From positions 62,001-126,000 of the forward strand of contig JAJXZT010000071.1 in the NCBI GenBank assembly GCA_021779935.1: a stretch of DNA of 64,000 nt. Reading direction: 5' to 3'. Shown here one piece after another: positions 1 to 64,000 of this stretch. The position numbers and the translations under genes are program-made. This DNA is from Acidobacteriota bacterium (GTDB lineage: Bacteria; Acidobacteriota; Terriglobia; Terriglobales; Acidobacteriaceae). How positions within the stretch are numbered: position 1 is the first letter of the stretch; each line of letters starts with the position of its first letter. Under the pieces are notes generated by a model. It did not search any database and was not told where the DNA came from. It saw only the letters and a list, made by a program, of their open reading frames with translations.

Positions 1-1
1 C

Positions 2-1666
2 AAGCTCGAGCGCCAGTGCTCGGATGCCGCGCAGAATATTCACTGCCAGACCGTTACTCTCTACTCCGGCGGCATGTATCACCTCTACAAGTACAAGCAG
101 TACAACGATGTCCGCCTCGTCATGGCGCCCGAGTTCGACGCCGCTTTCTTCGGCGGTGACCCGGACAACTTCACCTATCCGCGCTACGACCTCGACATCA
201 CCTTCTTCCGCGTCTATGAAAACGGCAAGCCGATCCATGTGACGGATTACCTGCCGTTCACCACCAAGGGCGTAAAGGAAGGCGAACTGGTGTTCGCCAG
301 TGGCAACCCCGGCTCCACCGGACGCCTTCTGACCATGGCGCAGTTGGAATACCTTCGCGACGTTGCGTACCCCCAGCGGCTCAAAATGCTGAAGATGGGG
401 ATCGACGATCTGCTTGCCTTCAGTGACAAATCGCCGGAGAACGCCCGCGTCGCCGAGCGTGTCCTGTTCGGCTACCAGAACTCCTTCAAGGCCCTCACCG
501 GATACCAGTCCGGCCTGATGGATAAAAAACTGATGGCCCAGCGCGCCGTCGAAGAACAACAGCTTCGCGCTGCCATCGCCAAGGACCCTGCGTCCAAGGC
601 CGAATATGACGCCGCGTTTGAAGCCATCGCCGATGCAATGAAATTCCAGCGCAACAACTTCATTCGCATCACCTTTGTTGGCAATCCGGTTGGCGGACGC
701 CTCTCCAGCATGGCCCGCACCCTGGTGCAGGCTGCCGAAGAGCGCACTAAGCCCAATGAGCAGCGCCTTCGCGGCTTCCAGGATCAGGCACTGCCGTCGC
801 TTCAGCAGGGCCTCTTCTCTCCGGCCCCCATCTCCAAGGACCTCGAACTGATGCAAGTCACCGAGGCTCTCAAGAACATAGCCGATGAGATGGGAGCCAC
901 CGATCCTTTCGTCGAGAAGGTTCTCGGCGGCAAATCGCCCGAGGAGCGCGCCAACGAGTTGGTGATGGGCAGCAAGCTCGACGACGTGGCTGTCCGCAAG
1001 CAGCTCTATGAAGGCGGCCAGGAAGCCATTGCTGCCTCCACCGACCCAATGATCGTTCTCTGGCGCACGATCGATCCCGAGTCGCGCGCGGTCCGCAAGG
1101 AAGTTGAGGACAAGGTGGATTCCGTCGTCCGCAAGAACGGCGGCCTCATCGCCAAGGCCCGCTTCAAGGTCTATGGCACCGACGTTGCTCCTGATGCGAC
1201 GGGCACACTGCGCCTCAGTTACGGCAAGGTGGCCAGCTATATGCTCAACGGCAAGAAGGTTCCCTTCTCCACCAACATGGGCGGAGCCTTCAAAGTCTCG
1301 GCAGAGCACGGCGGAAAGCCGCCCTATGCTCTCCCGGCGAGCTGGCTCAAGGCCAAGGACAAGATCAACCCCAATACGGTTCTCGATACGGTGAATACCG
1401 TCGATAGCATCGGCGGTAACTCCGGTTCGCCCGTCGTGAATACTAAGGGCGAAATCATCGGCATCCTCTTCGATGGCAACATCGAGTCGCTGCCGTGGAA
1501 CTTCTTCTACGACGACACCGTTGGCCGCACTGTCCTTACTGACTCGCGCGCCGTCATCGAATCTCTGGAGAAGATCTACAATGCCCAACCGCTTGCCGAC
1601 GAACTGCTCAATGCCGGCAAGTCCTCGGAAAAGCCCGCTGCCAAGAAAGCGAAAAAGTCGTACTAA
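2..1666 (+). CDS. S46 family serine dipeptidyl-peptidase (DPP7/DPP11-like), 5' end missing
   Basis: This is the C-terminal part of a peptidase that removes dipeptides from the N-terminus of peptides, normally in the periplasm. The reading frame is open from base 2, so the gene starts before the window; the signal peptide and the catalytic His region are missing. The S46 hallmark GGDPDNFTYPRYD, carrying the charge-relay Asp, is encoded around 155-193. The nucleophile motif GNSGSP is near 1415-1432, with Ser at 1421-1423. The C-terminus ends in a Lys/Ala-rich tail. Family members are about 700-730 residues and 554 codons are present here. The DPP7 versus DPP11 specificity residue was not assigned. 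A strong terminator follows. The family call is secure; the substrate preference is not. Confidence 0.93.
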   Translation, partial: KLERQCSDAAQNIHCQTVTLYSGGMYHLYKYKQYNDVRLVMAPEFDAAFFGGDPDNFTYPRYDLDITFFRVYENGKPIHVTDYLPFTTKGVKEGELVFASGNPGSTGRLLTMAQLEYLRDVAYPQRLKMLKMGIDDLLAFSDKSPENARVAERVLFGYQNSFKALTGYQSGLMDKKLMAQRAVEEQQLRAAIAKDPASKAEYDAAFEAIADAMKFQRNNFIRITFVGNPVGGRLSSMARTLVQAAEERTKPNEQRLRGFQDQALPSLQQGLFSPAPISKDLELMQVTEALKNIADEMGATDPFVEKVLGGKSPEERANELVMGSKLDDVAVRKQLYEGGQEAIAASTDPMIVLWRTIDPESRAVRKEVEDKVDSVVRKNGGLIAKARFKVYGTDVAPDATGTLRLSYGKVASYMLNGKKVPFSTNMGGAFKVSAEHGGKPPYALPASWLKAKDKINPNTVLDTVNTVDSIGGNSGSPVVNTKGEIIGILFDGNIESLPWNFFYDDTVGRTVLTDSRAVIESLEKIYNAQPLADELLNAGKSSEKPAAKKAKKSY

Positions 1667-1692
1667 AGGAAACTTTCTCGGTAGAAGCGAAT

Positions 1693-1731
1693 GCCCCGTC
1701 CTGACACTCTCAGGGCGGGGCGTTTGTTTTT
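1693..1731 (+). terminator. intrinsic terminator after the S46 peptidase gene
   Basis: A GCCCCG / CGGGGC stem encloses an inner CCTGA / TCAGG stem and is followed by a T-rich run (GTTTGTTTTT). It begins about 26 bases after the peptidase stop codon. The rest of 1732-1987, up to the convergent methyltransferase gene, shows nothing I can identify. Confidence 0.8.
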
Positions 1732-1987
1732 ACTCGTTGGCTCTCCCCTTGCCACCCTCGCATCGCCCGCGGTAAAACCATCCTTGACGCCCATCATTCC
1801 CGCGATAACGCTTGGACAGTCTGCCGTACTCCGCAAGCACTTCCGCGAATACGCGACGATTGAATTCAATCTGTATTGTCAGAGCATTGAATAGAAACTT
1901 GCTGGGCAGCTGGTGCCATGGACAAGGCCACCATGTACTGCCGTACTTTGCGGGATCGCACCTAACTTCAACAGTGTTCGCAGTGAA

Positions 1988-2686
1988 TCAACTCTGCGTC
2001 AGAGTCGAATCTCTCATCCGCACACTTGCATACGAGCCCGTAGCGGATTCAATCACGTTGACGTCAACGCCAGAATTCTTCCACGTCGACAACACAGCTT
2101 GCTCTTCGGCACGTTCTGCATCGTCGAGGAGTACCACACAGCTATCATCGAGTCTGTCTTTGCAGACTGGTAAAAGACCAACTCGACCTCCGCGGGTTGA
2201 CGCCGGAGGACCATCGCATACGACAAGCCCGAATCCAGAAGTAAGTTCTTCCGGCACCTCGTACCAGTCGAAATCTCCGTAACTGATGAGCCGGGCGTGT
2301 AGCACCGTGCCGGGAAGGCCGAACCGGCGCAGCGATTTACTTACCTTCTCCTGCCAGCTTTGATGGTGTTCAAGCGAAACGACCTTGATTCCACGGCTGC
2401 CGGCGTAAATGGCCAGCAGAATTGTTGTAATGCCACTGCCGCACTCAAGAATCGGCATTTGTGCTTTAGCTGCGGCATCGCATACAGCTTTTAGATACGC
2501 AGGGTCCCCACTCCAAGATTCATTTCCCCATGCGTGGTTTGTCTTTTGCAACAATCCGTTGCTCGGAGTCACCGTCGATTTCAATTCCCGGATACATGCG
2601 CCAAGACGAACATAGTTAATCGCCTGTTTCATTGCCAGCTTAATAGGAACCGGGATGAAGGCTTTTAGCTTTTGGAGAGTCGCCAT
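1988..2686 (-). CDS. class I SAM-dependent methyltransferase-like protein
   Basis: The protein has a Rossmann-type SAM-binding loop, ILECGSGITT, and a later CDGPPAS motif in the place of motif IV. That pattern resembles FkbM-like or 'methyltransferase domain 24' proteins that act on small molecules or glycans. I chose the ATG at 2686 (232 aa). The frame is open further upstream to a TTG at 2800, but that extension is low in structure and neither start has a clear Shine-Dalgarno. It is the last gene of the minus-strand run that begins at 5238, but its codon use is less G/C-biased at the third position than its neighbours, which may mean later acquisition. The substrate is unknown. Confidence 0.65.
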   Translation of the reverse strand: MATLQKLKAFIPVPIKLAMKQAINYVRLGACIRELKSTVTPSNGLLQKTNHAWGNESWSGDPAYLKAVCDAAAKAQMPILECGSGITTILLAIYAGSRGIKVVSLEHHQSWQEKVSKSLRRFGLPGTVLHARLISYGDFDWYEVPEELTSGFGLVVCDGPPASTRGGRVGLLPVCKDRLDDSCVVLLDDAERAEEQAVLSTWKNSGVDVNVIESATGSYASVRMRDSTLTQS

Positions 2687-2851
2687 AGTTGAAGAGAGAA
2701 TATCCTCTATGCCGACCTGTACGCAATCTTGAAAGTCGCTTACAGGGGACTGCGATGCCATGCCGTCCCCGGCGCTCTCTACTTCGAACTCTCGCTCCAA
2801 TAAAAATGCCCGCCTCCTCGGCGGACACTTTGAAACCTCCGAAACTGTCTT

Positions 2852-3694
2852 TTACTCCGGCCAAACTTCCAGTGCCGTTCGCTCCGTGATCTGCCGTTTA
2901 GCTTCGTCGGAAATCGGCAGTTCGCGAAATTCCGCCAGGTTGGCGGCAATTTCCGGCACACCCGGCCCCGGCCAGTCCGTGCCGAAGAGCGTTTTCTGCG
3001 CGATCATCTCCAGCCTCGGAAAGCCTTCCAGCAAACGCCTTGGCGGAATACTGCTGATATCGAGATAGACATTCTTGTGCCGCCGCAGCAGGAAGAACGC
3101 AGTATCCATCCACAGCGGACGCCCGCCGTGCGCCACCAGTATCTTCAGCTTCGGGAAATCAACCGCCACGTCATCCACGTAGATCGGATCGCCGTACTTG
3201 TTGCGCGCTCCCGGAAAGACAGACGTCCCCGTATGAATCATTACCGGAACGCCGTTCTCCTCCGCAACGCGGTAGATCGTCTCCAGTTCCTTCACGCCAT
3301 TCAGATAGTCATTGGCGTAGAGCAACTGGTGCGGCGGATGGATCTTGATCAACCGCATCCCCATTCGCAGCAGGCTCTCCATGTCCTTCCGGGCGTCGGC
3401 CGTAAACCGCGGATGCACGCTGCCGCACGGCAACAGGCGCTTCGGGTTTTCCTTCGCGTAGGCCGCGATCCAGTCGTTGACCTCCGGCCCGGTTCCCATC
3501 GTCTCCGGCGCCACGCAACTGATCAACACTGCCCGCCCGATGCCGCTCGCGTCCAGGTATTTCAGGAACTCTTTCGGCGAGCGTGAGAAGGCCTCGTAGC
3601 GCGCGAAATCCTTGTGCTCGCCTTTCATCGCGGCGAACACCGCCGGCTTCATCATGTGGAAGGGTTCGATATGTACGTGGCAGTCTGTAATCAT
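2852..3694 (-). CDS. amidohydrolase family protein (amidohydrolase-2/ACMSD-like TIM barrel)
   Basis: This is a predicted cytoplasmic metal-dependent hydrolase or decarboxylase of 280 aa. The metal ligands of the superfamily can be placed: HVH at residues 6-8, Lys117 in IKIHPPH, His154 in MIHTG, His189 in AHGG and Asp240 in GTDWPGP. The length suits the PF04909 group, which includes ACMSD-type decarboxylases and various lactonases. The start lies 3 bases after the rhodanese stop, so the two genes are probably translated together. The substrate cannot be deduced from sequence. The operon partner resembling dihydrodipicolinate synthase suggests small carboxylic acids, which is inference. Confidence 0.85.
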   Translation of the reverse strand: MITDCHVHIEPFHMMKPAVFAAMKGEHKDFARYEAFSRSPKEFLKYLDASGIGRAVLISCVAPETMGTGPEVNDWIAAYAKENPKRLLPCGSVHPRFTADARKDMESLLRMGMRLIKIHPPHQLLYANDYLNGVKELETIYRVAEENGVPVMIHTGTSVFPGARNKYGDPIYVDDVAVDFPKLKILVAHGGRPLWMDTAFFLLRRHKNVYLDISSIPPRRLLEGFPRLEMIAQKTLFGTDWPGPGVPEIAANLAEFRELPISDEAKRQITERTALEVWPE

Positions 3695-3697
3695 CGT

Positions 3698-4018
3698 TCA
3701 GTAGAGTGGAACCTTCGGATCAATCTGTCTCGACCAGCGGTCAATGCCGCCTGCCAGCGATTGCACGCTCTCGTATCCCTGCTGCCGCAACCACGCCGTA
3801 ACGCTCATGGAGCGCACGCCGTGATGGCAATAGACGACGATGTGCGCATCAGGATCAAGCTCCTGCACTCGCGCCGGAATGTCGCCCATCGGAATATGCA
3901 GGCCGCCATCGATGCGTGACGTTTCGCGCTCCCAAGGCTCGCGCACATCAAGCAGTCCGACCGTCTCCCCGGCTTCGAGTTTTTGTTTCAGCTCTTCCGG
4001 TTGAATCTCGTAATCCAT
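3698..4018 (-). CDS. single-domain rhodanese-like protein (GlpE type)
   Basis: This is a 106-aa single rhodanese domain. The active-site loop YCHHGVRS carries the persulfide-forming Cys64, and the LLDVREPWE motif at about 22-30 is typical of the fold. Such proteins transfer sulfane sulfur to thiophilic acceptors in the cytoplasm. I chose the ATG at 4018 because the domain begins there; the longer open frame to 4189 overlaps the zinc-ribbon gene and reads as a shadow. It sits 5 bases after the zinc-ribbon gene and 3 bases before the amidohydrolase gene. The physiological acceptor is unknown. Confidence 0.9.
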   Translation of the reverse strand: MDYEIQPEELKQKLEAGETVGLLDVREPWERETSRIDGGLHIPMGDIPARVQELDPDAHIVVYCHHGVRSMSVTAWLRQQGYESVQSLAGGIDRWSRQIDPKVPLY

Positions 4019-4023
4019 CACTT

Positions 4024-4236
4024 CTACCAGGTTCTCCGCATCGCCTTGAGTCGATCCGCCGTGACATCCATGTCCGCCGTCCCGATCACTACGCTCTCGC
4101 AGCCGCAGAACGGACACACCGGCGCTTCTCCGTCGTCCCAGAATTCCATAATGTCTTTGAACGCGAACTCGTGCATGCACTCGAAACAACCGCAGTGCGC
4201 GTCAGGCGAAGTCCGCTGCATGTTTCCGTCGGCCAT
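4024..4236 (-). CDS. small zinc-ribbon protein
   Basis: This 70-aa protein has Cys at 15, 17 and 20 and a second cluster CPFCGC (Cys41, 44, 46), a layout that fits one zinc-binding knuckle pair. It has no signal peptide or membrane segment and is acidic in the middle. It lies between the DapA-like gene (36 bases upstream) and the rhodanese gene (5 bases downstream), so it is probably co-transcribed. Partnership with the rhodanese, for example as a metal or sulfur acceptor, is a guess from adjacency only. Confidence 0.7.
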   Translation of the reverse strand: MADGNMQRTSPDAHCGCFECMHEFAFKDIMEFWDDGEAPVCPFCGCESVVIGTADMDVTADRLKAMRRTW

Positions 4237-4272
4237 TGCAATATCCGTGTCCAGTGGGGGTCGGGTCCCTCC

Positions 4273-5238
4273 TTACGCCTTGATGTTCTCCATCAACTCC
4301 TCGACTTCCCGCTTCATCTCCGCCGTCAGTGGCAGCAGAGGCACCCGTCCGTTCCCGCCGTAATAGCCGTTGAGGTCCATCGCATACTTCGTACCCGGAA
4401 TGCTCATCTCGGCCGAAACTCGTGTTGCCGCCTTCACGATGTGCTGCTGCTTCTCTTCCGCCAGCTTGTGATTCCCTGCCGCGTGTGCGGCCCAGATCTC
4501 GTGACACGCTATCGGTGCGGCGTTGGCGAAGGCGAGGATTCCCCCAACTGCTCCCACGTCCAGCAGCGCCAGCAACTTCTGCGCCGTTCCCACCAGCACC
4601 TGGAAGCCCACGTTCTTCTGTTCGCCTGGCGCGTTCTTCATCCTCACCGTAACCGGTGCGCCCGCGGCAGTCACCACGGCGGAGCCCGCTATGTGTCGAG
4701 TCTTCTCCACCATGAGTTGCACTTTCTCCGTGGAGCCGCTTGATTCCTTGATGCCCATGATGTTCGCGTGCTCCGCGAGTTCGATCACCACGTCCGCCGG
4801 AATGTCATAGCCGGTCGCTGGCGGAAAGTTGTAAATGACAATCGGCAGCGGCGAACGATCCGCGACGGTTCTGTAGTAAGCCAGCATGTTCTGCGGCTTC
4901 ATCTGTCCCTTGTAGTAGTGCGGAGTGCGCACCAGCGCAACGTCGTAGCCGAGCGTAGCGGCGTACTCGGTCAGCACCAGCGTCTCGCGCGCGGACTCCG
5001 CCGCCGTTCCCGCGACCATCACTTTTTCCGGCGCGGCAAATTCCATGGCACACTTCAGGACATCGCGCCGCTCGGCGTCGCTCAGCATTACGGCCTCGCC
5101 GGTTGAGCCGAGCACGACCAATCCGCTGACTGGAGTGAGGCAGAATTTCTCGACGTTGTGTTGCAGCTTGCGGAAATAAATGTCGCCGTTCTGGTAGAAG
5201 GGCGTGGTAATCGGCGGAAGAACTCCGTGCAGAAGCAT
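4273..5238 (-). CDS. DapA/HOGA-like class I aldolase (dihydrodipicolinate synthase family)
   Basis: The 321-aa TIM-barrel protein has the family landmarks: STGE (45-48) for the pyruvate carboxylate, Tyr136 in IYNFPP as proton relay, and the Schiff-base Lys164 in GIKESSG. It should cleave or condense a pyruvate-type substrate. The family includes DapA, N-acetylneuraminate lyase and 4-hydroxy-2-oxoglutarate aldolase, and these cannot be separated reliably by eye. The neighbours (rhodanese, amidohydrolase) are not lysine-biosynthesis genes, so a catabolic aldolase is more likely than dapA. It is the first gene of the tight minus-strand operon. The ATG at 5238 has only a weak Shine-Dalgarno. Confidence 0.85.
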   Translation of the reverse strand: MLLHGVLPPITTPFYQNGDIYFRKLQHNVEKFCLTPVSGLVVLGSTGEAVMLSDAERRDVLKCAMEFAAPEKVMVAGTAAESARETLVLTEYAATLGYDVALVRTPHYYKGQMKPQNMLAYYRTVADRSPLPIVIYNFPPATGYDIPADVVIELAEHANIMGIKESSGSTEKVQLMVEKTRHIAGSAVVTAAGAPVTVRMKNAPGEQKNVGFQVLVGTAQKLLALLDVGAVGGILAFANAAPIACHEIWAAHAAGNHKLAEEKQQHIVKAATRVSAEMSIPGTKYAMDLNGYYGGNGRVPLLPLTAEMKREVEELMENIKA

Positions 5239-5305
5239 AGTCGTAAAAGAGCCTCAAGGAAGGTCCACGACCAGTTTACTACCGTTCCCGTGCCTTATTG
5301 CGAGC

Positions 5306-5331
5306 AAGGCGGCAGCCGAAGCCGCCGCCTT
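5306..5331 (-). terminator. GC-rich hairpin at the end of the DUF1028 gene
   Basis: Arms AAGGCGGC and GCCGCCTT are separated by a short inner GC pair closing a TTCG tetraloop on the minus strand. It starts 19 bases past the DUF1028 stop codon. No U-run follows, so it may act as a Rho-type end or an RNA-stabilising hairpin rather than a classic intrinsic terminator. Confidence 0.4.
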
Positions 5332-5349
5332 CGTAAGCGGAATTGCCGG

Positions 5350-6468
5350 TCACTTCGCCTGCGCCAGAATCTCGTCGATGATCTTTGGATCGTTCGGCAG
5401 TAGCCCCACCTTTGGCAGCCGCGAAGTCATCGTCACCCAGCTCTTCTCCATCGCGAAACACTTCTTGAAAAGCGGCAGTGACTCCTGCACTTTTCCCATG
5501 TTGACCAGCGCCGCCGCGTGCCAATAAATCATCTCCGCCAGCCGGCTCTTCGGGACGCCCTCGGTGTGCGAGGCAATCTCTTCCGCCGCCGAATATTCGC
5601 GCAGAGCGCCTTCGTTGTCGTGATGCTCCACCGCGAGATCGCCGGCATTCATGTGGTTATAGGCGCGCGACAACGCCACCAGCCGCCGCAACTCCACCAG
5701 GGGATAAGGATTGTCGTCCACGCGGACGTTGAAAATCTGGTCATTCCACGGCTGCCCGCTCGACTTCGCCTTGACCACGATGAGCGCCGCCGACTGACGT
5801 CCACGAAGATCGCCGCCCGCAGCCTGCGCCGCGTCCAGTGCGGCCAGCATACGATCGGCCAGGTCGCCCTTGGTCTCGCGGAACGCCTTCGCCATTGCCG
5901 GCCAGATGCGGTCGTTGGCCATCATGTTCGCCTGCACGGCGAAGTCCTTGCCAACACGAAAGACACTCGGCCTGTCCTTGGTGCAAGGCGCGGCCGTTCC
6001 ATACTCGACCTTGGGATCGGCTCCTCCGACCTCGTTGCCCGCCGCGTAAACATCGTTGCATCCCGTATAGGAAGCCACGTTGCCGTTGGCGTCGATCATC
6101 CCGACCTGGCGCACCTCGCGTCCGGGATCGGCCGCCAGCAGGCCGCGCAACGCCTCTGGAGCGCTCCTGCCGGCTCGCATCACATCCAGCCCAAGCTTTC
6201 CGTAGCTGGGATCGACAAACGATTGCGTGGCTACCGCGCCAACGCCCGCCTCCGCCCACGGAACGATGGAACCGACGTTGAACCAGTGCGATTGCACGGC
6301 GACGCCGATCTCGCCCGTCTGCGGATCGCGCGCAACGATGGAAAAGGTGTGAGCCAGCGGTCCCGGTTTCATGGGCGCTGGAGCTTTCTTGTGATTGGAT
6401 GCAAACAGGAGAGCGGTGCAGAACAAGACCGCGCAAATGGGCAATACACGTTTCCAGTTCATAGTCAC
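5350..6468 (-). CDS. secreted DUF1028 (Ntn-hydrolase-like) protein with C-terminal helical extension
   Basis: The N-terminal hydrophobic segment at about 7-24 looks like a signal peptide. From about residue 40 the sequence HTFSIVARDPQTGEIGVAVQ is the characteristic DUF1028 start, and the domain runs to about 245. The last 110 residues are alpha-helical and TPR-like, with a final stretch that resembles the C-terminal part seen in some DUF1028 proteins. The fold is related to N-terminal-nucleophile hydrolases but no activity is established for the family. A perfect minus-strand terminator lies upstream (6531-6559), so the gene has its own promoter between there and 6468. Function remains open. 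Confidence 0.85.
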   Translation of the reverse strand: MTMNWKRVLPICAVLFCTALLFASNHKKAPAPMKPGPLAHTFSIVARDPQTGEIGVAVQSHWFNVGSIVPWAEAGVGAVATQSFVDPSYGKLGLDVMRAGRSAPEALRGLLAADPGREVRQVGMIDANGNVASYTGCNDVYAAGNEVGGADPKVEYGTAAPCTKDRPSVFRVGKDFAVQANMMANDRIWPAMAKAFRETKGDLADRMLAALDAAQAAGGDLRGRQSAALIVVKAKSSGQPWNDQIFNVRVDDNPYPLVELRRLVALSRAYNHMNAGDLAVEHHDNEGALREYSAAEEIASHTEGVPKSRLAEMIYWHAAALVNMGKVQESLPLFKKCFAMEKSWVTMTSRLPKVGLLPNDPKIIDEILAQAK

Positions 6469-6530
6469 CTCGGAATCCGTGCGATTGTACCGCAGGACTC
6501 AAAATGACCGGCTGTTTCCCGTGTCGATTG

Positions 6531-6559
6531 AAAAAAGGAGGTGACGCCCCGTCACCTCC
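6531..6559 (-). terminator. intrinsic terminator downstream of the BI-1 gene
   Basis: On the minus strand a perfect 10-bp stem (GGAGGTGACG / CGTCACCTCC, 3-nt loop) is followed directly by six T residues. It lies about 150 bases beyond the BI-1 stop codon and separates that gene from the DUF1028 gene. Confidence 0.88.
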
Positions 6560-6709
6560 CCCCATAGCGCCCGAGCCCAGAATCGAAGTGCCCTAAGAAT
6601 TCGTGGGCCGCGGCATGTAGACATCATGCCTGTCCCCATCGCGAATGGGAAATTCAGAATATTTATGTGTGGAATAACAAAAACTTTGGATGTGCCGGCC
6701 TCGTGATTT

Positions 6710-7492
6710 TTACCTTTTACTCATCGCGCCGCCGCGAGCTTGTCCAAAAAATCTCATTGCGTAGAAGTAGAGATTGATGAAGTCGAGATAGATGAGCAGG
6801 GCTCCGATGATCGCCGATTTCCATCCGCTCGGATCGTCGTCGAACTCCATGTACATGTCGCGGATATCCTGCGCGTGATACCACGTGAGATCGGCAAAGA
6901 TGATCACTCCAAGGTAAGACGTAGCCCAGTACGCCACCGAAGCTTGCATCGCCAGGTTCGCCGCCGACATCAGCCCCAAACCCACCACCAGCATCATCAC
7001 CATCGACCGCGTGCGGCTCAGGTCCGCATTCGAATAATGCCCGTAAAGCAACATCGTCCCGAACGTCGCCGCCGCCATCACGAATCCGTAAGCGATTGCA
7101 TTGGCCGGAACCGAGCGCAAAAACACCGAGAACGAAACGCCGTTGAAGGCCGCATATACAAAGAACACTATGCCGGCCGTGAGCGCGTCCACCCGTGCGA
7201 TGGCTCGCGAGAGAATCGCCACGCTGATCACTTCGAAGAGAAACAGCACCTCGAACATCGCCATGTTCCGTGCGATGAAGTCGTCGCTATCTGCCTGTAG
7301 CGTGATCCACCGCGCCACGCACGCACTCAGCAACAGTCCCGTCATCATCAGCAGGTAGACCCGCGCAACCAGGCGCCGCTCTTCGGCTTCCGCCTGCTTG
7401 AGATATGGATCGTTCGGAGAAATCGCGATGGAATCGAGAGTGGTTTCCGCCGCCGTGGACGGAGGGTCGAGCTGTGGATCGTTCGCAAGCAT
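6710..7492 (-). CDS. Bax inhibitor-1 / YccA family integral membrane protein
   Basis: This 260-aa protein has a roughly 35-residue cytoplasmic N-terminus followed by about seven membrane-spanning segments. The C-terminal signature DFINLYFYAMRFFG, with its conserved Asp, is typical of the BI-1/TMBIM family. Bacterial members behave as pH-dependent calcium leak channels or as modulators of membrane proteases (YccA with FtsH); which applies here is unknown. It appears monocistronic: the next gene upstream ends at 7622 and a strong terminator lies downstream. Confidence 0.9.
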   Translation of the reverse strand: MLANDPQLDPPSTAAETTLDSIAISPNDPYLKQAEAEERRLVARVYLLMMTGLLLSACVARWITLQADSDDFIARNMAMFEVLFLFEVISVAILSRAIARVDALTAGIVFFVYAAFNGVSFSVFLRSVPANAIAYGFVMAAATFGTMLLYGHYSNADLSRTRSMVMMLVVGLGLMSAANLAMQASVAYWATSYLGVIIFADLTWYHAQDIRDMYMEFDDDPSGWKSAIIGALLIYLDFINLYFYAMRFFGQARGGAMSKR

Positions 7493-7621
7493 GTCTGGCT
7501 ATGGAACTATAACCAGCCGCACGGCAAATGCAAGATTACTTCCGGTACAGCCGTCCGCGCTGGAACTCCGGGCGCGGATTTCGTATCTCGCGCCCGGTTT
7601 ATACTTCACCCCCGTGGCACA

Positions 7622-7885
7622 CTAGCTGGGTTTGCGTGGAACAATGTCGTTATTGCAGATGTGGAACTGGGCCGAACACTTGTCGGAGCCGCAAATTACC
7701 GGAATCAGTCCGGCAATCTGTTTCCTGGTAATGAGCCCCAGGGTGGCGCAGGAAGGACAGGAAAGCACGGCCCAGTAAGGGTCCGACTCTTCTCCAATCT
7801 CGCCGGCGTTCTCGAGGATAAAAATGGTGCCCGGGCCCATCTGTTCCGGGATCCACTCGTTCAGGAAGTTGATCTCAGCGATCAT
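7622..7885 (-). CDS. small zinc-ribbon protein
   Basis: This 87-aa protein has one CPSC pair (Cys43, Cys46) and a second Cys group (Cys65, Cys70, Cys77), consistent with a zinc ribbon. The ATG at 7885 follows a good Shine-Dalgarno (GGAGG, 6-nt spacing), which supports a real gene. It lies just downstream of the MerR regulator on the same strand. I do not recognise a named family and no function is proposed. Confidence 0.65.
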   Translation of the reverse strand: MIAEINFLNEWIPEQMGPGTIFILENAGEIGEESDPYWAVLSCPSCATLGLITRKQIAGLIPVICGSDKCSAQFHICNNDIVPRKPS

Positions 7886-7914
7886 TTTGCGCCTCCAACT
7901 TCAGGTCTATGTCG

Positions 7915-8475
7915 CTACACCCCGACCGCAACGGACTGTGCCGCCGCGGAAGCTCGACGATACGCACTGCGCGTCTCCGGGCCGCGTCGCCGCGCATGAC
8001 GCACCGGACTTGCCGGCGCCTTATGCTGCCGCGACGGACGTTCTGTCCCCGGAGCTGAACCGCTGCGCTTGCGAAGTCCCCGCACGTCCGCTCTTATTCC
8101 CTCCACCGCATCGCTGAGGCACACGGCCAGCAGCGGTTGCCGCGAGTTCTTGAGCACGTCGATGACTCCGCGTTCCGAATCTTCCAGGAAAATATGTTTG
8201 CCGTCGGTCAACAGGTGGTATTTCGCGCCCTCCACGGTCTCCACCAGGCGCTGCCCCAGTTCTTTCTGGAGAAAACGCATCACCTTGCGCACGCGTTGCA
8301 GGCTGAACCCGCGGCGTCGCAGTTCTCCTATGACGGCAATTTCGGCGAGATCCTGAAATGAATAGAGGCGGCGATGGCCTTCGCGCGCGGGCACAATGAT
8401 TCCGCGCTCGTCCAGCCACTGCAACTGACGCGGTGTGACGCCGGTCAACTCCACCACCTGGCGGGATGTGAACAT
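7915..8475 (-). CDS. MerR-family transcriptional regulator with long basic C-terminal tail
   Basis: The N-terminus is a winged-helix MerR domain: the helix-turn-helix FTSRQVVELTGVTPRQLQWL is followed by RLYSFQDLAEI. The ATG at 8475 is preferred because GGAGGTGG lies 5 bases upstream; longer frames reach 8568. After the DNA-binding domain and dimerisation helix (to about 80), residues 80-130 resemble an effector segment. The final roughly 50 residues are rich in Arg, Ser, Ala and Pro and look disordered. No Cys-based metal-binding loop like those of MerR or CueR is seen, so the inducer is unknown. Confidence 0.85.
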   Translation of the reverse strand: MFTSRQVVELTGVTPRQLQWLDERGIIVPAREGHRRLYSFQDLAEIAVIGELRRRGFSLQRVRKVMRFLQKELGQRLVETVEGAKYHLLTDGKHIFLEDSERGVIDVLKNSRQPLLAVCLSDAVEGIRADVRGLRKRSGSAPGTERPSRQHKAPASPVRHARRRGPETRSAYRRASAAAQSVAVGV

Positions 8476-8739
8476 CGCGTCCACCTCCGCTTCTCCCCCA
8501 CGCCTGCCGCGCCGTGCGCGACCTGCCATCGGAGCCAAAACATTCCGCTCCGAAAATGTTTGAAACATCTTACGGCGAAATTGTCGGCTGTCAAGGTGTT
8601 AACGATGATTCCACCCGGCATATTCGATTACGAAGGATCACTTCTTATCGGAAAGACACTTCGGGCGAGTGTGCACAATCAACGTCAATGCAGCATGAAC
8701 GAGAGATGTATTTGCCGTAAAAACGCGGAGGCAGGCGCC

Positions 8740-8943
8740 TCAGTCGCGTCCGCCGCCGACGAAGTGGACGATCTCCAGCTTGTCTCCGTCGTGCAGCGGC
8801 GTGTCCGCCCAGTTGGCCCGCGGAACGATGTCCCGGTTTAGTTCGACGGCGACGCGATCGCTCTTGATGCCCAGTTCGGCCACCAGAGCGTCCAGCATGG
8901 AAGCCGCAGTTTCTTTCGCTTCCCCATTGATCGTGAGATTCAT
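8740..8943 (-). CDS. thiS: ThiS-like sulfur carrier protein (MoaD/ThiS ubiquitin-like)
   Basis: This 67-aa beta-grasp protein starts [12 protein letters not shown] and ends [10 protein letters not shown]. ThiS carries sulfur as a C-terminal Gly-Gly thiocarboxylate for thiazole synthesis. Here the Gly run is followed by Arg-Asp, so the di-glycine is not the exposed terminus unless the tail is trimmed. I chose the ATG at 8943 because the domain begins there; the frame is open to 9042. No thiG, thiF or TPP riboswitch is nearby. The family call is good. A role in thiamine rather than another sulfur-carrier pathway is not proven. Confidence 0.78.
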
Positions 8944-9068
8944 CTCGAGTCGAAGATAGCAGGCAAAAGCAGTGGCGGGCAAATTCTGACTCGCACCAAA
9001 AAAATCCCCGGACCGAATGCGCGTCGGCCCGGGAGTGTTCATCTAGAGACTCGTTAAAACTTCCTTTG

Positions 9069-9779
9069 CTACTGCGCCGCAGACGCCGTCTGGTCGCTGG
9101 TCGCATTCGACATCAGCCGGATATCCACTCGACGGTTTTCCGCACGTCCCTTGGCCGTCTTGTTGCTGACCTCGGGCTTGTCCTTGCCAAGACCCAGTGT
9201 GTAGATCTTCTGCGGAGGAACGTTGTATTTCACCGCCAGGTACTGGATCACGGCCGAGGCACGGCGCTGACTGAGTGCATAGTTATATTCGGCGTTGCCC
9301 ACCGAGTCCGTGCTGCCCTCTATGACGACGATGTAGCCCTTGGTCGCCGCGATCTGCGCCGCCAGTTGGTCGAGATCCACCTTGTCCTGCTTCGTCAGGT
9401 CGGCCTTGTTGAATCCAAAGTGAACACTCGCCTGCGTCACCGCATGATAGTTGTCGAGGTTCGCCACTCGCTGCGCCAGTCCCTCCACGGCAGTCGACGT
9501 CGCGGATGCCTGCTGTTGTGCCTGGTCGGCCTGCTGTCCGGCGGCAAGCGCTTTCTGGTTCGCCTGACCGGCCAGGGCCTTGGCGTTGGCAATGCCCTGC
9601 TGCGAACGATCGTCCAGATCATGGATACCGCGCGTCGTTGCGTCGTTGCGGTCATCCAATGAATTGATCTTGTTGATAATCGGCGCCGTCTCGGCATTTA
9701 CTCGTTTCTTGGTCATGCACCCGGCGGTAAATACCATGGTCGAGGCGAGGACGGTTGCTGCAATGAGGGTACGGTTCAT
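9069..9779 (-). CDS. OmpA-family peptidoglycan-associated lipoprotein
   Basis: The protein has a lipoprotein signal peptide with lipobox TAGC and acylated Cys21. A helical Ala/Gln-rich stretch (about 30-105, probably coiled coil) follows. A C-terminal OmpA domain (about 115-225) has the peptidoglycan-binding motif ending in NRRVDIRL. It should anchor the outer membrane to the cell wall, like Pal. The start is fixed by GGAG 6 bases upstream of the ATG. No tol genes are nearby, so it is not clearly the Pal of a Tol-Pal system. It diverges from uvrC across a 293-base gap (9780-10072) in which I see no clear element besides likely promoters. Confidence 0.88.
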   Translation of the reverse strand: MNRTLIAATVLASTMVFTAGCMTKKRVNAETAPIINKINSLDDRNDATTRGIHDLDDRSQQGIANAKALAGQANQKALAAGQQADQAQQQASATSTAVEGLAQRVANLDNYHAVTQASVHFGFNKADLTKQDKVDLDQLAAQIAATKGYIVVIEGSTDSVGNAEYNYALSQRRASAVIQYLAVKYNVPPQKIYTLGLGKDKPEVSNKTAKGRAENRRVDIRLMSNATSDQTASAAQ

Positions 9780-10072
9780 CTTGTGCTCCTTACGTTAGCC
9801 TGGCTTAACTTCTTTCGCCCGTCGCAGGCGACCCGTGTTCCTTGGAACGTTGAGCGGCGGCCGGATGCACCCTGTTAGTGCAAGTGACTAGCCAATCAGG
9901 GCCACGCTCTGATTTAAACTTGTGCTGATTTATCAACGAGTTGCACGGTTTGTGACGAATTATGCCCGGCTTCAGGCGCAGCCAACCGAGCAATCCGTGC
10001 CATGCGAGTAAAATTTTTACAGGGAGCACACGGTACAAAGTTCACGCGCGGCCTGCGCCCCTCAATCGTTTC

Positions 10073-11908
10073 ATGGACCTGAATCAGAAAATTCGGACTT
10101 TGCCGGCCGATCCCGGCGTGTATCTCTACAAGAATGCCGAGGGGCAGGTGATCTACGTCGGCAAGGCGAAGAACCTGCGGGCGCGTGTGCGGTCCTATTT
10201 TGTCGAAGGCGCCGCCGAGAACGCCAAGACCGGCAGCCTGCTGCGCGAGGCCGTGGACCTCGAATACATCGTCGTCGGCAACGAGCATGAGGCGCTGGCT
10301 CTCGAAAACAACCTCATCAAGCAGAAAAAGCCGCGCTACAACATCCTGCTGCGCGACGACAAAACTTATCCTTACGTAAAGCTGACTGCCGGCGAGCGCT
10401 TTCCGCGTGTCTACGTGACGCGCCGTTTACGCAAGGACGGTTCGGAGTATTACGGCCCGTACTTCCCGGCCAATCTCGCCTATCGCGTCGTCGACATCGT
10501 GCATCGTCACTTTCTCGTTCCCTCGTGCACCATCGATCTCACTCGCGACCACGCGCGACCCTGCCTGCAGTACTACATCAAGCGTTGCCTCGGTCCCTGC
10601 GTCAGCAGCCTGACCACCCCGGAAAGATATGCCGAAGCTGTCCACGATGTGCGTCTGTTCCTCCAGGGAAGGCATGGCGATCTCTCGAAATCGCTGACCG
10701 GACGCATGTTGAAGGCCGCCGAGGCTGAACAGTTCGAACTCGCGGCAAAATATCGCGACCTGGTTTCCACCGTCGAGCAGCTATCCGAGAAGCAGCGCAT
10801 GGACGCCGCCGAAGGCGATGACGTCGACGTCCTCAACTTCCACTTCGAAGACCATCTTCTCGCCACCAATCTTTTTCACATGCGAGGCGGAAAAGTGCTC
10901 GACCGGCGCGAGTTTTTCTGGGAGGACCTCGGTGAGTTGGAGGGTGAACGTGGTCTTGAAGTGGGTGAGTTCTTCAGCGCGTTGCTCAAGCAGCTTTATC
11001 TCGATTCTCAATACGTGCCACGCACCATCTTCGTCCCCGTCGAATTCGAGGACCTCGCAGCCCTGGAAGACTTGTTAAGCGAGAAGCGCGGCGCACGGGT
11101 GCATATTCACGTGCCGGAGCGCGGTGAGAAACGTTCCATCCTCGACCTGGTGGGCAACAACGCCAAGCAGTCTTATGACCAGCGCTTCCGCGTCGTGAAG
11201 CCGCGCACCGACGTCCTCAAGTCCGTCATGCAGGATACCTTCATGCTGCCGGAGTTGCCCAATCGCATCGAGTGTTTCGACATCTCGCACATCCAGGGCG
11301 CGGAAACCGTCGCGTCCATGGTCGTGTGGGAAGACGGCAAGATGCGCAACTCCGAGTACCGCAAGTTCATGATCAAGGGTGTCACCGGAGTTGACGATTT
11401 CGCCTCGATGCGTGAAGTCGTGACCCGGCGCTATAAGCGTGTGCAGGAAGAGAAAAAGCCCATGCCGTCCCTGGTGCTGATCGATGGCGGCATCGGCCAG
11501 TTACATTCCGCCGCGGAAGCCCTGGAATCTCTCGGCCTGACCTCGCAACCGCTGGCTTCCATCGCCAAGCGCGAGGAAATCATCTACCTCTACGGCCAGG
11601 AGGATGACCCCATCGTGCTTGACCGTCATTCGCCCATGCTGCAGCTCATTCAGCAGGTTCGCGACGAAGCGCACCGTTTTGCCGTGACCTACCATCGCAA
11701 GCGCCGCCAGATCCGCGACCGCAAAACTGAGTTACGCGAAATTCCCGGCATCGGCGAGACGACTACCCTCCGGCTGTTGCAGCATTTCGGATCGTTGCAG
11801 GCCGTCAAGGAGGCGAATCTCGCTGCGCTTACCTCTGTCGTCACCGGTAAGCAGGCGGAATCGATCCTCGAATATTTCCGCAACGCTCAGCAGGCTGGTC
11901 GCGACTGA
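10073..11908 (+). CDS. uvrC: excinuclease ABC subunit UvrC
   Basis: UvrC makes the dual incisions in nucleotide-excision repair. The 611-aa protein shows the expected order: an N-terminal GIY-YIG nuclease (GVYLYKN...IYVGKAKNLR), a UVR motif (about 200-235), the RNase H-like nuclease core (CFDISHIQG, VLIDGG) and a C-terminal helix-hairpin-helix (IPGIGETTTLRLL). I prefer the ATG at 10073 because the catalytic domain begins there; the open frame reaches 9962 but that extension does not resemble UvrC. It is transcribed alone and converges on the helical-repeat gene. Confidence 0.96.
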   Translation: MDLNQKIRTLPADPGVYLYKNAEGQVIYVGKAKNLRARVRSYFVEGAAENAKTGSLLREAVDLEYIVVGNEHEALALENNLIKQKKPRYNILLRDDKTYPYVKLTAGERFPRVYVTRRLRKDGSEYYGPYFPANLAYRVVDIVHRHFLVPSCTIDLTRDHARPCLQYYIKRCLGPCVSSLTTPERYAEAVHDVRLFLQGRHGDLSKSLTGRMLKAAEAEQFELAAKYRDLVSTVEQLSEKQRMDAAEGDDVDVLNFHFEDHLLATNLFHMRGGKVLDRREFFWEDLGELEGERGLEVGEFFSALLKQLYLDSQYVPRTIFVPVEFEDLAALEDLLSEKRGARVHIHVPERGEKRSILDLVGNNAKQSYDQRFRVVKPRTDVLKSVMQDTFMLPELPNRIECFDISHIQGAETVASMVVWEDGKMRNSEYRKFMIKGVTGVDDFASMREVVTRRYKRVQEEKKPMPSLVLIDGGIGQLHSAAEALESLGLTSQPLASIAKREEIIYLYGQEDDPIVLDRHSPMLQLIQQVRDEAHRFAVTYHRKRRQIRDRKTELREIPGIGETTTLRLLQHFGSLQAVKEANLAALTSVVTGKQAESILEYFRNAQQAGRD

Positions 11909-11917
11909 CCGGGGCGC

Positions 11918-12685
11918 TCAGGAAGTTTCCCGCATGGCGCGCCGTTCCATCTTCTGTTGCAGATAGTTTTTAACGTTTTCCGGCAGACGGGAATTTTCCA
12001 ATGCCAGCCTGCAATCCGGAGCCGTAAGCCGGTCGCAGATCGCGATGGCGCGGGCCAGTGGCAGGTTCATCTGTTTCAGCAGTGCCAGTTGCACCTCGAC
12101 CCGCAGCGACCACTTGGGATGGGCCGCAATCAACGTGACCGTGTGTTCTGTTCGCTCGCCGTTCAGCACCTTTGCCACACCGGCCTCGGTCAGCCGTGGA
12201 TTATTCAGTGCCGCCTCCACCACCCGCGCGTCCGCGTCGCACAGCAAAGCCGAAGCCAGTTGCCCGGAGCCTTGTTTCGCAAGCGAGATACGTTCTCCGC
12301 TCGAAATGTTCTCCCCGCGCGCCAGAATCGCCTGCTCCGCCGCCATCTTCAGGTCCGCCGCTGCCATCGGCATCAGCGAAATCTTCATCAGCTCAAATGT
12401 AAAAAGATGGCGCAGCATCGGCAGCCAGACATAGCGCGGAGTTCGTGGGTGGGTCACGACCGCGGCCAGCACCTTGCGGTCTTTTAGAGCTTCACGGTTG
12501 TGGGCGAGAGCTTCGAGAACTTCTGGAGGAAGATCGTGCCGCTGGAGGAGCGCAAGCGCCAGGTCTCCGGAGAACCGGCTATCTCGCACCGCTCGCAGAA
12601 GTTCATCCCTGTCCCGCGAAAGCGCCATTCGCAGCAGCGGACCGCTTTCGTCGCCAGCATCTCCCGCGAGTGGATCTCTTGGCAT
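11918..12685 (-). CDS. alpha-helical repeat protein of unknown function
   Basis: The 255-aa protein has repeated helical pairs with a pattern like ALLQRHDLPPEVLEALAHNR and VVEAALNNPRLTEAGVAKVL, resembling HEAT or DUF2336-type scaffolds. It has no signal peptide. It begins 6 bases after the stop codon of the BadF-type kinase gene, so the two are probably co-transcribed and perhaps coupled. I do not recognise a named family. Confidence 0.75.
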   Translation of the reverse strand: MPRDPLAGDAGDESGPLLRMALSRDRDELLRAVRDSRFSGDLALALLQRHDLPPEVLEALAHNREALKDRKVLAAVVTHPRTPRYVWLPMLRHLFTFELMKISLMPMAAADLKMAAEQAILARGENISSGERISLAKQGSGQLASALLCDADARVVEAALNNPRLTEAGVAKVLNGERTEHTVTLIAAHPKWSLRVEVQLALLKQMNLPLARAIAICDRLTAPDCRLALENSRLPENVKNYLQQKMERRAMRETS

Positions 12686-12691
12686 CTCAAG

Positions 12692-13618
12692 TTACCGGTG
12701 AACAGTCTTCGCCAGCTTTTCCGCCCGATACAACGCGCCCGCAAGCGGCTCCACGTTCGTCATCCTGACCTTCGCATCCGGCCGCTCGGAGCGCAGAGAA
12801 TTCTCGAATACCTGGCGGACCACGGCTGAATTCTGAAATACGCCGCCCGCAAGCGCCACGTGAACCACAACCCGCGTCGGCCACAGCTTCCGGACAACGA
12901 TCTTTGCCAGCTTCGCCAGCTCCGATCCAGCCTCCGTCAGCAACTCCTGTGCCACCGTGTCTCCTTCCGCGGCTGCTTCCAGCACCACCGGGAAGAGTTC
13001 GGCAAAATTCGGCGGAGGCTGGGAATTGCAGAACACCACCAGGTCGTCGCGCATCGCAAAGTGCCACGCATTCATCAGGTGATGCACCAGCGACGTAGTC
13101 TGTCCGGTATCAATGGCGCGCAGGCACAAGCTGACCGCCCGCCGCCCTATCCAATAACCCGAACCCTCGTCGGAAATGACGCTTCCCCAGCCACCGGCAC
13201 GGGCACTGTCATTGCGTTCATTGCGTCCATAGGCGATTGAGCCCGTCCCGGAGATTACCACCAGGCCTGGTCCTCCCAGGAAAGCGCCGTCGAAAGCAAT
13301 TTCCATGTCTCCAACCACTTCAAACGGACACTTTAGCTCAGTGCGAAGAATCGCTTCCGCCTTGTCGCGAATCAGGTCGCGGCCTGCTCCTGCCAGCCCC
13401 GCGCATACGGCGTTCACATCGCCCAGCGAAACTCCGGCGGCACGGCACGCACCGTGCATCGCCTCCAGAAGAGCCTTACGCGCTTCTTCCGGTGATATTC
13501 GAACGAGATTGCTGGGCCCGGCGGAAAACTCGGCCACCACCGCGCCGTCACGGGCAACTGCACAAGCGGTCTTGCTGCCGCCACCATCGATTGCGAGTAC
13601 CAAGGACATGGCCGACAT
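12692..13618 (-). CDS. BadF/BadG/BcrA-type ATPase, probable N-acetylglucosamine/amino-sugar kinase
   Basis: This 308-aa ASKHA-fold protein has the phosphate-1 motif AIDGGGSKT, a second phosphate loop VISGTGSIAYG and the adenosine motif ALAGGVF. The size and the GWGSVISDEGSGYWIG signature match bacterial and eukaryotic GlcNAc kinases of this superfamily rather than the benzoyl-CoA reductase activators, which have an iron-sulfur Cys pair that is absent here. It would phosphorylate an amino sugar from cell-wall or chitin turnover. An SSS transporter diverges from it. The exact sugar is not determined. Confidence 0.85.
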   Translation of the reverse strand: MSAMSLVLAIDGGGSKTACAVARDGAVVAEFSAGPSNLVRISPEEARKALLEAMHGACRAAGVSLGDVNAVCAGLAGAGRDLIRDKAEAILRTELKCPFEVVGDMEIAFDGAFLGGPGLVVISGTGSIAYGRNERNDSARAGGWGSVISDEGSGYWIGRRAVSLCLRAIDTGQTTSLVHHLMNAWHFAMRDDLVVFCNSQPPPNFAELFPVVLEAAAEGDTVAQELLTEAGSELAKLAKIVVRKLWPTRVVVHVALAGGVFQNSAVVRQVFENSLRSERPDAKVRMTNVEPLAGALYRAEKLAKTVHR

Positions 13619-13771
13619 TGTTACACATCACTTTCCTCCGTTCTAAGCACGAATCCTCTTCCCGACACGGCGTGGAAGGTACTATCGTGATTCCCGTATG
13701 CAGACGCGGATGCAAATTGCAGTCTATCCGCGACCATGCGTCGCTCACTTTTCTCGACTGGAAAACACTTC

Positions 13772-15310
13772 ATGGGCCTGAACGCTTTCGACCTGCTCCT
13801 CATCGCCGGATACCTCATCGGCATTACCGCCTTTGGCTTACGCTTTCGCAAGAAACAACGCTCGCTGCGCGACTATTTCCTCGCGGATCGCAACGTCCCC
13901 TGGTGGGCCATTTCTCTTTCCATCGTGGCGGCTGAAACCAGCACGCTCACCATCGTCAGCATTCCCGGCCTTGCCTTCGACACCAACCTCGCTTTTCTCC
14001 AGGTGGTTTTTGGCTACCTTGTCGCGCGCATCATCATCTCGCTCATCTTTATTCCGCAATACTTCCGTGGAGAACTCTTCACCGCTTACCAGCTCATCGA
14101 CCGGCGATTCGGACCACGCCTCCGCTCATTGACTGCGGGCCTCTTTCTCATCACGCGCGCCGCCGCGGAAGGTGTACGTGTCTTCGCCGTCGCCATTGTC
14201 GTCCGCATCGCTCTCGGCAGCCTGTTGAGCGGGGTTCACGGCGCCACCGCCGACATCATCTCCATCGCCATCGTCACCGCGCTCACCCTCATCTACACCT
14301 TCGAAGGCGGCATGACCGCCGTCATCTGGACCGACGTCGTCCAGATGGCGATCTATGTTGGCGGAACGTTGATCGGCTTCTTCACCCTGCTGCACCTGGT
14401 TCCCGGCGGCTGGACCACGATTTCGGAAGTCGGGCACCATGCCGGCAAATTCCGCATCTTCGACTACTCGCTCGATTTCACGCGTGCATATACTTTCTGG
14501 GCGGGGCTCATCGGCGGCACGTTCCTTACCACCGCCAGCCACGGTACGGATCAGTTGATGGTCCAGCGCCTGCTCGCCGCGCGCAGCGAACGCGAATCGA
14601 AACTCGCCCTGCTCTCCAGCGGCGTCGCCATTCTCTTCCAGTTCAGCCTTTTCCTCATCGTCGGAGTCATGCTGTTTGTCTACTACCATTCGGTGCAGCC
14701 CTCCACCATCTTCACCAGTTCGGACCGCATCTTCCCCACCTTCATCGTCGACAAGATGCCCCATGGCATCAGCGGACTCCTGATCGCCGCTATTCTTGCC
14801 GCCGCCATGAGCAACCTGAGCGCCGCGCTCAACTCTCTCTCGTCCACTTCCATCCTCGACTTCTACCTGCGTAACAAAAAGGACGTCAGCGAGAAACGGC
14901 GCATGTTCCTCTCGCGTGCGGCCACCATTGGCTGGGGACTCGTTCTTTTCGGCTTGGCGATTCTCTCGCGCGGCGGCGGTCGTGTCGTGGAAGTTGGCCT
15001 CGCAATCGCTTCCGTCGCTTATGGTGCTCTGCTTGGAGTTTTCCTGCTCGGAACGCTGACCAAGCGTGCCAACGAGATCGGCGCGATGACCGGCATGGCC
15101 CTTGGCTTCGCCCTGAATCTCTTCATCTGGTTGCGTCCCTTGCCCCACTGGGTACTGCAGACCTTGCAGCACATCACGGGACAGGTGCAGACCGGAGATA
15201 AGCTGGCGTGGACCTGGTACGTCATGCTCGGCAGCGGCGTTACCTTCGGCGTAGGTTATCTTGTTAGTCTGTTCACTCCACAGACCTCCACGGGGAATCC
15301 GCAGGCATGA
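13772..15310 (+). CDS. sodium:solute symporter (SSS family)
   Basis: This roughly 512-aa membrane protein has about 13 predicted transmembrane helices and an SSS-type N-terminus (RRSLRDYFLADRNVPWWAI, then AAETSTLTIVSIPG). It should import a solute with sodium. I chose the ATG at 13772; the 12 codons upstream are not conserved-looking. Its stop overlaps the start of the APC permease gene by 4 bases (ATGA), so the two transporters are translationally coupled. The divergent BadF-type kinase hints at sugar or amino-sugar uptake, but SSS substrates cannot be read from sequence. Confidence 0.9.
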   Translation: MGLNAFDLLLIAGYLIGITAFGLRFRKKQRSLRDYFLADRNVPWWAISLSIVAAETSTLTIVSIPGLAFDTNLAFLQVVFGYLVARIIISLIFIPQYFRGELFTAYQLIDRRFGPRLRSLTAGLFLITRAAAEGVRVFAVAIVVRIALGSLLSGVHGATADIISIAIVTALTLIYTFEGGMTAVIWTDVVQMAIYVGGTLIGFFTLLHLVPGGWTTISEVGHHAGKFRIFDYSLDFTRAYTFWAGLIGGTFLTTASHGTDQLMVQRLLAARSERESKLALLSSGVAILFQFSLFLIVGVMLFVYYHSVQPSTIFTSSDRIFPTFIVDKMPHGISGLLIAAILAAAMSNLSAALNSLSSTSILDFYLRNKKDVSEKRRMFLSRAATIGWGLVLFGLAILSRGGGRVVEVGLAIASVAYGALLGVFLLGTLTKRANEIGAMTGMALGFALNLFIWLRPLPHWVLQTLQHITGQVQTGDKLAWTWYVMLGSGVTFGVGYLVSLFTPQTSTGNPQA

Positions 15311-16677
15311 GCCAATCGCAACACGAACAGCCGCAACTCGTCCGCGGATTGGGCGCTAGCCACGCCACCGCCGTCGTTGTTGGAACCATTATTGGAAGCG
15401 GAATCTTCCTCGTTCCCGCCGAGATGATGCAGGCCGTCGGCTCGGCCCATCTCGTCTACCTGGCGTGGATTGTTGGCGGCGCGCTTTCTTTCTTCGGCGC
15501 ACTCACCTACGCCGAGCTTGGCTCCATGAAGCCACAGGCCGGTGGCGAATACGTCTACATTCGCGACGCCTACGGCCCCATGGCCGGTTTTCTCTATGGA
15601 TGGAGCTGGTTCATTCTCGCCAAGCCCGCCTCCATCGCCAGCGTCACCGCCGGCATCGTGCGTGTCCTTGGGACGTTCCAGGCGCTCAGCTTTCTACCGA
15701 ACACAGCTTTCACCATCGGCATCGCCGTGACTTGGGGACAACTGCTGGCGATTGCCCTCACCATCCTTATCTCCGCTCTGAATTACATCGGCATCCGCAA
15801 AGCTGGCGACTTCCAACTCTTCTTCACCGTGCTCAAGGTAGTAATGGTGATTGGAATTGTGGTCGTTGCATTCACCTTTGCCAATGGATCGTGGCACAAC
15901 TTTGCGACCACATTCCAGGGTGCGCAGGGCGGAATCGCCGGATTCATGGCAGCCCTTGTCGCGGCTCTCTGGGCTTACGATGGCTGGAACGACCTCAACA
16001 TGGTCGCCGGAGAAGTCAGCAACCCCGAGCGCAGCATTCCCATTGCGCTGATCGCCGGTGTCGGAATCGTTGCCGCGCTCTACATGCTGCTCAATGCCGG
16101 CGTGCAATACGTAATGCCGGCCACTGCCATCGCCGGTTCCGCGCGCCCCGCCTCCGACGCCATGGGCTTTGCCTTCGGACACATGGGCGCGGCCATCGTT
16201 TCGGCCGGCATGGCGCTCTCCATGATCGTCACCTTGAACGGCACCGTCATGAGCGGCGCACGCGTTCCCTACGCTGTCGCCCGCGACCGCCTCTTCTTCC
16301 AGCGTCTCGCGGAAGTTCACCCGCGCTTCCATACGCCGTCGGTCGCCATCATTGTGCAGGCAGTGCTGTCCGTGGTTCTCCTGCTCTTTGCGGGAACCTT
16401 CCGTCAGCTCTTCTCTCTGGCGATCTTTGCCGAGTGGCTCTTCTACATGGTGGGAACAAGCACTGTGTTTGTCTTCCGGCGGCGTGATCCCGAGGCGCAC
16501 CGTCCTTACAGGACGTGGGGATACCCCGTCGTTCCTGCGATTTTTGTCATGGTCGCCGCGGCACTGCTCTATTACACGTTCACCGATAATCTGCGCAACT
16601 CCGCGGCCGGAACAGCCGTGATTCTCGCCGGAATCCCGTTGTACCTGTATTTCAAGCGGCGGAAGGCCAACGCCTAA
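15307..16677 (+). CDS. APC-superfamily amino acid permease
   Basis: This 456-aa protein has about 12 transmembrane helices. The first helix carries the substrate-binding GTIIGSGIFLVPAEM motif of APC transporters, and AELGSMKPQAGGEYVYIRDA is typical of the LAT/amino-acid antiporter branch. It shares an ATGA overlap with the preceding SSS gene. The gene ends convergently with glgA, overlapping it by 4 bases. Amino acid transport is the likely role; the substrate is unknown. Confidence 0.92.
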   Translation: MSQSQHEQPQLVRGLGASHATAVVVGTIIGSGIFLVPAEMMQAVGSAHLVYLAWIVGGALSFFGALTYAELGSMKPQAGGEYVYIRDAYGPMAGFLYGWSWFILAKPASIASVTAGIVRVLGTFQALSFLPNTAFTIGIAVTWGQLLAIALTILISALNYIGIRKAGDFQLFFTVLKVVMVIGIVVVAFTFANGSWHNFATTFQGAQGGIAGFMAALVAALWAYDGWNDLNMVAGEVSNPERSIPIALIAGVGIVAALYMLLNAGVQYVMPATAIAGSARPASDAMGFAFGHMGAAIVSAGMALSMIVTLNGTVMSGARVPYAVARDRLFFQRLAEVHPRFHTPSVAIIVQAVLSVVLLLFAGTFRQLFSLAIFAEWLFYMVGTSTVFVFRRRDPEAHRPYRTWGYPVVPAIFVMVAAALLYYTFTDNLRNSAAGTAVILAGIPLYLYFKRRKANA

Positions 16678-18143
16678 TCCTCGGTCGTGTCGACCGTCAC
16701 CTTCGGCGTCATCCGTGCGCGCTCGTAGACCTTCACGTATTCACGCGCTGAGGCCGTCCACGAGAAGTCGCGCGTCATGCCGTTGCGCATCAGTTGTTGC
16801 CACGAGTTCTTGTCTTTATAGGCGGTCAGCGCCAGTCGCACGGTGTCCAGCAGGGCCTCGCCTGAGTATTCCGTGAACTTGAATCCCGTGCCTTTGCCAT
16901 TGCGCGGGTCCCACGTCTCAATCGTGTCGTCCAACCCACCTGTGGCCCGGACAATCGGCACCGTTCCGTAGCGCAAGCTGTAGATCTGGTTCAACCCGCA
17001 AGGCTCGTATCGCGACGGCATCAGGAACATGTCCGCGCCTGCCTCAATCTTGTGCGCCAGCGAGTTGTCATAGGCGATCTTCACCGCCAGTTTCTTCGGA
17101 TACTGCTTGTTCAGCCGCCGGAACAGGTCTTCGTATTCCTTGTCGCCTGTCCCCAGCGCCACGATCATCAGATCTTCGTGCGCCAACCGGTCGGCGACGT
17201 GCGAGATCAGGTCGAATCCTTTCTGTGCCGCAAATCGCGACACGATTCCGATCAGTGGCAGTTCGCTGCTGTCGTCGAGCCCAAATGCCCGAAGCAGATC
17301 TTTCTTGTCCTTCTCTTTCCCCGAGAGGTTTCCGACCGAGTAGTGCGCTGCAATAAACGAATCTCGTTCCGGGCACCACTCGTTGTAGTCCACGCCATTC
17401 AGAATTCCCGCAATCGATTGCGCGCGGCTGCGCAGCACGCCTTCCAGCCCAAATCCGTACTCCGAGGTCTGAATTTCCTGCGAATACCTGCGGCTCACCG
17501 TCGTTATGAAATCCGAGTAGAGCAGCGCGCCTTTCAGAAAATTCACTTTCCCGTAAAATTCCAGCTTCGAGATCGTGAACAAATCCCACGGCAGCATCAA
17601 CAGCGGCAAAATGTCCGATGGAAATAGTCCCTGGTAACCGATATTGTGAATGGTGAACACCGTGCGGACATCGGCAAACGCCGGGTCTTCCGCGTAGAGC
17701 GTCCGCAACAGCACCGGGATCAGCGCCGATTGCCAGTCGTGGCAATGGAAGACGTCCGGCACGCCAAGGATCTTGCTTGCTTCCAGGACGGCCCGGCTGA
17801 ACAGCGCAAAACGTTCCGCGTTGTCGCGATAATCGCCGAGCGAAGTCCCATACAGTGCATCGCGATCGAAATATGGCGGATAATCGATGAAATAGAATTG
17901 AACTCCGGATACGATGCCACCATCGAGGACCGTGCAGAACCGGTACTGGTCGTCGAAGGGCACCGTTACACTGCGGAGTACGGTGGTTGGCTTTTCCAGC
18001 TTCGTCTGGCGATACTTGGGAACGAACACCGAAACCTGGTGTCCCAGTTGCGCCAGCGCGCCGGGTAGGGCGCCTACCACATCAGCAAGGCCGCCGGTTT
18101 TGGAGAACGGGACGCACTCCGAAGCAGCGAAGGTGATTCGCAT
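16674..18143 (-). CDS. glgA: glycogen synthase (ADP-glucose type, GT5)
   Basis: GlgA extends alpha-1,4-glucan chains from ADP-glucose. The protein begins with the GT5 N-terminal motif KTGGLADV (residues 15-22 from the ATG at 18143) and contains the C-terminal domain signature PSRYEPCGLNQIYSLRYG. At about 489 aa it has the usual bacterial length. A 9-codon upstream extension is possible but the protein aligns from MRITF. It is divergent from rsmA. A GH57 amylase at 35-37 kb may work on the same polymer; no other glg genes are in the window. Confidence 0.95.
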   Translation of the reverse strand: MRITFAASECVPFSKTGGLADVVGALPGALAQLGHQVSVFVPKYRQTKLEKPTTVLRSVTVPFDDQYRFCTVLDGGIVSGVQFYFIDYPPYFDRDALYGTSLGDYRDNAERFALFSRAVLEASKILGVPDVFHCHDWQSALIPVLLRTLYAEDPAFADVRTVFTIHNIGYQGLFPSDILPLLMLPWDLFTISKLEFYGKVNFLKGALLYSDFITTVSRRYSQEIQTSEYGFGLEGVLRSRAQSIAGILNGVDYNEWCPERDSFIAAHYSVGNLSGKEKDKKDLLRAFGLDDSSELPLIGIVSRFAAQKGFDLISHVADRLAHEDLMIVALGTGDKEYEDLFRRLNKQYPKKLAVKIAYDNSLAHKIEAGADMFLMPSRYEPCGLNQIYSLRYGTVPIVRATGGLDDTIETWDPRNGKGTGFKFTEYSGEALLDTVRLALTAYKDKNSWQQLMRNGMTRDFSWTASAREYVKVYERARMTPKVTVDTTED

Positions 18144-18272
18144 GGCAGAATCCTCCGGTTGGAATTCCATGCCTCACCGGGCTGAAAACAGCCGGTTGGC
18201 AATGGCGGCCACACAGCAAACGTTCGAGTGTATCCACGGAAGGGATGACGGTCAAACGTCTCCAGGACAACC

Positions 18273-19115
18273 ATGACGAGCACCGATCTCAAAAGTCACA
18301 GCAAACCGAAGCTCGGCCAGAACTTCCTCGTTGATCCTAACGCCATGGAGCGCATCGTTAACGCGCTCGGTGATATTTCTCAGACCACCGTGGTCGAAAT
18401 TGGGCCGGGTCGCGCTGCACTGACCGATTTGATTGCACTGCGCGCCGGACGCCTCATCGCCGTGGAACTCGATCGTGTCCTTGCCGCGCAGTTGCGCATG
18501 AAGTTTACACCGGTCAAGAACGTCGAAATCCTCGAAGCTGACATCCTTGCCGTCGATTTCGCCACCGTGCTCGGCGCGCAACCCGGGCCGCTCCGCGATC
18601 TGCGCCCTACCGGCCTGCTGCGGGCCCACGTTGTCGGCAACCTGCCCTACTACATCACGTCTGACATCCTGTTGCACCTCTTCCGCTTCCACCAGCGCAT
18701 CGATTTCATCGTCGTCATGGTGCAGTTGGAGGTTGCCGAGCGCATCGCGGCCTCACCCGGCAGCAGCAACTACGGAATCCTCTCCGCCACCACCCAGATG
18801 TACGGTTCCGTGGAGCAGTTGTTCACTCTCCCGCCTTCCGCCTTTTCGCCTCCACCCAAAGTCCATTCGGCCGTACTGCGCATCAGGATCGCCCCGCGCT
18901 TCGAAGAACTCCGTGTGCCGGAAGAGGACTTTATTTCGTTCCTTCGTGGCATTTTTGCCATGAAACGCAAAACCCTCGTTAACAATCTGAGGGACAATTA
19001 CCCGCAGCAGGCCATTCGCAATGCCTTGGCAAAGGCCGGTCTCGACGCCAGCATTCGTGCCGAGGCCATGTCGCTCGAGCAGACGGCAGCCCTCTATCGC
19101 GCGCTGCACGAATAA
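18273..19115 (+). CDS. rsmA: 16S rRNA dimethyladenosine transferase (KsgA/RsmA)
   Basis: RsmA dimethylates two adjacent adenosines near the 3' end of 16S rRNA. The 280-aa protein carries QNFLVDP at 16-22, the SAM loop VEIGPG (41-46), and the catalytic NLPYY at 123-127. The C-terminal domain has FRGIFAMKRKTL-like sequence typical of the family. An insertion around 100-118 (GAQPGPLRDLRPTG) makes it slightly longer than usual. AmrB follows 39 bases downstream and may share the transcript. Confidence 0.96.
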   Translation: MTSTDLKSHSKPKLGQNFLVDPNAMERIVNALGDISQTTVVEIGPGRAALTDLIALRAGRLIAVELDRVLAAQLRMKFTPVKNVEILEADILAVDFATVLGAQPGPLRDLRPTGLLRAHVVGNLPYYITSDILLHLFRFHQRIDFIVVMVQLEVAERIAASPGSSNYGILSATTQMYGSVEQLFTLPPSAFSPPPKVHSAVLRIRIAPRFEELRVPEEDFISFLRGIFAMKRKTLVNNLRDNYPQQAIRNALAKAGLDASIRAEAMSLEQTAALYRALHE

Positions 19116-19154
19116 TCTGTCCGTTCACTCGCGCGATGAAATTGGAGGTGGAAA

Positions 19155-19967
19155 ATGAGCACAGCCGTTCGCCATCCAGCAGTAGCCGGCCAGTTCTACC
19201 CCGGTGATCGCGAGCAACTCCTCCGTGACGTTCGCCGCTACTCCGCCGTACCTGGTGCAAAATTGCACGCGCGCGGCTGCGTTGTCCCGCACGCCGGATA
19301 CATGTATTCCGGCCATGTCGCCGGCGCCGTCTTTGGACGCCTCGCCCTGCCCGCGCGTTTCATCATTCTCTGTCCAAACCACACCGGCCTTGGCGAACCG
19401 CTCGCCGTCATGAGCCAGGGAACCTGGCTGACGCCGCTCGGCGAGGCTGCCATTGACACCGGACTTGCCGAAGCGTTGAAGAAGGAACTTCCTCTGCTCC
19501 GCGAAGACCCGCTCGCCCACCGTGCCGAACACGCCCTCGAAGTCCAGCTCCCGTTTCTACAGGAGTTATCTCCCGGCTTCACATTTGTGCCCATCGCAGT
19601 CGGAACCGGCCAGTTCGAAGTGCTCTCCGCGCTTGGAATCGTGATGGCCAAGGTCATCGCCGCTTCAGGCAGCGACGTTCTCGTGGTCGCGTCCAGTGAC
19701 ATGAACCACTACGAGAGCGACGACGAAACGCGCGTGAAGGATGCGTTGGCCATCGAGCAGATGCTTGCGCTCAATCCCCGCGGACTCTACGACACCGTCA
19801 AGTTCGAACACATCAGCATGTGCGGATATGGTCCGGCGGTCGCCATGCTCACGGCGGCGCAGCGGCTGGGAGCCACGAGCGCGGAGCTTATCAAGTACGC
19901 CACCTCGGGCGACATCTCCGGGGATCGCAACGCCGTCGTTGGGTATGCCGGTATCGCCGTTCTCTAG
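19155..19967 (+). CDS. amrB: AmmeMemoRadiSam system protein B (MEMO1 family)
   Basis: The 270-aa protein has the MEMO landmarks VPHAGYMYSG, CPNHTG, HALEVQLPFL, SSDMNHY and MCGYGP. MEMO proteins resemble class III extradiol dioxygenases, with metal-binding His residues in these motifs. In the AmmeMemoRadiSam system they accompany a radical-SAM protein and an AMMECR1 protein; neither is in this window. A strong Shine-Dalgarno (GGAGGTGG) precedes the ATG. The biochemical role of the family is not settled. Confidence 0.92.
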   Translation: MSTAVRHPAVAGQFYPGDREQLLRDVRRYSAVPGAKLHARGCVVPHAGYMYSGHVAGAVFGRLALPARFIILCPNHTGLGEPLAVMSQGTWLTPLGEAAIDTGLAEALKKELPLLREDPLAHRAEHALEVQLPFLQELSPGFTFVPIAVGTGQFEVLSALGIVMAKVIAASGSDVLVVASSDMNHYESDDETRVKDALAIEQMLALNPRGLYDTVKFEHISMCGYGPAVAMLTAAQRLGATSAELIKYATSGDISGDRNAVVGYAGIAVL

Positions 19968-19977
19968 CTTCTTCCGA

Positions 19978-20008
19978 GCAAAGAAACAGGGCAGCCGCCG
20001 GGCTGCCC
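19978..20008 (-). terminator. intrinsic terminator of the FecR-domain gene
   Basis: An 8-bp stem (GGGCAGCC / GGCTGCCC) with a 4-nt loop is followed on the minus strand by a T-rich run (TGTTTCTTT). It starts 20 bases past the stop of the minus-strand gene and lies between the convergent amrB and FecR-domain genes, so it may serve both directions weakly. Confidence 0.7.
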
Positions 20009-20028
20009 CGTAATCCATCGCGATCAAT

Positions 20029-21594
20029 TTACTTGCGTCCGCGACCGCCGCCCGAAGGTGCGCTCGGGCGGCCTCCGCCGCCTCCAACCCGTCCCATCGA
20101 TGGAGCAGACATCCGCATCGATGGCGCGGACATCCGCATTTGCGGTTGGCTCACCCTCGGCGAACTCTGGAAGTGCGGCGACGGTGGCGCCTCCGTCCTC
20201 GGAGCCGGTTCACGATTCATTCGTGGTGAAGGCTCGGAAGGTCTCGGCGCCGGCGCAGGATTCATCCGCGGCGAAGGTTGCGATGGCGACGTCACCCTCG
20301 GCTCAGATCGTGGCGATGGCTGCTGCGGCATGTTTGGCGTCGCTCTCGGGCTCTGCCTTGGCGTCACTCCGTCCGTCCGAACAATGGGCTGCGCCGGATG
20401 CAGAATCGGCGGCACAGTGCCTTGCCTGTTGCCCGGCGTCACGCCCGTACGTCCCGTTGGAGTGCCACGTCCTTGTCCCTCGCCAACGCGAGGCGGAATC
20501 GGCACACCGCCTGGTCCGCGGCGAACCGGGTTATCCACCGGCCTGCGTCCCGGTCCCAGCACCACCGTCGGTCCATAATTACGATTCGGCGGAGTCGGCG
20601 GCACAAATCCCAAAGGCCTGTTATAGATCACCGGCGAGGAGTACCAGTTGTAGTAATTCCCACCAGGACGCCAGTACCAGCCACCACCGCTCACGAAAAC
20701 CCATGAGCCGTAGCGATATGGTGTCCAGCCCCACGGATACTGTGAAATGAACACCCAGCCGCTGCCGGGATAGAACGACCACGCGCCATATCCGAACGGA
20801 TCCCACGATGCGTCAAATCCGTACGGACGCCACATCCATCCGTAGCCCGGCACCATGGAATAGCCGCCGTAGTAAGCCATGTCGCTCATGCCATACGAAT
20901 ACGGCCCACCATAGCGCGAGTTGGAATACTTGTACGCATCGGAGTTCGCGTATTGGTCGCGATACTGTTGGCGCTGCTTGTCCCACGCGTCCAGGTCATC
21001 CGGCATGATGTTCTTTGCCAGTTCATACTTGCCGGGCGAATCCACGTTCAGCGTCAGGGTATCGCCCTTGCCAACGGAAACGTCGTCCGCGGAGCCTTCC
21101 AGCTTCACTTCGCCCTTGAACACGGCAACTTCCGTTCTGTCATCGGTCACGTCGAGCCGGAAGTGCGAGGTACGAGGCAGTGCAAAACTTTCGTTGTTTG
21201 CCGTCACGCGGAAATCGTCATTTCCCTTCAACCGGATGTCGAAGTAGACAAGGCCGCGGGTGACCTCGATCAGCGAAACTTTGTCGCCGGCGCTGGTGAG
21301 CGCCATGTCGCGAAAGACTATTTCTCCCGGTCCGGCCAGTCGCAGCGTGCTGCCGTTTTCGAACTCGACCTCCACCCGGTCGTTCGCATTATCCGAAACC
21401 AGCCGAGTGCCTTGGGTGATCGGCATGTTGACGATGGCCTGTTCCAGCCCCACGCCCGTGTTGCGATCAATCGACACCGAGCCATCCACGTAGCTCAGGC
21501 GGACGATACGCGCATTCGATGCAAATGCCGGCAGCGCCAGGAGAAAACTGACGAAGACGGCAACGAGAGCGGTCACTACTTTACGGTTGCGCAT
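20029..21594 (-). CDS. secreted FecR-domain protein with aromatic/glycine-rich middle and Pro/Arg/Ser-rich tail
   Basis: This 521-aa protein has a signal peptide (about 1-26) and then a FecR-like beta domain (about 30-185; ENGSTLRLAGPGEIVFRD is typical). A long Trp/Tyr/Gly-rich segment follows (about 215-335, repeated WRPYG/YGAWSFYPG-like units). The last 170 residues are low complexity: Pro, Arg, Ser and Met with repeated SPRMN and RMSAPSM units, ending in glycine. Similar layouts occur in acidobacterial 'DUF6600' proteins. It is probably an extracytoplasmic structural or sensing protein, and no sigma factor or TonB partner is adjacent. Function unknown. Confidence 0.8.
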   Translation of the reverse strand: MRNRKVVTALVAVFVSFLLALPAFASNARIVRLSYVDGSVSIDRNTGVGLEQAIVNMPITQGTRLVSDNANDRVEVEFENGSTLRLAGPGEIVFRDMALTSAGDKVSLIEVTRGLVYFDIRLKGNDDFRVTANNESFALPRTSHFRLDVTDDRTEVAVFKGEVKLEGSADDVSVGKGDTLTLNVDSPGKYELAKNIMPDDLDAWDKQRQQYRDQYANSDAYKYSNSRYGGPYSYGMSDMAYYGGYSMVPGYGWMWRPYGFDASWDPFGYGAWSFYPGSGWVFISQYPWGWTPYRYGSWVFVSGGGWYWRPGGNYYNWYSSPVIYNRPLGFVPPTPPNRNYGPTVVLGPGRRPVDNPVRRGPGGVPIPPRVGEGQGRGTPTGRTGVTPGNRQGTVPPILHPAQPIVRTDGVTPRQSPRATPNMPQQPSPRSEPRVTSPSQPSPRMNPAPAPRPSEPSPRMNREPAPRTEAPPSPHFQSSPRVSQPQMRMSAPSMRMSAPSMGRVGGGGGRPSAPSGGGRGRK

Positions 21595-21689
21595 GGCAAC
21601 CTCCCAGGATTGCTCCTGCTTATTACAAGCTCAATTGTATGCAATAGTTGCGCTAAGGTGCTGTTTTTTCCGCCGAAACCGTCCGCTTG

Positions 21690-22385
21690 CTAATTCGGTA
21701 AGGAATCCAGCATTCGGTGGATTCGCTGCTTGGAGATGTTCATCGTTACCGGATCATTCAGTATCTCCGTGAATTCTGGCTTCAGCACCTGGAGTTCCAC
21801 AAGCTGATGTTCCTTATTCATCTCCTCCATGCTCTTCAGCAGCGAGTCCACCCCCAGCTTGTCATAGCGCATGGCGTAGCGCAGCCGGCTTCCCATCTCA
21901 AACGTGGTCGATATCCCCTGAAAAAGTCCCACCAGGTCCATCATTTTAGGGTTCACCGACCAGTTGAATGTTGTCTTCGTGATCTTTCCTCCATACGAAT
22001 ACGCCAGCGTCTTGTCCCCCGTATTGGCGATGTTGCCCTTGAAGGAAAAATCTCCCCGGAAGTAATCCAGCTCTTTCGTCAAACTGAAGATTTGCTGAAG
22101 ACTCTGCCGAGACATGGTGAAGCGAACCACCATCGGATCGGCAGGCTGTCCTCCCGGATCGGTATGCGCGCGTGAGCGATAAACCGCGTTTCCCGCCCTG
22201 TCGACTGTCACCCTGTACCACTCGGGATTAGCTGCCTTCCAGCTCAGCTCGAAGCTGACCCTGGGCGCCGCGACGCTCGCCGGGGTCTCGTCGGCCGATC
22301 CGGTCTGTGCATGTGACAGCATCGGCAATGCAAACAACACCATGCACACCAGGCAAGAGTGCAAAAGAACGCGTAACCATTTCAT
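21690..22385 (-). CDS. secreted protein of unknown function
   Basis: The 231-aa protein starts at the ATG at 22385, where a clear signal peptide begins (MKWLRVLLHSCLVCMVLFA, cleavage near SHA-QTG). The mature part has a beta-rich first half (RVTVDRAGNAVYRSRA) and helical second half ending in a region with repeated charged residues. A longer upstream frame overlaps ruvC and is not credible. It lies 37 bases after ruvC and may be in that transcript. I do not recognise the family. Confidence 0.7.
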   Translation of the reverse strand: MKWLRVLLHSCLVCMVLFALPMLSHAQTGSADETPASVAAPRVSFELSWKAANPEWYRVTVDRAGNAVYRSRAHTDPGGQPADPMVVRFTMSRQSLQQIFSLTKELDYFRGDFSFKGNIANTGDKTLAYSYGGKITKTTFNWSVNPKMMDLVGLFQGISTTFEMGSRLRYAMRYDKLGVDSLLKSMEEMNKEHQLVELQVLKPEFTEILNDPVTMNISKQRIHRMLDSLPN

Positions 22386-22422
22386 TGTGAATATGTACTC
22401 CGAAAAGAATTCCCGCGACACC

Positions 22423-22920
22423 TTACCTCGCCGCCTGCTGTTGCAGCGTCGCCGCTGTGTGGATGTGACAGATGGCGATTGCCAGCGCGTCCGCCACGTC
22501 GGCTGGCTCGGGTACTTCGTCAAGTTTCAACAGGCGAGTCACCATTACCTGTACCTGTTGCTTCTCCGCCCTGCCGTAGCCCACCACGGCGGACTTAATC
22601 GACAGGGGCGAATACGCTACCACCGCCAGCCCGCAGTGCGCCGCCGCCAGCATGGCCACTCCACGCACGTGTCCCAGTTTCAGCGCGGACTTCGCGTTCG
22701 CCGCGTAGAAGACATCTTCAATGGCCACCACGTCCGGCTCGCATTCGGCCATCACGTCTGTCAGGCGTTCGAAAATGCGTTTCAGGCGAATCTCCAGCGG
22801 CTCGCGCGTCGAGAGCTTGACCGCACCCAGGGACACACACTTGAGTTCCCTGCCGGGCTCCTGCTCCACCACGCCGAATCCCGTATACTCGCCGCCGCAG
22901 TCGATGCCCATTACACGCAT
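22423..22920 (-). CDS. ruvC: Holliday junction endonuclease RuvC
   Basis: RuvC resolves four-way DNA junctions with RuvAB. The protein (165 aa from the ATG at 22920; a TTG two codons earlier is also possible) has the four acidic catalytic positions: Asp7 in GIDCG, Glu in AIEDVF, and the DVADALAIAICH pair near the C-terminus. The length is normal. It follows cstA-ybdD with a 45-base gap. No ruvA or ruvB is in the window. Confidence 0.95.
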   Translation of the reverse strand: MRVMGIDCGGEYTGFGVVEQEPGRELKCVSLGAVKLSTREPLEIRLKRIFERLTDVMAECEPDVVAIEDVFYAANAKSALKLGHVRGVAMLAAAHCGLAVVAYSPLSIKSAVVGYGRAEKQQVQVMVTRLLKLDEVPEPADVADALAIAICHIHTAATLQQQAAR

Positions 22921-22965
22921 GGACAAAGTGTAGCTGATTTCCGCCGTGTCGAATGACTGGATTCA

Positions 22966-23166
22966 TCAGCAGCACCTTGCGCGCCGCTCACGCGCATGGT
23001 TCGTCTCCCGAAGATAGTGCGCATAGGCTTCGCGCGAATTCGCCATTCCGTGCGCCGCCAGGAATCGTGCATACGCGTTTTCGTCGAAGATCTCCCGCAG
23101 CGCCGCCAGCACCACCTTCGCCGCCTCGCGCATCGTTGTTCCCGCCCGCAGAATGCACTCTCTCAT
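22966..23166 (-). CDS. ybdD: YbdD/YjiX family small protein (DUF466), CstA partner
   Basis: This 66-aa protein has the family pattern [11 protein letters not shown]...[17 protein letters not shown], with the conserved C-terminal Cys-Cys. YbdD is required with CstA or BtsT for pyruvate or peptide transport in enterobacteria. Its ATG overlaps the cstA stop in an ATGA, so translation is coupled. It is hidden inside a longer unrelated open frame, and the start is set by the overlap and the family length. Confidence 0.88.
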
Positions 23167-25205
23167 TCCGCCTCCGAGTACCGCGTCTGCACAAACGGCG
23201 TCTCGCTCACTGTCGCCTCTTTTCGTCCGCTCACCACCCGCGCCCACTCCAACACTGACTCGGCCAGCACCATCACTACCAGCACCACCAACGCTCCGGT
23301 AATCACCGCATCCAGCCGGTCGTTGAAGATGAGCCGCGACGTTTCTCCCGTCTGGATCGCCTGCTTCGCCAGCGATTCGGCGTGCGCCAGGAATCCGATC
23401 CGCGGGTTCGGATTGAACATCTTCTGGTACGACGCCGTGAATGTCACCATTACCAGCCACACCAGCGGTGCCAGCGATACCCACGCATAGCGCGCCTTCC
23501 CCGACTTGATGATGATCGTCGTCGCCACGCACAGCGCCACCGTGGCCAGCAGTTGATTCGCAATCCCGAACAGCGGCCACATCGAATTAATTCCGCCCAA
23601 TGGATCCCTCACGCCCATCCAGAGGAAATATCCCCATAGCCCCACAATGATTGCGCTCGTCGCGATGATGCTCGGATACCAGCTCGTCCGTCCCAGCGGC
23701 TTCCAGACGTGTCCCAGCCCGTCCTGCAGCATGAAGCGTCCCACCCTCGTCCCCGCGTCCAGAATCGTCAGGATGAACAGCGCCTCGAACATGATCGCAA
23801 AGTGGTACCAGATCCCCATCACGGCTTCGCCGCCGAGCGTGTGCGAGAAGATGTGCGCCATTCCTACCGCGAACGCCGGCGCGCCGCCCGTGCGATTAAA
23901 CAGCGTCTGCTCGCCTACCGACTTGGCCAGCGCCGCCATCTGATCAGCCGTCACCGGGAAGCCCCATGACGTGATCGTCGCCGCTGCCGATGTCGCGCTG
24001 CTGCCCACGATGCCCGCCGGGCTGTTCACCGCGAAGTAGACTCCCGGGTCCAGTACGCACGCCGCAATCATGGCCATGATCGCCACGAACGACTCCGCCA
24101 TCATCGCGCCGTAACCCACCAGTCGCGTCTCCAACTCCCGCTGTATCAGCTTCGGCGTCGTCCCGCTCGAAATCAGCGAATGGAATCCGCTGATGGCTCC
24201 GCAGGCAATCGTGATGAAAGCGAACGGAAATATTTTTCCTGCAAACACCGGCCCCGTTCCGTCTATGAACCGGGTCAACGCCGGCATGTGAAGCGTCGGA
24301 CGCAGCGCCACAATCCCGACAGCGAGAATCGCGATCGTCCCCAGCTTCACAAACGTGCTCAGGTAATCTCGTGGCGCCAGCAGCAGCCACACCGGCAGCG
24401 CCGACGCCGAGAATCCGTAGGCGATAATCGCAATCGCCAGTGTTGGCGCGGTGAACGTAAACCACGGTGCAAAGGCCGAGTGCGCAATGCCCTGCCCGGC
24501 AATAATCGACGCCAGCACCAGGACGAATCCAATCACCGAAGTCTCCAGCACCTTCCCCGGCCGCAGGTGCCGCAGATAGACGCCCATCAGCACTGCGATT
24601 GGAATCGTCGCCGCAATCGTAAACGTTCCCCACGGACTTCCCTTCAGCGCGTTGACTACGATCAGCGCCACCGCTCCCAGCAGGATGACGATGATCGCCA
24701 GCACCGCGATGAACGCCACCAGTCCGCCGATCCGCCCGATCTCTTCGCGCGCCATCTCCGTCAGTGACTTCCCGTCGCGCCGCACCGACATCACCAGGAT
24801 CACGAAGTCCTGCACGCAGCCGCCCAGCACCGCGCCCACCACGATCCACAACGTCCCCGGCAGATACCCGAACTGCGCTGCCAGCACCGGTCCCACCAGC
24901 GGCCCCGGCCCGGCGATTGCCGCGAAGTGATGTCCAAAGACCACCCACTTGTTCGTCGGCACAAAATCGCGACCGTTTTCCAGTCGCTCCGCCGGAGTCG
25001 CGCGCATGGCATCCAGAGTCATCACCTTCGCCGCAATGAACTTGCTATAGAAGCGGTATCCGATCGCGTAGGTGCACAGCGCGGCCATCACCAGCCACAT
25101 CGCGTTGATCGACTCGCCGCGGCGGAACGCAATCGTCGCCAGCGAAAGCGCGCCAAGTGCGGCTATTCCGCACCAGACCGCAATTCGGGTCAGCTTTCTC
25201 AACAT
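23163..25205 (-). CDS. cstA: CstA family carbon-starvation membrane transporter
   Basis: CstA proteins import pyruvate or peptides. From the ATG at 25205 the protein is 680 aa with about 16-18 hydrophobic helices and the hallmark region [19 protein letters not shown] followed by [20 protein letters not shown]. Further upstream codons in frame do not resemble CstA. The ybdD gene follows with a 4-base overlap, the usual arrangement. Regulation by carbon limitation is known for homologues; no CRP-type site was identified here. Confidence 0.95.
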
Positions 25206-25313
25206 GCTTGAACCTTTTTGACTGAAAATTAGAGAACACCACCGTGCGGCATTCCCGGTTGGTCGAACATTCTCAGGAATCGACGCGCGAGATGCAACGG
25301 CCCGTCGCACGCG

Positions 25314-25685
25314 TCAATGTGACTGCTCCGTCTCCGCTGCCGGCACCGAGTGCTCCTGACGCTCCGCCTCTGCCATCCACTTCGCGAGCCTTCCCGTCGC
25401 CATTAGGCCAACCATCCGGAAGTCGCTGATGAACGACCACCATGGGTGTCCGAACGTGGCCGGTTTGTTTTTCTCTATCCCGAAGTGTCCTGTCCATGCG
25501 AATGCGTAGCCAATCACCGGCCACAGCAGCACGTACCACGCATGGCCGCTCGCCACCATTACGGCGGCGAATGCCAGTCCAAGCGTTGTGCCCGTCGCAT
25601 GCATGATCCGATTGGCGCGCTTCGAGTGTTGCGTGAGATAGAAGCGGAAAAACTCGTCGTACGAGCGGAAGTGGCGTTCGGTCAT
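25314..25685 (-). CDS. DUF962 / Mpo1-like membrane protein
   Basis: The 123-aa protein has the signature FFRFYLTQHSKRANRIMHATG, several histidines and two or three transmembrane segments, and ends with a short charged tail. In yeast, Mpo1 of this family is an Fe(II)-dependent dioxygenase in phytosphingosine degradation. Bacterial homologues are uncharacterised and may act on 2-hydroxy fatty acids. It lies upstream of cstA on the same strand, 108 bases away. Confidence 0.88.
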   Translation of the reverse strand: MTERHFRSYDEFFRFYLTQHSKRANRIMHATGTTLGLAFAAVMVASGHAWYVLLWPVIGYAFAWTGHFGIEKNKPATFGHPWWSFISDFRMVGLMATGRLAKWMAEAERQEHSVPAAETEQSH

Positions 25686-25772
25686 CGTTCCCTCACGTCC
25701 CCTGGCTTCGCCGCCAAGGCCGCAAAATCATACCGCACCCCGCGCCGTCTCGAAACGTCCAAATACAGCAAA

Positions 25773-25791
25773 GCCGCCCGTGGAGGGCGGC
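25773..25791 (-). terminator. hairpin downstream of the phosphofructokinase gene
   Basis: A 7-bp GCCGCCC / GGGCGGC stem with a 5-nt loop lies 21 bases after the pfk stop and is followed on the minus strand by a moderately T-rich stretch (TTTGCTGTATTT). It is probably a weak intrinsic terminator. Confidence 0.5.
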
Positions 25792-25812
25792 CTGCCGCAA
25801 ACTTTCCTGCTC

Positions 25813-27015
25813 TTACATTTCGCTTGTCATGATGAACAGCGGCTTCATTTCGAAGCTCTTGTAATACGGACGCAGCCGGTCGGTGTTGTAGTGTTCTTTC
25901 ACATTCACGACCTTCTTTGTCGCCGTCACTGCCGTGATCGGGATATTGTCGTAGCGTCCGTTCTTCAGCACCACCAGCCTTCCGTGGACATTGTGGATCA
26001 GCAGGTCCAGCGCCAGGTTTCCGTATGCCATCGGCACAATCGAATCGATCGCGTCCGGGTCTCCGCCACGCACAATGTATCCGAGCCTCTGCGTGATGCA
26101 CTCAATAGGCTTGCCTCCGTTGTATTTCGGAGAAAGCTCCTTCAATTGCGCGGCCACCACTTCCCCGATACCGCCAAGTTTCTTGTGTCCGAAGGCGTCC
26201 GTGGTCTCCTCCTGGAAGGTCATCTCTCCGCCCTCGAACATCGCGCCCTCGGACACCAGCACGACCGAATACCGGCTTGGATTCTTATTCCGGTCGGCCA
26301 CCAGCAGCTCCGTCAACCTGTCCATGTTGAACTTATATTCCGGTATCACGCAGCGGTGCGCCGCGCCAGCCATCGTCGGCAGCATTGCCGTAAAGCCCGC
26401 ATACCGCCCGAAGACTTCCATCACCAGGAAGCGCTCATGCGATCCCGCCGAAGTCCGCAGGCTGTTCGCCGCTTCAATCGTTCTCGTCACGCACGTGCTG
26501 AAGCCGATACAGTAGTCCGTGCCCGGAACGTCGTTATCCATCGTCTTCGGAATGGCAACAACTTTCACGCCTTCCTGGAAGAGTCGCACGCCATAGCTCA
26601 GGGTATCGTCGCCGCCAATCGGGATCAGGTATTCGATCCCGAGCCATTCCAGGTTCTTCAGCACTTCCGGCGTCAAATCGTTGACTTCCTCGTTGTACTT
26701 GTCCCTGAGATGCGCTGGCACGTTCTCCCGCCGAACCCTGCTCGGATTGGTGCGCGAGGAGTGCAGGAACGTTCCGCCCGTGCGTCCCGCGCGGTTCACA
26801 ATTTCTTCGTTCAGCAGGCGACAGTGGTCGCTGTTGTCCACGTCCTTGTCCCGAATCATGTCAACCAGTCCCGCCCAGCCGCGCCGGATGCCCATCACCT
26901 GGTATCCCTCGCGCAGCGCCCTGAACGTCACCGAGCGAATCGCCGGATTCAGTCCCGGAACGTCGCCGCCTCCCGTCAAGATTCCGATGATGCCCTTTTT
27001 GCCGTTAATCGCCAT
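25813..27015 (-). CDS. 6-phosphofructokinase, pyrophosphate-type signature
   Basis: This 400-aa PFK-A superfamily enzyme phosphorylates fructose 6-phosphate. The phosphoryl-donor motif reads GGDDT at 134-138, with Asp where ATP-dependent enzymes have Gly. The next motif is PKTMDND (156-162), with Lys157 where ATP enzymes have Gly. That Asp-plus-Lys combination is the established mark of PPi-dependent, reversible PFKs. Asp160 is the catalytic base. The start is supported by CGGAG upstream. It is monocistronic, and the 256-base divergent gap to the M1 peptidase gene probably holds both promoters. Confirmation needs enzymology, because mixed-specificity members exist. Confidence 0.9.
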   Translation of the reverse strand: MAINGKKGIIGILTGGGDVPGLNPAIRSVTFRALREGYQVMGIRRGWAGLVDMIRDKDVDNSDHCRLLNEEIVNRAGRTGGTFLHSSRTNPSRVRRENVPAHLRDKYNEEVNDLTPEVLKNLEWLGIEYLIPIGGDDTLSYGVRLFQEGVKVVAIPKTMDNDVPGTDYCIGFSTCVTRTIEAANSLRTSAGSHERFLVMEVFGRYAGFTAMLPTMAGAAHRCVIPEYKFNMDRLTELLVADRNKNPSRYSVVLVSEGAMFEGGEMTFQEETTDAFGHKKLGGIGEVVAAQLKELSPKYNGGKPIECITQRLGYIVRGGDPDAIDSIVPMAYGNLALDLLIHNVHGRLVVLKNGRYDNIPITAVTATKKVVNVKEHYNTDRLRPYYKSFEMKPLFIMTSEM

Positions 27016-27271
27016 GTTTTTCTCCGATGTAATATGTCCCTGAAGCTGAGCAACCGCGCGGCCCGCGCGCCGCGACGCTCCTTATTTCCCGCTTCCAACT
27101 TAACACTACCCTACACCCTTGGCTGTGACGTGCGTCGCAGGGATCCGGCCTCTTGCCCATCCTCCACCTTAGTTGACATTGACGCCGCCTACGGTGCGGA
27201 TATACCCTGCCGTCCACCGTGTACCGCTCTTGCTCACATACGCTAACTGAATACTCGATCAGGAGAATCCC

Positions 27272-29212
27272 ATGTCTCTATGGCGGCAGTTCCTGTTCGT
27301 CGTGGCGCTTGTTTCCATCTCCGGCGCCACAACGCTCTTCGGCCAGTCGCAACCCCTCTCGGACCGCGTGGTTGCGTACCAGATCGACGCCACGTATCAC
27401 CCTGCCAACCATTCGCTGGACGCTACCGAAACGCTGACTTACACAAATAAGACCGGCCAGCCGCTCGATACCTTTCCCTTTCACCTTTATCTCAATGCCT
27501 TCCAGCCCAAGTCCACCTTCATGCGCGAGGACCAGATATCCGGTACTCGCGATCTCGGCAGCGGTTTCCGCTGGAAGAGCGAGTATTTCGGCGAGGATAA
27601 GGTCAAGTCCTTCGTCGTCGAAGGCATGGGCGACCTCACCAGTCAGATCCAGTTCATCGCCCCAGACGACGGCAATCCCGACGACCGCACTGTCTTCCAG
27701 GTGAAGTTGCCGAAGCCGATTCCGCCCAACGGGACCGTCACCTTCAAAATCGCCTTCCACGATCAGTTCCCGCAAGTTGTGGCTCGCAGCGGTTACAAGC
27801 GCGATTTCATCCTCGGGGGACAGTGGTTCCCAAAGGTCGGCGTCTGGTGGCACGGCGCCTGGAACTGCCACCAGTATCACAACACCACCGAGTTTTTTGC
27901 CGACTTCGGCACCTACGATGTCAACCTGACGCTGCCGTCTAACTTCAATGTCGGCGCCACTGGCGTCCAGACCGCCGAAAAGGCCAACTCCGACGGCACC
28001 AAGACGCTCACCTTCCATGCCCAGGATGTCATCGACTTCGCCTGGACCGCCGATCCGCACACCAAGATCGTGGAAAGCGAAGTGAATCTCTCCACCGGCC
28101 CCGTCAAGATCCGCATGCTCATGCAGCCCGGGCACATGGCCAGCGCACCACGCTATCTCCAGGCGCTCAAGGGAACCATGAAGCTCTTCGACGAGTGGTA
28201 CGGCCCATATCCGTATCCCCAGATCACCGTTGTCGATCCTCCGCACGGCGGCGGCGCGGCAGGCGGCATGGAGTACCCCACCTTCATCACCGCTGACACC
28301 ACCTGGTGGATGTCCAAGGCAATACTCGAACCTGAAGTCGTCGTCGCCCATGAGTACGGCCATCAGTACTGGTATGCCATGGTCGCCACCAACGAGTTCG
28401 AGGATGCGTGGCTCGATGAAGGCATCAACAGCTACTCCGAAGTAAAGGTGATGTCCGCCCTCTACGGCCGCAACACCAGCACGATCAATTCACGCATCGG
28501 CACGGTGGGTGATGGCTCCGTGCAGCGCCTTTCCTACCTCTCCGCCGCCGACCTGGACCCCATCAGCCGCAAGGCGTGGCAGTTCGCCAGCTACGGTTCT
28601 TATGGCGGCGTTACCTACGGCAAAACCGCCACCATGTTGCGCACTCTGCAGCACTTCATCGGCAAGGACACAGTGCAGAAAGCGCTGCGCGTGTACTTCA
28701 TGAAATATCGCTTCCAGCATCCCGACGGTCAGGACTTCATGAACACCGTCAGTCAGGTCGCCGGACAGAATCTCGACTGGTACTGGAGTCAGGCCGTCAA
28801 CGGCACACAGATCCTCGACTACGGAATTCTCTCGGCAGAGTCCCTTCCGACCGACTGGTACGAAAAAAATCCTCCGCCGGAAAAGAAGGGCGTGACCATG
28901 TATCGCGACTACGTCACCGTTCATCGTCTCGGCGACTTCATCCTGCCTGTCACCCTTCAGGTGAAGTTCGATGACGGCGAGACCATCCGCGCCCAGTGGG
29001 ACGGACAGGATCGCTGGCACCGCTTCGTGTGGGAAAAGAAAGCAAAACTCGTCTCCGCTGAAATCGACCCCGATCATGCCATTTACCTCGATCGCGATCG
29101 CTTCAACAACAGTTGGACGGCGAAACCCAACACTCGCGCCACGCAAAAAGTCAGCTTCTACCTTATGTATATGAAGCAATGGCTCGCGATGGCGATCGCG
29201 TGGCTGGCATAG
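27272..29212 (+). CDS. secreted M1 family zinc metallopeptidase
   Basis: The 646-aa protein begins with a signal peptide (about 1-24). It has an N-terminal beta domain of the M1 type, then AAGGMEYPTF in the place of the GAMEN exopeptidase motif, and the zinc site HEYGH at 360-364 with a second Glu at 383 in WLDEGINSY. It should remove N-terminal residues from peptides outside the cytoplasm. A good Shine-Dalgarno (AGGAG) precedes the ATG. The following membrane-protein gene starts 10 bases after its stop. Confidence 0.92.
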   Translation: MSLWRQFLFVVALVSISGATTLFGQSQPLSDRVVAYQIDATYHPANHSLDATETLTYTNKTGQPLDTFPFHLYLNAFQPKSTFMREDQISGTRDLGSGFRWKSEYFGEDKVKSFVVEGMGDLTSQIQFIAPDDGNPDDRTVFQVKLPKPIPPNGTVTFKIAFHDQFPQVVARSGYKRDFILGGQWFPKVGVWWHGAWNCHQYHNTTEFFADFGTYDVNLTLPSNFNVGATGVQTAEKANSDGTKTLTFHAQDVIDFAWTADPHTKIVESEVNLSTGPVKIRMLMQPGHMASAPRYLQALKGTMKLFDEWYGPYPYPQITVVDPPHGGGAAGGMEYPTFITADTTWWMSKAILEPEVVVAHEYGHQYWYAMVATNEFEDAWLDEGINSYSEVKVMSALYGRNTSTINSRIGTVGDGSVQRLSYLSAADLDPISRKAWQFASYGSYGGVTYGKTATMLRTLQHFIGKDTVQKALRVYFMKYRFQHPDGQDFMNTVSQVAGQNLDWYWSQAVNGTQILDYGILSAESLPTDWYEKNPPPEKKGVTMYRDYVTVHRLGDFILPVTLQVKFDDGETIRAQWDGQDRWHRFVWEKKAKLVSAEIDPDHAIYLDRDRFNNSWTAKPNTRATQKVSFYLMYMKQWLAMAIAWLA

Positions 29213-29222
29213 GAGGATGGAG

Positions 29223-30179
29223 ATGAACGAAAAAGGATTTGTTCGCAGGGGAGCCGCACTCGTATGGCGCCACCAGCGTCTTGTCTGGTGGATCTTTGCC
29301 GTCAACTACATCCTCGCCTGGCTGGCCACTTTGCCTGAGCGCATCGCCATCGGCAAGGTGCTCAACCTCAGCCTCGCCGCCACGCCCAACCTCGTCAATC
29401 GCTTCGACATCGCAGCGGCCGTCGAACTCCTCACCCGGCCGAGTGTTCCGATGCAGGCGCTTGCCTCCACATCGTTGTCCGTGGCCGTCGTCTTTCTCGT
29501 CTACATGGTCTTTCTCGACGGCGGCATCCTCACCGTCTATATGCAGGATCGCAAGCTGTCGAAGGCGGAGTTTTTCGAAAACTGCGGCGACTTCTTCTGG
29601 CGGATGGTTCGCCTTTTGTTGTTCTCTGTCGTACCCTTCGGCATTCTCGCCGTTCTCTACAGCGTGCTCAACAAGTGGAGCGATCGCCTCAGCCGCGACG
29701 CCGCGCCCGAAAAGCTCGGCTTCTGGGTTCTGGTGATCGGCGGATTCATCATCCTGCTCGCGGCGCTCTACGTCCGCCTCTGGTTTGACGTTGCACAGGT
29801 AAGGGCCGTTGCGCAGGACGAGCGTGGCATGTTCCGCAACATGATTCGCTCATTTGTCATCACCCTGCGCTCCCTGCCGTCGCTCGTCTGGATGTACTTC
29901 CGCATCAGCCTCGTCGCCTGGGCCGTGCTGTTCGCCGGCCTCTGGATTTGGTTGCGGCTGCCGCACGCCGCCGTGGCCCGCTCCATGGTGCTTCTTGAAG
30001 TCATCCTGCTCGTGCAGATCGCGTCACGCCTCTGGCAGCGCGCCAGCGCTATCCAGTGGTATCACAAATACGCGGCCGATCACCCCGTGGTCGCCATTGC
30101 ATTCACCACCCCTGCGCCAGTCCAGATCGTCGAACCGCCCGCCGGTCCCGAATCTCCGGCGCCGGAAACACAATCCTAG
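29223..30179 (+). CDS. polytopic membrane protein of unknown function
   Basis: The protein is 318 aa with about six transmembrane helices and a Pro-rich C-terminal tail. The start is the ATG at 29223: AGGAGG ends at 29216, giving 6-nt spacing, whereas the ATG at 29217 would leave no spacing. It directly follows the M1 peptidase gene, so the two are one operon. No family is recognised. A role in assembling or exporting the peptidase is possible but unsupported. Confidence 0.75.
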   Translation: MNEKGFVRRGAALVWRHQRLVWWIFAVNYILAWLATLPERIAIGKVLNLSLAATPNLVNRFDIAAAVELLTRPSVPMQALASTSLSVAVVFLVYMVFLDGGILTVYMQDRKLSKAEFFENCGDFFWRMVRLLLFSVVPFGILAVLYSVLNKWSDRLSRDAAPEKLGFWVLVIGGFIILLAALYVRLWFDVAQVRAVAQDERGMFRNMIRSFVITLRSLPSLVWMYFRISLVAWAVLFAGLWIWLRLPHAAVARSMVLLEVILLVQIASRLWQRASAIQWYHKYAADHPVVAIAFTTPAPVQIVEPPAGPESPAPETQS

Positions 30180-30193
30180 GCTCCACGCAGTCG

Positions 30194-30224
30194 AAAGGCG
30201 CGGATCGTCTCCGCGCCTTTTTCT
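30194..30224. terminator. bidirectional intrinsic terminator
   Basis: A 10-bp stem AAGGCGCGGA / TCCGCGCCTT is flanked by A and T runs. It sits between the convergent membrane-protein and gpmI genes and can end both transcripts. Confidence 0.88.
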
Positions 30225-30252
30225 TGCCTTCCAATCATCTGATCCGCTTCCT

Positions 30253-31860
30253 CTACTGCTTTTTCACCCGCAGATCGTGTCCCGTCATCTCCTTCGGTTG
30301 AGGAATGCCCAGTGTCCCCAGGATTGTCGGTGAAATATCCTGCAACGCTCCGTCGCCCCGCAACGTGAAGGTGTCCGCGTTTTCCGCAACGTAAATAAAC
30401 GGCACTGGATTTGTCGTGTGTGCCGTCTGCGGCCCGCCCGTTGCCGGATCGATCATCTGTTCCGCGTTGCCGTGGTCTGCCGTCACCAGCATCGCGCCGC
30501 CTTTGCGTTTCACTGCGCGATAAATTTCGCCCAGGCACGCGTCCACCGTCTCCACGGCTTTCACCGTCGGCTCGATTTTTCCCGAGTGCCCCACCATGTC
30601 CGCGTTCGCAAAGTTCACCACCATCACGTCGAACGTGCCTTCCTCCACCGCTTTCACCACGGCTTCGGCAACCCCTGCCGCGCTCATCTCCGGCTTCAGA
30701 TCGTAGGTCGCCACCTTCGGCGACTGCACCATGATTCGGTCCTCGCCCGGAAACGGCTTCTCCACTCCGCCATTAAAGAAGTACGTCACGTGCGCATACT
30801 TCTCCGTCTCGGCCACGCGCAGGTTGCGCATGTTGAGGTTGCTCATCACGTTCGCCAGGATATTCCCCAGCGACTCCGGCGGAATCATCATCGGCAGCGT
30901 GAACTTCGGGTCGTACTGCGTGAAGCACACGTACTTCAGGTTCTTCGGAACCTCGCTGCGCGGAATCGTCTCATCGAGCGCCTCCCACGCATCCAGGTTG
31001 CGTCCCCCGTCGGCCGTCAACCCGCTCTCGCGAGCCAGGCAACGCGTGATCTGACGCGCGCGGTCGGCGCGGAAGTTGAAATTGATCACCACGTCTTCGT
31101 CGCGGATCGTCGCCACCGGCTCGTTCTTCGCGTCCACGCACACAAACGGCATGATGAATTCGTCCGTCACGCCCTTGTTGTAGGACTCCTTCGTTCCCTG
31201 CACCGCGTCCGTGTACGCTCCGCCCTCGGCCTTGCCGTGCACCATTGCGTCGAACGCTTTCTTCTGGCGGTCCCATTTCTTGTCGCGATCCATCGCGTAG
31301 TAACGCCCGCTCACCGTCGCAACTTTGCCCACGCCGTACTCGCGCATCTTCTGCTGCAACTGCTCGATATAGCCCGCGCCTGAAGTCGGCAGCGTGTCGC
31401 GTCCATCCATGAAGCAGTGCACGAACACCCGCTCCACGCCGTTCATCTTCGCCATCTTCAGCAGCGCGTAGAGATGGTTCTGGTGCGAGTGCACGCCACC
31501 GTCGGAAAGCAGCCCACACAGATGCAACCTGCGACCGTTCACCTTCGCCGCGTTCATCGCCTCCAGCAGCGTCGGGTCCTTGGAGAACTCTCCCTTCTCG
31601 ATCATCAGGTCGATCTTCGTGATGTCCATGTAGACGACCCGGCCCGCGCCAATGTTCAGGTGGCCGACTTCGCTGTTCCCCATCTGTCCCGTCGGCAGCC
31701 CCACGAACCGCCCGCTCGTGTGCACCAGCGTGTTCGGGAACTCCAGCAGCATCTTGTCGTAGTTCGGCTTGCGCGCCAGCGAGATTGCATTGGCCTTCGA
31801 TGGCGGCGCATATCCCCAGCCATCCAGAATGATCAGAATGAGCGGCTTCGGCTTTGGCAT
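30253..31860 (-). CDS. gpmI: 2,3-bisphosphoglycerate-independent phosphoglycerate mutase
   Basis: GpmI interconverts 3- and 2-phosphoglycerate using two manganese ions. The 535-aa protein shows LDGWG (Asp13 metal ligand), the catalytic Ser63 in [16 protein letters not shown] and [11 protein letters not shown], all diagnostic. It lies downstream of eno and the DUF2059 gene on the same strand, so two consecutive lower-glycolysis enzymes appear to share a transcription unit. Length is normal. Confidence 0.97.
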
Positions 31861-31933
31861 CTTTTCCCTTCAGAAATTAATTTCGGCATTGCAGGCGTGT
31901 GGAATTCAATGGGACCGTCGGGCGAACCGTCGC

Positions 31934-32470
31934 TTACTTCTTGGGCGCGGCCTCGTTCGGGTTCTCGTCGTTGAGATGATTGAGGACTTCTCCCAATCGT
32001 TGCTCAATCTCAACCCGCTTGGCCTCGTACTTCGCCGAGGAGGCCTGCATTACTTCCTGCATGATCACCGGCATGTTCGCCAGGAAGTGTTGTCCAGCCG
32101 GCGACGAGTAGAACGCAACCGCGGCATCCACATCGTCCTTCGTCAGGTGACGCCGGTAGATGTCCGTCAGCATCGACATCATCTCGTCGCGGCTCACCGC
32201 GTGCATCGCTTCGTCGATTGCCGCGTCAATCTTCCGCAGGCTCTTCTCCGGCGTATTTGGATGCTCGTGCAGCCATGAATCGCGCATCTGCTGCTTGATC
32301 TGCGACGCAATCATGTTTGTCGATGCATCGATCTGTTCACTCGCATGCATCACTTCCATCAGCTTCATCACGGCTTCGCGCGAAGGAGCGTTCGCCGGAA
32401 AGTCCTGCGCAAACAGCGGAACCGCCATCACGATCATGGCCAATACAACCGCACCAAGTCTTTTTTTCAT
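31934..32470 (-). CDS. secreted DUF2059 protein
   Basis: The 178-aa protein starts at the ATG at 32470 with a signal peptide (MKKRLGAVVLAMIVMAVPLFA). The mature part is helical with the DUF2059 pattern LTDIYRRHLTKDDVDAAVAFYSSPAGQ. The family is periplasmic or exported and has no assigned function. It sits between eno and gpmI with gaps of 68 and 73 bases, apparently in the same unit. Confidence 0.85.
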   Translation of the reverse strand: MKKRLGAVVLAMIVMAVPLFAQDFPANAPSREAVMKLMEVMHASEQIDASTNMIASQIKQQMRDSWLHEHPNTPEKSLRKIDAAIDEAMHAVSRDEMMSMLTDIYRRHLTKDDVDAAVAFYSSPAGQHFLANMPVIMQEVMQASSAKYEAKRVEIEQRLGEVLNHLNDENPNEAAPKK

Positions 32471-32490
32471 TTCCGTATTCCGTCTCTTTT

Positions 32491-32522
32491 CATGGGACGC
32501 CACGGAGCCGCGGCGTCCCATG
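32491..32522 (-). terminator. long hairpin at the 3' end of eno
   Basis: A perfect 11-bp stem (CATGGGACGCC / GGCGTCCCATG) with a 10-nt loop starts 17 bases after the eno stop codon. No T-run follows on the minus strand, so it probably stabilises the eno mRNA end or partially terminates, letting some transcription pass into the DUF2059-gpmI pair. Confidence 0.45.
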
Positions 32523-32538
32523 CCATTTCAACTGACGA

Positions 32539-34264
<1,726 letters not shown>

Positions 34265-35023
34265 ATGCTGAGACGTCTATCTCTATTACTCATCCTCGCC
34301 TCTGTACTTGGCGGTCTGGCTGCCGCGCAGCAGGACAGTTCCAATCGCAAGCCAACGGCGTATGTCGATACCTCCGCCCCCACGAGCTCCTCGGTTGCCC
34401 CGGACACTCAGTCCCCGGTGCTTACGCCGCGCACTTCCAGCGAGCCCGTGCTGCTTCCTGTCGGCACCGCCATCTACATGAAACTTAAGTCCGGGATTTC
34501 CACCAGTTCCAGCCGGCCGGGGGACCGATTCACCGCGAACGTAACTCAGCCCGTCCAGGTCAATGGCCAGACTGTTATCCCCGTCGGCGCAACCGTGCAT
34601 GGACGCATCACGCGCCTCTCCCAGCCGCGCCGCATCCTCGGACGCCCATCCATCGACCTGCGTCCGGATAGCGTCGTGCTGCCCGGTGGCAAAACGCTTC
34701 CCATTAGCGCCGTCGTCGTCGATACCGGCAACCCGCGCCGCCTTCACGTAAACGATGAAGGCCGCATCAACGGTCCCGGCGTCTCCAGGGGAGACAAGAT
34801 TGAAGGCGTTGCCCTCACAGGGTCTGGTGCGGTGGTTGGAACCGTGGTGGCAGGCCCCACGGGAACAGTTCTTGGTGCGGCCGCCGGCGCCACGGCAACT
34901 CTCGGACATTGGCTCATCAAGCGCCATTCACTGAGCATCCCCGCTGGCACGGAGATCATTCTCGAAATCAGCAACTCCGTCTATGACGACCGCGCTCCGC
35001 AGCAGGTCGCCGCAGCCGAATAG
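34265..35023 (+). CDS. secreted protein with TrbI/VirB10-like beta domain
   Basis: The 252-aa protein begins with a signal peptide (MLRRLSLLLILASVLGGLAAA). A Ser/Thr/Pro-rich linker (about 25-65) follows, then a beta-rich domain with LLPVGTAIYMKLKSGI, DRFTANVT and VIPVGATVHGRI, resembling the outer-membrane domain of VirB10/TrbI. Residues 180-215 are Gly/Ala-rich and may form a membrane-associated helix. No conjugation genes are nearby, so the likeness reflects shared fold rather than a secretion system. The start is fixed by GGAGG upstream. Confidence 0.75.
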   Translation: MLRRLSLLLILASVLGGLAAAQQDSSNRKPTAYVDTSAPTSSSVAPDTQSPVLTPRTSSEPVLLPVGTAIYMKLKSGISTSSSRPGDRFTANVTQPVQVNGQTVIPVGATVHGRITRLSQPRRILGRPSIDLRPDSVVLPGGKTLPISAVVVDTGNPRRLHVNDEGRINGPGVSRGDKIEGVALTGSGAVVGTVVAGPTGTVLGAAAGATATLGHWLIKRHSLSIPAGTEIILEISNSVYDDRAPQQVAAAE

Positions 35024-35043
35024 CTCTTCTTGTAGAGAAATTT

Positions 35044-35088
35044 AGGCCCCATTCCAACGTCTCCCGTTCGAATGGGGCCTTTACTTTT
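35044..35088 (+). terminator. intrinsic terminator after the TrbI-like gene
   Basis: An 11-bp stem AGGCCCCATTC / GAATGGGGCCT with a 15-nt loop is followed by TTACTTTT, 20 bases after the stop codon. Confidence 0.85.
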
Positions 35089-35149
35089 GCTTATCGCTTT
35101 CGAGGGCGTCTCATTCAAGCCGCTTTTGCTCGAGTGGGGTAGTTGCTTT

Positions 35150-35238
35150 TGACTTTGCTTGCAACTTGCCGCTTGTTGCTTGCAGTTCGCGCTTCTTCTC
35201 CCCCTGCTCGAAACTCGAAACTTGGAACTCGAAACCGG
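35150..35238. repeat. degenerate short tandem words in intergenic DNA
   Basis: Two families of imperfect words occur back to back: CTTGCAACTTG-like units (about 35157-35187) and ACTCGAAACT-like units (about 35208-35236). They are not coding. Similar word-salad intergenic DNA occurs again at about 43130-43320. Confidence 0.5.
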
Positions 35239-35244
35239 CTTTCC

Positions 35245-37476
35245 TTAGTCCCCTGCCGAGCTGTATGCATTCATCGCCAGCTCTTCTTCCGGCTGCACCT
35301 TCAGGTCGAGCGATCCTTCTACCGGAAGCGCGTCCAGCGGCAGCCCGTCGCGAATCGCTACAAAGCGCATATTGATATCGCTCTCCAGCTCCGCGCCAAT
35401 CAGTTCGAACGGCATCTTGAACTCAAAGAGTTTTTGCATCGCGGCTTCCACGCCTTTCGGCTCCTCCGACGACGCCACTACCATCTTTTTGCCGTTCTGC
35501 GTAAGCACCCATCCATCCAGCTTCGCTTCTCGAACCTGCATCTCCAGCCGGTATGTCTGCCGCTCCGCGCCCTCTTTTCCCGTGGAGAACTGCACCGCGA
35601 TCTGCCACTCCTTCGCGTCAATCGACGATGCGAAATCGAGCCGTCCGTAAACGTTCGCTTCGTCCACTCCCGCGTAGGCCGCATCCAGCAGAAACTGTTT
35701 CCCGTGCATCGACCCGCCGCGTTGATCGCTCGTGAACATCGCCGCGCCCATCCAGTCGAAGTAGCTCGTCGCGTATCCATCGATCTGTGGCCGCACAAAC
35801 GCCGTCTGCGGAACCACCATCGGCCGCGCCACTCCCGCTGCAATCGGACGCGCCAGGTGTTCCGGCGGAACTCCGCCCAGCGCCTGGTACACATTCGAGA
35901 GATGTTTGCGATAAAGCTCGTCGAAGTCCCTGTCGTTCGCCGAGTGATGCTCCGGGCCGTACCACCAGTTCCAGTCGCTTCCTTCCGCAATCAGCAGTTC
36001 CTCGTAGGCCAGCTCCTGCTGTTCCGGTTTCACCTTTGATGCGTTCGCGTCGTAGTAGTCGCGTGCTTCCGCCAGGTATTCCCATGCGCGATTATCTTCG
36101 CGTGCGCCTATCCAGACGTTGAAGTTCGCATTGATCCACGACCCTGGCACAAGTCCCGTCAGCTTTCCAAAGCGATCCTTGCTGTGCCGCTCGATCGCCT
36201 CGGAAATCGTCACCGGCTCAATCGCCGGGTCATTCTGCAATCCTTCGTAGAAGCGCCGCAGGAACTCTCTTCCCGACTCCGGGAACGTCTCCCACGCATT
36301 CTCTCCGTCCAGAATGATCGGCACCACGGCGTCTCTGCCACTCTCCAGCACCGGCGCCGCCGAACTCTTTATGTTGTTCAGCAGATGTGCCGCCGCCTCT
36401 TTGGCTGGCATCCCGGCATACACAAACCCGATCATGTCGGACATGCGGTGATCGCGGAAGATCATCTTCATCCGCGACCCGTCCTTCTCGTACTGGTAGA
36501 TGTTGTAGAGTGTTGCGGCGCTCTCCGCTCGCAACCGTTCGCCGTCTCGCTGGAAGTTGAAGTTCAGCGAACGCGACAGCACGCCTTCGTCCGTTGCCAT
36601 CCACTCCACTCCATTGGCCGCGGCAATCGCCACCGCCTCATCCGAAACGCTTCCCTCCGACGGCCACATGCCCTTCGGCCTTATGCCAAAGATTTGCTCA
36701 TGTGAATCCATCGCCCGCCGTATCTGGTCGCTCGCGTCTTCCGGATGCCGGAACCGCACGCGCGGCAAGGGAAGCCCCGGCGACGATGCCGCCCCCGCAT
36801 TCGTATCGCACAGCAGCGGCAGAATCGGATGGTAGTACGGCGTCGTGGAGATTTCGATTCCTCCGCGCTTCGCCGCCGCTTCATAGGCCGGCAGCGTCCG
36901 CTCGATGATCTCCAGTTCCTTCCGCATCACCAGCTTCTGGTCTTCGTGCGTGAATCCGCGTCCCTTCCGGACCAGTTCCCTGATCTCCGGGGCTTGCAGG
37001 TAGTACTCGTCCATCCACGCAATCTGCGAGAGCACTTGCAGGTCCGTGTAGTCGCGCAGTGTAAAGTTCACCGCCGCCCGCGCCGGGTCCGGCCCCGCCA
37101 CCCTCACCCGCTCATAGAGCTCGCGGTAGCGCGCATAGCGCCCGATCATCCGGTCCGGATTGGCGTGGAAGAGATACTGCAGCGCAAATCGCCGTTCTTC
37201 GGGCGTCAGATCTGCCGCCGGCTTCGCCGCAATGTCGTAGAACGTGTCGTGGAACGACTCTGACGCATAGTCCCTGATCTGCTCGACCAGTGACGGAACA
37301 AGGTTGAAATTCTGGTGCACTTCCGGAAACTCGTCCAGAAGCTTCACCATGCCGTAGTAGTCCTTCATGGCATGCAAACGCACCCAAGGCAGGCGATAGT
37401 CGCCCGTCACCAGGTCCTTGTAGAAAGGCTGGTGCATGTGCCAGAGAACTACGACTCGAAGATTACCGGTAGCCAT
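35245..37476 (-). CDS. GH57 family glycoside hydrolase (alpha-amylase/amylopullulanase type)
   Basis: The 743-aa protein hydrolyses alpha-glucans. GH57 motifs are in order: HMHQP at about 13-17, the nucleophile Glu274 in GMWPSEG, and the acid/base Asp390 in IILDGENAWE. Residues beyond about 500 form a beta-rich accessory domain (DUF3536-like region and FxFKMPFELIG-type end). No signal peptide is seen, so it probably acts on internal glycogen, consistent with glgA in the same window. Specificity (amylase, pullulanase or branching) is not resolved. Confidence 0.9.
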   Translation of the reverse strand: MATGNLRVVVLWHMHQPFYKDLVTGDYRLPWVRLHAMKDYYGMVKLLDEFPEVHQNFNLVPSLVEQIRDYASESFHDTFYDIAAKPAADLTPEERRFALQYLFHANPDRMIGRYARYRELYERVRVAGPDPARAAVNFTLRDYTDLQVLSQIAWMDEYYLQAPEIRELVRKGRGFTHEDQKLVMRKELEIIERTLPAYEAAAKRGGIEISTTPYYHPILPLLCDTNAGAASSPGLPLPRVRFRHPEDASDQIRRAMDSHEQIFGIRPKGMWPSEGSVSDEAVAIAAANGVEWMATDEGVLSRSLNFNFQRDGERLRAESAATLYNIYQYEKDGSRMKMIFRDHRMSDMIGFVYAGMPAKEAAAHLLNNIKSSAAPVLESGRDAVVPIILDGENAWETFPESGREFLRRFYEGLQNDPAIEPVTISEAIERHSKDRFGKLTGLVPGSWINANFNVWIGAREDNRAWEYLAEARDYYDANASKVKPEQQELAYEELLIAEGSDWNWWYGPEHHSANDRDFDELYRKHLSNVYQALGGVPPEHLARPIAAGVARPMVVPQTAFVRPQIDGYATSYFDWMGAAMFTSDQRGGSMHGKQFLLDAAYAGVDEANVYGRLDFASSIDAKEWQIAVQFSTGKEGAERQTYRLEMQVREAKLDGWVLTQNGKKMVVASSEEPKGVEAAMQKLFEFKMPFELIGAELESDINMRFVAIRDGLPLDALPVEGSLDLKVQPEEELAMNAYSSAGD

Positions 37477-37593
37477 GACGTGTGGGGAGTCCTGCGATGA
37501 AAGATATAGGATACGCTTTCATTTCGCCACGCGCTACATGCTAGACTTTTGCTGGCTGTGCCACGATTGGGGCACGCGTTACACCGGACACCT

Positions 37594-39978
37594 GTGCGCA
37601 TCTTTACGCGATACATCTTGAGGGAGGTCCTGTCTCACGCCGTCATCGGCGCGACGATCTTTACGTTCGTCATTTTCATGCGCGACCTCGGACGCCTCCT
37701 CGAACTCATCGTCCGCAACAGCGCCCCCATTCCCAGCGTCGCGGAAATTTTCTTCCTCACCCTGCCCACAGCGCTCACCATCACCATTCCCATGGGTGTA
37801 CTCGTCGGCGTTCTCATCGGGCTCAGCCGCCTTGCCGCTGACAGTGAAGTCACTGCCATGCGTGCCGGTGGCCTTGGCGCATGGGTGTTCGTTCGCGCGC
37901 TGGCGCTCTTTGCCGTCGGCGCCACGCTGCTCGCCCTGGTCAATACCGTCTGGATCGCGCCCGCCTCCGCCGCCGCCCTTGCCCGCCTCCAGGACAAGCT
38001 CAAGACCTCGCAGGCATCCTTTGAAATTCAGCCGCGGGTCTTCTATGAAGATTTCAAAAACATCGTCCTCTACGTGCAGGACGTCCACCCCGCCGCCGGC
38101 GGTTCCGTCTGGAACGGTGTCTTCCTCGCCGACATCAGCAATCCTTCCGCGCCCAAGATCACCCTTGCCGAGCACGGCCTTGTCATCAATGAAGGCCATG
38201 ACCGCATTCGGCTGCATCTCACCAACGGTTCGCAGCAGGAAGTCCAGCCCCGGGATCCCGCTCAATATTCGATCTCCACTTTTTCCGAGACCGACATCCC
38301 CATCCAGATCCCGACAACCGAGAACGCGAACAAGCAGGAAATCATTCCCGTCGCCGAGATGAGCACGCGCGAGCTTTGGTATCGCGCCACCCATCCCGAG
38401 GTCAACACCACGCCGCAGCAGCCCGGAGCGCAAAACGACTCTCCGCGTGTGCGCGCTCGCTGGTATCTCGTCGAGTTCCATCGCCGCCTCGCGCTGCCCG
38501 CCGCGTGCCTTGTACTGGTGCTTGTCGGCATCCCGCTCGGCCTCTCCTCCCGCAAGGGAGGCAAGAGCATGGGCTTTGTCCTCACCATTCTCCTGGTCTT
38601 CCTCTACTACTTCGTATCGCTCTCCGGCATCTCCTTTGGACGCACCGGCAAGGTTCCGCCCGGCATTGGCGTCTGGGCCGCAAACATCGTCTTCTTCCTC
38701 GCCGGACTGGCATTGCTCTGGCGCGTTGATCGCCATCCCATCGAGATTGGCTCGCTCAAGACCTTCTTTGCCGACTTGAAGAATCGCATGATGAGCCGCG
38801 TCCCCAACGGACGTGCCCACGGTTCGGTTGAGTCCGGTGGGGCCTTCGAGCGCGCCGCCACTCGCCGCCGTTTCTTCAGCGCGCGGTTCCCGCTCATCCT
38901 CGACGACTTCATCCTTCGCGATTTCTTCATTTACCTCGGACTCATCCTCACAACTTTCATTTTGCTGGCGCTCGTATTCACGTTCTTTGAGTTGCTCGGC
39001 GACATCGTTCGCAATCACATCCCGTTCATCATGCTCGGCGATTACCTGCTCAACGTGACGCCTTCCATGATCTACACCATGATGCCCCTGAGCGTTCTGC
39101 TCGCCGTTCTCATCACCTTCGGCCTCCTCCAGAAATCCAATGAAGTCACGGCCATGAAGGCCACCGGCATCAGCATCTATCGCATTGTCTTCCCCATCCT
39201 CGTCATCTCGGCCGTGCTCTCCGCCGGGCTATTTTTCTTCGACCAGTTTTATATTCCGCGCGCCAATCAGCGCCAGGAAACCTTGCGCAACCGCATCAAG
39301 GGCAAGCCCGCGCAGACCTATCTCCGCCCCGACCGCAAGTGGATCTTTGGCGAACACAACACCATTTACTATTACGAGTTTTTCGACGCCGACCAGAACC
39401 GCTTCGCCAACATCTCGGCCTTCATGTTTGACCCCAAAACCTTCCAGCTCACGCGCCGCATCTATGCCAGCCGTGCCCACTGGGAAGACAGTCTCGGCAA
39501 GTGGGTTTTCGAGCAGGGTTGGGTGCGCGACTTCAACGGCTCCGCCATCGCCGAGTACCGCACCTTCGACGTATCGACATTTGCCGATGTTCGCGAGGCG
39601 CCCGGTTATTTCAAGAAGGAAGTCAAGCAATCGTCCGAGATGAACTACGAAGAGCTGCGCCACTACATCGCCGACCTGCAACAGAGCGGCTTCGATGTCG
39701 TGCGCCTGAAGGTTCAGCTCAACAAGAAATTTGCCTACCCGGTCATCACCTTCATCATGGCCATTTTGGCCATCCCGTTCTCTCTCTCCGCCGGACGCAA
39801 GGGCGCGCTCACCGGCGTCGCCGTTGCCCTCGGCATCGCCATTATCTATTTCGTAACCGCCGGACTCTTCGAAGCCATGGGCAACGCCAGTCAGCTCCCC
39901 CCTGCCTTGGCCGCCTGGGCCCCCGATCTCATCTTCGCCCTCATCGGCGGCTACCTCGTCCTCAAGGTCCCAACCTAG
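37594..39978 (+). CDS. fused LptF-LptG lipopolysaccharide export permease
   Basis: The gene encodes two YjgP/YjgQ permease modules in one 795-aa chain: residues about 1-425 (LptF-like, starting MRIFTRYILREV) and about 436-795 (LptG-like, starting LDDFILRDFFIYLG). Each has about six transmembrane helices and a periplasmic beta-jellyroll. Normally LptF and LptG are separate proteins that pair with the LptB ATPase to pull lipopolysaccharide to the outer membrane. I chose the GTG at 37594 because it matches the family N-terminus; the frame is open to a TTG at 37549. An ABC exporter gene follows. Confidence 0.92.
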   Translation: MRIFTRYILREVLSHAVIGATIFTFVIFMRDLGRLLELIVRNSAPIPSVAEIFFLTLPTALTITIPMGVLVGVLIGLSRLAADSEVTAMRAGGLGAWVFVRALALFAVGATLLALVNTVWIAPASAAALARLQDKLKTSQASFEIQPRVFYEDFKNIVLYVQDVHPAAGGSVWNGVFLADISNPSAPKITLAEHGLVINEGHDRIRLHLTNGSQQEVQPRDPAQYSISTFSETDIPIQIPTTENANKQEIIPVAEMSTRELWYRATHPEVNTTPQQPGAQNDSPRVRARWYLVEFHRRLALPAACLVLVLVGIPLGLSSRKGGKSMGFVLTILLVFLYYFVSLSGISFGRTGKVPPGIGVWAANIVFFLAGLALLWRVDRHPIEIGSLKTFFADLKNRMMSRVPNGRAHGSVESGGAFERAATRRRFFSARFPLILDDFILRDFFIYLGLILTTFILLALVFTFFELLGDIVRNHIPFIMLGDYLLNVTPSMIYTMMPLSVLLAVLITFGLLQKSNEVTAMKATGISIYRIVFPILVISAVLSAGLFFFDQFYIPRANQRQETLRNRIKGKPAQTYLRPDRKWIFGEHNTIYYYEFFDADQNRFANISAFMFDPKTFQLTRRIYASRAHWEDSLGKWVFEQGWVRDFNGSAIAEYRTFDVSTFADVREAPGYFKKEVKQSSEMNYEELRHYIADLQQSGFDVVRLKVQLNKKFAYPVITFIMAILAIPFSLSAGRKGALTGVAVALGIAIIYFVTAGLFEAMGNASQLPPALAAWAPDLIFALIGGYLVLKVPT

Positions 39979-40123
39979 ACTCGCCCCGCGTCCCCTCCAA
40001 CCCGCTGAAAGTCTTGCCTGTCTTCGCTTTCGCCCCACGCTGAAAACAATCCGAAGCCGCGCTTGCTACAATCTCATCTAAAGCTTGTTTCAACAGACTT
40101 TTTAGACGAGGACGCACCGCCGG

Positions 40124-41935
40124 ATGTTCAGGAACCTTCGCCCGTTGTTTCCATACCTGAAGAAGTACTGGAAAGGCTTCGTCGCCGGCGCCCTGTCCGT
40201 CTTCTGCAACAACGGCATCTGGATCCTCTTCCCTCTCGTCATCCAGCACGCCATTGACGATCTCAATCGCGGTGTCACCCATCAGAAGCTCTTCATCTAT
40301 GCCGCCATGCTCGTCGCCATCGCAGCCGGCAAGGGCATCTTCCAGTTCCTCACCCGCTGGATCGTCATCGGCATTTCTCGCGATATCGAGTTCGACATGC
40401 GGAATGACATCTTCCGCAACCTTGAGTCGCTCGAATACGACTTCTATCAGCGCACCCGTACCGGCGACATCATGGCCCGCGCCACCAACGACCTGAATGC
40501 TGTACGCATGTTGCTTGGCCCCGCCATCATGTACACGGCCAACACCCTGGTCTTTACTACCGGCGCGCTTATCTTCATGATCCACATCAGCCCGAAGCTT
40601 ACGATGTGGGCCTTCCTGCCCTTGCCCATCGCCAGCATCGTCGTCCAGTATTTCGGACGACGCATTCACGAGCGCTTCGAGCGCATCCAGGCTATGTTTT
40701 CCGACATCTCGGCCCGCGCCCAGGAAAACTTTTCCGGCGCCCGCGTCGTCCGCGCCTACGCGCAGGAAGAAGCCGAGATTCGCCTCTTTGAAACCGAGAA
40801 CACCGAGTACATCAACCGCAGCCTCAAGCTCGTCCGCCTCATGGGCATGCTCTGGCCCACGCTGGAAACCATGCTCGGTTTCGCCATCGTGCTCGTCCTC
40901 TGGCTCGGCGGTCGCGAAGTCATCCTCGGCCACATCACGGTCGGCGGCTTTGTCGCCTTCAACACCTACATGGTCCAGCTCACCTGGCCCGTCATTGCCC
41001 TCGGCTGGGTCATCAACATCTTCCAGCGCGGCACGGCTTCCATGGTGCGCATCCACACGATTCTCACCGCCAAGCCAAAGATCTATGACGATCCCGCGGT
41101 CGTTACCGTCGCTCCCTCCACGCCTATTCGCGGCGACATCGAATTCCGCAATCTCAGCTTCGCCTACTCGCCCGAAACCCGTGCTACCCACAAGCCCGAT
41201 GGCGATGGTCGCGAAGACACGGACGCGTCAGTTGCGCCCCTCGTGCTGAAGAACGTCAATCTGCACATCCCCGCCGGCACCAGCCTCGCCATCGTCGGCC
41301 CTACTGGTTCTGGAAAGTCGACTCTCGTCAGTCTCATTCCTCGCATCTATGACGCAGATCCGGGCATGGTCCTCATCGACGGCCGTCCCATCCGCGAATA
41401 CCCGCTGGCCCTGTTGCGCAGCAATATCGGGTTCGTTTCGCAGGAGACTTTCCTCTTCTCCGAGTCCATCCGCGAGAACATCGCCTTCGGAACCGAGAAC
41501 GCCACCGACGAAGACGTGCGTCGCGCCGCTGAAGTCGCTCGCATCGCCGGCGACATCGAATCATTCCCCGATGGCTACAACACTGCTGTCGGCGAACGCG
41601 GCCTCACTCTCTCCGGAGGCCAGAAGCAGCGCACCGCCATTGCCCGCGCCGTCATTCGCAACCCGCGCATCCTCGTCCTCGACGACGCGCTCGCCTCCGT
41701 TGACACCCAGACCGAGGATCACATCCTCAACCACCTGCGCGAAGTCATGCAGGACCGCACCACCATCTTCATCTCGCACCGCGTCTCCACCGTGCGCAAC
41801 GCCGACCGCATCGCCGTCCTCCACCACGGTGAAATCGTTGAGTACGGTACCCACGAAGAACTGATCGCCCTCAACGGCTACTACACCGGCCTGCACAATA
41901 AACAGTTGCTCGAAGAAGAACTGGAAACCGTCTAG
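40124..41935 (+). CDS. MdlA-like ABC exporter half-transporter with degenerate Walker B
   Basis: The 603-aa protein has an N-terminal six-helix exporter domain (about 1-330) and a nucleotide-binding domain with Walker A GPTGSGKST (about 392), signature LSGGQ and H-loop His552. After the Walker B Asp520 the catalytic glutamate is replaced by Asp521 (LVLDDALASVD). This is the pattern of the degenerate halves of heterodimeric exporters such as MdlA or YheI, which pair with a subunit carrying LDEATS. No partner gene is adjacent. It follows lptFG by 145 bases. The substrate is unknown; lipid or drug export is typical. Confidence 0.88.
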   Translation: MFRNLRPLFPYLKKYWKGFVAGALSVFCNNGIWILFPLVIQHAIDDLNRGVTHQKLFIYAAMLVAIAAGKGIFQFLTRWIVIGISRDIEFDMRNDIFRNLESLEYDFYQRTRTGDIMARATNDLNAVRMLLGPAIMYTANTLVFTTGALIFMIHISPKLTMWAFLPLPIASIVVQYFGRRIHERFERIQAMFSDISARAQENFSGARVVRAYAQEEAEIRLFETENTEYINRSLKLVRLMGMLWPTLETMLGFAIVLVLWLGGREVILGHITVGGFVAFNTYMVQLTWPVIALGWVINIFQRGTASMVRIHTILTAKPKIYDDPAVVTVAPSTPIRGDIEFRNLSFAYSPETRATHKPDGDGREDTDASVAPLVLKNVNLHIPAGTSLAIVGPTGSGKSTLVSLIPRIYDADPGMVLIDGRPIREYPLALLRSNIGFVSQETFLFSESIRENIAFGTENATDEDVRRAAEVARIAGDIESFPDGYNTAVGERGLTLSGGQKQRTAIARAVIRNPRILVLDDALASVDTQTEDHILNHLREVMQDRTTIFISHRVSTVRNADRIAVLHHGEIVEYGTHEELIALNGYYTGLHNKQLLEEELETV

Positions 41936-42018
41936 TCGCCGCCGCGTTTTCATGTGCCGTTTTGTTCTTTTGATTCCTCTCCTATCGCTTTCTCTGTTTG
42001 TAGTGAATAATCCCTCTC

Positions 42019-42666
42019 GTGCGTCGCATCGTGATTGACGAGCTTCTCGACTCCGACTCCGGTACTGCGCGGGAGATTGCCGACTCGCTCGAAGACTTGC
42101 GGCGCATCAACCGCTGGTTCGGCGGAATTTCCACCACCGAAGCCATCCTGCGCCGAGCGTTGCTCCAGACCCGCCTGTCTCAATGCTCCGTCCTCGACGT
42201 TGCTGCCGGCTCCGGCGACGTCATCTGCGGAGCCATCGAACGCGTCGCTCCCGGCTCGCAGGTAACGCTCCTTGATGCGCACGCCTCCCATCTTCCTCCC
42301 CGCTCCAACACCGTCGTCGGAGACGCCCTTCATCTTCCCTTCGCCGATGGCTCGTTTGATTTCGTCTCCTGCTCACTCTTCGCGCATCATCTTGAGCCGG
42401 CCCAACTCGCACAATTCGCCCGCGAAGCTCTCCGCGTGGCGCGTCACGCTCTGCTCATCAACGATCTCGTCCGCCATCCCATGCACCTGGCGCTGGTCTA
42501 TGCCAGCCTCCCCCTGCATCGGCGAATCTCCCGCTACGACTCCGTCGCCTCTCTCCGCCGTTCCTACACGCCCACGGAGATGCGCACGATCCTCTCCCCT
42601 GTTGGTTCCCGGTTGGAGATCAGTCGTTTCTATTTGTTTCGGATGGGTGTAATTCTCTGGAAGTAA
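42019..42666 (+). CDS. class I SAM-dependent methyltransferase (UbiE/Methyltransf_11 type)
   Basis: The 215-aa protein carries the SAM loop VLDVAAGSGD, an acidic residue after strand 2 (LLDAHASH) and the later GDALHLPFADGSFDFV motif, all typical of the UbiE-like group. The start is a GTG at 42019 without a strong ribosome site. It is downstream of the ABC exporter gene with an 83-base gap. The substrate is unknown. Confidence 0.85.
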   Translation: MRRIVIDELLDSDSGTAREIADSLEDLRRINRWFGGISTTEAILRRALLQTRLSQCSVLDVAAGSGDVICGAIERVAPGSQVTLLDAHASHLPPRSNTVVGDALHLPFADGSFDFVSCSLFAHHLEPAQLAQFAREALRVARHALLINDLVRHPMHLALVYASLPLHRRISRYDSVASLRRSYTPTEMRTILSPVGSRLEISRFYLFRMGVILWK

Positions 42667-42737
42667 CGCGCCGAGAAGGTTGTTGCAGTTGTTTTTGTAT
42701 TTGGCTGGTGGCTGTAGATGCTCAAGACGTTGCGCCC

Positions 42738-42795
42738 GGCACACTCTGGATTGTGCCCTACCCTTCTCTCGCGCAGTTTGCGAGAGAGGGTGGGG
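42738..42795. repeat. REP-like double hairpin
   Basis: A 6-bp GGCACA / TGTGCC hairpin (42738-42757) is followed by a larger one (42756-42795). The arms of the second read CCCTACCCTTCTCTCGC and GCGAGAGAGGGTGGGG and pair almost completely around a 7-nt loop. It resembles the palindromic intergenic elements seen repeatedly in acidobacterial genomes; copy number cannot be judged from one window. Confidence 0.55.
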
Positions 42796-43071
42796 TCGTT
42801 CAATACCCATATGCGACGCCGCGCACCTCCGCGTTCGATCTTCTGTCGTTGCTTTTCCAATTCGAAAATTCGGCAATCCAAAAATTCGGAAATTCCTTCG
42901 TGGTTTGCCTTCGCTGTTTGTGACTCGCGACTTCTTTGTCACACGTCAAGATGTTCCAGGTCACACATTTCCCCCAGCTATCTGATTCCGAAGGGAATAT
43001 AAACTTCAAATCGATGTCACCTTTTCCCCACCCGATTTGCGATACTAGATATAGAGAGACAAAACAACCGA

Positions 43072-43098
43072 ACCCGCCACGCGGCGGGTTTCGCTTTT
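43072..43098 (+). terminator. intrinsic terminator with no assigned upstream gene
   Basis: ACCCGCC / GGCGGGT (4-nt loop) is followed by TTCGCTTTT. The nearest upstream plus-strand gene ends over 400 bases earlier, so it may end either a long 3' UTR or a small RNA transcribed from within 42670-43070. No convincing promoter was found. Confidence 0.65.
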
Positions 43099-43436
43099 GT
43101 AGTTATTCTGCTGAGTAGCTCAGCAGCCTGTCTTGCCCACGACTGACGACCAACGACGCTTTTGCTTGTTAATAGCCAAAAGCCAGGTGCGATCCGCCCG
43201 CCCAGTACGGGCTTACGTTCTTTCTAGTACCGAATACCTAGCACCTAGTACTTTTTCCTAAGTGCTTTCTTTTTAAATATTTACCATCTAACCACTTTAT
43301 TTTGAAATATTTAGAGGGAAAAGTTCGTATCTATTTGAAAACAAAGTATCGAAAAAAGGGGGAGGGGGGCCGCGAGCACCATCCAAGCCATCCGGAGACG
43401 GATGACTTAAACCGAATTCACGCTGCCGCTTTCCGC

Positions 43437-44090
43437 TTATCTCACAATCAGCACTTCCCGGATATTGTCTTTCCCCAGGAAGAACTTGATCGACGAGTAG
43501 TTGTGGAAGAGATTTTCGATGTGGCGATTATTGAAGACTCTTTGCAGATGCAGTTGTGAAACCGGTTGCAGTTCCAGCGTTTGATCGTCGCGAATGTGGT
43601 AGCGGCAATACGGTGCTTCGGGGCCTGCGTCGCGCGTGTGGAAGAATCCCATCAGCATTCCCTTCGGCTTCGTCACCAGCCGTATGCGTTCTATCACCGG
43701 CTTCACCAGCGGTTCCGGCAGATAGTCGCAGATGTCCCACAGCAGCACCGCGTCAAACGTCTCCGGCGGTTGCAGCAGGTTTTCCTGCATGAACCGTTCC
43801 ACGTCGATCGCCGTCGTGCCTTCCTGCTCGCCGGGAACCACGAATGCCGGACTCATGCCTTCCGAGAGCACGTCTTCGTTGTAGGCCCGGTGTCCCAGCC
43901 CCGTGATGTATTGGATATTCGCCGGAGAAGTCGGCCCCAGGTCGAGTACCGTCTGCCCTTCCGGCTTTGCGATTGCGCGCACGAACTCGTGGTAGCCCGT
44001 CGATCGCCGGTGGATGCGCTGATCGGATCCGCGACGGGGCTCCGCTACGTTCTCGCTGGTTCCGCCGAAGATATTCCGAAAGAAGCCCAC
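43437..44090 (-). CDS. class I SAM-dependent methyltransferase-like protein
   Basis: The roughly 217-aa protein has a SAM-fold core with VLDLGPTSPANIQYI in the motif I position and WDICDYLP in motif IV. I prefer the GTG at 44090, where a GFFRNIFGG N-terminus begins; the frame extends to a GTG at 44147. It follows the bactofilin gene on the same strand. The motif I Gly pattern is reduced (GPTSP), so activity is plausible but unproven. Confidence 0.7.
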   Translation of the reverse strand: MGFFRNIFGGTSENVAEPRRGSDQRIHRRSTGYHEFVRAIAKPEGQTVLDLGPTSPANIQYITGLGHRAYNEDVLSEGMSPAFVVPGEQEGTTAIDVERFMQENLLQPPETFDAVLLWDICDYLPEPLVKPVIERIRLVTKPKGMLMGFFHTRDAGPEAPYCRYHIRDDQTLELQPVSQLHLQRVFNNRHIENLFHNYSSIKFFLGKDNIREVLIVR

Positions 44091-44183
44091 GGTTGCGCCC
44101 CGCTGCCGGCATTGGTTTCTTACCGGCAGTCCGGCTGCTGTTCGCACCTGTTCAGCGCAAACAGCAGCCCCTGATGACTCCCT

Positions 44184-44765
44184 TTACTTCCTGTCGAGTA
44201 GCGAGGATTGCGAGCCGCCGCCGAATCCGGTGGCCCCTCCTCCAATGGAAGATCCCGAAGTCGAAGTTGCACTTGAAACCGCGCCGGCCATCGGCTTTGT
44301 TTCAGGCTTTACGTCCGGCTTCTGGATGTCGATTGCGCCCTTGAAGAATGCGCCATCTTCGATCATGATGCGCTGCGTGAAAATGTCGCCGTTCAACACC
44401 GCCGACTTCTTCAGTTCGACTTTTTCTTTCGCTTGGATGTTGCCGTCTACTTTCCCGTGCACCACCACATCCTTCGCATGGACGTTCGCTCTTACGCGGC
44501 CATTCGGGCCCACGATGAGGCTGTGTCCCCGCAGCTCGATGTTTCCTTCCACCTCGCCGTCGAGGTAAAGATCTTCGCTGCCGGACAGTTCACCTTTTAT
44601 GACCACTGACTTGCCGATATGCGCCACGTCGGCTCGGAAGTTTTCCATTCTCGGTGTCTCCACTGGGCGAGTTTCTCTAACAGGGGGTGCAGCCGGAGTT
44701 ACTGTCGTCTGCGCTGGAACAGGCGACGCATAGGGTTTCTCTTCTTCTTTGCGCGATTTCCACAT
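44184..44765 (-). CDS. bactofilin (DUF583) cytoskeletal protein
   Basis: This 193-aa polymer-forming protein has a disordered Pro-rich N-terminus (about 1-45), a right-handed beta-helix core with repeated hydrophobic/Gly turns (SEDLYLDGEVEGNIELRGH and similar, about 48-150), and a Gly/Ser-rich C-terminal tail. Bactofilins form filaments that organise cell shape or cell-wall enzymes. GGGAG precedes the ATG. No peptidoglycan hydrolase gene is adjacent, unlike in some operons. Confidence 0.92.
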   Translation of the reverse strand: MWKSRKEEEKPYASPVPAQTTVTPAAPPVRETRPVETPRMENFRADVAHIGKSVVIKGELSGSEDLYLDGEVEGNIELRGHSLIVGPNGRVRANVHAKDVVVHGKVDGNIQAKEKVELKKSAVLNGDIFTQRIMIEDGAFFKGAIDIQKPDVKPETKPMAGAVSSATSTSGSSIGGGATGFGGGSQSSLLDRK

Positions 44766-45062
44766 CGGAAACGCTCCCTTGCGTTCTTGGAATTACGACC
44801 ATCTCCCGGCCCGTCCAAAACCCGCCGAACCGCTCGGCATCGCTTGCAACTTGCCTCGGAAGAATAGCTTACACCGACTATAGCGAAGCCACGCTTGAGC
44901 GGCAACTCGCTTTTTTCTTTTCCCGGCTCCGCAATCCGGAACCCGCGACGCTATTCACTTTTGGTTCTCCGTCGCTCTTCCCCAGAAATTGCCCCAGCAA
45001 CGGGTTTCCACTTCTGCCCGTCTAACTATGCATGTTTCCGCGCAGGACGGTAGGATAAGTAC

Positions 45063-45944
45063 ATGGCCCGCTTTCATAGACTCCGGTTCCTTGCGGCGCT
45101 TCTTCTGGCGACACTCTGCTGCGCCGTCGCCGCCCAAGCCAGCCAGGACTCCAAGCCTGCGCTTCCCGCCAATCCCGACGACCTCGTCCGCCAGGTCATC
45201 GACTTTGAAAATCGCGCCCATGTCAGCCGCGGCTTTTATACCTGGACAGCCACCACCGTTAAGCCCAGGGGATCGCAGACCAAGGTTTACGTCGATACTC
45301 CGCAAGGCGTCATCGGTCGACTCGTTGCCGTCAACGGCCGCCCACTCACCTTGCAGGAGCGTGAGCGCGAGGAATCTCGCCTCGATCGCCTGCTCGACCC
45401 CGCACAGATGCGCGACAAGCGCAAGGAGCAGAAGCAGGACGACGAACGCACCACAAAACTCGTGATGGCCATCCCCGACGCTTTCTTCTTCAAGTACACC
45501 GGCACCGAGCAGACATCCGACGGCCACACGCTCGTGAATCTCACCTTCACGCCGAACCCGAACTTCGACCCGCCAACCCGCGAGGCCCTCGTCTTTGAAG
45601 GTATGCGCGGCGACATGACCATCGACGCCACCGCCAGGCACATCGCAAAAATCGACGGCACGCTGTTCAAGGATGTCACGATTGGTTGGGGAATTCTCGG
45701 ACGTCTCTATAAGGGTGGGCGTTTTTACGTCGAGCAGGCCGACGTCCACAACGGGCACTGGGACCAGGTAAAGATGATTCTGCGCTTCAACGGCAAGGCT
45801 CTCCTCTTCAAGACCATTCACATCGAGGAAACCGACACTGCCTGGGGCTTCCGTTCCGTGGAGAAAATGGACGTCTCCCAAGCCCTCGACTTCCTTCGCA
45901 AGGCCAGCCAGAATCACGATGCCCAGGCCCAAGTGCGCAAATAG
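45063..45944 (+). CDS. secreted protein of unknown function (LolA-like fold possible)
   Basis: The 293-aa protein has a signal peptide (about 1-24, ending VAAQA). A beta-rich mature domain (about 130-260) has a pattern, LVNLTFTPNPNFDPP and ARHIAKIDGTLF, that resembles outer-membrane lipoprotein-sorting-like or DUF domains in acidobacteria. A charged helical insert (about 95-125) precedes it. The upstream 297 bases are a divergent promoter region with the bactofilin gene. Function unassigned. Confidence 0.75.
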   Translation: MARFHRLRFLAALLLATLCCAVAAQASQDSKPALPANPDDLVRQVIDFENRAHVSRGFYTWTATTVKPRGSQTKVYVDTPQGVIGRLVAVNGRPLTLQEREREESRLDRLLDPAQMRDKRKEQKQDDERTTKLVMAIPDAFFFKYTGTEQTSDGHTLVNLTFTPNPNFDPPTREALVFEGMRGDMTIDATARHIAKIDGTLFKDVTIGWGILGRLYKGGRFYVEQADVHNGHWDQVKMILRFNGKALLFKTIHIEETDTAWGFRSVEKMDVSQALDFLRKASQNHDAQAQVRK

Positions 45945-45947
45945 CCG

Positions 45948-47060
45948 TTATTGTCCGGCGCGAATTGTCTCCTTGCGCACTGTGAAGTGCTCAATCAGGT
46001 CTTCCCGCACGCGATAACCCGTGCCCGCCTCGTCGCTCACGGCAATCGTCCCCTTGGGCGACACCGTCACTTCCGGCTCAATGATGTCTTCCTTCCAGTA
46101 GCGCTTTGATGCCGACACATCGCCCGGCAGGCTGAAATTTTCCAGCGTCGACATCGCGATGTTGTGCGCGCGTCCAATGCCTGACTCCAGCATCCCGCCG
46201 CACCAGTTCGGAATCCCTGCCTCACGGCACACCGCCTCCACCTTCTTCGCTTCCGTGAACCCGCCCACGCGTCCCAGCTTAATGTTGAGGATGCGGCATG
46301 CCTTTGCTTGTGCCGCCGCTGCTGCATCCCGCCCGTGAAGAATCGATTCATCCAGGCACAGCGCCGTCTTCAGCTTGCTCTGCAATATTGCGTGCGCGGC
46401 AATGTCGTCGTTCCATAGCGGCTGTTCGATCATCAGCAGTTTGAACTCGTCGAACTTCTTCAGATGCTCCACGTCATTCAGCGTATACGCCGAGTTCGCG
46501 TCGCAACTCAGCGTGATCTCCGGCCAACGCCCGCGGATCGCCCGCAGTATCTCCACATCCCATCCCGGCTTCACCTTCACCTTGATCCGCTGATATCCCG
46601 CCGCCAGTTCCGTCTCGATCTTCTCCAGCAGTTGCGCCGGCGAATCCTGGATTCCGATCGACACTCCGCAGCTCAATTCCCTGCGGGTTCCGCCCAGCAT
46701 CTTCCATAGCGGCATTTTCCGCCGGAGCGCCTCCGCGTCCCACACTGCGCTCTCCACCGCCGCCTTCGCCATCCTGTGCCCGCGCACCCGGTCGAACATC
46801 GGCGCCACCGTCTCGTGATCCACGTTTTTTCCCAGCACCGCTGGCCCAAGGTATCCGCGAATTACGTACCACGCCGTGTCGATCGACTCCTCGTTGTAGA
46901 ACGGATGCTCTCCCGCCGTGCACTCGCCCCAGCCATTCAGTCCGTCGCTGTGGACCGTCACCAGCAGGATGCGCCGTTCCGTGGTACGTCCAAAACTGGT
47001 CTCAAAAAAGTGAACCAGCGGCATGCGAATTTCCCGGATCGTGATTGCTTCAATATTCAT
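45948..47060 (-). CDS. enolase-superfamily N-acylamino acid racemase / o-succinylbenzoate synthase (MenC-like)
   Basis: The 370-aa protein has the complete muconate-lactonizing subgroup active site: the KxK pair Lys160/Lys162 in RIKVKVKPGWD, metal ligands Asp187 (SCDANSAY), Glu212 (IEQP) and Asp237 (CLDES), and the opposing Lys261 (IKLGRVGG). The GWD motif and gene context favour N-succinylamino acid racemase over menaquinone synthesis: the next gene upstream is a GNAT acyltransferase, and no men genes are present. I chose the ATG at 47060; longer frames to 47102 overlap the GNAT gene end. Confidence 0.88.
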   Translation of the reverse strand: MNIEAITIREIRMPLVHFFETSFGRTTERRILLVTVHSDGLNGWGECTAGEHPFYNEESIDTAWYVIRGYLGPAVLGKNVDHETVAPMFDRVRGHRMAKAAVESAVWDAEALRRKMPLWKMLGGTRRELSCGVSIGIQDSPAQLLEKIETELAAGYQRIKVKVKPGWDVEILRAIRGRWPEITLSCDANSAYTLNDVEHLKKFDEFKLLMIEQPLWNDDIAAHAILQSKLKTALCLDESILHGRDAAAAAQAKACRILNIKLGRVGGFTEAKKVEAVCREAGIPNWCGGMLESGIGRAHNIAMSTLENFSLPGDVSASKRYWKEDIIEPEVTVSPKGTIAVSDEAGTGYRVREDLIEHFTVRKETIRAGQ

Positions 47061-47077
47061 AATTGCAAATCCATTCT

Positions 47078-47857
47078 TTAGTAATTCCAGCTTTCGTCCC
47101 ACGTCCCCAGCAGGAATCTTCCATTCCCGTGCTTGTCCCGCTCGTATCCCACCACGCTCAGCCCTGCTGTAAAGTGTTTCTGAAACAGCTCCCGGTTTTT
47201 CGATTGCAGCTCTGCCGCTCGTGCGCGTGTCGCTTCATTCGCTTTCCACGTCGCAATTTCTGCGGGCACTTCAATCGTCTCCGTCGCGGACGCCTTCGGT
47301 GTGTGCCCCGTCTCCAGCAGCGTTTGCACGCGCTTCGACTTCAGCCACCACTCCGCCGTTAACCGGTCACTCGGCAACCCGCCCTGCAATGGCGAACTCG
47401 TGATGCCGTACTGGTTCACCGTGTAGCGGCGCGTGATTGCGCCCAGCTTCTCGATGTTCAGAAATGCGTTCTTGATCTCCAGCGGATCGAACGTCCACTC
47501 CATCAGCTCCAGCCCCATCTCCAGGCAGATGTCGCGCTGAAAAAGCTTCATTGCCCGTCCCAATCCTGTGTTGCGATGTGCCGGCCGTACGGCCAGCATG
47601 TGCGAATGCAGGTAAGGATGCCCGTTCCGATAGCCCGGAATTCCGTATGCGAATCCCGCCAGTTCGTTTCCGTCCCACGCGCCAATCACGTGCCCGCCGA
47701 TCTTCTCTCCAACTACAAACAGCCGCACCGGCACCAGTTCGATATCGACAAAATTCCAGACATCTTTCTGTAGTTGCAGCACCTGCCGGAATTCGCCCAC
47801 CGTGTGGCAGGTGCGCAGGACGTATTTGCCGTACTGCTTTTCGGCGTGGATACCCAA
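47078..47857 (-). CDS. GNAT family acyltransferase (COG3375-like)
   Basis: The 259-aa protein carries a GNAT core with acyl-CoA motif VRPAHRNTGLGRAMKLF, followed by conserved WTFDPLEIKNAFLNIEKLG, typical of the COG3375 group. Those proteins are found beside N-acylamino acid racemases. In Geobacillus kaustophilus such a pair plus a desuccinylase converts D- to L-amino acids through N-succinyl intermediates. The start is a TTG at 47857 with an AGGAGAGGAAG ribosome site. The expected hydrolase is not in this window. Confidence 0.85.
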   Translation of the reverse strand: MGIHAEKQYGKYVLRTCHTVGEFRQVLQLQKDVWNFVDIELVPVRLFVVGEKIGGHVIGAWDGNELAGFAYGIPGYRNGHPYLHSHMLAVRPAHRNTGLGRAMKLFQRDICLEMGLELMEWTFDPLEIKNAFLNIEKLGAITRRYTVNQYGITSSPLQGGLPSDRLTAEWWLKSKRVQTLLETGHTPKASATETIEVPAEIATWKANEATRARAAELQSKNRELFQKHFTAGLSVVGYERDKHGNGRFLLGTWDESWNY

Positions 47858-47868
47858 GGCTTCCTCTC

Positions 47869-48765
47869 CTATTCGGCCGGTCTTTCTTTCCGCTTCGACT
47901 GCTGCCAGTGTGCTTCCATCTCGTCCAGTGAAGCCTCTTCCGGCGTCTTTCCCTCTTCGCGCAGCTTTTCTTCCACGTACTCAAATCGTCTGCGGAATTT
48001 CCTGTTCGTATTGCGCAGTGCCGACTCCGGGTCCACGTTCAGATACCGCGCAATATTCACCAGCACGAACAGCAGGTCCCCGACTTCGTCCTGCAATCGC
48101 GCCTTCAACTCTTCTGGAGTATTGTCTTCCCGCGCTCCCGCCACGCCTCGTCCCACCGGTTGCGGTCCCGGCGGCGGAATCTGGTCAACCTCGTGCCGCA
48201 GCTCTTCCGTCTCTTCCCGCAGCTTGTCGAACAGTCCATCCATGTTCGGCCAGTCGAAGCCCACTTGCGCCGCGCGATTGCTCAGCTTCAAGCCTTCCAG
48301 CAGCGCGGGCATCGCCGTCGACACCTTCGCCAGCATTGATTTTGGCTTCTCCGGCGGTGGTTCTCCGTTTTCTGCTGCTTTCGCCGACTTCTCCTGATCC
48401 TTGATCGCTTCCCAGTTGCGCAGCACTTCTCTTGACGTATCGGCCTTCACGTCGCCAAACACGTGCGGATGCCTCCGCACCAGCTTGTCGCTCAGCCGGT
48501 CCAGCACGTCGTCGATCGCGAAGTGCCCTTCTTCCTTCGCCATCTCCGCGTAGAAGAGCACTTGCAGCAGCAGGTCGCCGAGTTCCCCTGGCAGTTCGTC
48601 CCAGTCGCGATTATCAATCGCTTCCAGCACCTCGTAGGTTTCCTCAAGCGTGTATTGTTTGATTGTGTCGAAGGTTTGTTCGCGGTCCCACGGACATCCG
48701 CCGGGGGCGCGCAGCCGGGCCATGATTGCCACGGCCCGTTCGAATCGATCTCCGGTCTCAGGCAT
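47869..48765 (-). CDS. mazG: nucleoside triphosphate pyrophosphohydrolase MazG
   Basis: MazG hydrolyses NTPs to NMP and pyrophosphate, cleaning damaged nucleotides and lowering ppGpp signals. The 298-aa protein has the tandem MazG domains: CPWDREQTFDTIKQYTLEE and ELGDLLLQVLFYAE in the first (about 15-125), and a second EVGDLLFVLVNIARY (about 215-280). It is longer at the C-terminus than E. coli MazG. It lies within a run of minus-strand genes with short gaps to the GDPD gene (57) and the GNAT gene (11). Confidence 0.95.
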   Translation of the reverse strand: MPETGDRFERAVAIMARLRAPGGCPWDREQTFDTIKQYTLEETYEVLEAIDNRDWDELPGELGDLLLQVLFYAEMAKEEGHFAIDDVLDRLSDKLVRRHPHVFGDVKADTSREVLRNWEAIKDQEKSAKAAENGEPPPEKPKSMLAKVSTAMPALLEGLKLSNRAAQVGFDWPNMDGLFDKLREETEELRHEVDQIPPPGPQPVGRGVAGAREDNTPEELKARLQDEVGDLLFVLVNIARYLNVDPESALRNTNRKFRRRFEYVEEKLREEGKTPEEASLDEMEAHWQQSKRKERPAE

Positions 48766-48822
48766 GCGCTACCAATCTAAATGACCCCGCCTCGCTTGCA
48801 AAGCTATCCGGCGCGGCCTTCG

Positions 48823-49542
48823 CTACTTCGTTCCTCCGAGCGTATGTACCAGCAGCCGTGTCTCGTCGGAGATCACGCCATCCACGTTTTCCGCCGCCAG
48901 GCTGTGCATGTACCGGGGATCGTTCACCGTCCAGGCAATTACTTTCTTCCCTGCCTCGTGGAACGCCTTCAGCATCGCCTTGTCCAGCATCTTGTACTCC
49001 GGCATCACGTGCGTCAGCGGAAGCTCCGCCACTTGCAGCAGGGAGCGCTTCGTCCGGAAAATCAGTCCCAGCGGTATCGCCGAATATAGCGCGTGAACCG
49101 CCATCAGCACTTCCGGCAGGAATGACGACACCACGTATCCGTGCTTGGGAGGCTTCTTCCGCAGCAGCGTCACCAGTTCTTGTTCCGCGCCCGCCACCTT
49201 CATCTCTATGTCGAGCCACGCCGACTGCCCAAATTGCTCCAGCACATCTTCCAGGCTGCACAGTCCCGTCGTCTCGTTTGCTTTTCCAAGCAGCGACCGT
49301 TTCGGAGGCACCAGTTTTGCCAGCTCGGCTTGCGAAGTCGATGCCACTGCCGCGCCGCGCACCGTCTCGTCGTGACACAGCACCAGCCGTCCATCCGACG
49401 TCGCTCGCACGTCGAACTCGAATCCGTCGCAGCCATGCTTCAGCGCTGCTTTCATCGCTGCAATGGTGTTTTCAGGCGCGGATTTTGGGCTCCCGCGATG
49501 GCCCAGCAACAGTGGGCGTCGCGACGTGGCGGTTTCCGGCAT
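48823..49542 (-). CDS. glycerophosphodiester phosphodiesterase (GDPD)
   Basis: The 239-aa TIM-barrel protein hydrolyses glycerophosphodiesters to glycerol 3-phosphate and an alcohol. The catalytic and metal residues are visible: His15 in GHRGSPKSAPENT, Glu42/Asp44 in FEFDVR and His57 in CHDET, plus a later metal-binding Glu in WLDIEMK. No signal peptide, so it is probably cytoplasmic. It begins 3 bases after the small zinc-ribbon gene. Confidence 0.93.
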   Translation of the reverse strand: MPETATSRRPLLLGHRGSPKSAPENTIAAMKAALKHGCDGFEFDVRATSDGRLVLCHDETVRGAAVASTSQAELAKLVPPKRSLLGKANETTGLCSLEDVLEQFGQSAWLDIEMKVAGAEQELVTLLRKKPPKHGYVVSSFLPEVLMAVHALYSAIPLGLIFRTKRSLLQVAELPLTHVMPEYKMLDKAMLKAFHEAGKKVIAWTVNDPRYMHSLAAENVDGVISDETRLLVHTLGGTK

Positions 49543-49545
49543 CGT

Positions 49546-49881
49546 TCAGTCCAGGTCGAAGTCGCGAAGTGGTTTGCCCTTGTCGGGAGTCTCTTTCGCG
49601 CGTTTCACTGCTTCTTGGAATTTCTTTTCCAGCAGGTTGGCCTTGTTCTTTTCCGCCTCCACCGACTGCCTGAACAGCGATTCCTTCCGGCCTTCCTGTT
49701 CGCGCATTGCGCGCGCGGCCTCTTCCATGTCGGCAAACATCTTCGGCGCTGCTTTCGCCGTGTGCGCGATCACCGCGCGCGTCTCCGGGTCCACCTTCAA
49801 CATGGTGCCGCAGCACGGACACGTCACTTCAAATGCGTCCGTTCGATTGTCGTTTCGGGATGTGCCTGTATGCTTCCCCAT
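49546..49881 (-). CDS. small zinc-finger/coiled-coil protein
   Basis: The 111-aa protein has one CPCCG motif near residue 22 and then a mostly helical, highly charged second half (about 50-105) that may form a coiled coil. Only one Cys pair is present, so it may need a partner to bind zinc. It lies between bshC (38 bases) and the GDPD gene (3 bases). No family is recognised. Confidence 0.65.
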   Translation of the reverse strand: MGKHTGTSRNDNRTDAFEVTCPCCGTMLKVDPETRAVIAHTAKAAPKMFADMEEAARAMREQEGRKESLFRQSVEAEKNKANLLEKKFQEAVKRAKETPDKGKPLRDFDLD

Positions 49882-49919
49882 GCCAGAGATGGTACCGCAA
49901 ACTGGCCGTCAGGTCGCGG

Positions 49920-51521
49920 TCAGATTCGCAGCAGTTGATGTCCCGGGCAATGTTGCGCCGCAACCTCAACAAATCGCTCCAGCAGTTCCGGTCCATGCAT
50001 GGCCAGAAAGTAGACTCCGGCGATCGTCCGCTCCTGTAACCCCTTGTCGGGAAACAGAAACCCTTCAATCTCCATCGCCTCCATGCAGATACGTTCGTTC
50101 CGCCGCAGTTCCGCCCGCGCCGCGCGCTTTCCCAGCCGCGAAACCTGGAACAGCATCTTCTTGCGCGCCTTGTCCGCCGACTCCACCAGTGTCGGGTCCA
50201 GCTCACTCAGCTCCTTTTGCAACCGCGCCAGCGTCTTTTCTACCGTCTGCGCCGCATCTTCGAAGCTCTGTTGTGTCGACGGCGGCAATACTTTTCGCGC
50301 CAGCGTTTCGCACAGGCATTCTGTTCCGTGAAACAGGTCCGGCAGTTGAATGCCGTACCGGTGCAGCAGCCGCTCCATCCGCGAGTTGATCACCGTCAGG
50401 CTCAGTCGCGGCAGCACCGGCGTTACCCGCCCCAGCAGCTTCTGGTACACCGTCGCCACCTGCGCAAAGTACGCAATCTCCGCCGGTCCGCCGAAGTACG
50501 CCACTGTCGGCAGCAGGTAATCCTGCACCAGTGGACGCAGCAATACGTTCGGGCTGTAGAGGTCGGGGCGCTCTGCAATGCTCTTCAGTATCTCCGCCCG
50601 TGAAACCGCCCGTGCACCGATCATGAATCCGCCGTCAGCCAGGTGGAGCACCGTGCGCTCTCCGCCTTCCAGCGTGAACAGCGTGGTTGAAGCCGGCGTC
50701 ACCTTCACCTGCTCGTGATATCCGCGCTTGTGGAGTTCCTGACCGCGGTGCAGCAGCGCCGCGTCGATCTCTTCCGCCCTCTCCGCCGCCTGCAACAGCA
50801 GCGGCCCCGCCACTGCGTGCAACCCCGGGTCCAGCGGATCGATGAGGATCAATCCAGTCTTGTGGAACAGCCGCGAAAACAGTTTCGCGAATGCGCTGCC
50901 AAACGTCTCTCCTTCTCGATAGCTTTCCAGCAGCGCCTGCGTCGCATCCGACTCTCCCAGCAGATCCGCCGCCTCGCGCGCCAGCGCCTCTATCTCCGCC
51001 GGAAAACGCACATCGCCCACCGGCGAATTCGTCCGCCCTCGTGTCGTCGACGCGAAGTGTTTCAGGTCCCCCGTGCGCTCCGGCACAATCGATTCGTTCA
51101 CTTCCGGCAGGTCGTGATCTTCCGTCGCCAGCCAGAACACCGGTACCGCCTCGATCCCTTTCGCCGTCAGTTCCCGCGCCAGTTGTATCGCCGAGGCCGC
51201 TTTCAACAGCGAGTACAGCGGTCCGCCAAATAATCCCACCTGTTGCCCGCTCACCACCGCAACTGCACCGGCCCGAAAGTGTTCTATCGCTTGGAGTGTC
51301 GCGTCTCCAGCGCCCCAGAGCCGGTTTTGCCGCAATAGAATCTCGGCCACTTGTTCCCGGCGTTCTGCCGGATATGCAAGTTCCCGTGCATATTTGGCAA
51401 TCGCTTGTGGTGTCGGCGGATGCGGATAGAAATCGGCTACTTGCGGAATGTGCCCAAGATAATCCTGGAACAGCTTAGACGAATGCGGAATTGCGGTAAT
51501 AGGAATGCAGTCAAAGCTCAC
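49920..51521 (-). CDS. bshC: bacillithiol biosynthesis cysteine-adding enzyme BshC
   Basis: BshC adds cysteine to glucosaminyl-malate in the last step of bacillithiol synthesis. The 533-aa protein has a typical start (IPITAIPHSSKLFQDYL), the Rossmann-like VVSGQQVGLFGGPLYS, and WLATEDHDLPEVN; all are diagnostic of the family. I favour the GTG at 51521 with GGGGAT upstream; a TTG at 51548 would add nine residues. bshA and bshB are not in the window. It heads a six-gene minus-strand run. Confidence 0.95.
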   Translation of the reverse strand: MSFDCIPITAIPHSSKLFQDYLGHIPQVADFYPHPPTPQAIAKYARELAYPAERREQVAEILLRQNRLWGAGDATLQAIEHFRAGAVAVVSGQQVGLFGGPLYSLLKAASAIQLARELTAKGIEAVPVFWLATEDHDLPEVNESIVPERTGDLKHFASTTRGRTNSPVGDVRFPAEIEALAREAADLLGESDATQALLESYREGETFGSAFAKLFSRLFHKTGLILIDPLDPGLHAVAGPLLLQAAERAEEIDAALLHRGQELHKRGYHEQVKVTPASTTLFTLEGGERTVLHLADGGFMIGARAVSRAEILKSIAERPDLYSPNVLLRPLVQDYLLPTVAYFGGPAEIAYFAQVATVYQKLLGRVTPVLPRLSLTVINSRMERLLHRYGIQLPDLFHGTECLCETLARKVLPPSTQQSFEDAAQTVEKTLARLQKELSELDPTLVESADKARKKMLFQVSRLGKRAARAELRRNERICMEAMEIEGFLFPDKGLQERTIAGVYFLAMHGPELLERFVEVAAQHCPGHQLLRI

Positions 51522-51548
51522 AGGGTTATCCCCGAATAGAAACGACAA

Positions 51549-51929
51549 CAGCGTTTAGATTTCGCGTGATGAATCGTCATACGCATCCTTGGCTTCTTCG
51601 CAGGAAAAACCCAATGATTCTTGGATGATGAAATTGGCCTCTGGTTGCAGTTTTCGCGAACTCTTCCGCTCGATTCTATCCTGTAGCGCGATTTGAGTCC
51701 TGCAGGGGAACCTCGTCCCAAAGCTCGAAGGGACAACCAAAGTTAGTTCTCACGCAGACACTTCAGCCCCGCCCGCATCAATTCTGGTCCCGAACCGAAC
51801 TGCCGTCTTTGTGCATCTAATAGTCTGTAAGTTGACTTCCGCGCTGGCGCTGCTAGAGTGGAGGTAGCTCTTTGAGAACGGCTCTCCAAGCCCGTTCAAG
51901 CTGACCCACTTGGGTCGGCGTCCCAAGAT
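51549..51929. other. bshC / ssrA divergent intergenic region
   Basis: This 381-base gap holds the ssrA promoter (51832-51859) and the 5' leader removed from the tmRNA precursor. On the minus strand an open frame (51555-51740, TTG start) ends in a plausible helical sequence (EANFIIQESLGF...), but it has no ribosome site; I treat it as uncertain and not as a gene. Confidence 0.5.
51832..51859 (+). promoter_or_regulatory. sigma-70-type promoter of ssrA
   Basis: TTGACT (-35) and TAGAGT (-10) are separated by 16 bases, and transcription would start near 51866. That leaves a leader of about 64 bases upstream of the mature tmRNA 5' end. Confidence 0.6.
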
Positions 51930-52293
51930 GGGGGCGTCACGGCTTCGACGGAAGCGGATGCGGCCAGGAGGCATGCAGGGGTGCACGCACCCTCAATCGT
52001 GTGCAAAAACACAATTGCCAACAATCAACTGGCATACGCTGCTTAATTTTTAAGTAGCCGTCCTTCGCGGTTTCGCCTACGGGCCGTGAAAGGGCGTCGC
52101 ACAGTAGGCTGGCCTGAAGCCCTACGTCTGGGGGCCACGGCGAGATCCACAGGCTAGCTCTCGGCGTTTCTTGCCGGCTCTTAGCGCAGAGAGCGAACGT
52201 TGGGGTAACGCCCCAGCAGGAGCCTGGCTACGCATGTAGTCTCCCGGTTAGCAGCGTTTTCGGACAGGGGTTCAACTCCCCTCGCCTCCACCA
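51930..52293 (+). ncRNA. ssrA: transfer-messenger RNA (tmRNA)
   Basis: tmRNA rescues stalled ribosomes by acting as tRNA and then as a short mRNA. The 5' end GGGGGCG pairs with the 3' acceptor arm CGCCTCC, followed by ACCA; the T-arm region GTTCAACTCCCCTC is clear. The open frame runs to TAA at about 52045-52047 and the encoded tag ends NNQLAYAA, of the expected ALAA-type. The reading frame just upstream reads VCKNTIA, so the resume codon is not certain (GCA is out of frame). Length 364 nt is normal. The 3' end is a common integration site, and a tyrosine integrase gene begins 86 bases later. Confidence 0.95.
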
Positions 52294-52378
52294 TCTAATC
52301 TTATTTATAATCAATAGTTTACAGACACTAAAATCTCATGTGCCGTATACGTACCAACACTTACGTAGGAGCCGGTAC

Positions 52379-53446
52379 ATGCTCAAGACGTATCGCCGTC
52401 ATCTCGCGAGCTGTAGACACAAAAATAAAGGCCGCGATTTTCTACGTTGTTCCTGCCCGATCTGGGTAGACGGAACCCTGAATGGCCGTCGCATTCGCCA
52501 ATCTCTCGACACTGCAAACCTCCAGATCGCCGCTGAGAAGGTACTGGAACTGGAGGCGAACAACGGCGAGAACAAGCAGGAAGAGACGAGTGTCGATAAC
52601 GCCGTCGATTCATTTCTTGCAGCCAACAAACATCTATCAAGCATCCAGACCTACAAACAGGTTTTGCTTCCGTTCAAACGCTTCTGTCTCGGCAGGTCCA
52701 TTTCGAAAATCCGCGCAGTTACACTCGCAGACCTGTACGCATTTCGTGACACATGGAATTGTTCGGCGTTGACCACCGGCAAACGCATTGAGCCCCTTCG
52801 CACGTTTTTCCGTTTCTGTGAAGATCACGAATGGATCGACCGAAACTGCGCGACAAAACTCAAGAAGCCCCCCGTCAAGGAGCCTCCCGTTGTTCCCTTC
52901 ACCGAGGAGCAGTGGACGGCATTACTTGAAGCTGTCGAACAATACCCGCAGAAGAACTCTTTCGGCTACGACAATCGCGCCCGACTGAAAGCGTTTCTTT
53001 TGACACTTCGGTATAGCGGTCTCCGAATCAGCGACGTCGTGAAATTAGAGAAAACCGCGATCTCAAAGGACGGAAAGCTCACCCTGAGAACATCCAAGGT
53101 CGGCGTTCAGGTCCGGCATCCCCTTCCGAAATTTGTGCTCGACTCCCTCGTGAATATCGGGAATGATCGATATTTCTTTTGGAGTGGTCAGGGCAAATTG
53201 AAATCCGCCGTCGGTGACTGGCAGCGGTCAATTCGGAAACTGATGAAGGACGCCAATATCAAAGGACACCCACACATGTTCAGGCACACGCTTGCAGTGG
53301 AACTACTGAACAAGGGAGTGAACATCGAGCACGTTGCAGCCATCCTCGGCAATTCTCCAGAAGTCTGTCGGCGGCACTACGCTCCGTGGGAAGCAACGCG
53401 GCAGAGGGCACTGGAAGACGCACTCCGACAAGTCTGGGCGCAATAG
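52379..53446 (+). CDS. tyrosine-type site-specific integrase
   Basis: This 355-aa recombinase has an N-terminal Cys-rich zinc-like segment (CRHKNKGRDFLRCSCPIW, 12-29), a SAM-like core-binding domain (about 70-165) and a catalytic domain. Catalytic residues are Arg216 (YSGLRISD), Lys240 (TSKVG), His299/Arg302 (HMFRH) and Tyr334 (RRHYAPW). The position of the second His (LGH in lambda-type enzymes) reads LGN. The ATG at 52379 has AGGAG seven bases upstream. Its location directly after ssrA shows it drives integration at the tmRNA 3' end. A terminator follows. Confidence 0.95.
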   Translation: MLKTYRRHLASCRHKNKGRDFLRCSCPIWVDGTLNGRRIRQSLDTANLQIAAEKVLELEANNGENKQEETSVDNAVDSFLAANKHLSSIQTYKQVLLPFKRFCLGRSISKIRAVTLADLYAFRDTWNCSALTTGKRIEPLRTFFRFCEDHEWIDRNCATKLKKPPVKEPPVVPFTEEQWTALLEAVEQYPQKNSFGYDNRARLKAFLLTLRYSGLRISDVVKLEKTAISKDGKLTLRTSKVGVQVRHPLPKFVLDSLVNIGNDRYFFWSGQGKLKSAVGDWQRSIRKLMKDANIKGHPHMFRHTLAVELLNKGVNIEHVAAILGNSPEVCRRHYAPWEATRQRALEDALRQVWAQ

Positions 53447-53463
53447 ACTACTCACTAATAAAA

Positions 53464-53492
53464 GATGGGCGGCATCAGCCGCCCATCTTTTT
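53464..53492 (+). terminator. strong intrinsic terminator after the integrase gene
   Basis: A perfect 10-bp stem GATGGGCGGC / GCCGCCCATC with a 4-nt loop is followed by five T residues. It also faces the convergent HTH gene. Confidence 0.92.
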
Positions 53493-53518
53493 GTTCATAC
53501 ACTTCGCCAAGCAATAAC

Positions 53519-53782
53519 CTACGCCGCCCGACACATCCGTCGATAAACCCGGTCGGCGATGTGTTCAGGAATGCGAAGCGTCGTACGGGTTCGCATGCCG
53601 CGTCGTTTCCTTGGAGTCATTGTCAGCACCCCAGGTTCATTCCTGAACATCCTCGTGACTGAATCGTGGCTCACGTTCCATGCCTCCGCCAACTCCCGAG
53701 GCGAATAATGTCGGCACATCCATTCGGGGCGTTTTCCTGCATCCTGAACATCTACTTCCTGACTTTGAACCTGTTCAACCAA
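53519..53782 (-). CDS. small HTH DNA-binding protein (excisionase-like)
   Basis: The 87-aa protein has a helix-turn-helix typical of excisionase/MerR-like proteins (SPRELAEAWNVSHDSVTRMF, about 27-46) and a basic C-terminal region. The TTG start at 53782 is supported by AGGAG with 6-nt spacing. It lies next to and convergent with the integrase gene, as expected for a recombination-directionality factor, but homology to a named Xis cannot be shown here. A GGTACA...TGTACC inverted repeat lies upstream (53860-53880). Confidence 0.7.
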   Translation of the reverse strand: MVEQVQSQEVDVQDAGKRPEWMCRHYSPRELAEAWNVSHDSVTRMFRNEPGVLTMTPRKRRGMRTRTTLRIPEHIADRVYRRMCRAA

Positions 53783-53859
53783 ATTTTTCTCCTACAACCG
53801 CAGTCTTCCAACAGCTTGCCAAGTATCGCTCACCCTTGCTTTCTGCCAAACATGCTGTT

Positions 53860-53880
53860 GGTACAGTACTACCTTGTACC
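53860..53880. promoter_or_regulatory. inverted repeat upstream of the HTH gene
   Basis: GGTACA and TGTACC are separated by 9 bases, about 80 bases upstream of the HTH gene start. It may be an operator or a binding site for the excisionase-like protein. No experimental or family evidence supports it. Confidence 0.35.
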
Positions 53881-54029
53881 GAAGGCATATTGCTTCCCGC
53901 TATGTGACCTCGACACGACGGCAACGACTCTGATCCTACCCCTCAGGGCACACGAATCCCCTATGGCAGATCAGGGGTGGGATGAATGAGTGACGGCCAG
54001 ACTATAGCAAACCGTTACACTGCTGGGGC

Positions 54030-54113
54030 GTCCCGATAGGGCGACCCTTCGCCCGGAGAGCTACACTCTCAGCGTCCGGGACTGTCATCCTTCAGGCGAC
54101 CTTGGCCGCCCTG
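54030..54113. ncRNA. candidate structured RNA element (three-way junction plus hairpin)
   Basis: A closing stem GTCCCG (54030-54035) / CGGGAC (54077-54082) encloses two perfect hairpins: GGGCGA / TCGCCC (54039-54054) and GAGAG / CTCTC (54056-54070). A further imperfect stem CAGGCGACC / GGCCGCCCTG follows at 54093-54113. The structure can form from either strand. It does not match a riboswitch or ribozyme I know. Existence as RNA is inference. Confidence 0.4.
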
Positions 54114-54841
54114 ATCGATTCTCCCCGTCTGCTGGGTGTCATCGGTTTATGAATATCACTGGCATGGGACGGCCACGCTCAACGTATGGCCTGCATTTTC
54201 CACCCCTTCGGAAACGTACTCGCCAACCCGGATGGTCAGCCTTCCGTTCCGACCGCCCTCGCGCTGTATCGCGGGAGCTACCCTTCGACGTTCGTTACGG
54301 CCTCTCTGTGGGTGGAGGCCCGCCGGGGTGCCTGTGGTGGTTGCTTCTAGACGCCCATGTGCGTCCGGCGGTTTCCAATACCGCCCCGACAATCAGGCCC
54401 AATCTGCTCCTGTGGGACCTGTGCCGTTGTTTCGCCGCCGTTCTGTTTTGCCAGGATCTACAGACCCAGCTCCAACCCCATGTGACTATGAGGACGTGAT
54501 AACGGATTCAAGACGTGTGAGATCAAGAACCTACGGGCTTGTGGCGAGCCTTCGCACGCAGGACCTGGCGGAATTCACCAGTATGGTCAGCCTATTCCGC
54601 ACCCAGGTGGGTACCAAATAGTCGCCCCTATTTATTTGTCGGAATTAGTGAAATTTTGGTGCGTTGAAGCAGAAGGAGTATTCTCCGTCTACTGTATTAG
54701 TCTCTCGGGAAGGGCAAAAGTGCACGCCGCTATAAAACTTTTCTGTGGAAATCTCCCCCGAGCTATCGATAACGCACCAAGTCTTGACTGAGTTCACCAG
54801 ATTTGCGTCCTCCAGAAGGTTGACTCAATGCCTGGGAGAAT

Positions 54842-54860
54842 GTGTCCGGACTCCGGACAC
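54842..54860. promoter_or_regulatory. perfect 19-bp palindrome (operator-like)
   Basis: GTGTCCGGA-C-TCCGGACAC is a perfect inverted repeat with 9-bp arms and one central base. Such sites usually bind a dimeric regulator or recombination protein. No gene start is close by that it would clearly control. Confidence 0.5.
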
Positions 54861-55292
54861 CACGGCAATGCACAAGCCAAGGTATGGATAAGGGCAGCTT
54901 CAGTTCATCGTGCCGTTCCGAGGTTCGGAACGGGCGGCAAGGGGTTAGGGGGTCTTCCGTTGTTTTCAAAGGACGTTTGCATGACCGTCGCCCAGCCGCG
55001 TACACACGCCCGCGTTTTGATGGGTGGGGGTATCCCGTATTTCAGGGAGAAATGTGAGCTTAACTACGACCCGAAGATAGATGTCATATTGTTGAGTATC
55101 GCTCTATAATTGCTGCCTCCGATTTCATGGGCCCGAGGTAAGCTCTTGGCGACAAGACGCTGTACGTACAACGAGAATCCAAATTGCTACCGCTGCGGCG
55201 GTTTCGGAAGTTACGACACCGACAACGACAGTCAGTCCTACTATGAAAAGGCGGCGGCCCGTGCCTACGCCGCTACCGCTAATGCCATCGCC

Positions 55293-55517
55293 GCCGTCAG
55301 CCTGCCCGATGTAGATCGTAGGTATGCCATCCTCATCTTGGTGACCAACTAAGATGTACACTCCTGCACGTTGGAACTCGGAACGCTGCCGAATCTCCGG
55401 CCACTTTTGACGGGGAAACGCGATGCCCAATCCCGTCCAATTCATACGATCAATCAGACGAACTCCGTCAGCATCCCCAGCAGGCACAAAAATGCGTATG
55501 GTAAAAGGATCAGCCAT
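55293..55517 (-). pseudogene. N-terminal fragment of a GIY-YIG nuclease-like gene
   Basis: The first 75 codons (MADPFTIRIFVPAGD...GVYILVG...IYIGQADG) match the start of a GIY-YIG domain protein that normally continues for over 150 further residues. After GQADG the frame continues into sequence that no longer resembles the family (Gly/Val-rich, then frame lost at 55125). I read this as a truncated or rearranged gene. Confidence 0.55.
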
Positions 55518-56009
55518 TCATCCATCTCGAAAGACACAATTACAAGCCTGAAAGGCGGGCCTGTCAACGTACGTCCCCTTGCCTTCGATTCCCTCGGCAA
55601 TGGCCCACATCGTCTTCTGATAACAAATCACTCGCCCGAGCAAGAATTTCGGCAGTACACTGCTTATTCGGAAATGATGCTGATCTCGCGTCTCTCCCCG
55701 CGCAGAGTCCAGACGTTCATTCGGCGCCCCTAAAATCCCAACCTGAACAGCGAAAGGGTTATGGAAGTCATCGACAACATTACGCGCTGCGGACCACCTC
55801 GTCTAAATGCGCCGCAATCCGGCCTTCATCGATCTGAACCACCTGGTTCAGACTCCGCACTCCTCCACCGTGCTCTTGCTCGTCCATCTGGCTTCCGTCC
55901 CCCTGGGGTGTCCACCGCTCCCCCATGTTCTATCAGTCAGAGTTCTTCAACTCAAATGTGCGAAAGAAAGCGTACGTTATCAAAAAGCGTATCCGCCCTT
56001 GATCGGCAG

Positions 56010-56129
56010 GAGTTAAAGAAAGTCGGCGAGCGGGTTCTGAGTTTGTATATGGCATGGGGGAAAGCAGACAAAGTCGCTAAATGGAAGAACGCGCTGGCAC
56101 ATCGGCAGGAGGACGCTGTCAAACCGTGA
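56010..56129 (+). pseudogene. C-terminal remnant of a TPR-type protein (kinase-like)
   Basis: The last 40 codons of an open frame read ELKKVGERVLSLYMAWGKAD followed by a short basic tail. This resembles the tail of acidobacterial Ser/Thr protein kinases with TPR repeats. The upstream part of the frame (from 55761) does not resemble any protein. It is a decayed gene end. Confidence 0.4.
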
Positions 56130-56210
56130 ACGGGTGAAAAGCCCTGCGTACCCGATAAGCTAACTGTTGCTCCCTTCGCGCGTGGTCGAGCTTACCAGGC
56201 TGGGCACGCT

Positions 56211-57119
56211 TCAACGCTGATCGCTGTTATCCCGTACCCACTGCGCGATATCGCAGTGCCTTCCGAACCATATGCTGCCCCGGGACTGGATGTAACGCAG
56301 GATCTCATCAAGAATCCAAATTCTCGAACGGTGTCCGATGTGATGGGGATGAAGCGTAAGTTGGAACAGGCCGCCTTCTTCATACGCGGCGTCAAATTCA
56401 TGGCGGAAGATATCGAGAACGGCAGCCGGGGAAGTGTGGGGACGCAGGGATTGGAAGCGATGCATGTTGAAGTAAACGGCGTCGTCGCGAATCCATTCAA
56501 CGGGAACCTCGACGATGCCGGTCGGCGCGCCGTCATGCAGAAGCTCGTAACAGTCATCGTCGCTCATGAGAGAGGAGTCATAGAGCAGCCCCATTTCGCG
56601 GATGGTTGTGAGAGTGTGCGGACCGAAGTCCCAGGAGGGAGTACGGATTCCAACCGGGCGAACGCCCGTTACTTTTTCCAACGTATCTGCGGAACGAAGG
56701 AGTAGCTCGCGTTCAAACTTGCCCGGGAGCGATGAGTTGAGTTCGTGAATCCACCCGTGGACACCGATTTCATGGCCTTCGCCGATCACCCGGCGCTGCT
56801 CGTCAGAATGTAGAAGAGCAGAAACCGCGGGCACGAAGAACGTGGCGGGAACTCCATGTTTGGCGAGAACCTCGAGGATGCGCGGCACTCCCACACGGCT
56901 GCCGTATTCGCCTGAACTGAGACGGCTAATGGAGCGTCCTCCGTCACGCAGTTCAATCGTCTCATGGTCAGCGTCGAAAGAAATGGCGACGGCACAGCGC
57001 GCACCATCCTTCCATGTGTTCGGACGCAGCGAGCGGCCGGCGCGCACCTGATTGACGAGATGTCGCCAATGAGGCTCCTCCCATTGCCATGGCTGCAAGT
57101 CTGATTGCGGTACGCTCAC
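56211..57119 (-). CDS. polysaccharide deacetylase superfamily protein (PuuE/HpPgdA-like)
   Basis: The 302-aa NodB-fold protein has the metal motif SFDAD (Asp49/Asp51), the HGWIH pair His121/His125, the RTPSWDFG motif near 159 and a late His-rich HPHHIGH segment. The SSGEYGSRVGVPRILEVL segment is typical of the HpPgdA/PuuE branch, which includes cyclic-imide and allantoin-type hydrolases as well as peptidoglycan deacetylases. No signal peptide, so a cytoplasmic C-N hydrolase is more likely than a wall enzyme. The GTG start at 57119 has AGGAG upstream. Last gene of the cluster. Confidence 0.85.
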   Translation of the reverse strand: MSVPQSDLQPWQWEEPHWRHLVNQVRAGRSLRPNTWKDGARCAVAISFDADHETIELRDGGRSISRLSSGEYGSRVGVPRILEVLAKHGVPATFFVPAVSALLHSDEQRRVIGEGHEIGVHGWIHELNSSLPGKFERELLLRSADTLEKVTGVRPVGIRTPSWDFGPHTLTTIREMGLLYDSSLMSDDDCYELLHDGAPTGIVEVPVEWIRDDAVYFNMHRFQSLRPHTSPAAVLDIFRHEFDAAYEEGGLFQLTLHPHHIGHRSRIWILDEILRYIQSRGSIWFGRHCDIAQWVRDNSDQR

Positions 57120-57138
57120 GCTGTTCTCCTTTTGCTAT

Positions 57139-57924
57139 CTACGGGCACCCCGTGACAGGCAGCACCTGTCCAGTAATCCAAGCGGCATAGTCGGAGGCGA
57201 GAAAGAGGGTGGCATACGCCACATCTTCCGGCGTGCCAGTGCGCTGCAAAACACGATGCTTCAGAAAGTCGCGTCTGAATTCATCGGAATAGCCGCTCCA
57301 TTGGCGCGCGGTATCGGGATTCGTGGTCATGAATCCCGGCGCAATGGCGTTGACCGTAATATTGAATGACGTGAGTTCCTGAGCGAGTTGCCTTACAAGT
57401 CCGACTTGACCGTGTTTGGCGGCGCAGTAACTCTGAATGCCGGTGAAACTCGGATGTAAGCCGGCTCCGCTGGAAATAATAATGATGCGGCCACCGCCTT
57501 GTTCTTTCATTCGCGGCAAAACCTCACGACACGCCAGAAATGCGCCTTGCAGATTGACGTCGACGATGGATCTCCACTCGGCAAGCGTGACCTGCTCCAG
57601 AGGCTTGGGAGACTGCCCGCACACCCCGCCGGCTACATACACAAGTACATCGAGGGAGCGCTGTGCCTTCGCCGTTATCGTCCCGACGGTGGAGCGGACA
57701 GAAGTTTCGTCCGTGACGTCGGTATGCAGACAATACACGGTTGCGGAGGCCAGATCCGATTGCCGAACACGGCCTTGCAGTTCGTCGAGAAGAATGTCGC
57801 ATGCCCACACTTCCGCACCCGCGACTGCGAATGCACGGATAAGTTCCTGTCCAATGCCTCGCGCCGCGCCGACAACGGCGACTCTTTTGTGAGTGAAATC
57901 GAATTGCATACTTTTCGCGCTCAC
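57139..57924 (-). CDS. SDR family oxidoreductase
   Basis: The 261-aa Rossmann dehydrogenase has GAARGIG (19-25), Asp43 at the end of strand 2 (suggesting NAD rather than NADP), Asn124, Ser151/152 and the catalytic Tyr166/Lys170 in YCAAK. The start is the GTG at 57924, set by GGAGG five bases upstream; it overlaps the MFS stop in a GTGA. It probably oxidises a hydroxy-acid or alcohol from the imported compound. Substrate unknown. Confidence 0.9.
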   Translation of the reverse strand: MSAKSMQFDFTHKRVAVVGAARGIGQELIRAFAVAGAEVWACDILLDELQGRVRQSDLASATVYCLHTDVTDETSVRSTVGTITAKAQRSLDVLVYVAGGVCGQSPKPLEQVTLAEWRSIVDVNLQGAFLACREVLPRMKEQGGGRIIIISSGAGLHPSFTGIQSYCAAKHGQVGLVRQLAQELTSFNITVNAIAPGFMTTNPDTARQWSGYSDEFRRDFLKHRVLQRTGTPEDVAYATLFLASDYAAWITGQVLPVTGCP

Positions 57925-59219
57925 TGCAGCCTCCGGTTCGCCGTTTCCGGCAACAGGGCGATGGTCACGGTGGAAACGACAGCAGCAGCCACGAGGTAGT
58001 AGCTCGGGGATGCCGGTGAGCCGGTTCTTGCAATGAGAAGCGTGGCAATCAGCGGAGCAAAGCCACCGAATATTGCGACGGCAAGACTATATCCGACAGA
58101 AACTCCAGTACTGCGAAAACGGGTTGGAAATATCTCGGCAATGGCAGCAGGGGCGGGGCCGGAGAACATGGAGATCAAAAGAGCGAAGAGAATCTGAACG
58201 CCCACAACGGCTTCCAATGGAACGCCAGATGTCATCCATTTGAATAAAGGATATGAGAGAACGGCAAAAGCGATACAGGAAGACAGTAGCAGGGGTTTTC
58301 TGCCTATGCGATCCGAGAGAGCGCCCATGAGCGGCATGGTCACAATAAGAACGAGAAGACCGGCGCTATTCGACCAGAGTGCCACACGACGGCTGACATG
58401 GAGCTCGGTCCTGAGGAACGCCGGCATGTAGTCGAGCAGGATGTAATAGGAAACAGTCCAGAGAACCGTGAAACCAAAGGCGGATGCTATTCGCGCGAGA
58501 GTCGAGGTGGTCTTCAGGGGAACGGCTTCCTGGGCACGCAGGAAGACGGGAGTCTCGCCAACGTGCTTGCGGATGTAGAAGCCTACCGGTCCCAACAATC
58601 CCCCGAGGACAAAGGCAAGACGCCAACCCCAGAGGTCGGACGCAGCCGGGGAAAGCATGGTATTGATGAGCGCGGCGCTGGCTGAACCAAGCAGCATCCC
58701 AGCCACCACGGTGACCTGGTTGAAACTCCCATATAAGCCGCGCCGGCCTTCCGGAGACCACTCCACTAAAAAGGTAGTGGTGCCGCCCCATTCTCCACCG
58801 GCTGAAAACCCTTGCAACAGACGGGCACCCACCAGCGCCAGAGGAGCAATGACACCAATCGCGGCAAACGAGGGAACAAGGCCAATGAGCATTGTGCCGA
58901 TAGCCATAAGAACAATCGTCAGCGTCAACGCGGCTTTACGGCCCTTTCGATCGGCGAGCTTTCCAAAAAACAGGGCGCCGAGCGGACGAACGACAAATCC
59001 AACACCAAAAACCGCGAACGCCGCCATAAGGGCGGAAAGCGGATTTGTGTGCGGGAAGAACTTCCTGGAAATAACGGGCGCAAAAAACACGTACACCGAA
59101 AAGTCGTACCACTCCAGCACGTTTCCAATAGAGGCCGCAAAAACGGCGTGTTTCCGCTGCACCCAGAGCGGTTGCGGGCCGATTGCTGACAATGTGTCTT
59201 CGTCGCGGCTGTTCCGCAT
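57921..59219 (-). CDS. MFS transporter, metabolite:H+ symporter (MHS) family
   Basis: The 432-aa protein has 12 transmembrane helices, and the first part, GNVLEWYDFSVYVFFAP, followed by GKLADRKGRKAAL and LQGFSAGGEWGG, is diagnostic of the MHS family (organic acids such as alpha-ketoglutarate, shikimate, citrate or proline). AGGAAG precedes the ATG. It overlaps the SDR gene and lies 58 bases after the ketopantoate-reductase-like gene. The exact substrate is open. Confidence 0.92.
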   Translation of the reverse strand: MRNSRDEDTLSAIGPQPLWVQRKHAVFAASIGNVLEWYDFSVYVFFAPVISRKFFPHTNPLSALMAAFAVFGVGFVVRPLGALFFGKLADRKGRKAALTLTIVLMAIGTMLIGLVPSFAAIGVIAPLALVGARLLQGFSAGGEWGGTTTFLVEWSPEGRRGLYGSFNQVTVVAGMLLGSASAALINTMLSPAASDLWGWRLAFVLGGLLGPVGFYIRKHVGETPVFLRAQEAVPLKTTSTLARIASAFGFTVLWTVSYYILLDYMPAFLRTELHVSRRVALWSNSAGLLVLIVTMPLMGALSDRIGRKPLLLSSCIAFAVLSYPLFKWMTSGVPLEAVVGVQILFALLISMFSGPAPAAIAEIFPTRFRSTGVSVGYSLAVAIFGGFAPLIATLLIARTGSPASPSYYLVAAAVVSTVTIALLPETANRRLQ

Positions 59220-59277
59220 ACTTGCTTCCTATGATTCTTCTTTTATCTCTGACGCAACCAACGTACCGAATGGAGCT

Positions 59278-60342
59278 CTAGGTTGATGCCAGGAGTTCGT
59301 CGAGATTCGAGTGCTGAAGTTCGCGCTTGCCGTCTTCTATTTCGCAAATGAGCTTGACAAGTTTACGGTTGCACCGCACATCAACGCCATGTTCATCCGC
59401 CAGCCGTATGACGTCACCCAACTGGGCCTCAACTTCCGTTTTGCGCCGGCGTATGGCCATATCTCGCCATACGCCACTTCTCTGCTTGCCGGACTTGCGG
59501 TAATGGTTCGCGATGTCCGACAGCGAAGCGATCAGTTGCGCATCGGATGCGCTCTCCAGAAAAAACTGCGGCTCAAAGCCATCAAAGCCACGTGGTTCAA
59601 CGCCCAAAGTCCGTGCCACCAGGATAACTTCGCCAGCAAGCCGCCGTAACAAATGGCGGTAACGCGCATCGGATAGCGTATCTGAAATGGTGTTGTTGGA
59701 CAGAGCCGTGGCAAAAAGCAGGCTTCCGTATGCCAACTTACTCCACTTGTAGGACCATATGTCATCAGTCGCCCGAGCCTCTGGTTCGAATACGGAGAAA
59801 ATTCTCGCAAGATACTCTACCCGCGGACTCAGCGCGAGGGTAATTTCCCCGAGGACAAAAGCGCCACGCGATCCGTACATGATGCGTCCCGGAGCAAGAT
59901 AATCAGCGGCAAAGTTGACCAACGCACCGATCGTTGCGGCCTCGCCCGCATGGCTGGCAATTACTCGTTCGCTCAGACCGTTCTGCAAGGAAATTATTAC
60001 GCCTCCCGGCGACAGGTGGCACAGGGCTCGATGTAAGACATCCTCCGTGTGCTGCGCCTTGACGGCCAGCAGGATACATTCGTAAGTTCCCGTAAGTTCA
60101 TCAGGGGTTGCAGCTTCCAGAGGTTGTGAGAATTCTCCGACTGGTCCCTCTATGGTCAGTCCTGATTGACGCATGGCTTCGACATGCTCGCCGTTAATGT
60201 CCACTACCTTGAGTTCGATACCAGCACGCCGCAAGTAAGCAGCGACCGTGCCACCGATAGCACCAGCACCCCACACCAGAAATGGCTGGCGAGGCAAGTT
60301 GCCGGCACCTGACGTGAAAAAGTTGGTTCTATCGACAAACAT
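59278..60342 (-). CDS. ketopantoate reductase-like (ApbA/PanE family) oxidoreductase
   Basis: The 354-aa protein has an N-terminal Rossmann loop GAGAIGG (25-31), Lys95 in LLAVKAQHT and Asn121 in QNGL. Lys202 (WSKLAYGS) occupies the catalytic lysine position of PanE. However, the conserved Asn residues that bind pantoate in E. coli PanE (Asn180, Asn184) correspond to Gly206 and Phe210 here. It is therefore more likely a reductase for another 2-oxo acid than a pantothenate enzyme. It is co-directional with the transporter and SDR genes. Confidence 0.85.
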   Translation of the reverse strand: MFVDRTNFFTSGAGNLPRQPFLVWGAGAIGGTVAAYLRRAGIELKVVDINGEHVEAMRQSGLTIEGPVGEFSQPLEAATPDELTGTYECILLAVKAQHTEDVLHRALCHLSPGGVIISLQNGLSERVIASHAGEAATIGALVNFAADYLAPGRIMYGSRGAFVLGEITLALSPRVEYLARIFSVFEPEARATDDIWSYKWSKLAYGSLLFATALSNNTISDTLSDARYRHLLRRLAGEVILVARTLGVEPRGFDGFEPQFFLESASDAQLIASLSDIANHYRKSGKQRSGVWRDMAIRRRKTEVEAQLGDVIRLADEHGVDVRCNRKLVKLICEIEDGKRELQHSNLDELLAST

Positions 60343-60495
60343 ATTTCACCACGCGGTCAGTTGTGACACTCCAAGATTCGAACCTTGCAGAAATTGAAAT
60401 CCGGGCGATGTGGGGGGAGGGCTGACAGCGGCAAACACGCCCGGAACTTTCGCTCCGTCGCGTCTGCCACTGCCAGCGGTTCGTCTGCCGAAGTT

Positions 60496-63429
60496 TTAGA
60501 AGTAGAGTTTTACGCCGAGTTGTATCTCCCGAGGATCACCCGCGGAGGTGAAATGTCCAAACGAGGCATTTGGGGTAAGACCCGTGCCCCATACCGAGTT
60601 CACTCCCGTGTAATTCACGTGGTTGAACAGGTTGAATGCTTCCCCAAGGAAGTCAAGCGATACACTCTCCCGAATGGGAATGCGCTTTTCCATGCGAAGG
60701 TCGACTGTCTCCACGCGAGGCCCGCGGAGCGCATTGCGGCCAATAATGTAACCATTGACGAAAGGACGGTCTGTGGAACTGTTACCATCTCCATTCACGT
60801 CGCTGCCGACGGTAATGTTCTGAGGCGAGCCACTATGAAGCGTCACGATCGTCGATCCGACCCAATCGCCCAACACCCAGCGCATGATCGAGTTATCGCC
60901 GTTCTGCCGCTTGTAGGGGAGTTGCCAGACGCCTGTCGCGGTGAAGCGATGACGCATATCCTCGTCCGAAACCGAACGTTCCGCTTGCGGGTCATACGGA
61001 TTGTCGGGTTGCATCGCCTGGGTAAAATCGCTGGCGTCGTCAATGGCCTTCGAGTACGTGTAATTCGCCCGCAATTCCATGCCGCGACGGAATCGGCGTT
61101 CCACGGACGCTTCCAGGGCGTTGTAATTGGAGCCGCCCCAGGTTCCGTCCTCTTCGATGTTCGTGAAGGCGGTGTTAGCCCGGGCAGAGCCGTAGTAATA
61201 ACGGCCGATCTGCTGAGCGTTGGGAGCCTTCACGCCAAGCGAGGCGGCGTTCGCAGCGGTCAAGATCGTGGGCGGAAGCAGGTTTGCGTTCGCCGACTTA
61301 AGCATGTGAACGCCGTGCACGTAGACGTAGTTCAAGTTAACATGCCAGTCGTTGCCAATGGCCCTGTCGACGGAAAGATTCGCCTGCTGCGCATAGGGGG
61401 TGGAGAAATTATTCGGCACCAGATTGATGGAACCCTTCGGCACCAAGACGCCGGTTGGATACTGGTTTGACTCGGGGAAGGCGCCAACAGCAAACTGCGC
61501 GGCAGCCGCCGCTCCATTGAGAGAAACCGTCTGGCGTGCAAGCAAGGTGTTGCGGGCCACGAGTAGGAAAATCTTGTCGTAGAAGATTCCGTAACCGGCA
61601 CGAATCACCGTCTTGCCGGAGCGGTCCACTGAATAGGCGATTCCAACACGAGGCCCGAAGTCTTTGCCGTCGCGGGGAATGCCCGACTGCAACGGCGCTT
61701 CAATCGGATTGTTCGGGTTGCGGTGAATTCCTTGCGGCTGCATGTCGTAGTCGTAGCGAAGTCCGTAGTTGATGGTCAACCGCGACGTCACCTTATAGGA
61801 ATCCTGCGCATAAAACGCAAGCAGCGTTTCCGGCAAGTGAATCTGCGGATCGCCGAATCCCTGGACGAATGTTGACGGAGTGCCGGCCAGGAATGCATTC
61901 AGGTTCGCGAACGTAAATGAACCGGCAAAATCCACTGGGAAGGAAGTATTCGCCTGGATGTTGTCGATGTCCGTGCCGAATTTAAGGAAATGTTTCCCGT
62001 GCGAGTAGCTGAACGACTGCTGGAACTGTTTGTGTGTTTCGTTCAGCAGCACGGGGAAATTTACGTTGCGTCCGAAGTTCGCCACACCCGAAATTACGAC
62101 GTGCGGCCCGACCAGGTCGTTCGAATATTGCGAAAGATCCTGGATGGCGTACTGGAAGCGGGTTTCACTGATGAGAGATGGCGAGAAGATATGTGTGTAT
62201 TCCCCAAGAAAGGAGTTGTCACGCATGTGCTGGCCGCCGCCGGTCACATCGGTCAGCCCGCCGATGGCTACGCCGCCGGAGTTGGACTGCGTGTCCTGAC
62301 CGTAGAGGTAACGGAATGTCACACTGTTGTTTTCATCGATGTGGTGATCTACACGGAAGGATCCGAGTGTCTGAATTTCTCCCACTGGGAACACACCGTT
62401 GCTGATGGAGGTGAAGCCGCTGCCAGGAATCGGGCGGGCGGCAAGCTCGGCATTAACGGCCGCTACGTTGGGGCTCGAGATTGTGGTGATGCCCGATTGA
62501 TCCGTAGAAGTGTACTCAAGGGATCCGAAAAAGAAGGTTTTGTTCTTAAAGATCGGACCACCGAGCGTAAGACCGGAATCCTTGCGCGTGTAGGGCGGCT
62601 TTTGGCCTGCCGGAACAAATGCGTTGTAGGCATCCATGGAAGCGTCACGCGCAAAATAGAAAACGTCGCCGTGATATGCGTTCGTACCGCTCTTGGTAAC
62701 TACGTTCACGATGCCACCGCCCGCGTCGCCGAATTCGGCCGCATACTGGTCGGTAACTACCTGGAACTGCTGCACCGCGTCTAGGCTGATGGTGCTGCGG
62801 ACGTTGCCGTTCAGTTGTCCATTGTTTTCGACACCATCGATGAGGATGTTATTGCTGCGGCCACGCTGGCCGTTGATACTCAGACCGCTTCCCTGGCCGC
62901 TGGTCTGCTGAGGCGTCACGCCCGCAACCGTCGTGGAAAAATCGAGAAAGTTCCGGCCATTGATTGGCAGGTCTTCGACCTCCACTTTGTCCACGACGGC
63001 GCCGATGGTAGTGCGCTCCGGTTGGACGATGGGCACGTCTTCGGCGGAAACCGTCTCCTGCTGCTGCACGGATGCAAGTTTCATCGTCTCATGCAACGTG
63101 GCTATCTCGCCTACCTGCAGCGTAATGCCACTCTGGTTCAGGGAAGCAAAACCGTCTTTCTTGACGTTCAGCCGGTATGTCCCTACGGATAGCGCCGTGA
63201 AGCGATAGCTTCCCGCATTATCGGTGACTGCGGTACGCGAGACGCCAGTGTCAACTTGCGTAATCGTGAGTTGAGCTCCTGAAACAAGGGCGCCACTCTG
63301 GTCTTGGACATATATGTTAAGATCCGCCGTGACCGAAGACTGCGCAAGAAGAGTCGGGACAGCGAACATGGCTAGCCATATGGCAAATATAAGCGTAAAC
63401 AAGGAGAACCTTGCCGTGGGGAAACGCAT
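60496..63429 (-). CDS. Oar-like TonB-dependent receptor with carboxypeptidase-regulatory N-domain
   Basis: This 977-aa outer-membrane protein has a signal peptide (about 1-30), an N-terminal CarboxypepD_reg beta-sandwich (about 35-115: GAQLTITQVDTGVSRTAVT), a plug with RSNNILIDGVENNG and TKSGTNAYHG, and a long beta-barrel ending in a C-terminal Phe (LGVKLYF). Acidobacteria use such receptors to import complex organics. GGAGG precedes the ATG. The CIA30-domain gene ends 10 bases upstream, so both are in one operon. Confidence 0.93.
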   Translation of the reverse strand: MRFPTARFSLFTLIFAIWLAMFAVPTLLAQSSVTADLNIYVQDQSGALVSGAQLTITQVDTGVSRTAVTDNAGSYRFTALSVGTYRLNVKKDGFASLNQSGITLQVGEIATLHETMKLASVQQQETVSAEDVPIVQPERTTIGAVVDKVEVEDLPINGRNFLDFSTTVAGVTPQQTSGQGSGLSINGQRGRSNNILIDGVENNGQLNGNVRSTISLDAVQQFQVVTDQYAAEFGDAGGGIVNVVTKSGTNAYHGDVFYFARDASMDAYNAFVPAGQKPPYTRKDSGLTLGGPIFKNKTFFFGSLEYTSTDQSGITTISSPNVAAVNAELAARPIPGSGFTSISNGVFPVGEIQTLGSFRVDHHIDENNSVTFRYLYGQDTQSNSGGVAIGGLTDVTGGGQHMRDNSFLGEYTHIFSPSLISETRFQYAIQDLSQYSNDLVGPHVVISGVANFGRNVNFPVLLNETHKQFQQSFSYSHGKHFLKFGTDIDNIQANTSFPVDFAGSFTFANLNAFLAGTPSTFVQGFGDPQIHLPETLLAFYAQDSYKVTSRLTINYGLRYDYDMQPQGIHRNPNNPIEAPLQSGIPRDGKDFGPRVGIAYSVDRSGKTVIRAGYGIFYDKIFLLVARNTLLARQTVSLNGAAAAAQFAVGAFPESNQYPTGVLVPKGSINLVPNNFSTPYAQQANLSVDRAIGNDWHVNLNYVYVHGVHMLKSANANLLPPTILTAANAASLGVKAPNAQQIGRYYYGSARANTAFTNIEEDGTWGGSNYNALEASVERRFRRGMELRANYTYSKAIDDASDFTQAMQPDNPYDPQAERSVSDEDMRHRFTATGVWQLPYKRQNGDNSIMRWVLGDWVGSTIVTLHSGSPQNITVGSDVNGDGNSSTDRPFVNGYIIGRNALRGPRVETVDLRMEKRIPIRESVSLDFLGEAFNLFNHVNYTGVNSVWGTGLTPNASFGHFTSAGDPREIQLGVKLYF

Positions 63430-63439
63430 AGAACCTCCG

Positions 63440-64000
63440 TTACTGATAAAAGCGAATGTTGTCGATTTCTAACCAAGTGTCCGAGCCAGCTTCGCCTGCT
63501 GACTGGAGCAACATCGATTGAACGTCATGCGAGTCCCACGCCGGGTTCAACGCGGACTTTGACCGCAACTCGGAAAATGGAATTCGCACGGCGTGCCATT
63601 TGGCGCCCGCCTCGAACGGAGCACCGTACCACTGGAAATTACGAACATCGTAGTTTTCGATCAGGAGTTGAAATTGGCCCTGACCGCGTACGTCGAAAGA
63701 CACGCCCTTGAACTTCGAGACATCTCCCGGGTCAATAGCTCCCCGGGTAAGTGGAAGCTCCACTCGGACGTATGGATATTTCTTCGGGCCCATATGTCCC
63801 AGCAGCATCAGCGCATGCCCGCTCGTCTGCCGCTCGACGCGAGCAAAAAGAATGCGCGAGTGGTCGATACCAAGATCCGTCCGGTCGAGGAGACGGGTAT
63901 CGAGGTCGCTCCGTCCGTCAGCGCGTTCCATGTCATCGACGAGGGCAGGAAGTGTTTGAGAGGGCAGCGGCGTCATTGCCTTGTCCTGGATGGCTGCCTG
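63440..64000 (-). CDS. CIA30-domain protein, C-terminal part (probable amidohydrolase fusion)
   Basis: The frame is open to the window edge, so the gene starts outside. The visible 187 residues contain a CIA30/NDUFAF1-like carbohydrate-binding beta-sandwich (SFDVRGQGQFQLLIENYDVR, about 100-125; ending WLEIDNIRFYQ). In acidobacteria this domain is often fused to the C-terminus of an amidohydrolase, and the operon position before a TonB receptor suits that. Only the domain is directly seen; the fusion is inference. Confidence 0.75.
   Translation of the reverse strand, partial: QAAIQDKAMTPLPSQTLPALVDDMERADGRSDLDTRLLDRTDLGIDHSRILFARVERQTSGHALMLLGHMGPKKYPYVRVELPLTRGAIDPGDVSKFKGVSFDVRGQGQFQLLIENYDVRNFQWYGAPFEAGAKWHAVRIPFSELRSKSALNPAWDSHDVQSMLLQSAGEAGSDTWLEIDNIRFYQ

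Follow-up and report, generated by a model that had tools for sequence, protein, structure and literature searches.

The 64,000-nucleotide stretch of soil acidobacterial DNA analysed here as a whole (hereafter the window; contig JAJXZT010000071.1 of assembly GCA_021779935.1) carries a gene for a GNAT-family protein directly before a gene for an enzyme of the enolase superfamily. The pair raises the question of whether the second protein works as a racemase of N-acylated amino acids or as an o-succinylbenzoate synthase (OSBS, MenC) of menaquinone synthesis. For enzymes of this kind it has been at issue, ever since the reassignment of the Amycolatopsis enzyme, whether racemisation is their proper function or a by-product of making menaquinone, going by excerpts of the paper concerned (PMC4215206). 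Our answer, to which we assign a probability of roughly 0.77, is that the two genes provide the first two steps of a Geobacillus-type N-acylamino acid racemisation pathway, with the M20 hydrolase encoded elsewhere in the genome, and that they have no role in menaquinone synthesis.

A preliminary description of this DNA had placed a GNAT acyltransferase next to an N-acylamino acid racemase, and both genes are found there, on the minus strand with the GNAT gene first (Table 1). The order along that strand is mazG, GNAT, racemase, and since the intergenic gaps are only 11 bp and 17 bp the three genes look like one operon. MazG is not thought to be a member of the pathway; a MazG match occurs somewhere within 77 of the 80 named acidobacterial GNAT loci that match best. 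The racemase reading frame as listed begins at GTG 47102, and because the best NAAAR structures align to this longer query only from residue 15–16 the start was moved to the ATG given in Table 1. For the GNAT, homology mostly begins at residue 11–14, counted from TTG 47857. Elsewhere in the window are a bactofilin gene (44184–44765; Pfam PF04519, 5.1e-28), a gene for BshC, the bacillithiol cysteine-adding enzyme (49920–51548; TIGR03998, 453.8 bits), and a 368-aa frame (52340–53446) whose translation gives the impression of a tyrosine recombinase/integrase.

Table 1. Features of the mazG-GNAT-racemase locus in window coordinates; rows are those of the racemase alignment
Feature	Coordinates	Strand	Basis or remark
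MazG nucleotide pyrophosphohydrolase	47869..48765	-	Pfam MazG 2.2e-38; upstream neighbour in the apparent operon
GNAT-family N-acyltransferase (proposed), 259 aa from TTG 47857	47078..47857	-	Pfam, model fold; start uncertain
RNTGLG (R-x-x-G-x-G), presumed acyl-CoA binding motif, GNAT residues 95-100	47558..47575	-	read from sequence
Racemase (predicted), 370 aa from ATG 47060	45948..47060	-	TIGR01928, PDB relatives
KxK, K160 and K162	46575..46583	-	identical in 58/58 rows; aligns with KLK of 1sja
D187	46500..46502	-	identical in 58/58 rows
E212	46425..46427	-	identical in 58/58 rows
D237	46350..46352	-	identical in 58/58 rows
K261	46278..46280	-	58/58 rows; aligns with K of NIKPGRVGG in 1sja
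R264	46269..46271	-	58/58 rows; aligns with 1sja arginine that reads Q in PDB 7s8w

The racemase contains both enolase-superfamily domains of Pfam (MR_MLE_C 2.8e-39, MR_MLE_N 1.6e-13) and passes the NCBIfam OSBS equivalog model TIGR01928, which would name it menC, with 318 bits (cut-off 200.65). Its closest solved relatives are 1sja (E 4.4e-96), 2zc8 and 1r0m, all of the NSAR/OSBS (NAAAR) type and all aligned over the full length; we take these to be the Amycolatopsis NAAAR and the enzymes of Thermus and Deinococcus radiodurans, respectively. With 1sja it shares the KxK motif, the metal ligands, the second lysine and the arginine that is changed in 7s8w. We take K160 and K162 to be the catalytic KxK, D187, E212 and D237 the metal ligands and K261 the second catalytic lysine, and all six are identical in every one of the 58 aligned racemases, which bears out the earlier claim of a complete active site. 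R264 presumably corresponds to R266 of the Amycolatopsis enzyme, a position that we understand to bear on racemase specificity. Domains, family model and active-site residues agree in placing the protein, as judged from its sequence, in the NSAR/OSBS subfamily of the enolase superfamily, and its predicted activity is most likely that of an N-acylamino acid racemase. An L-Ala-D/L-Glu (dipeptide) epimerase was considered and rejected, the scores being 81.5 bits against a cut-off of 343 (NF011708) and 77 against 500 (NF041118).

The upstream protein gives a Pfam Acetyltransf_1 match above cut-off (6e-7), and searches returned no NCBIfam model at E 0.01; comparison of its sequence with solved structures gave nothing below E 0.05. 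Within the presumed acyl-CoA binding motif, G98 is nearly invariant and G100 invariant in an alignment of 29 sequences, in which W121, T122, P125, N130, N134, R165 and W170 are among the other invariant positions. An AlphaFold model made from the same alignment (mean pLDDT 94.3, pTM 0.90) superposes on GNAT acetyltransferases over residues 10–183 when compared with Foldseek and VIA-align (best Z 16.7, 148 residues, rmsd 1.6), a comparison that scarcely covers residues beyond about 183. The modelled fold and the R-x-x-G-x-G motif together argue for membership of the GNAT family; model and superpositions give the general GNAT fold only, with no pointer to the acyl-CoA used. We propose that the protein is an acyl-CoA:D-amino acid N-acyltransferase, and we take COG3375 to be the name of its family. 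The same genome (denoted G000) encodes a further GNAT of this family, with about 40% identity, at G000:C9:35971-36693 (L062:9454-10206, plus strand), with no racemase adjoining; it shares its contig with the M20 gene discussed below, about 29 kb away.

How widely the two genes travel together was assessed in a phylum sample of 297 genomes, with the GNAT counted at E <= 0.001, a cut-off that admits some weak matches, and the racemase at E <= 1e-30. Genes were placed by tblastn, as calling of the longest frame is poor in GC-rich genomes and lost GNAT and racemase genes to antisense frames. On these terms the GNAT is present in 160 genomes and the racemase in 158, with both in 146, the GNAT only in 14 and the racemase only in 12 (Fisher p 6.5e-52, uncorrected for ancestry). 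Distances were taken from the matches listed, which cover 138 of the 160 GNAT genomes and 144 of the 158 racemase genomes and so leave 129 with both. Among these listed matches the two genes lie within 1.5 kb of each other in 79 of the 129 genomes, from 24 family codes; every one of the 79 close pairs is on the same strand and the GNAT is upstream in 77, while the remaining 50 genomes have the genes on the same contig but farther apart (14) or on different contigs (36). Set against a chance expectation of about 0.00075 per genome for a random pair within 1.5 kb, this adjacency is far beyond chance.

The best 80 of the named GNAT matches listed are all acidobacterial, with several from Candidatus Sulfotelmatobacter near the top, and have a racemase on the same strand in 75 loci and within 1.5 kb in 74. 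Three of the five named loci with no racemase (L116, L143, L144) stop right after the GNAT, and the other two (L117, L174) have about 6 kb of downstream sequence with no racemase match in it. Glycosyltransferase genes stand directly before the GNAT or the racemase at L075, L097 and L225 (genomes G178, G060 and G162). Apart from the GNAT, M20 and MazG genes, neighbours such as glycosyltransferases, a HEAT-cyclophilin protein and a short-chain dehydrogenase were dropped as candidate partners, each being found at few loci.

That the third enzyme, a desuccinylase, is absent from this stretch was also part of the preliminary description, and none of the 14 M20-family matches in the organism's own genome lies on the window's contig (C5). 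The same description suggested looking for an M20-type deacylase elsewhere, and such a search does lead to a candidate. Genomes G086, G197 and G075, which share a family code, have immediately after the racemase a protein from a single cluster, of which the member scanned is an M20, and a fourth genome of that family (G025) has the same racemase-then-M20 arrangement. The best match to these racemase-adjoining M20s in the own genome is G000:C9:5745-6935, at 43–46% identity. Its identity to M20s from clusters in Streptomyces and Arthrobacter is 42–44%, and it gives no match at E 1e-3 to Bacillales M20s, which are TIGR01891 amidohydrolases as judged from the Lysinibacillus member scanned. Its best NCBIfam models are those for M20 hydrolase and glutamate carboxypeptidase, and it also matches ArgE/DapE models, all below their cut-offs. 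With relatives linked to racemases both elsewhere in the Acidobacteriota and in these Streptomyces and Arthrobacter clusters, this gene is the best candidate for the partner deacylase, unlinked from the GNAT-racemase pair.

Counted as one subfamily at E <= 1e-40, a count that other deacylases would escape, M20s of the candidate type occur in 144 of the 297 genomes, 130 of which have the racemase (Fisher p 1e-38, again uncorrected for ancestry). They are missing from 28 of the 158 racemase genomes, the GNAT is missing from 12, and all three genes are present in 126 of the 297. Contiguous same-strand triads exist in at least six acidobacterial genomes, a lower bound as triads were looked for in hand-picked same-contig pairs, and come in two gene orders: racemase-M20-GNAT (G176, G055, G192 and G098, the racemase of the last being cut by the contig end) and M20-GNAT-racemase (G016, G102). 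A further genome, G125, has the three genes within 4 kb on mixed strands.

From these components we infer a pathway, including the reaction of each enzyme, the acyl group, the range of amino acids, the stereochemistry and the net direction. The GNAT would N-acylate a D-amino acid, most likely by succinyl transfer from succinyl-CoA. The racemase would then interconvert the N-acyl-D- and N-acyl-L-amino acids by 1,1-proton transfer between two lysines, with K160/K162 on one face, K261 on the other and D187, E212 and D237 holding the metal; two-lysine racemase chemistry is described in the excerpted text of PMC8142540. The M20 hydrolase, for which G000:C9:5745-6935 is the best candidate, would remove the acyl group from the L-form and so pull the flow from D to L at a cost of one acyl-CoA.

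The same three enzymes could instead handle acetyl or another acyl group in an N-acetylamino acid racemisation pathway, to which we give some limited probability. The Amycolatopsis NAAAR acts on N-acetyl-methionine (PMC8142540, in excerpt), the GNAT fold matches acetyltransferases, and the candidate M20 resembles glutamate carboxypeptidase and ArgE/DapE models, below their cut-offs, rather than the Bacillales M20s, to which it shows no match at E 1e-3; on the other side, the partial accounts used here of the enzyme family and of the Geobacillus pathway give N-succinyl compounds as the substrates. We think it improbable that the racemase and M20 act on soil-derived N-acylamino acids or dipeptide-like compounds while the GNAT serves elsewhere, for example in detoxifying D-amino acids with no net conversion. 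Such a division of labour would suit the 50 of 129 genomes in which, among the matches listed, the GNAT and the racemase are separated by over 1.5 kb or lie on separate contigs, as well as the transporters for peptides or amino acids and the serine hydrolases beside named clusters, but it sits poorly with the uniform strand of the 79 close pairs, their spread over 24 family codes (again among listed matches) and the statistical association of the three genes with one another.

The passing score on the OSBS equivalog model invites the further explanation that the racemase is the MenC of classical menaquinone synthesis, and the occurrence of MenD in 18 of the 158 racemase genomes adds to it. Against this stands the content of the own genome (4.49 Mb, 99% complete), in which the search for the classical pathway consisted of MenD and MenB and found neither over cut-off: the best MenD match scores 59.3 bits against 244.2 and the best MenB match 167.2 against 342.7. 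Enzymes of the futalosine route are present within 9 kb of a single contig: two proteins of the MqnA/MqnD family, which score 261 and 187.2 bits (cut-off 26), and MqnC at 485.6 bits (cut-off 428.1). An OSBS would thus have no evident pathway to serve here, and as the organism appears to make its menaquinone by the futalosine route the racemase would be left with no part in it. In the wider phylum, 140 of the 158 racemase genomes have no MenD at E <= 1e-40, and a survey of five Acidobacteria lists MenC in four, MenF and MenB in none and MqnA/C/D in all five (Table 1 of PMC3914697, the part used here). OSBS activity with complementation of menC had been named beforehand as the result that would overturn the racemase reading; on genome content this case came out unlikely, the OSBS role in this genome was set aside on the lack of MenD and MenB matches over cut-off, and we regard the MenC assignment as highly improbable for this protein. 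The automatic menC label would mislead here.

Some relatives may differ from the window's organism in this respect. MenD (E <= 1e-40) is found in 27 of the 297 genomes, of which 18 also have the racemase; 12 of these 18 come from one family, 17 have no M20 of the candidate type and four no GNAT, and among the 140 racemase genomes with no MenD the M20 type is present in 129. Twelve MenD neighbourhoods were searched with a racemase-family profile, which a divergent MenC may escape and for which some stretches were shortened by contig ends: the ten from racemase genomes contained no other MenC-like frame, and the two from genomes lacking this racemase did contain one. The racemases of the MenD-bearing relatives may therefore well be OSBS enzymes. 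One of the genomes searched in this way, G280, has a second match on another contig, 26% identical, which may be its MenC. No men gene was among ten frames chosen from the surroundings of racemases, some of them in MenD-less genomes, so that it is MenD itself that points to an OSBS role in these relatives.

A tree of 58 racemases, seven from named organisms and with G001 left out because its frame came out at 883 aa, was labelled by hand from the GNAT, MenD and M20 searches. The MenD label needs at least five changes on this tree, and the window's racemase falls in a group of 19 rows (support 90/99) with no MenD genome inside. A tree-corrected test of MenD against M20 comprised five pairs, three opposite, none the same and two with no difference (p 0.25), and with so few pairs the pattern of OSBS/NSAR switching is suggestive only. 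Our broader reading, held at slightly under even odds, is that about half of the sampled Acidobacteriota possess the pathway of GNAT, racemase and glutamate-carboxypeptidase-like M20 with a dedicated NSAR, and that natural switches between OSBS and NSAR have occurred repeatedly in the phylum; as part of it, the racemase would be a dedicated NSAR rather than a promiscuous MenC because the pathway genomes mostly have no MenD. NSAR and MenD contexts alternate within this one phylum. The many genomes that keep racemase, acyltransferase and deacylase with no MenD make a racemase job likelier there, and their MenD-bearing relatives offer ready comparisons. A literature search, mostly outside subscription papers, found no published activity for a pathway member in this phylum, no on-topic paper about a pathway for N-acyl D-amino acids in Acidobacteriota and nothing under COG3375.

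Several known systems can be set beside the one proposed. In the Geobacillus kaustophilus N-succinylamino acid racemase pathway, which Sakai et al. reportedly defined in 2006 (Biochemistry 45:4455), D-amino acids are said to be converted irreversibly to L-amino acids. As in the window, the GNAT and NSAR genes are said to adjoin there, with an M20 deacylase as third partner, a likeness that rests on other Bacillales clusters and on the pathway as generally described. The differences are that the M20 here is unlinked and belongs to another M20 subfamily than those of the Bacillales clusters compared, and that MenD and MenB are not over cut-off. The match to this pathway put forward in the preliminary description gains support from the GNAT-racemase pair in 24 family codes (among the matches listed) and from M20-GNAT-menC clusters on named plasmids of Lysinibacillus (NZ_CP130332) and Streptomyces (NZ_CP108083). 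On an Arthrobacter plasmid (NZ_CP012477) the M20 is about 3.4 kb upstream of GNAT-menC. The GNATs of these three clusters are 33–39% and the racemases 44–47% identical to those of the window, and the clusters hold all three gene families, whereas the window has the GNAT and racemase genes alone, apparently forming an operon with mazG. Other arrangements also occur: an amidohydrolase upstream of GNAT-menC on a Priestia plasmid, M20-menC with no GNAT on a Cytobacillus plasmid, menC and GNAT separated by two genes in Deinococcus radiodurans, and, in Sulfitobacter, an amino acid ABC transporter followed by menC and GNAT. Plasmid CP031730 (L185), labelled Stenotrophomonas rhizophila, agrees over 17 kb with the Lysinibacillus fusiformis plasmid NZ_CP130332 (L183) in gene order and nearly in spacing, and its species label looks wrong.

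The DgcN-DgcA D-glutamate pathway follows the same logic, in that a D-amino acid is acylated and then racemised by an enolase-superfamily enzyme (N-acetyl-D-Glu racemase), but the window's racemase scores 120.3 bits against the DgcA cut-off of 400 (NF042940) and was rejected as a DgcA. A separate enolase-superfamily protein of the own genome (L004, G000:C43:64456-65043) resembles DgcA or an L-Ala-D/L-Glu epimerase over a domain stretch only and below cut-offs; that stretch matches DgcA better than the window's racemase does, also below cut-off. The Amycolatopsis enzyme is described in excerpts of PMC4215206 as physiologically an OSBS, whereas the genome of the window has neither MenD nor MenB over cut-off. 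The kind of system is already known; to it are added this lack of MenD and MenB matches over cut-off, a candidate deacylase and a phylum-wide distribution.
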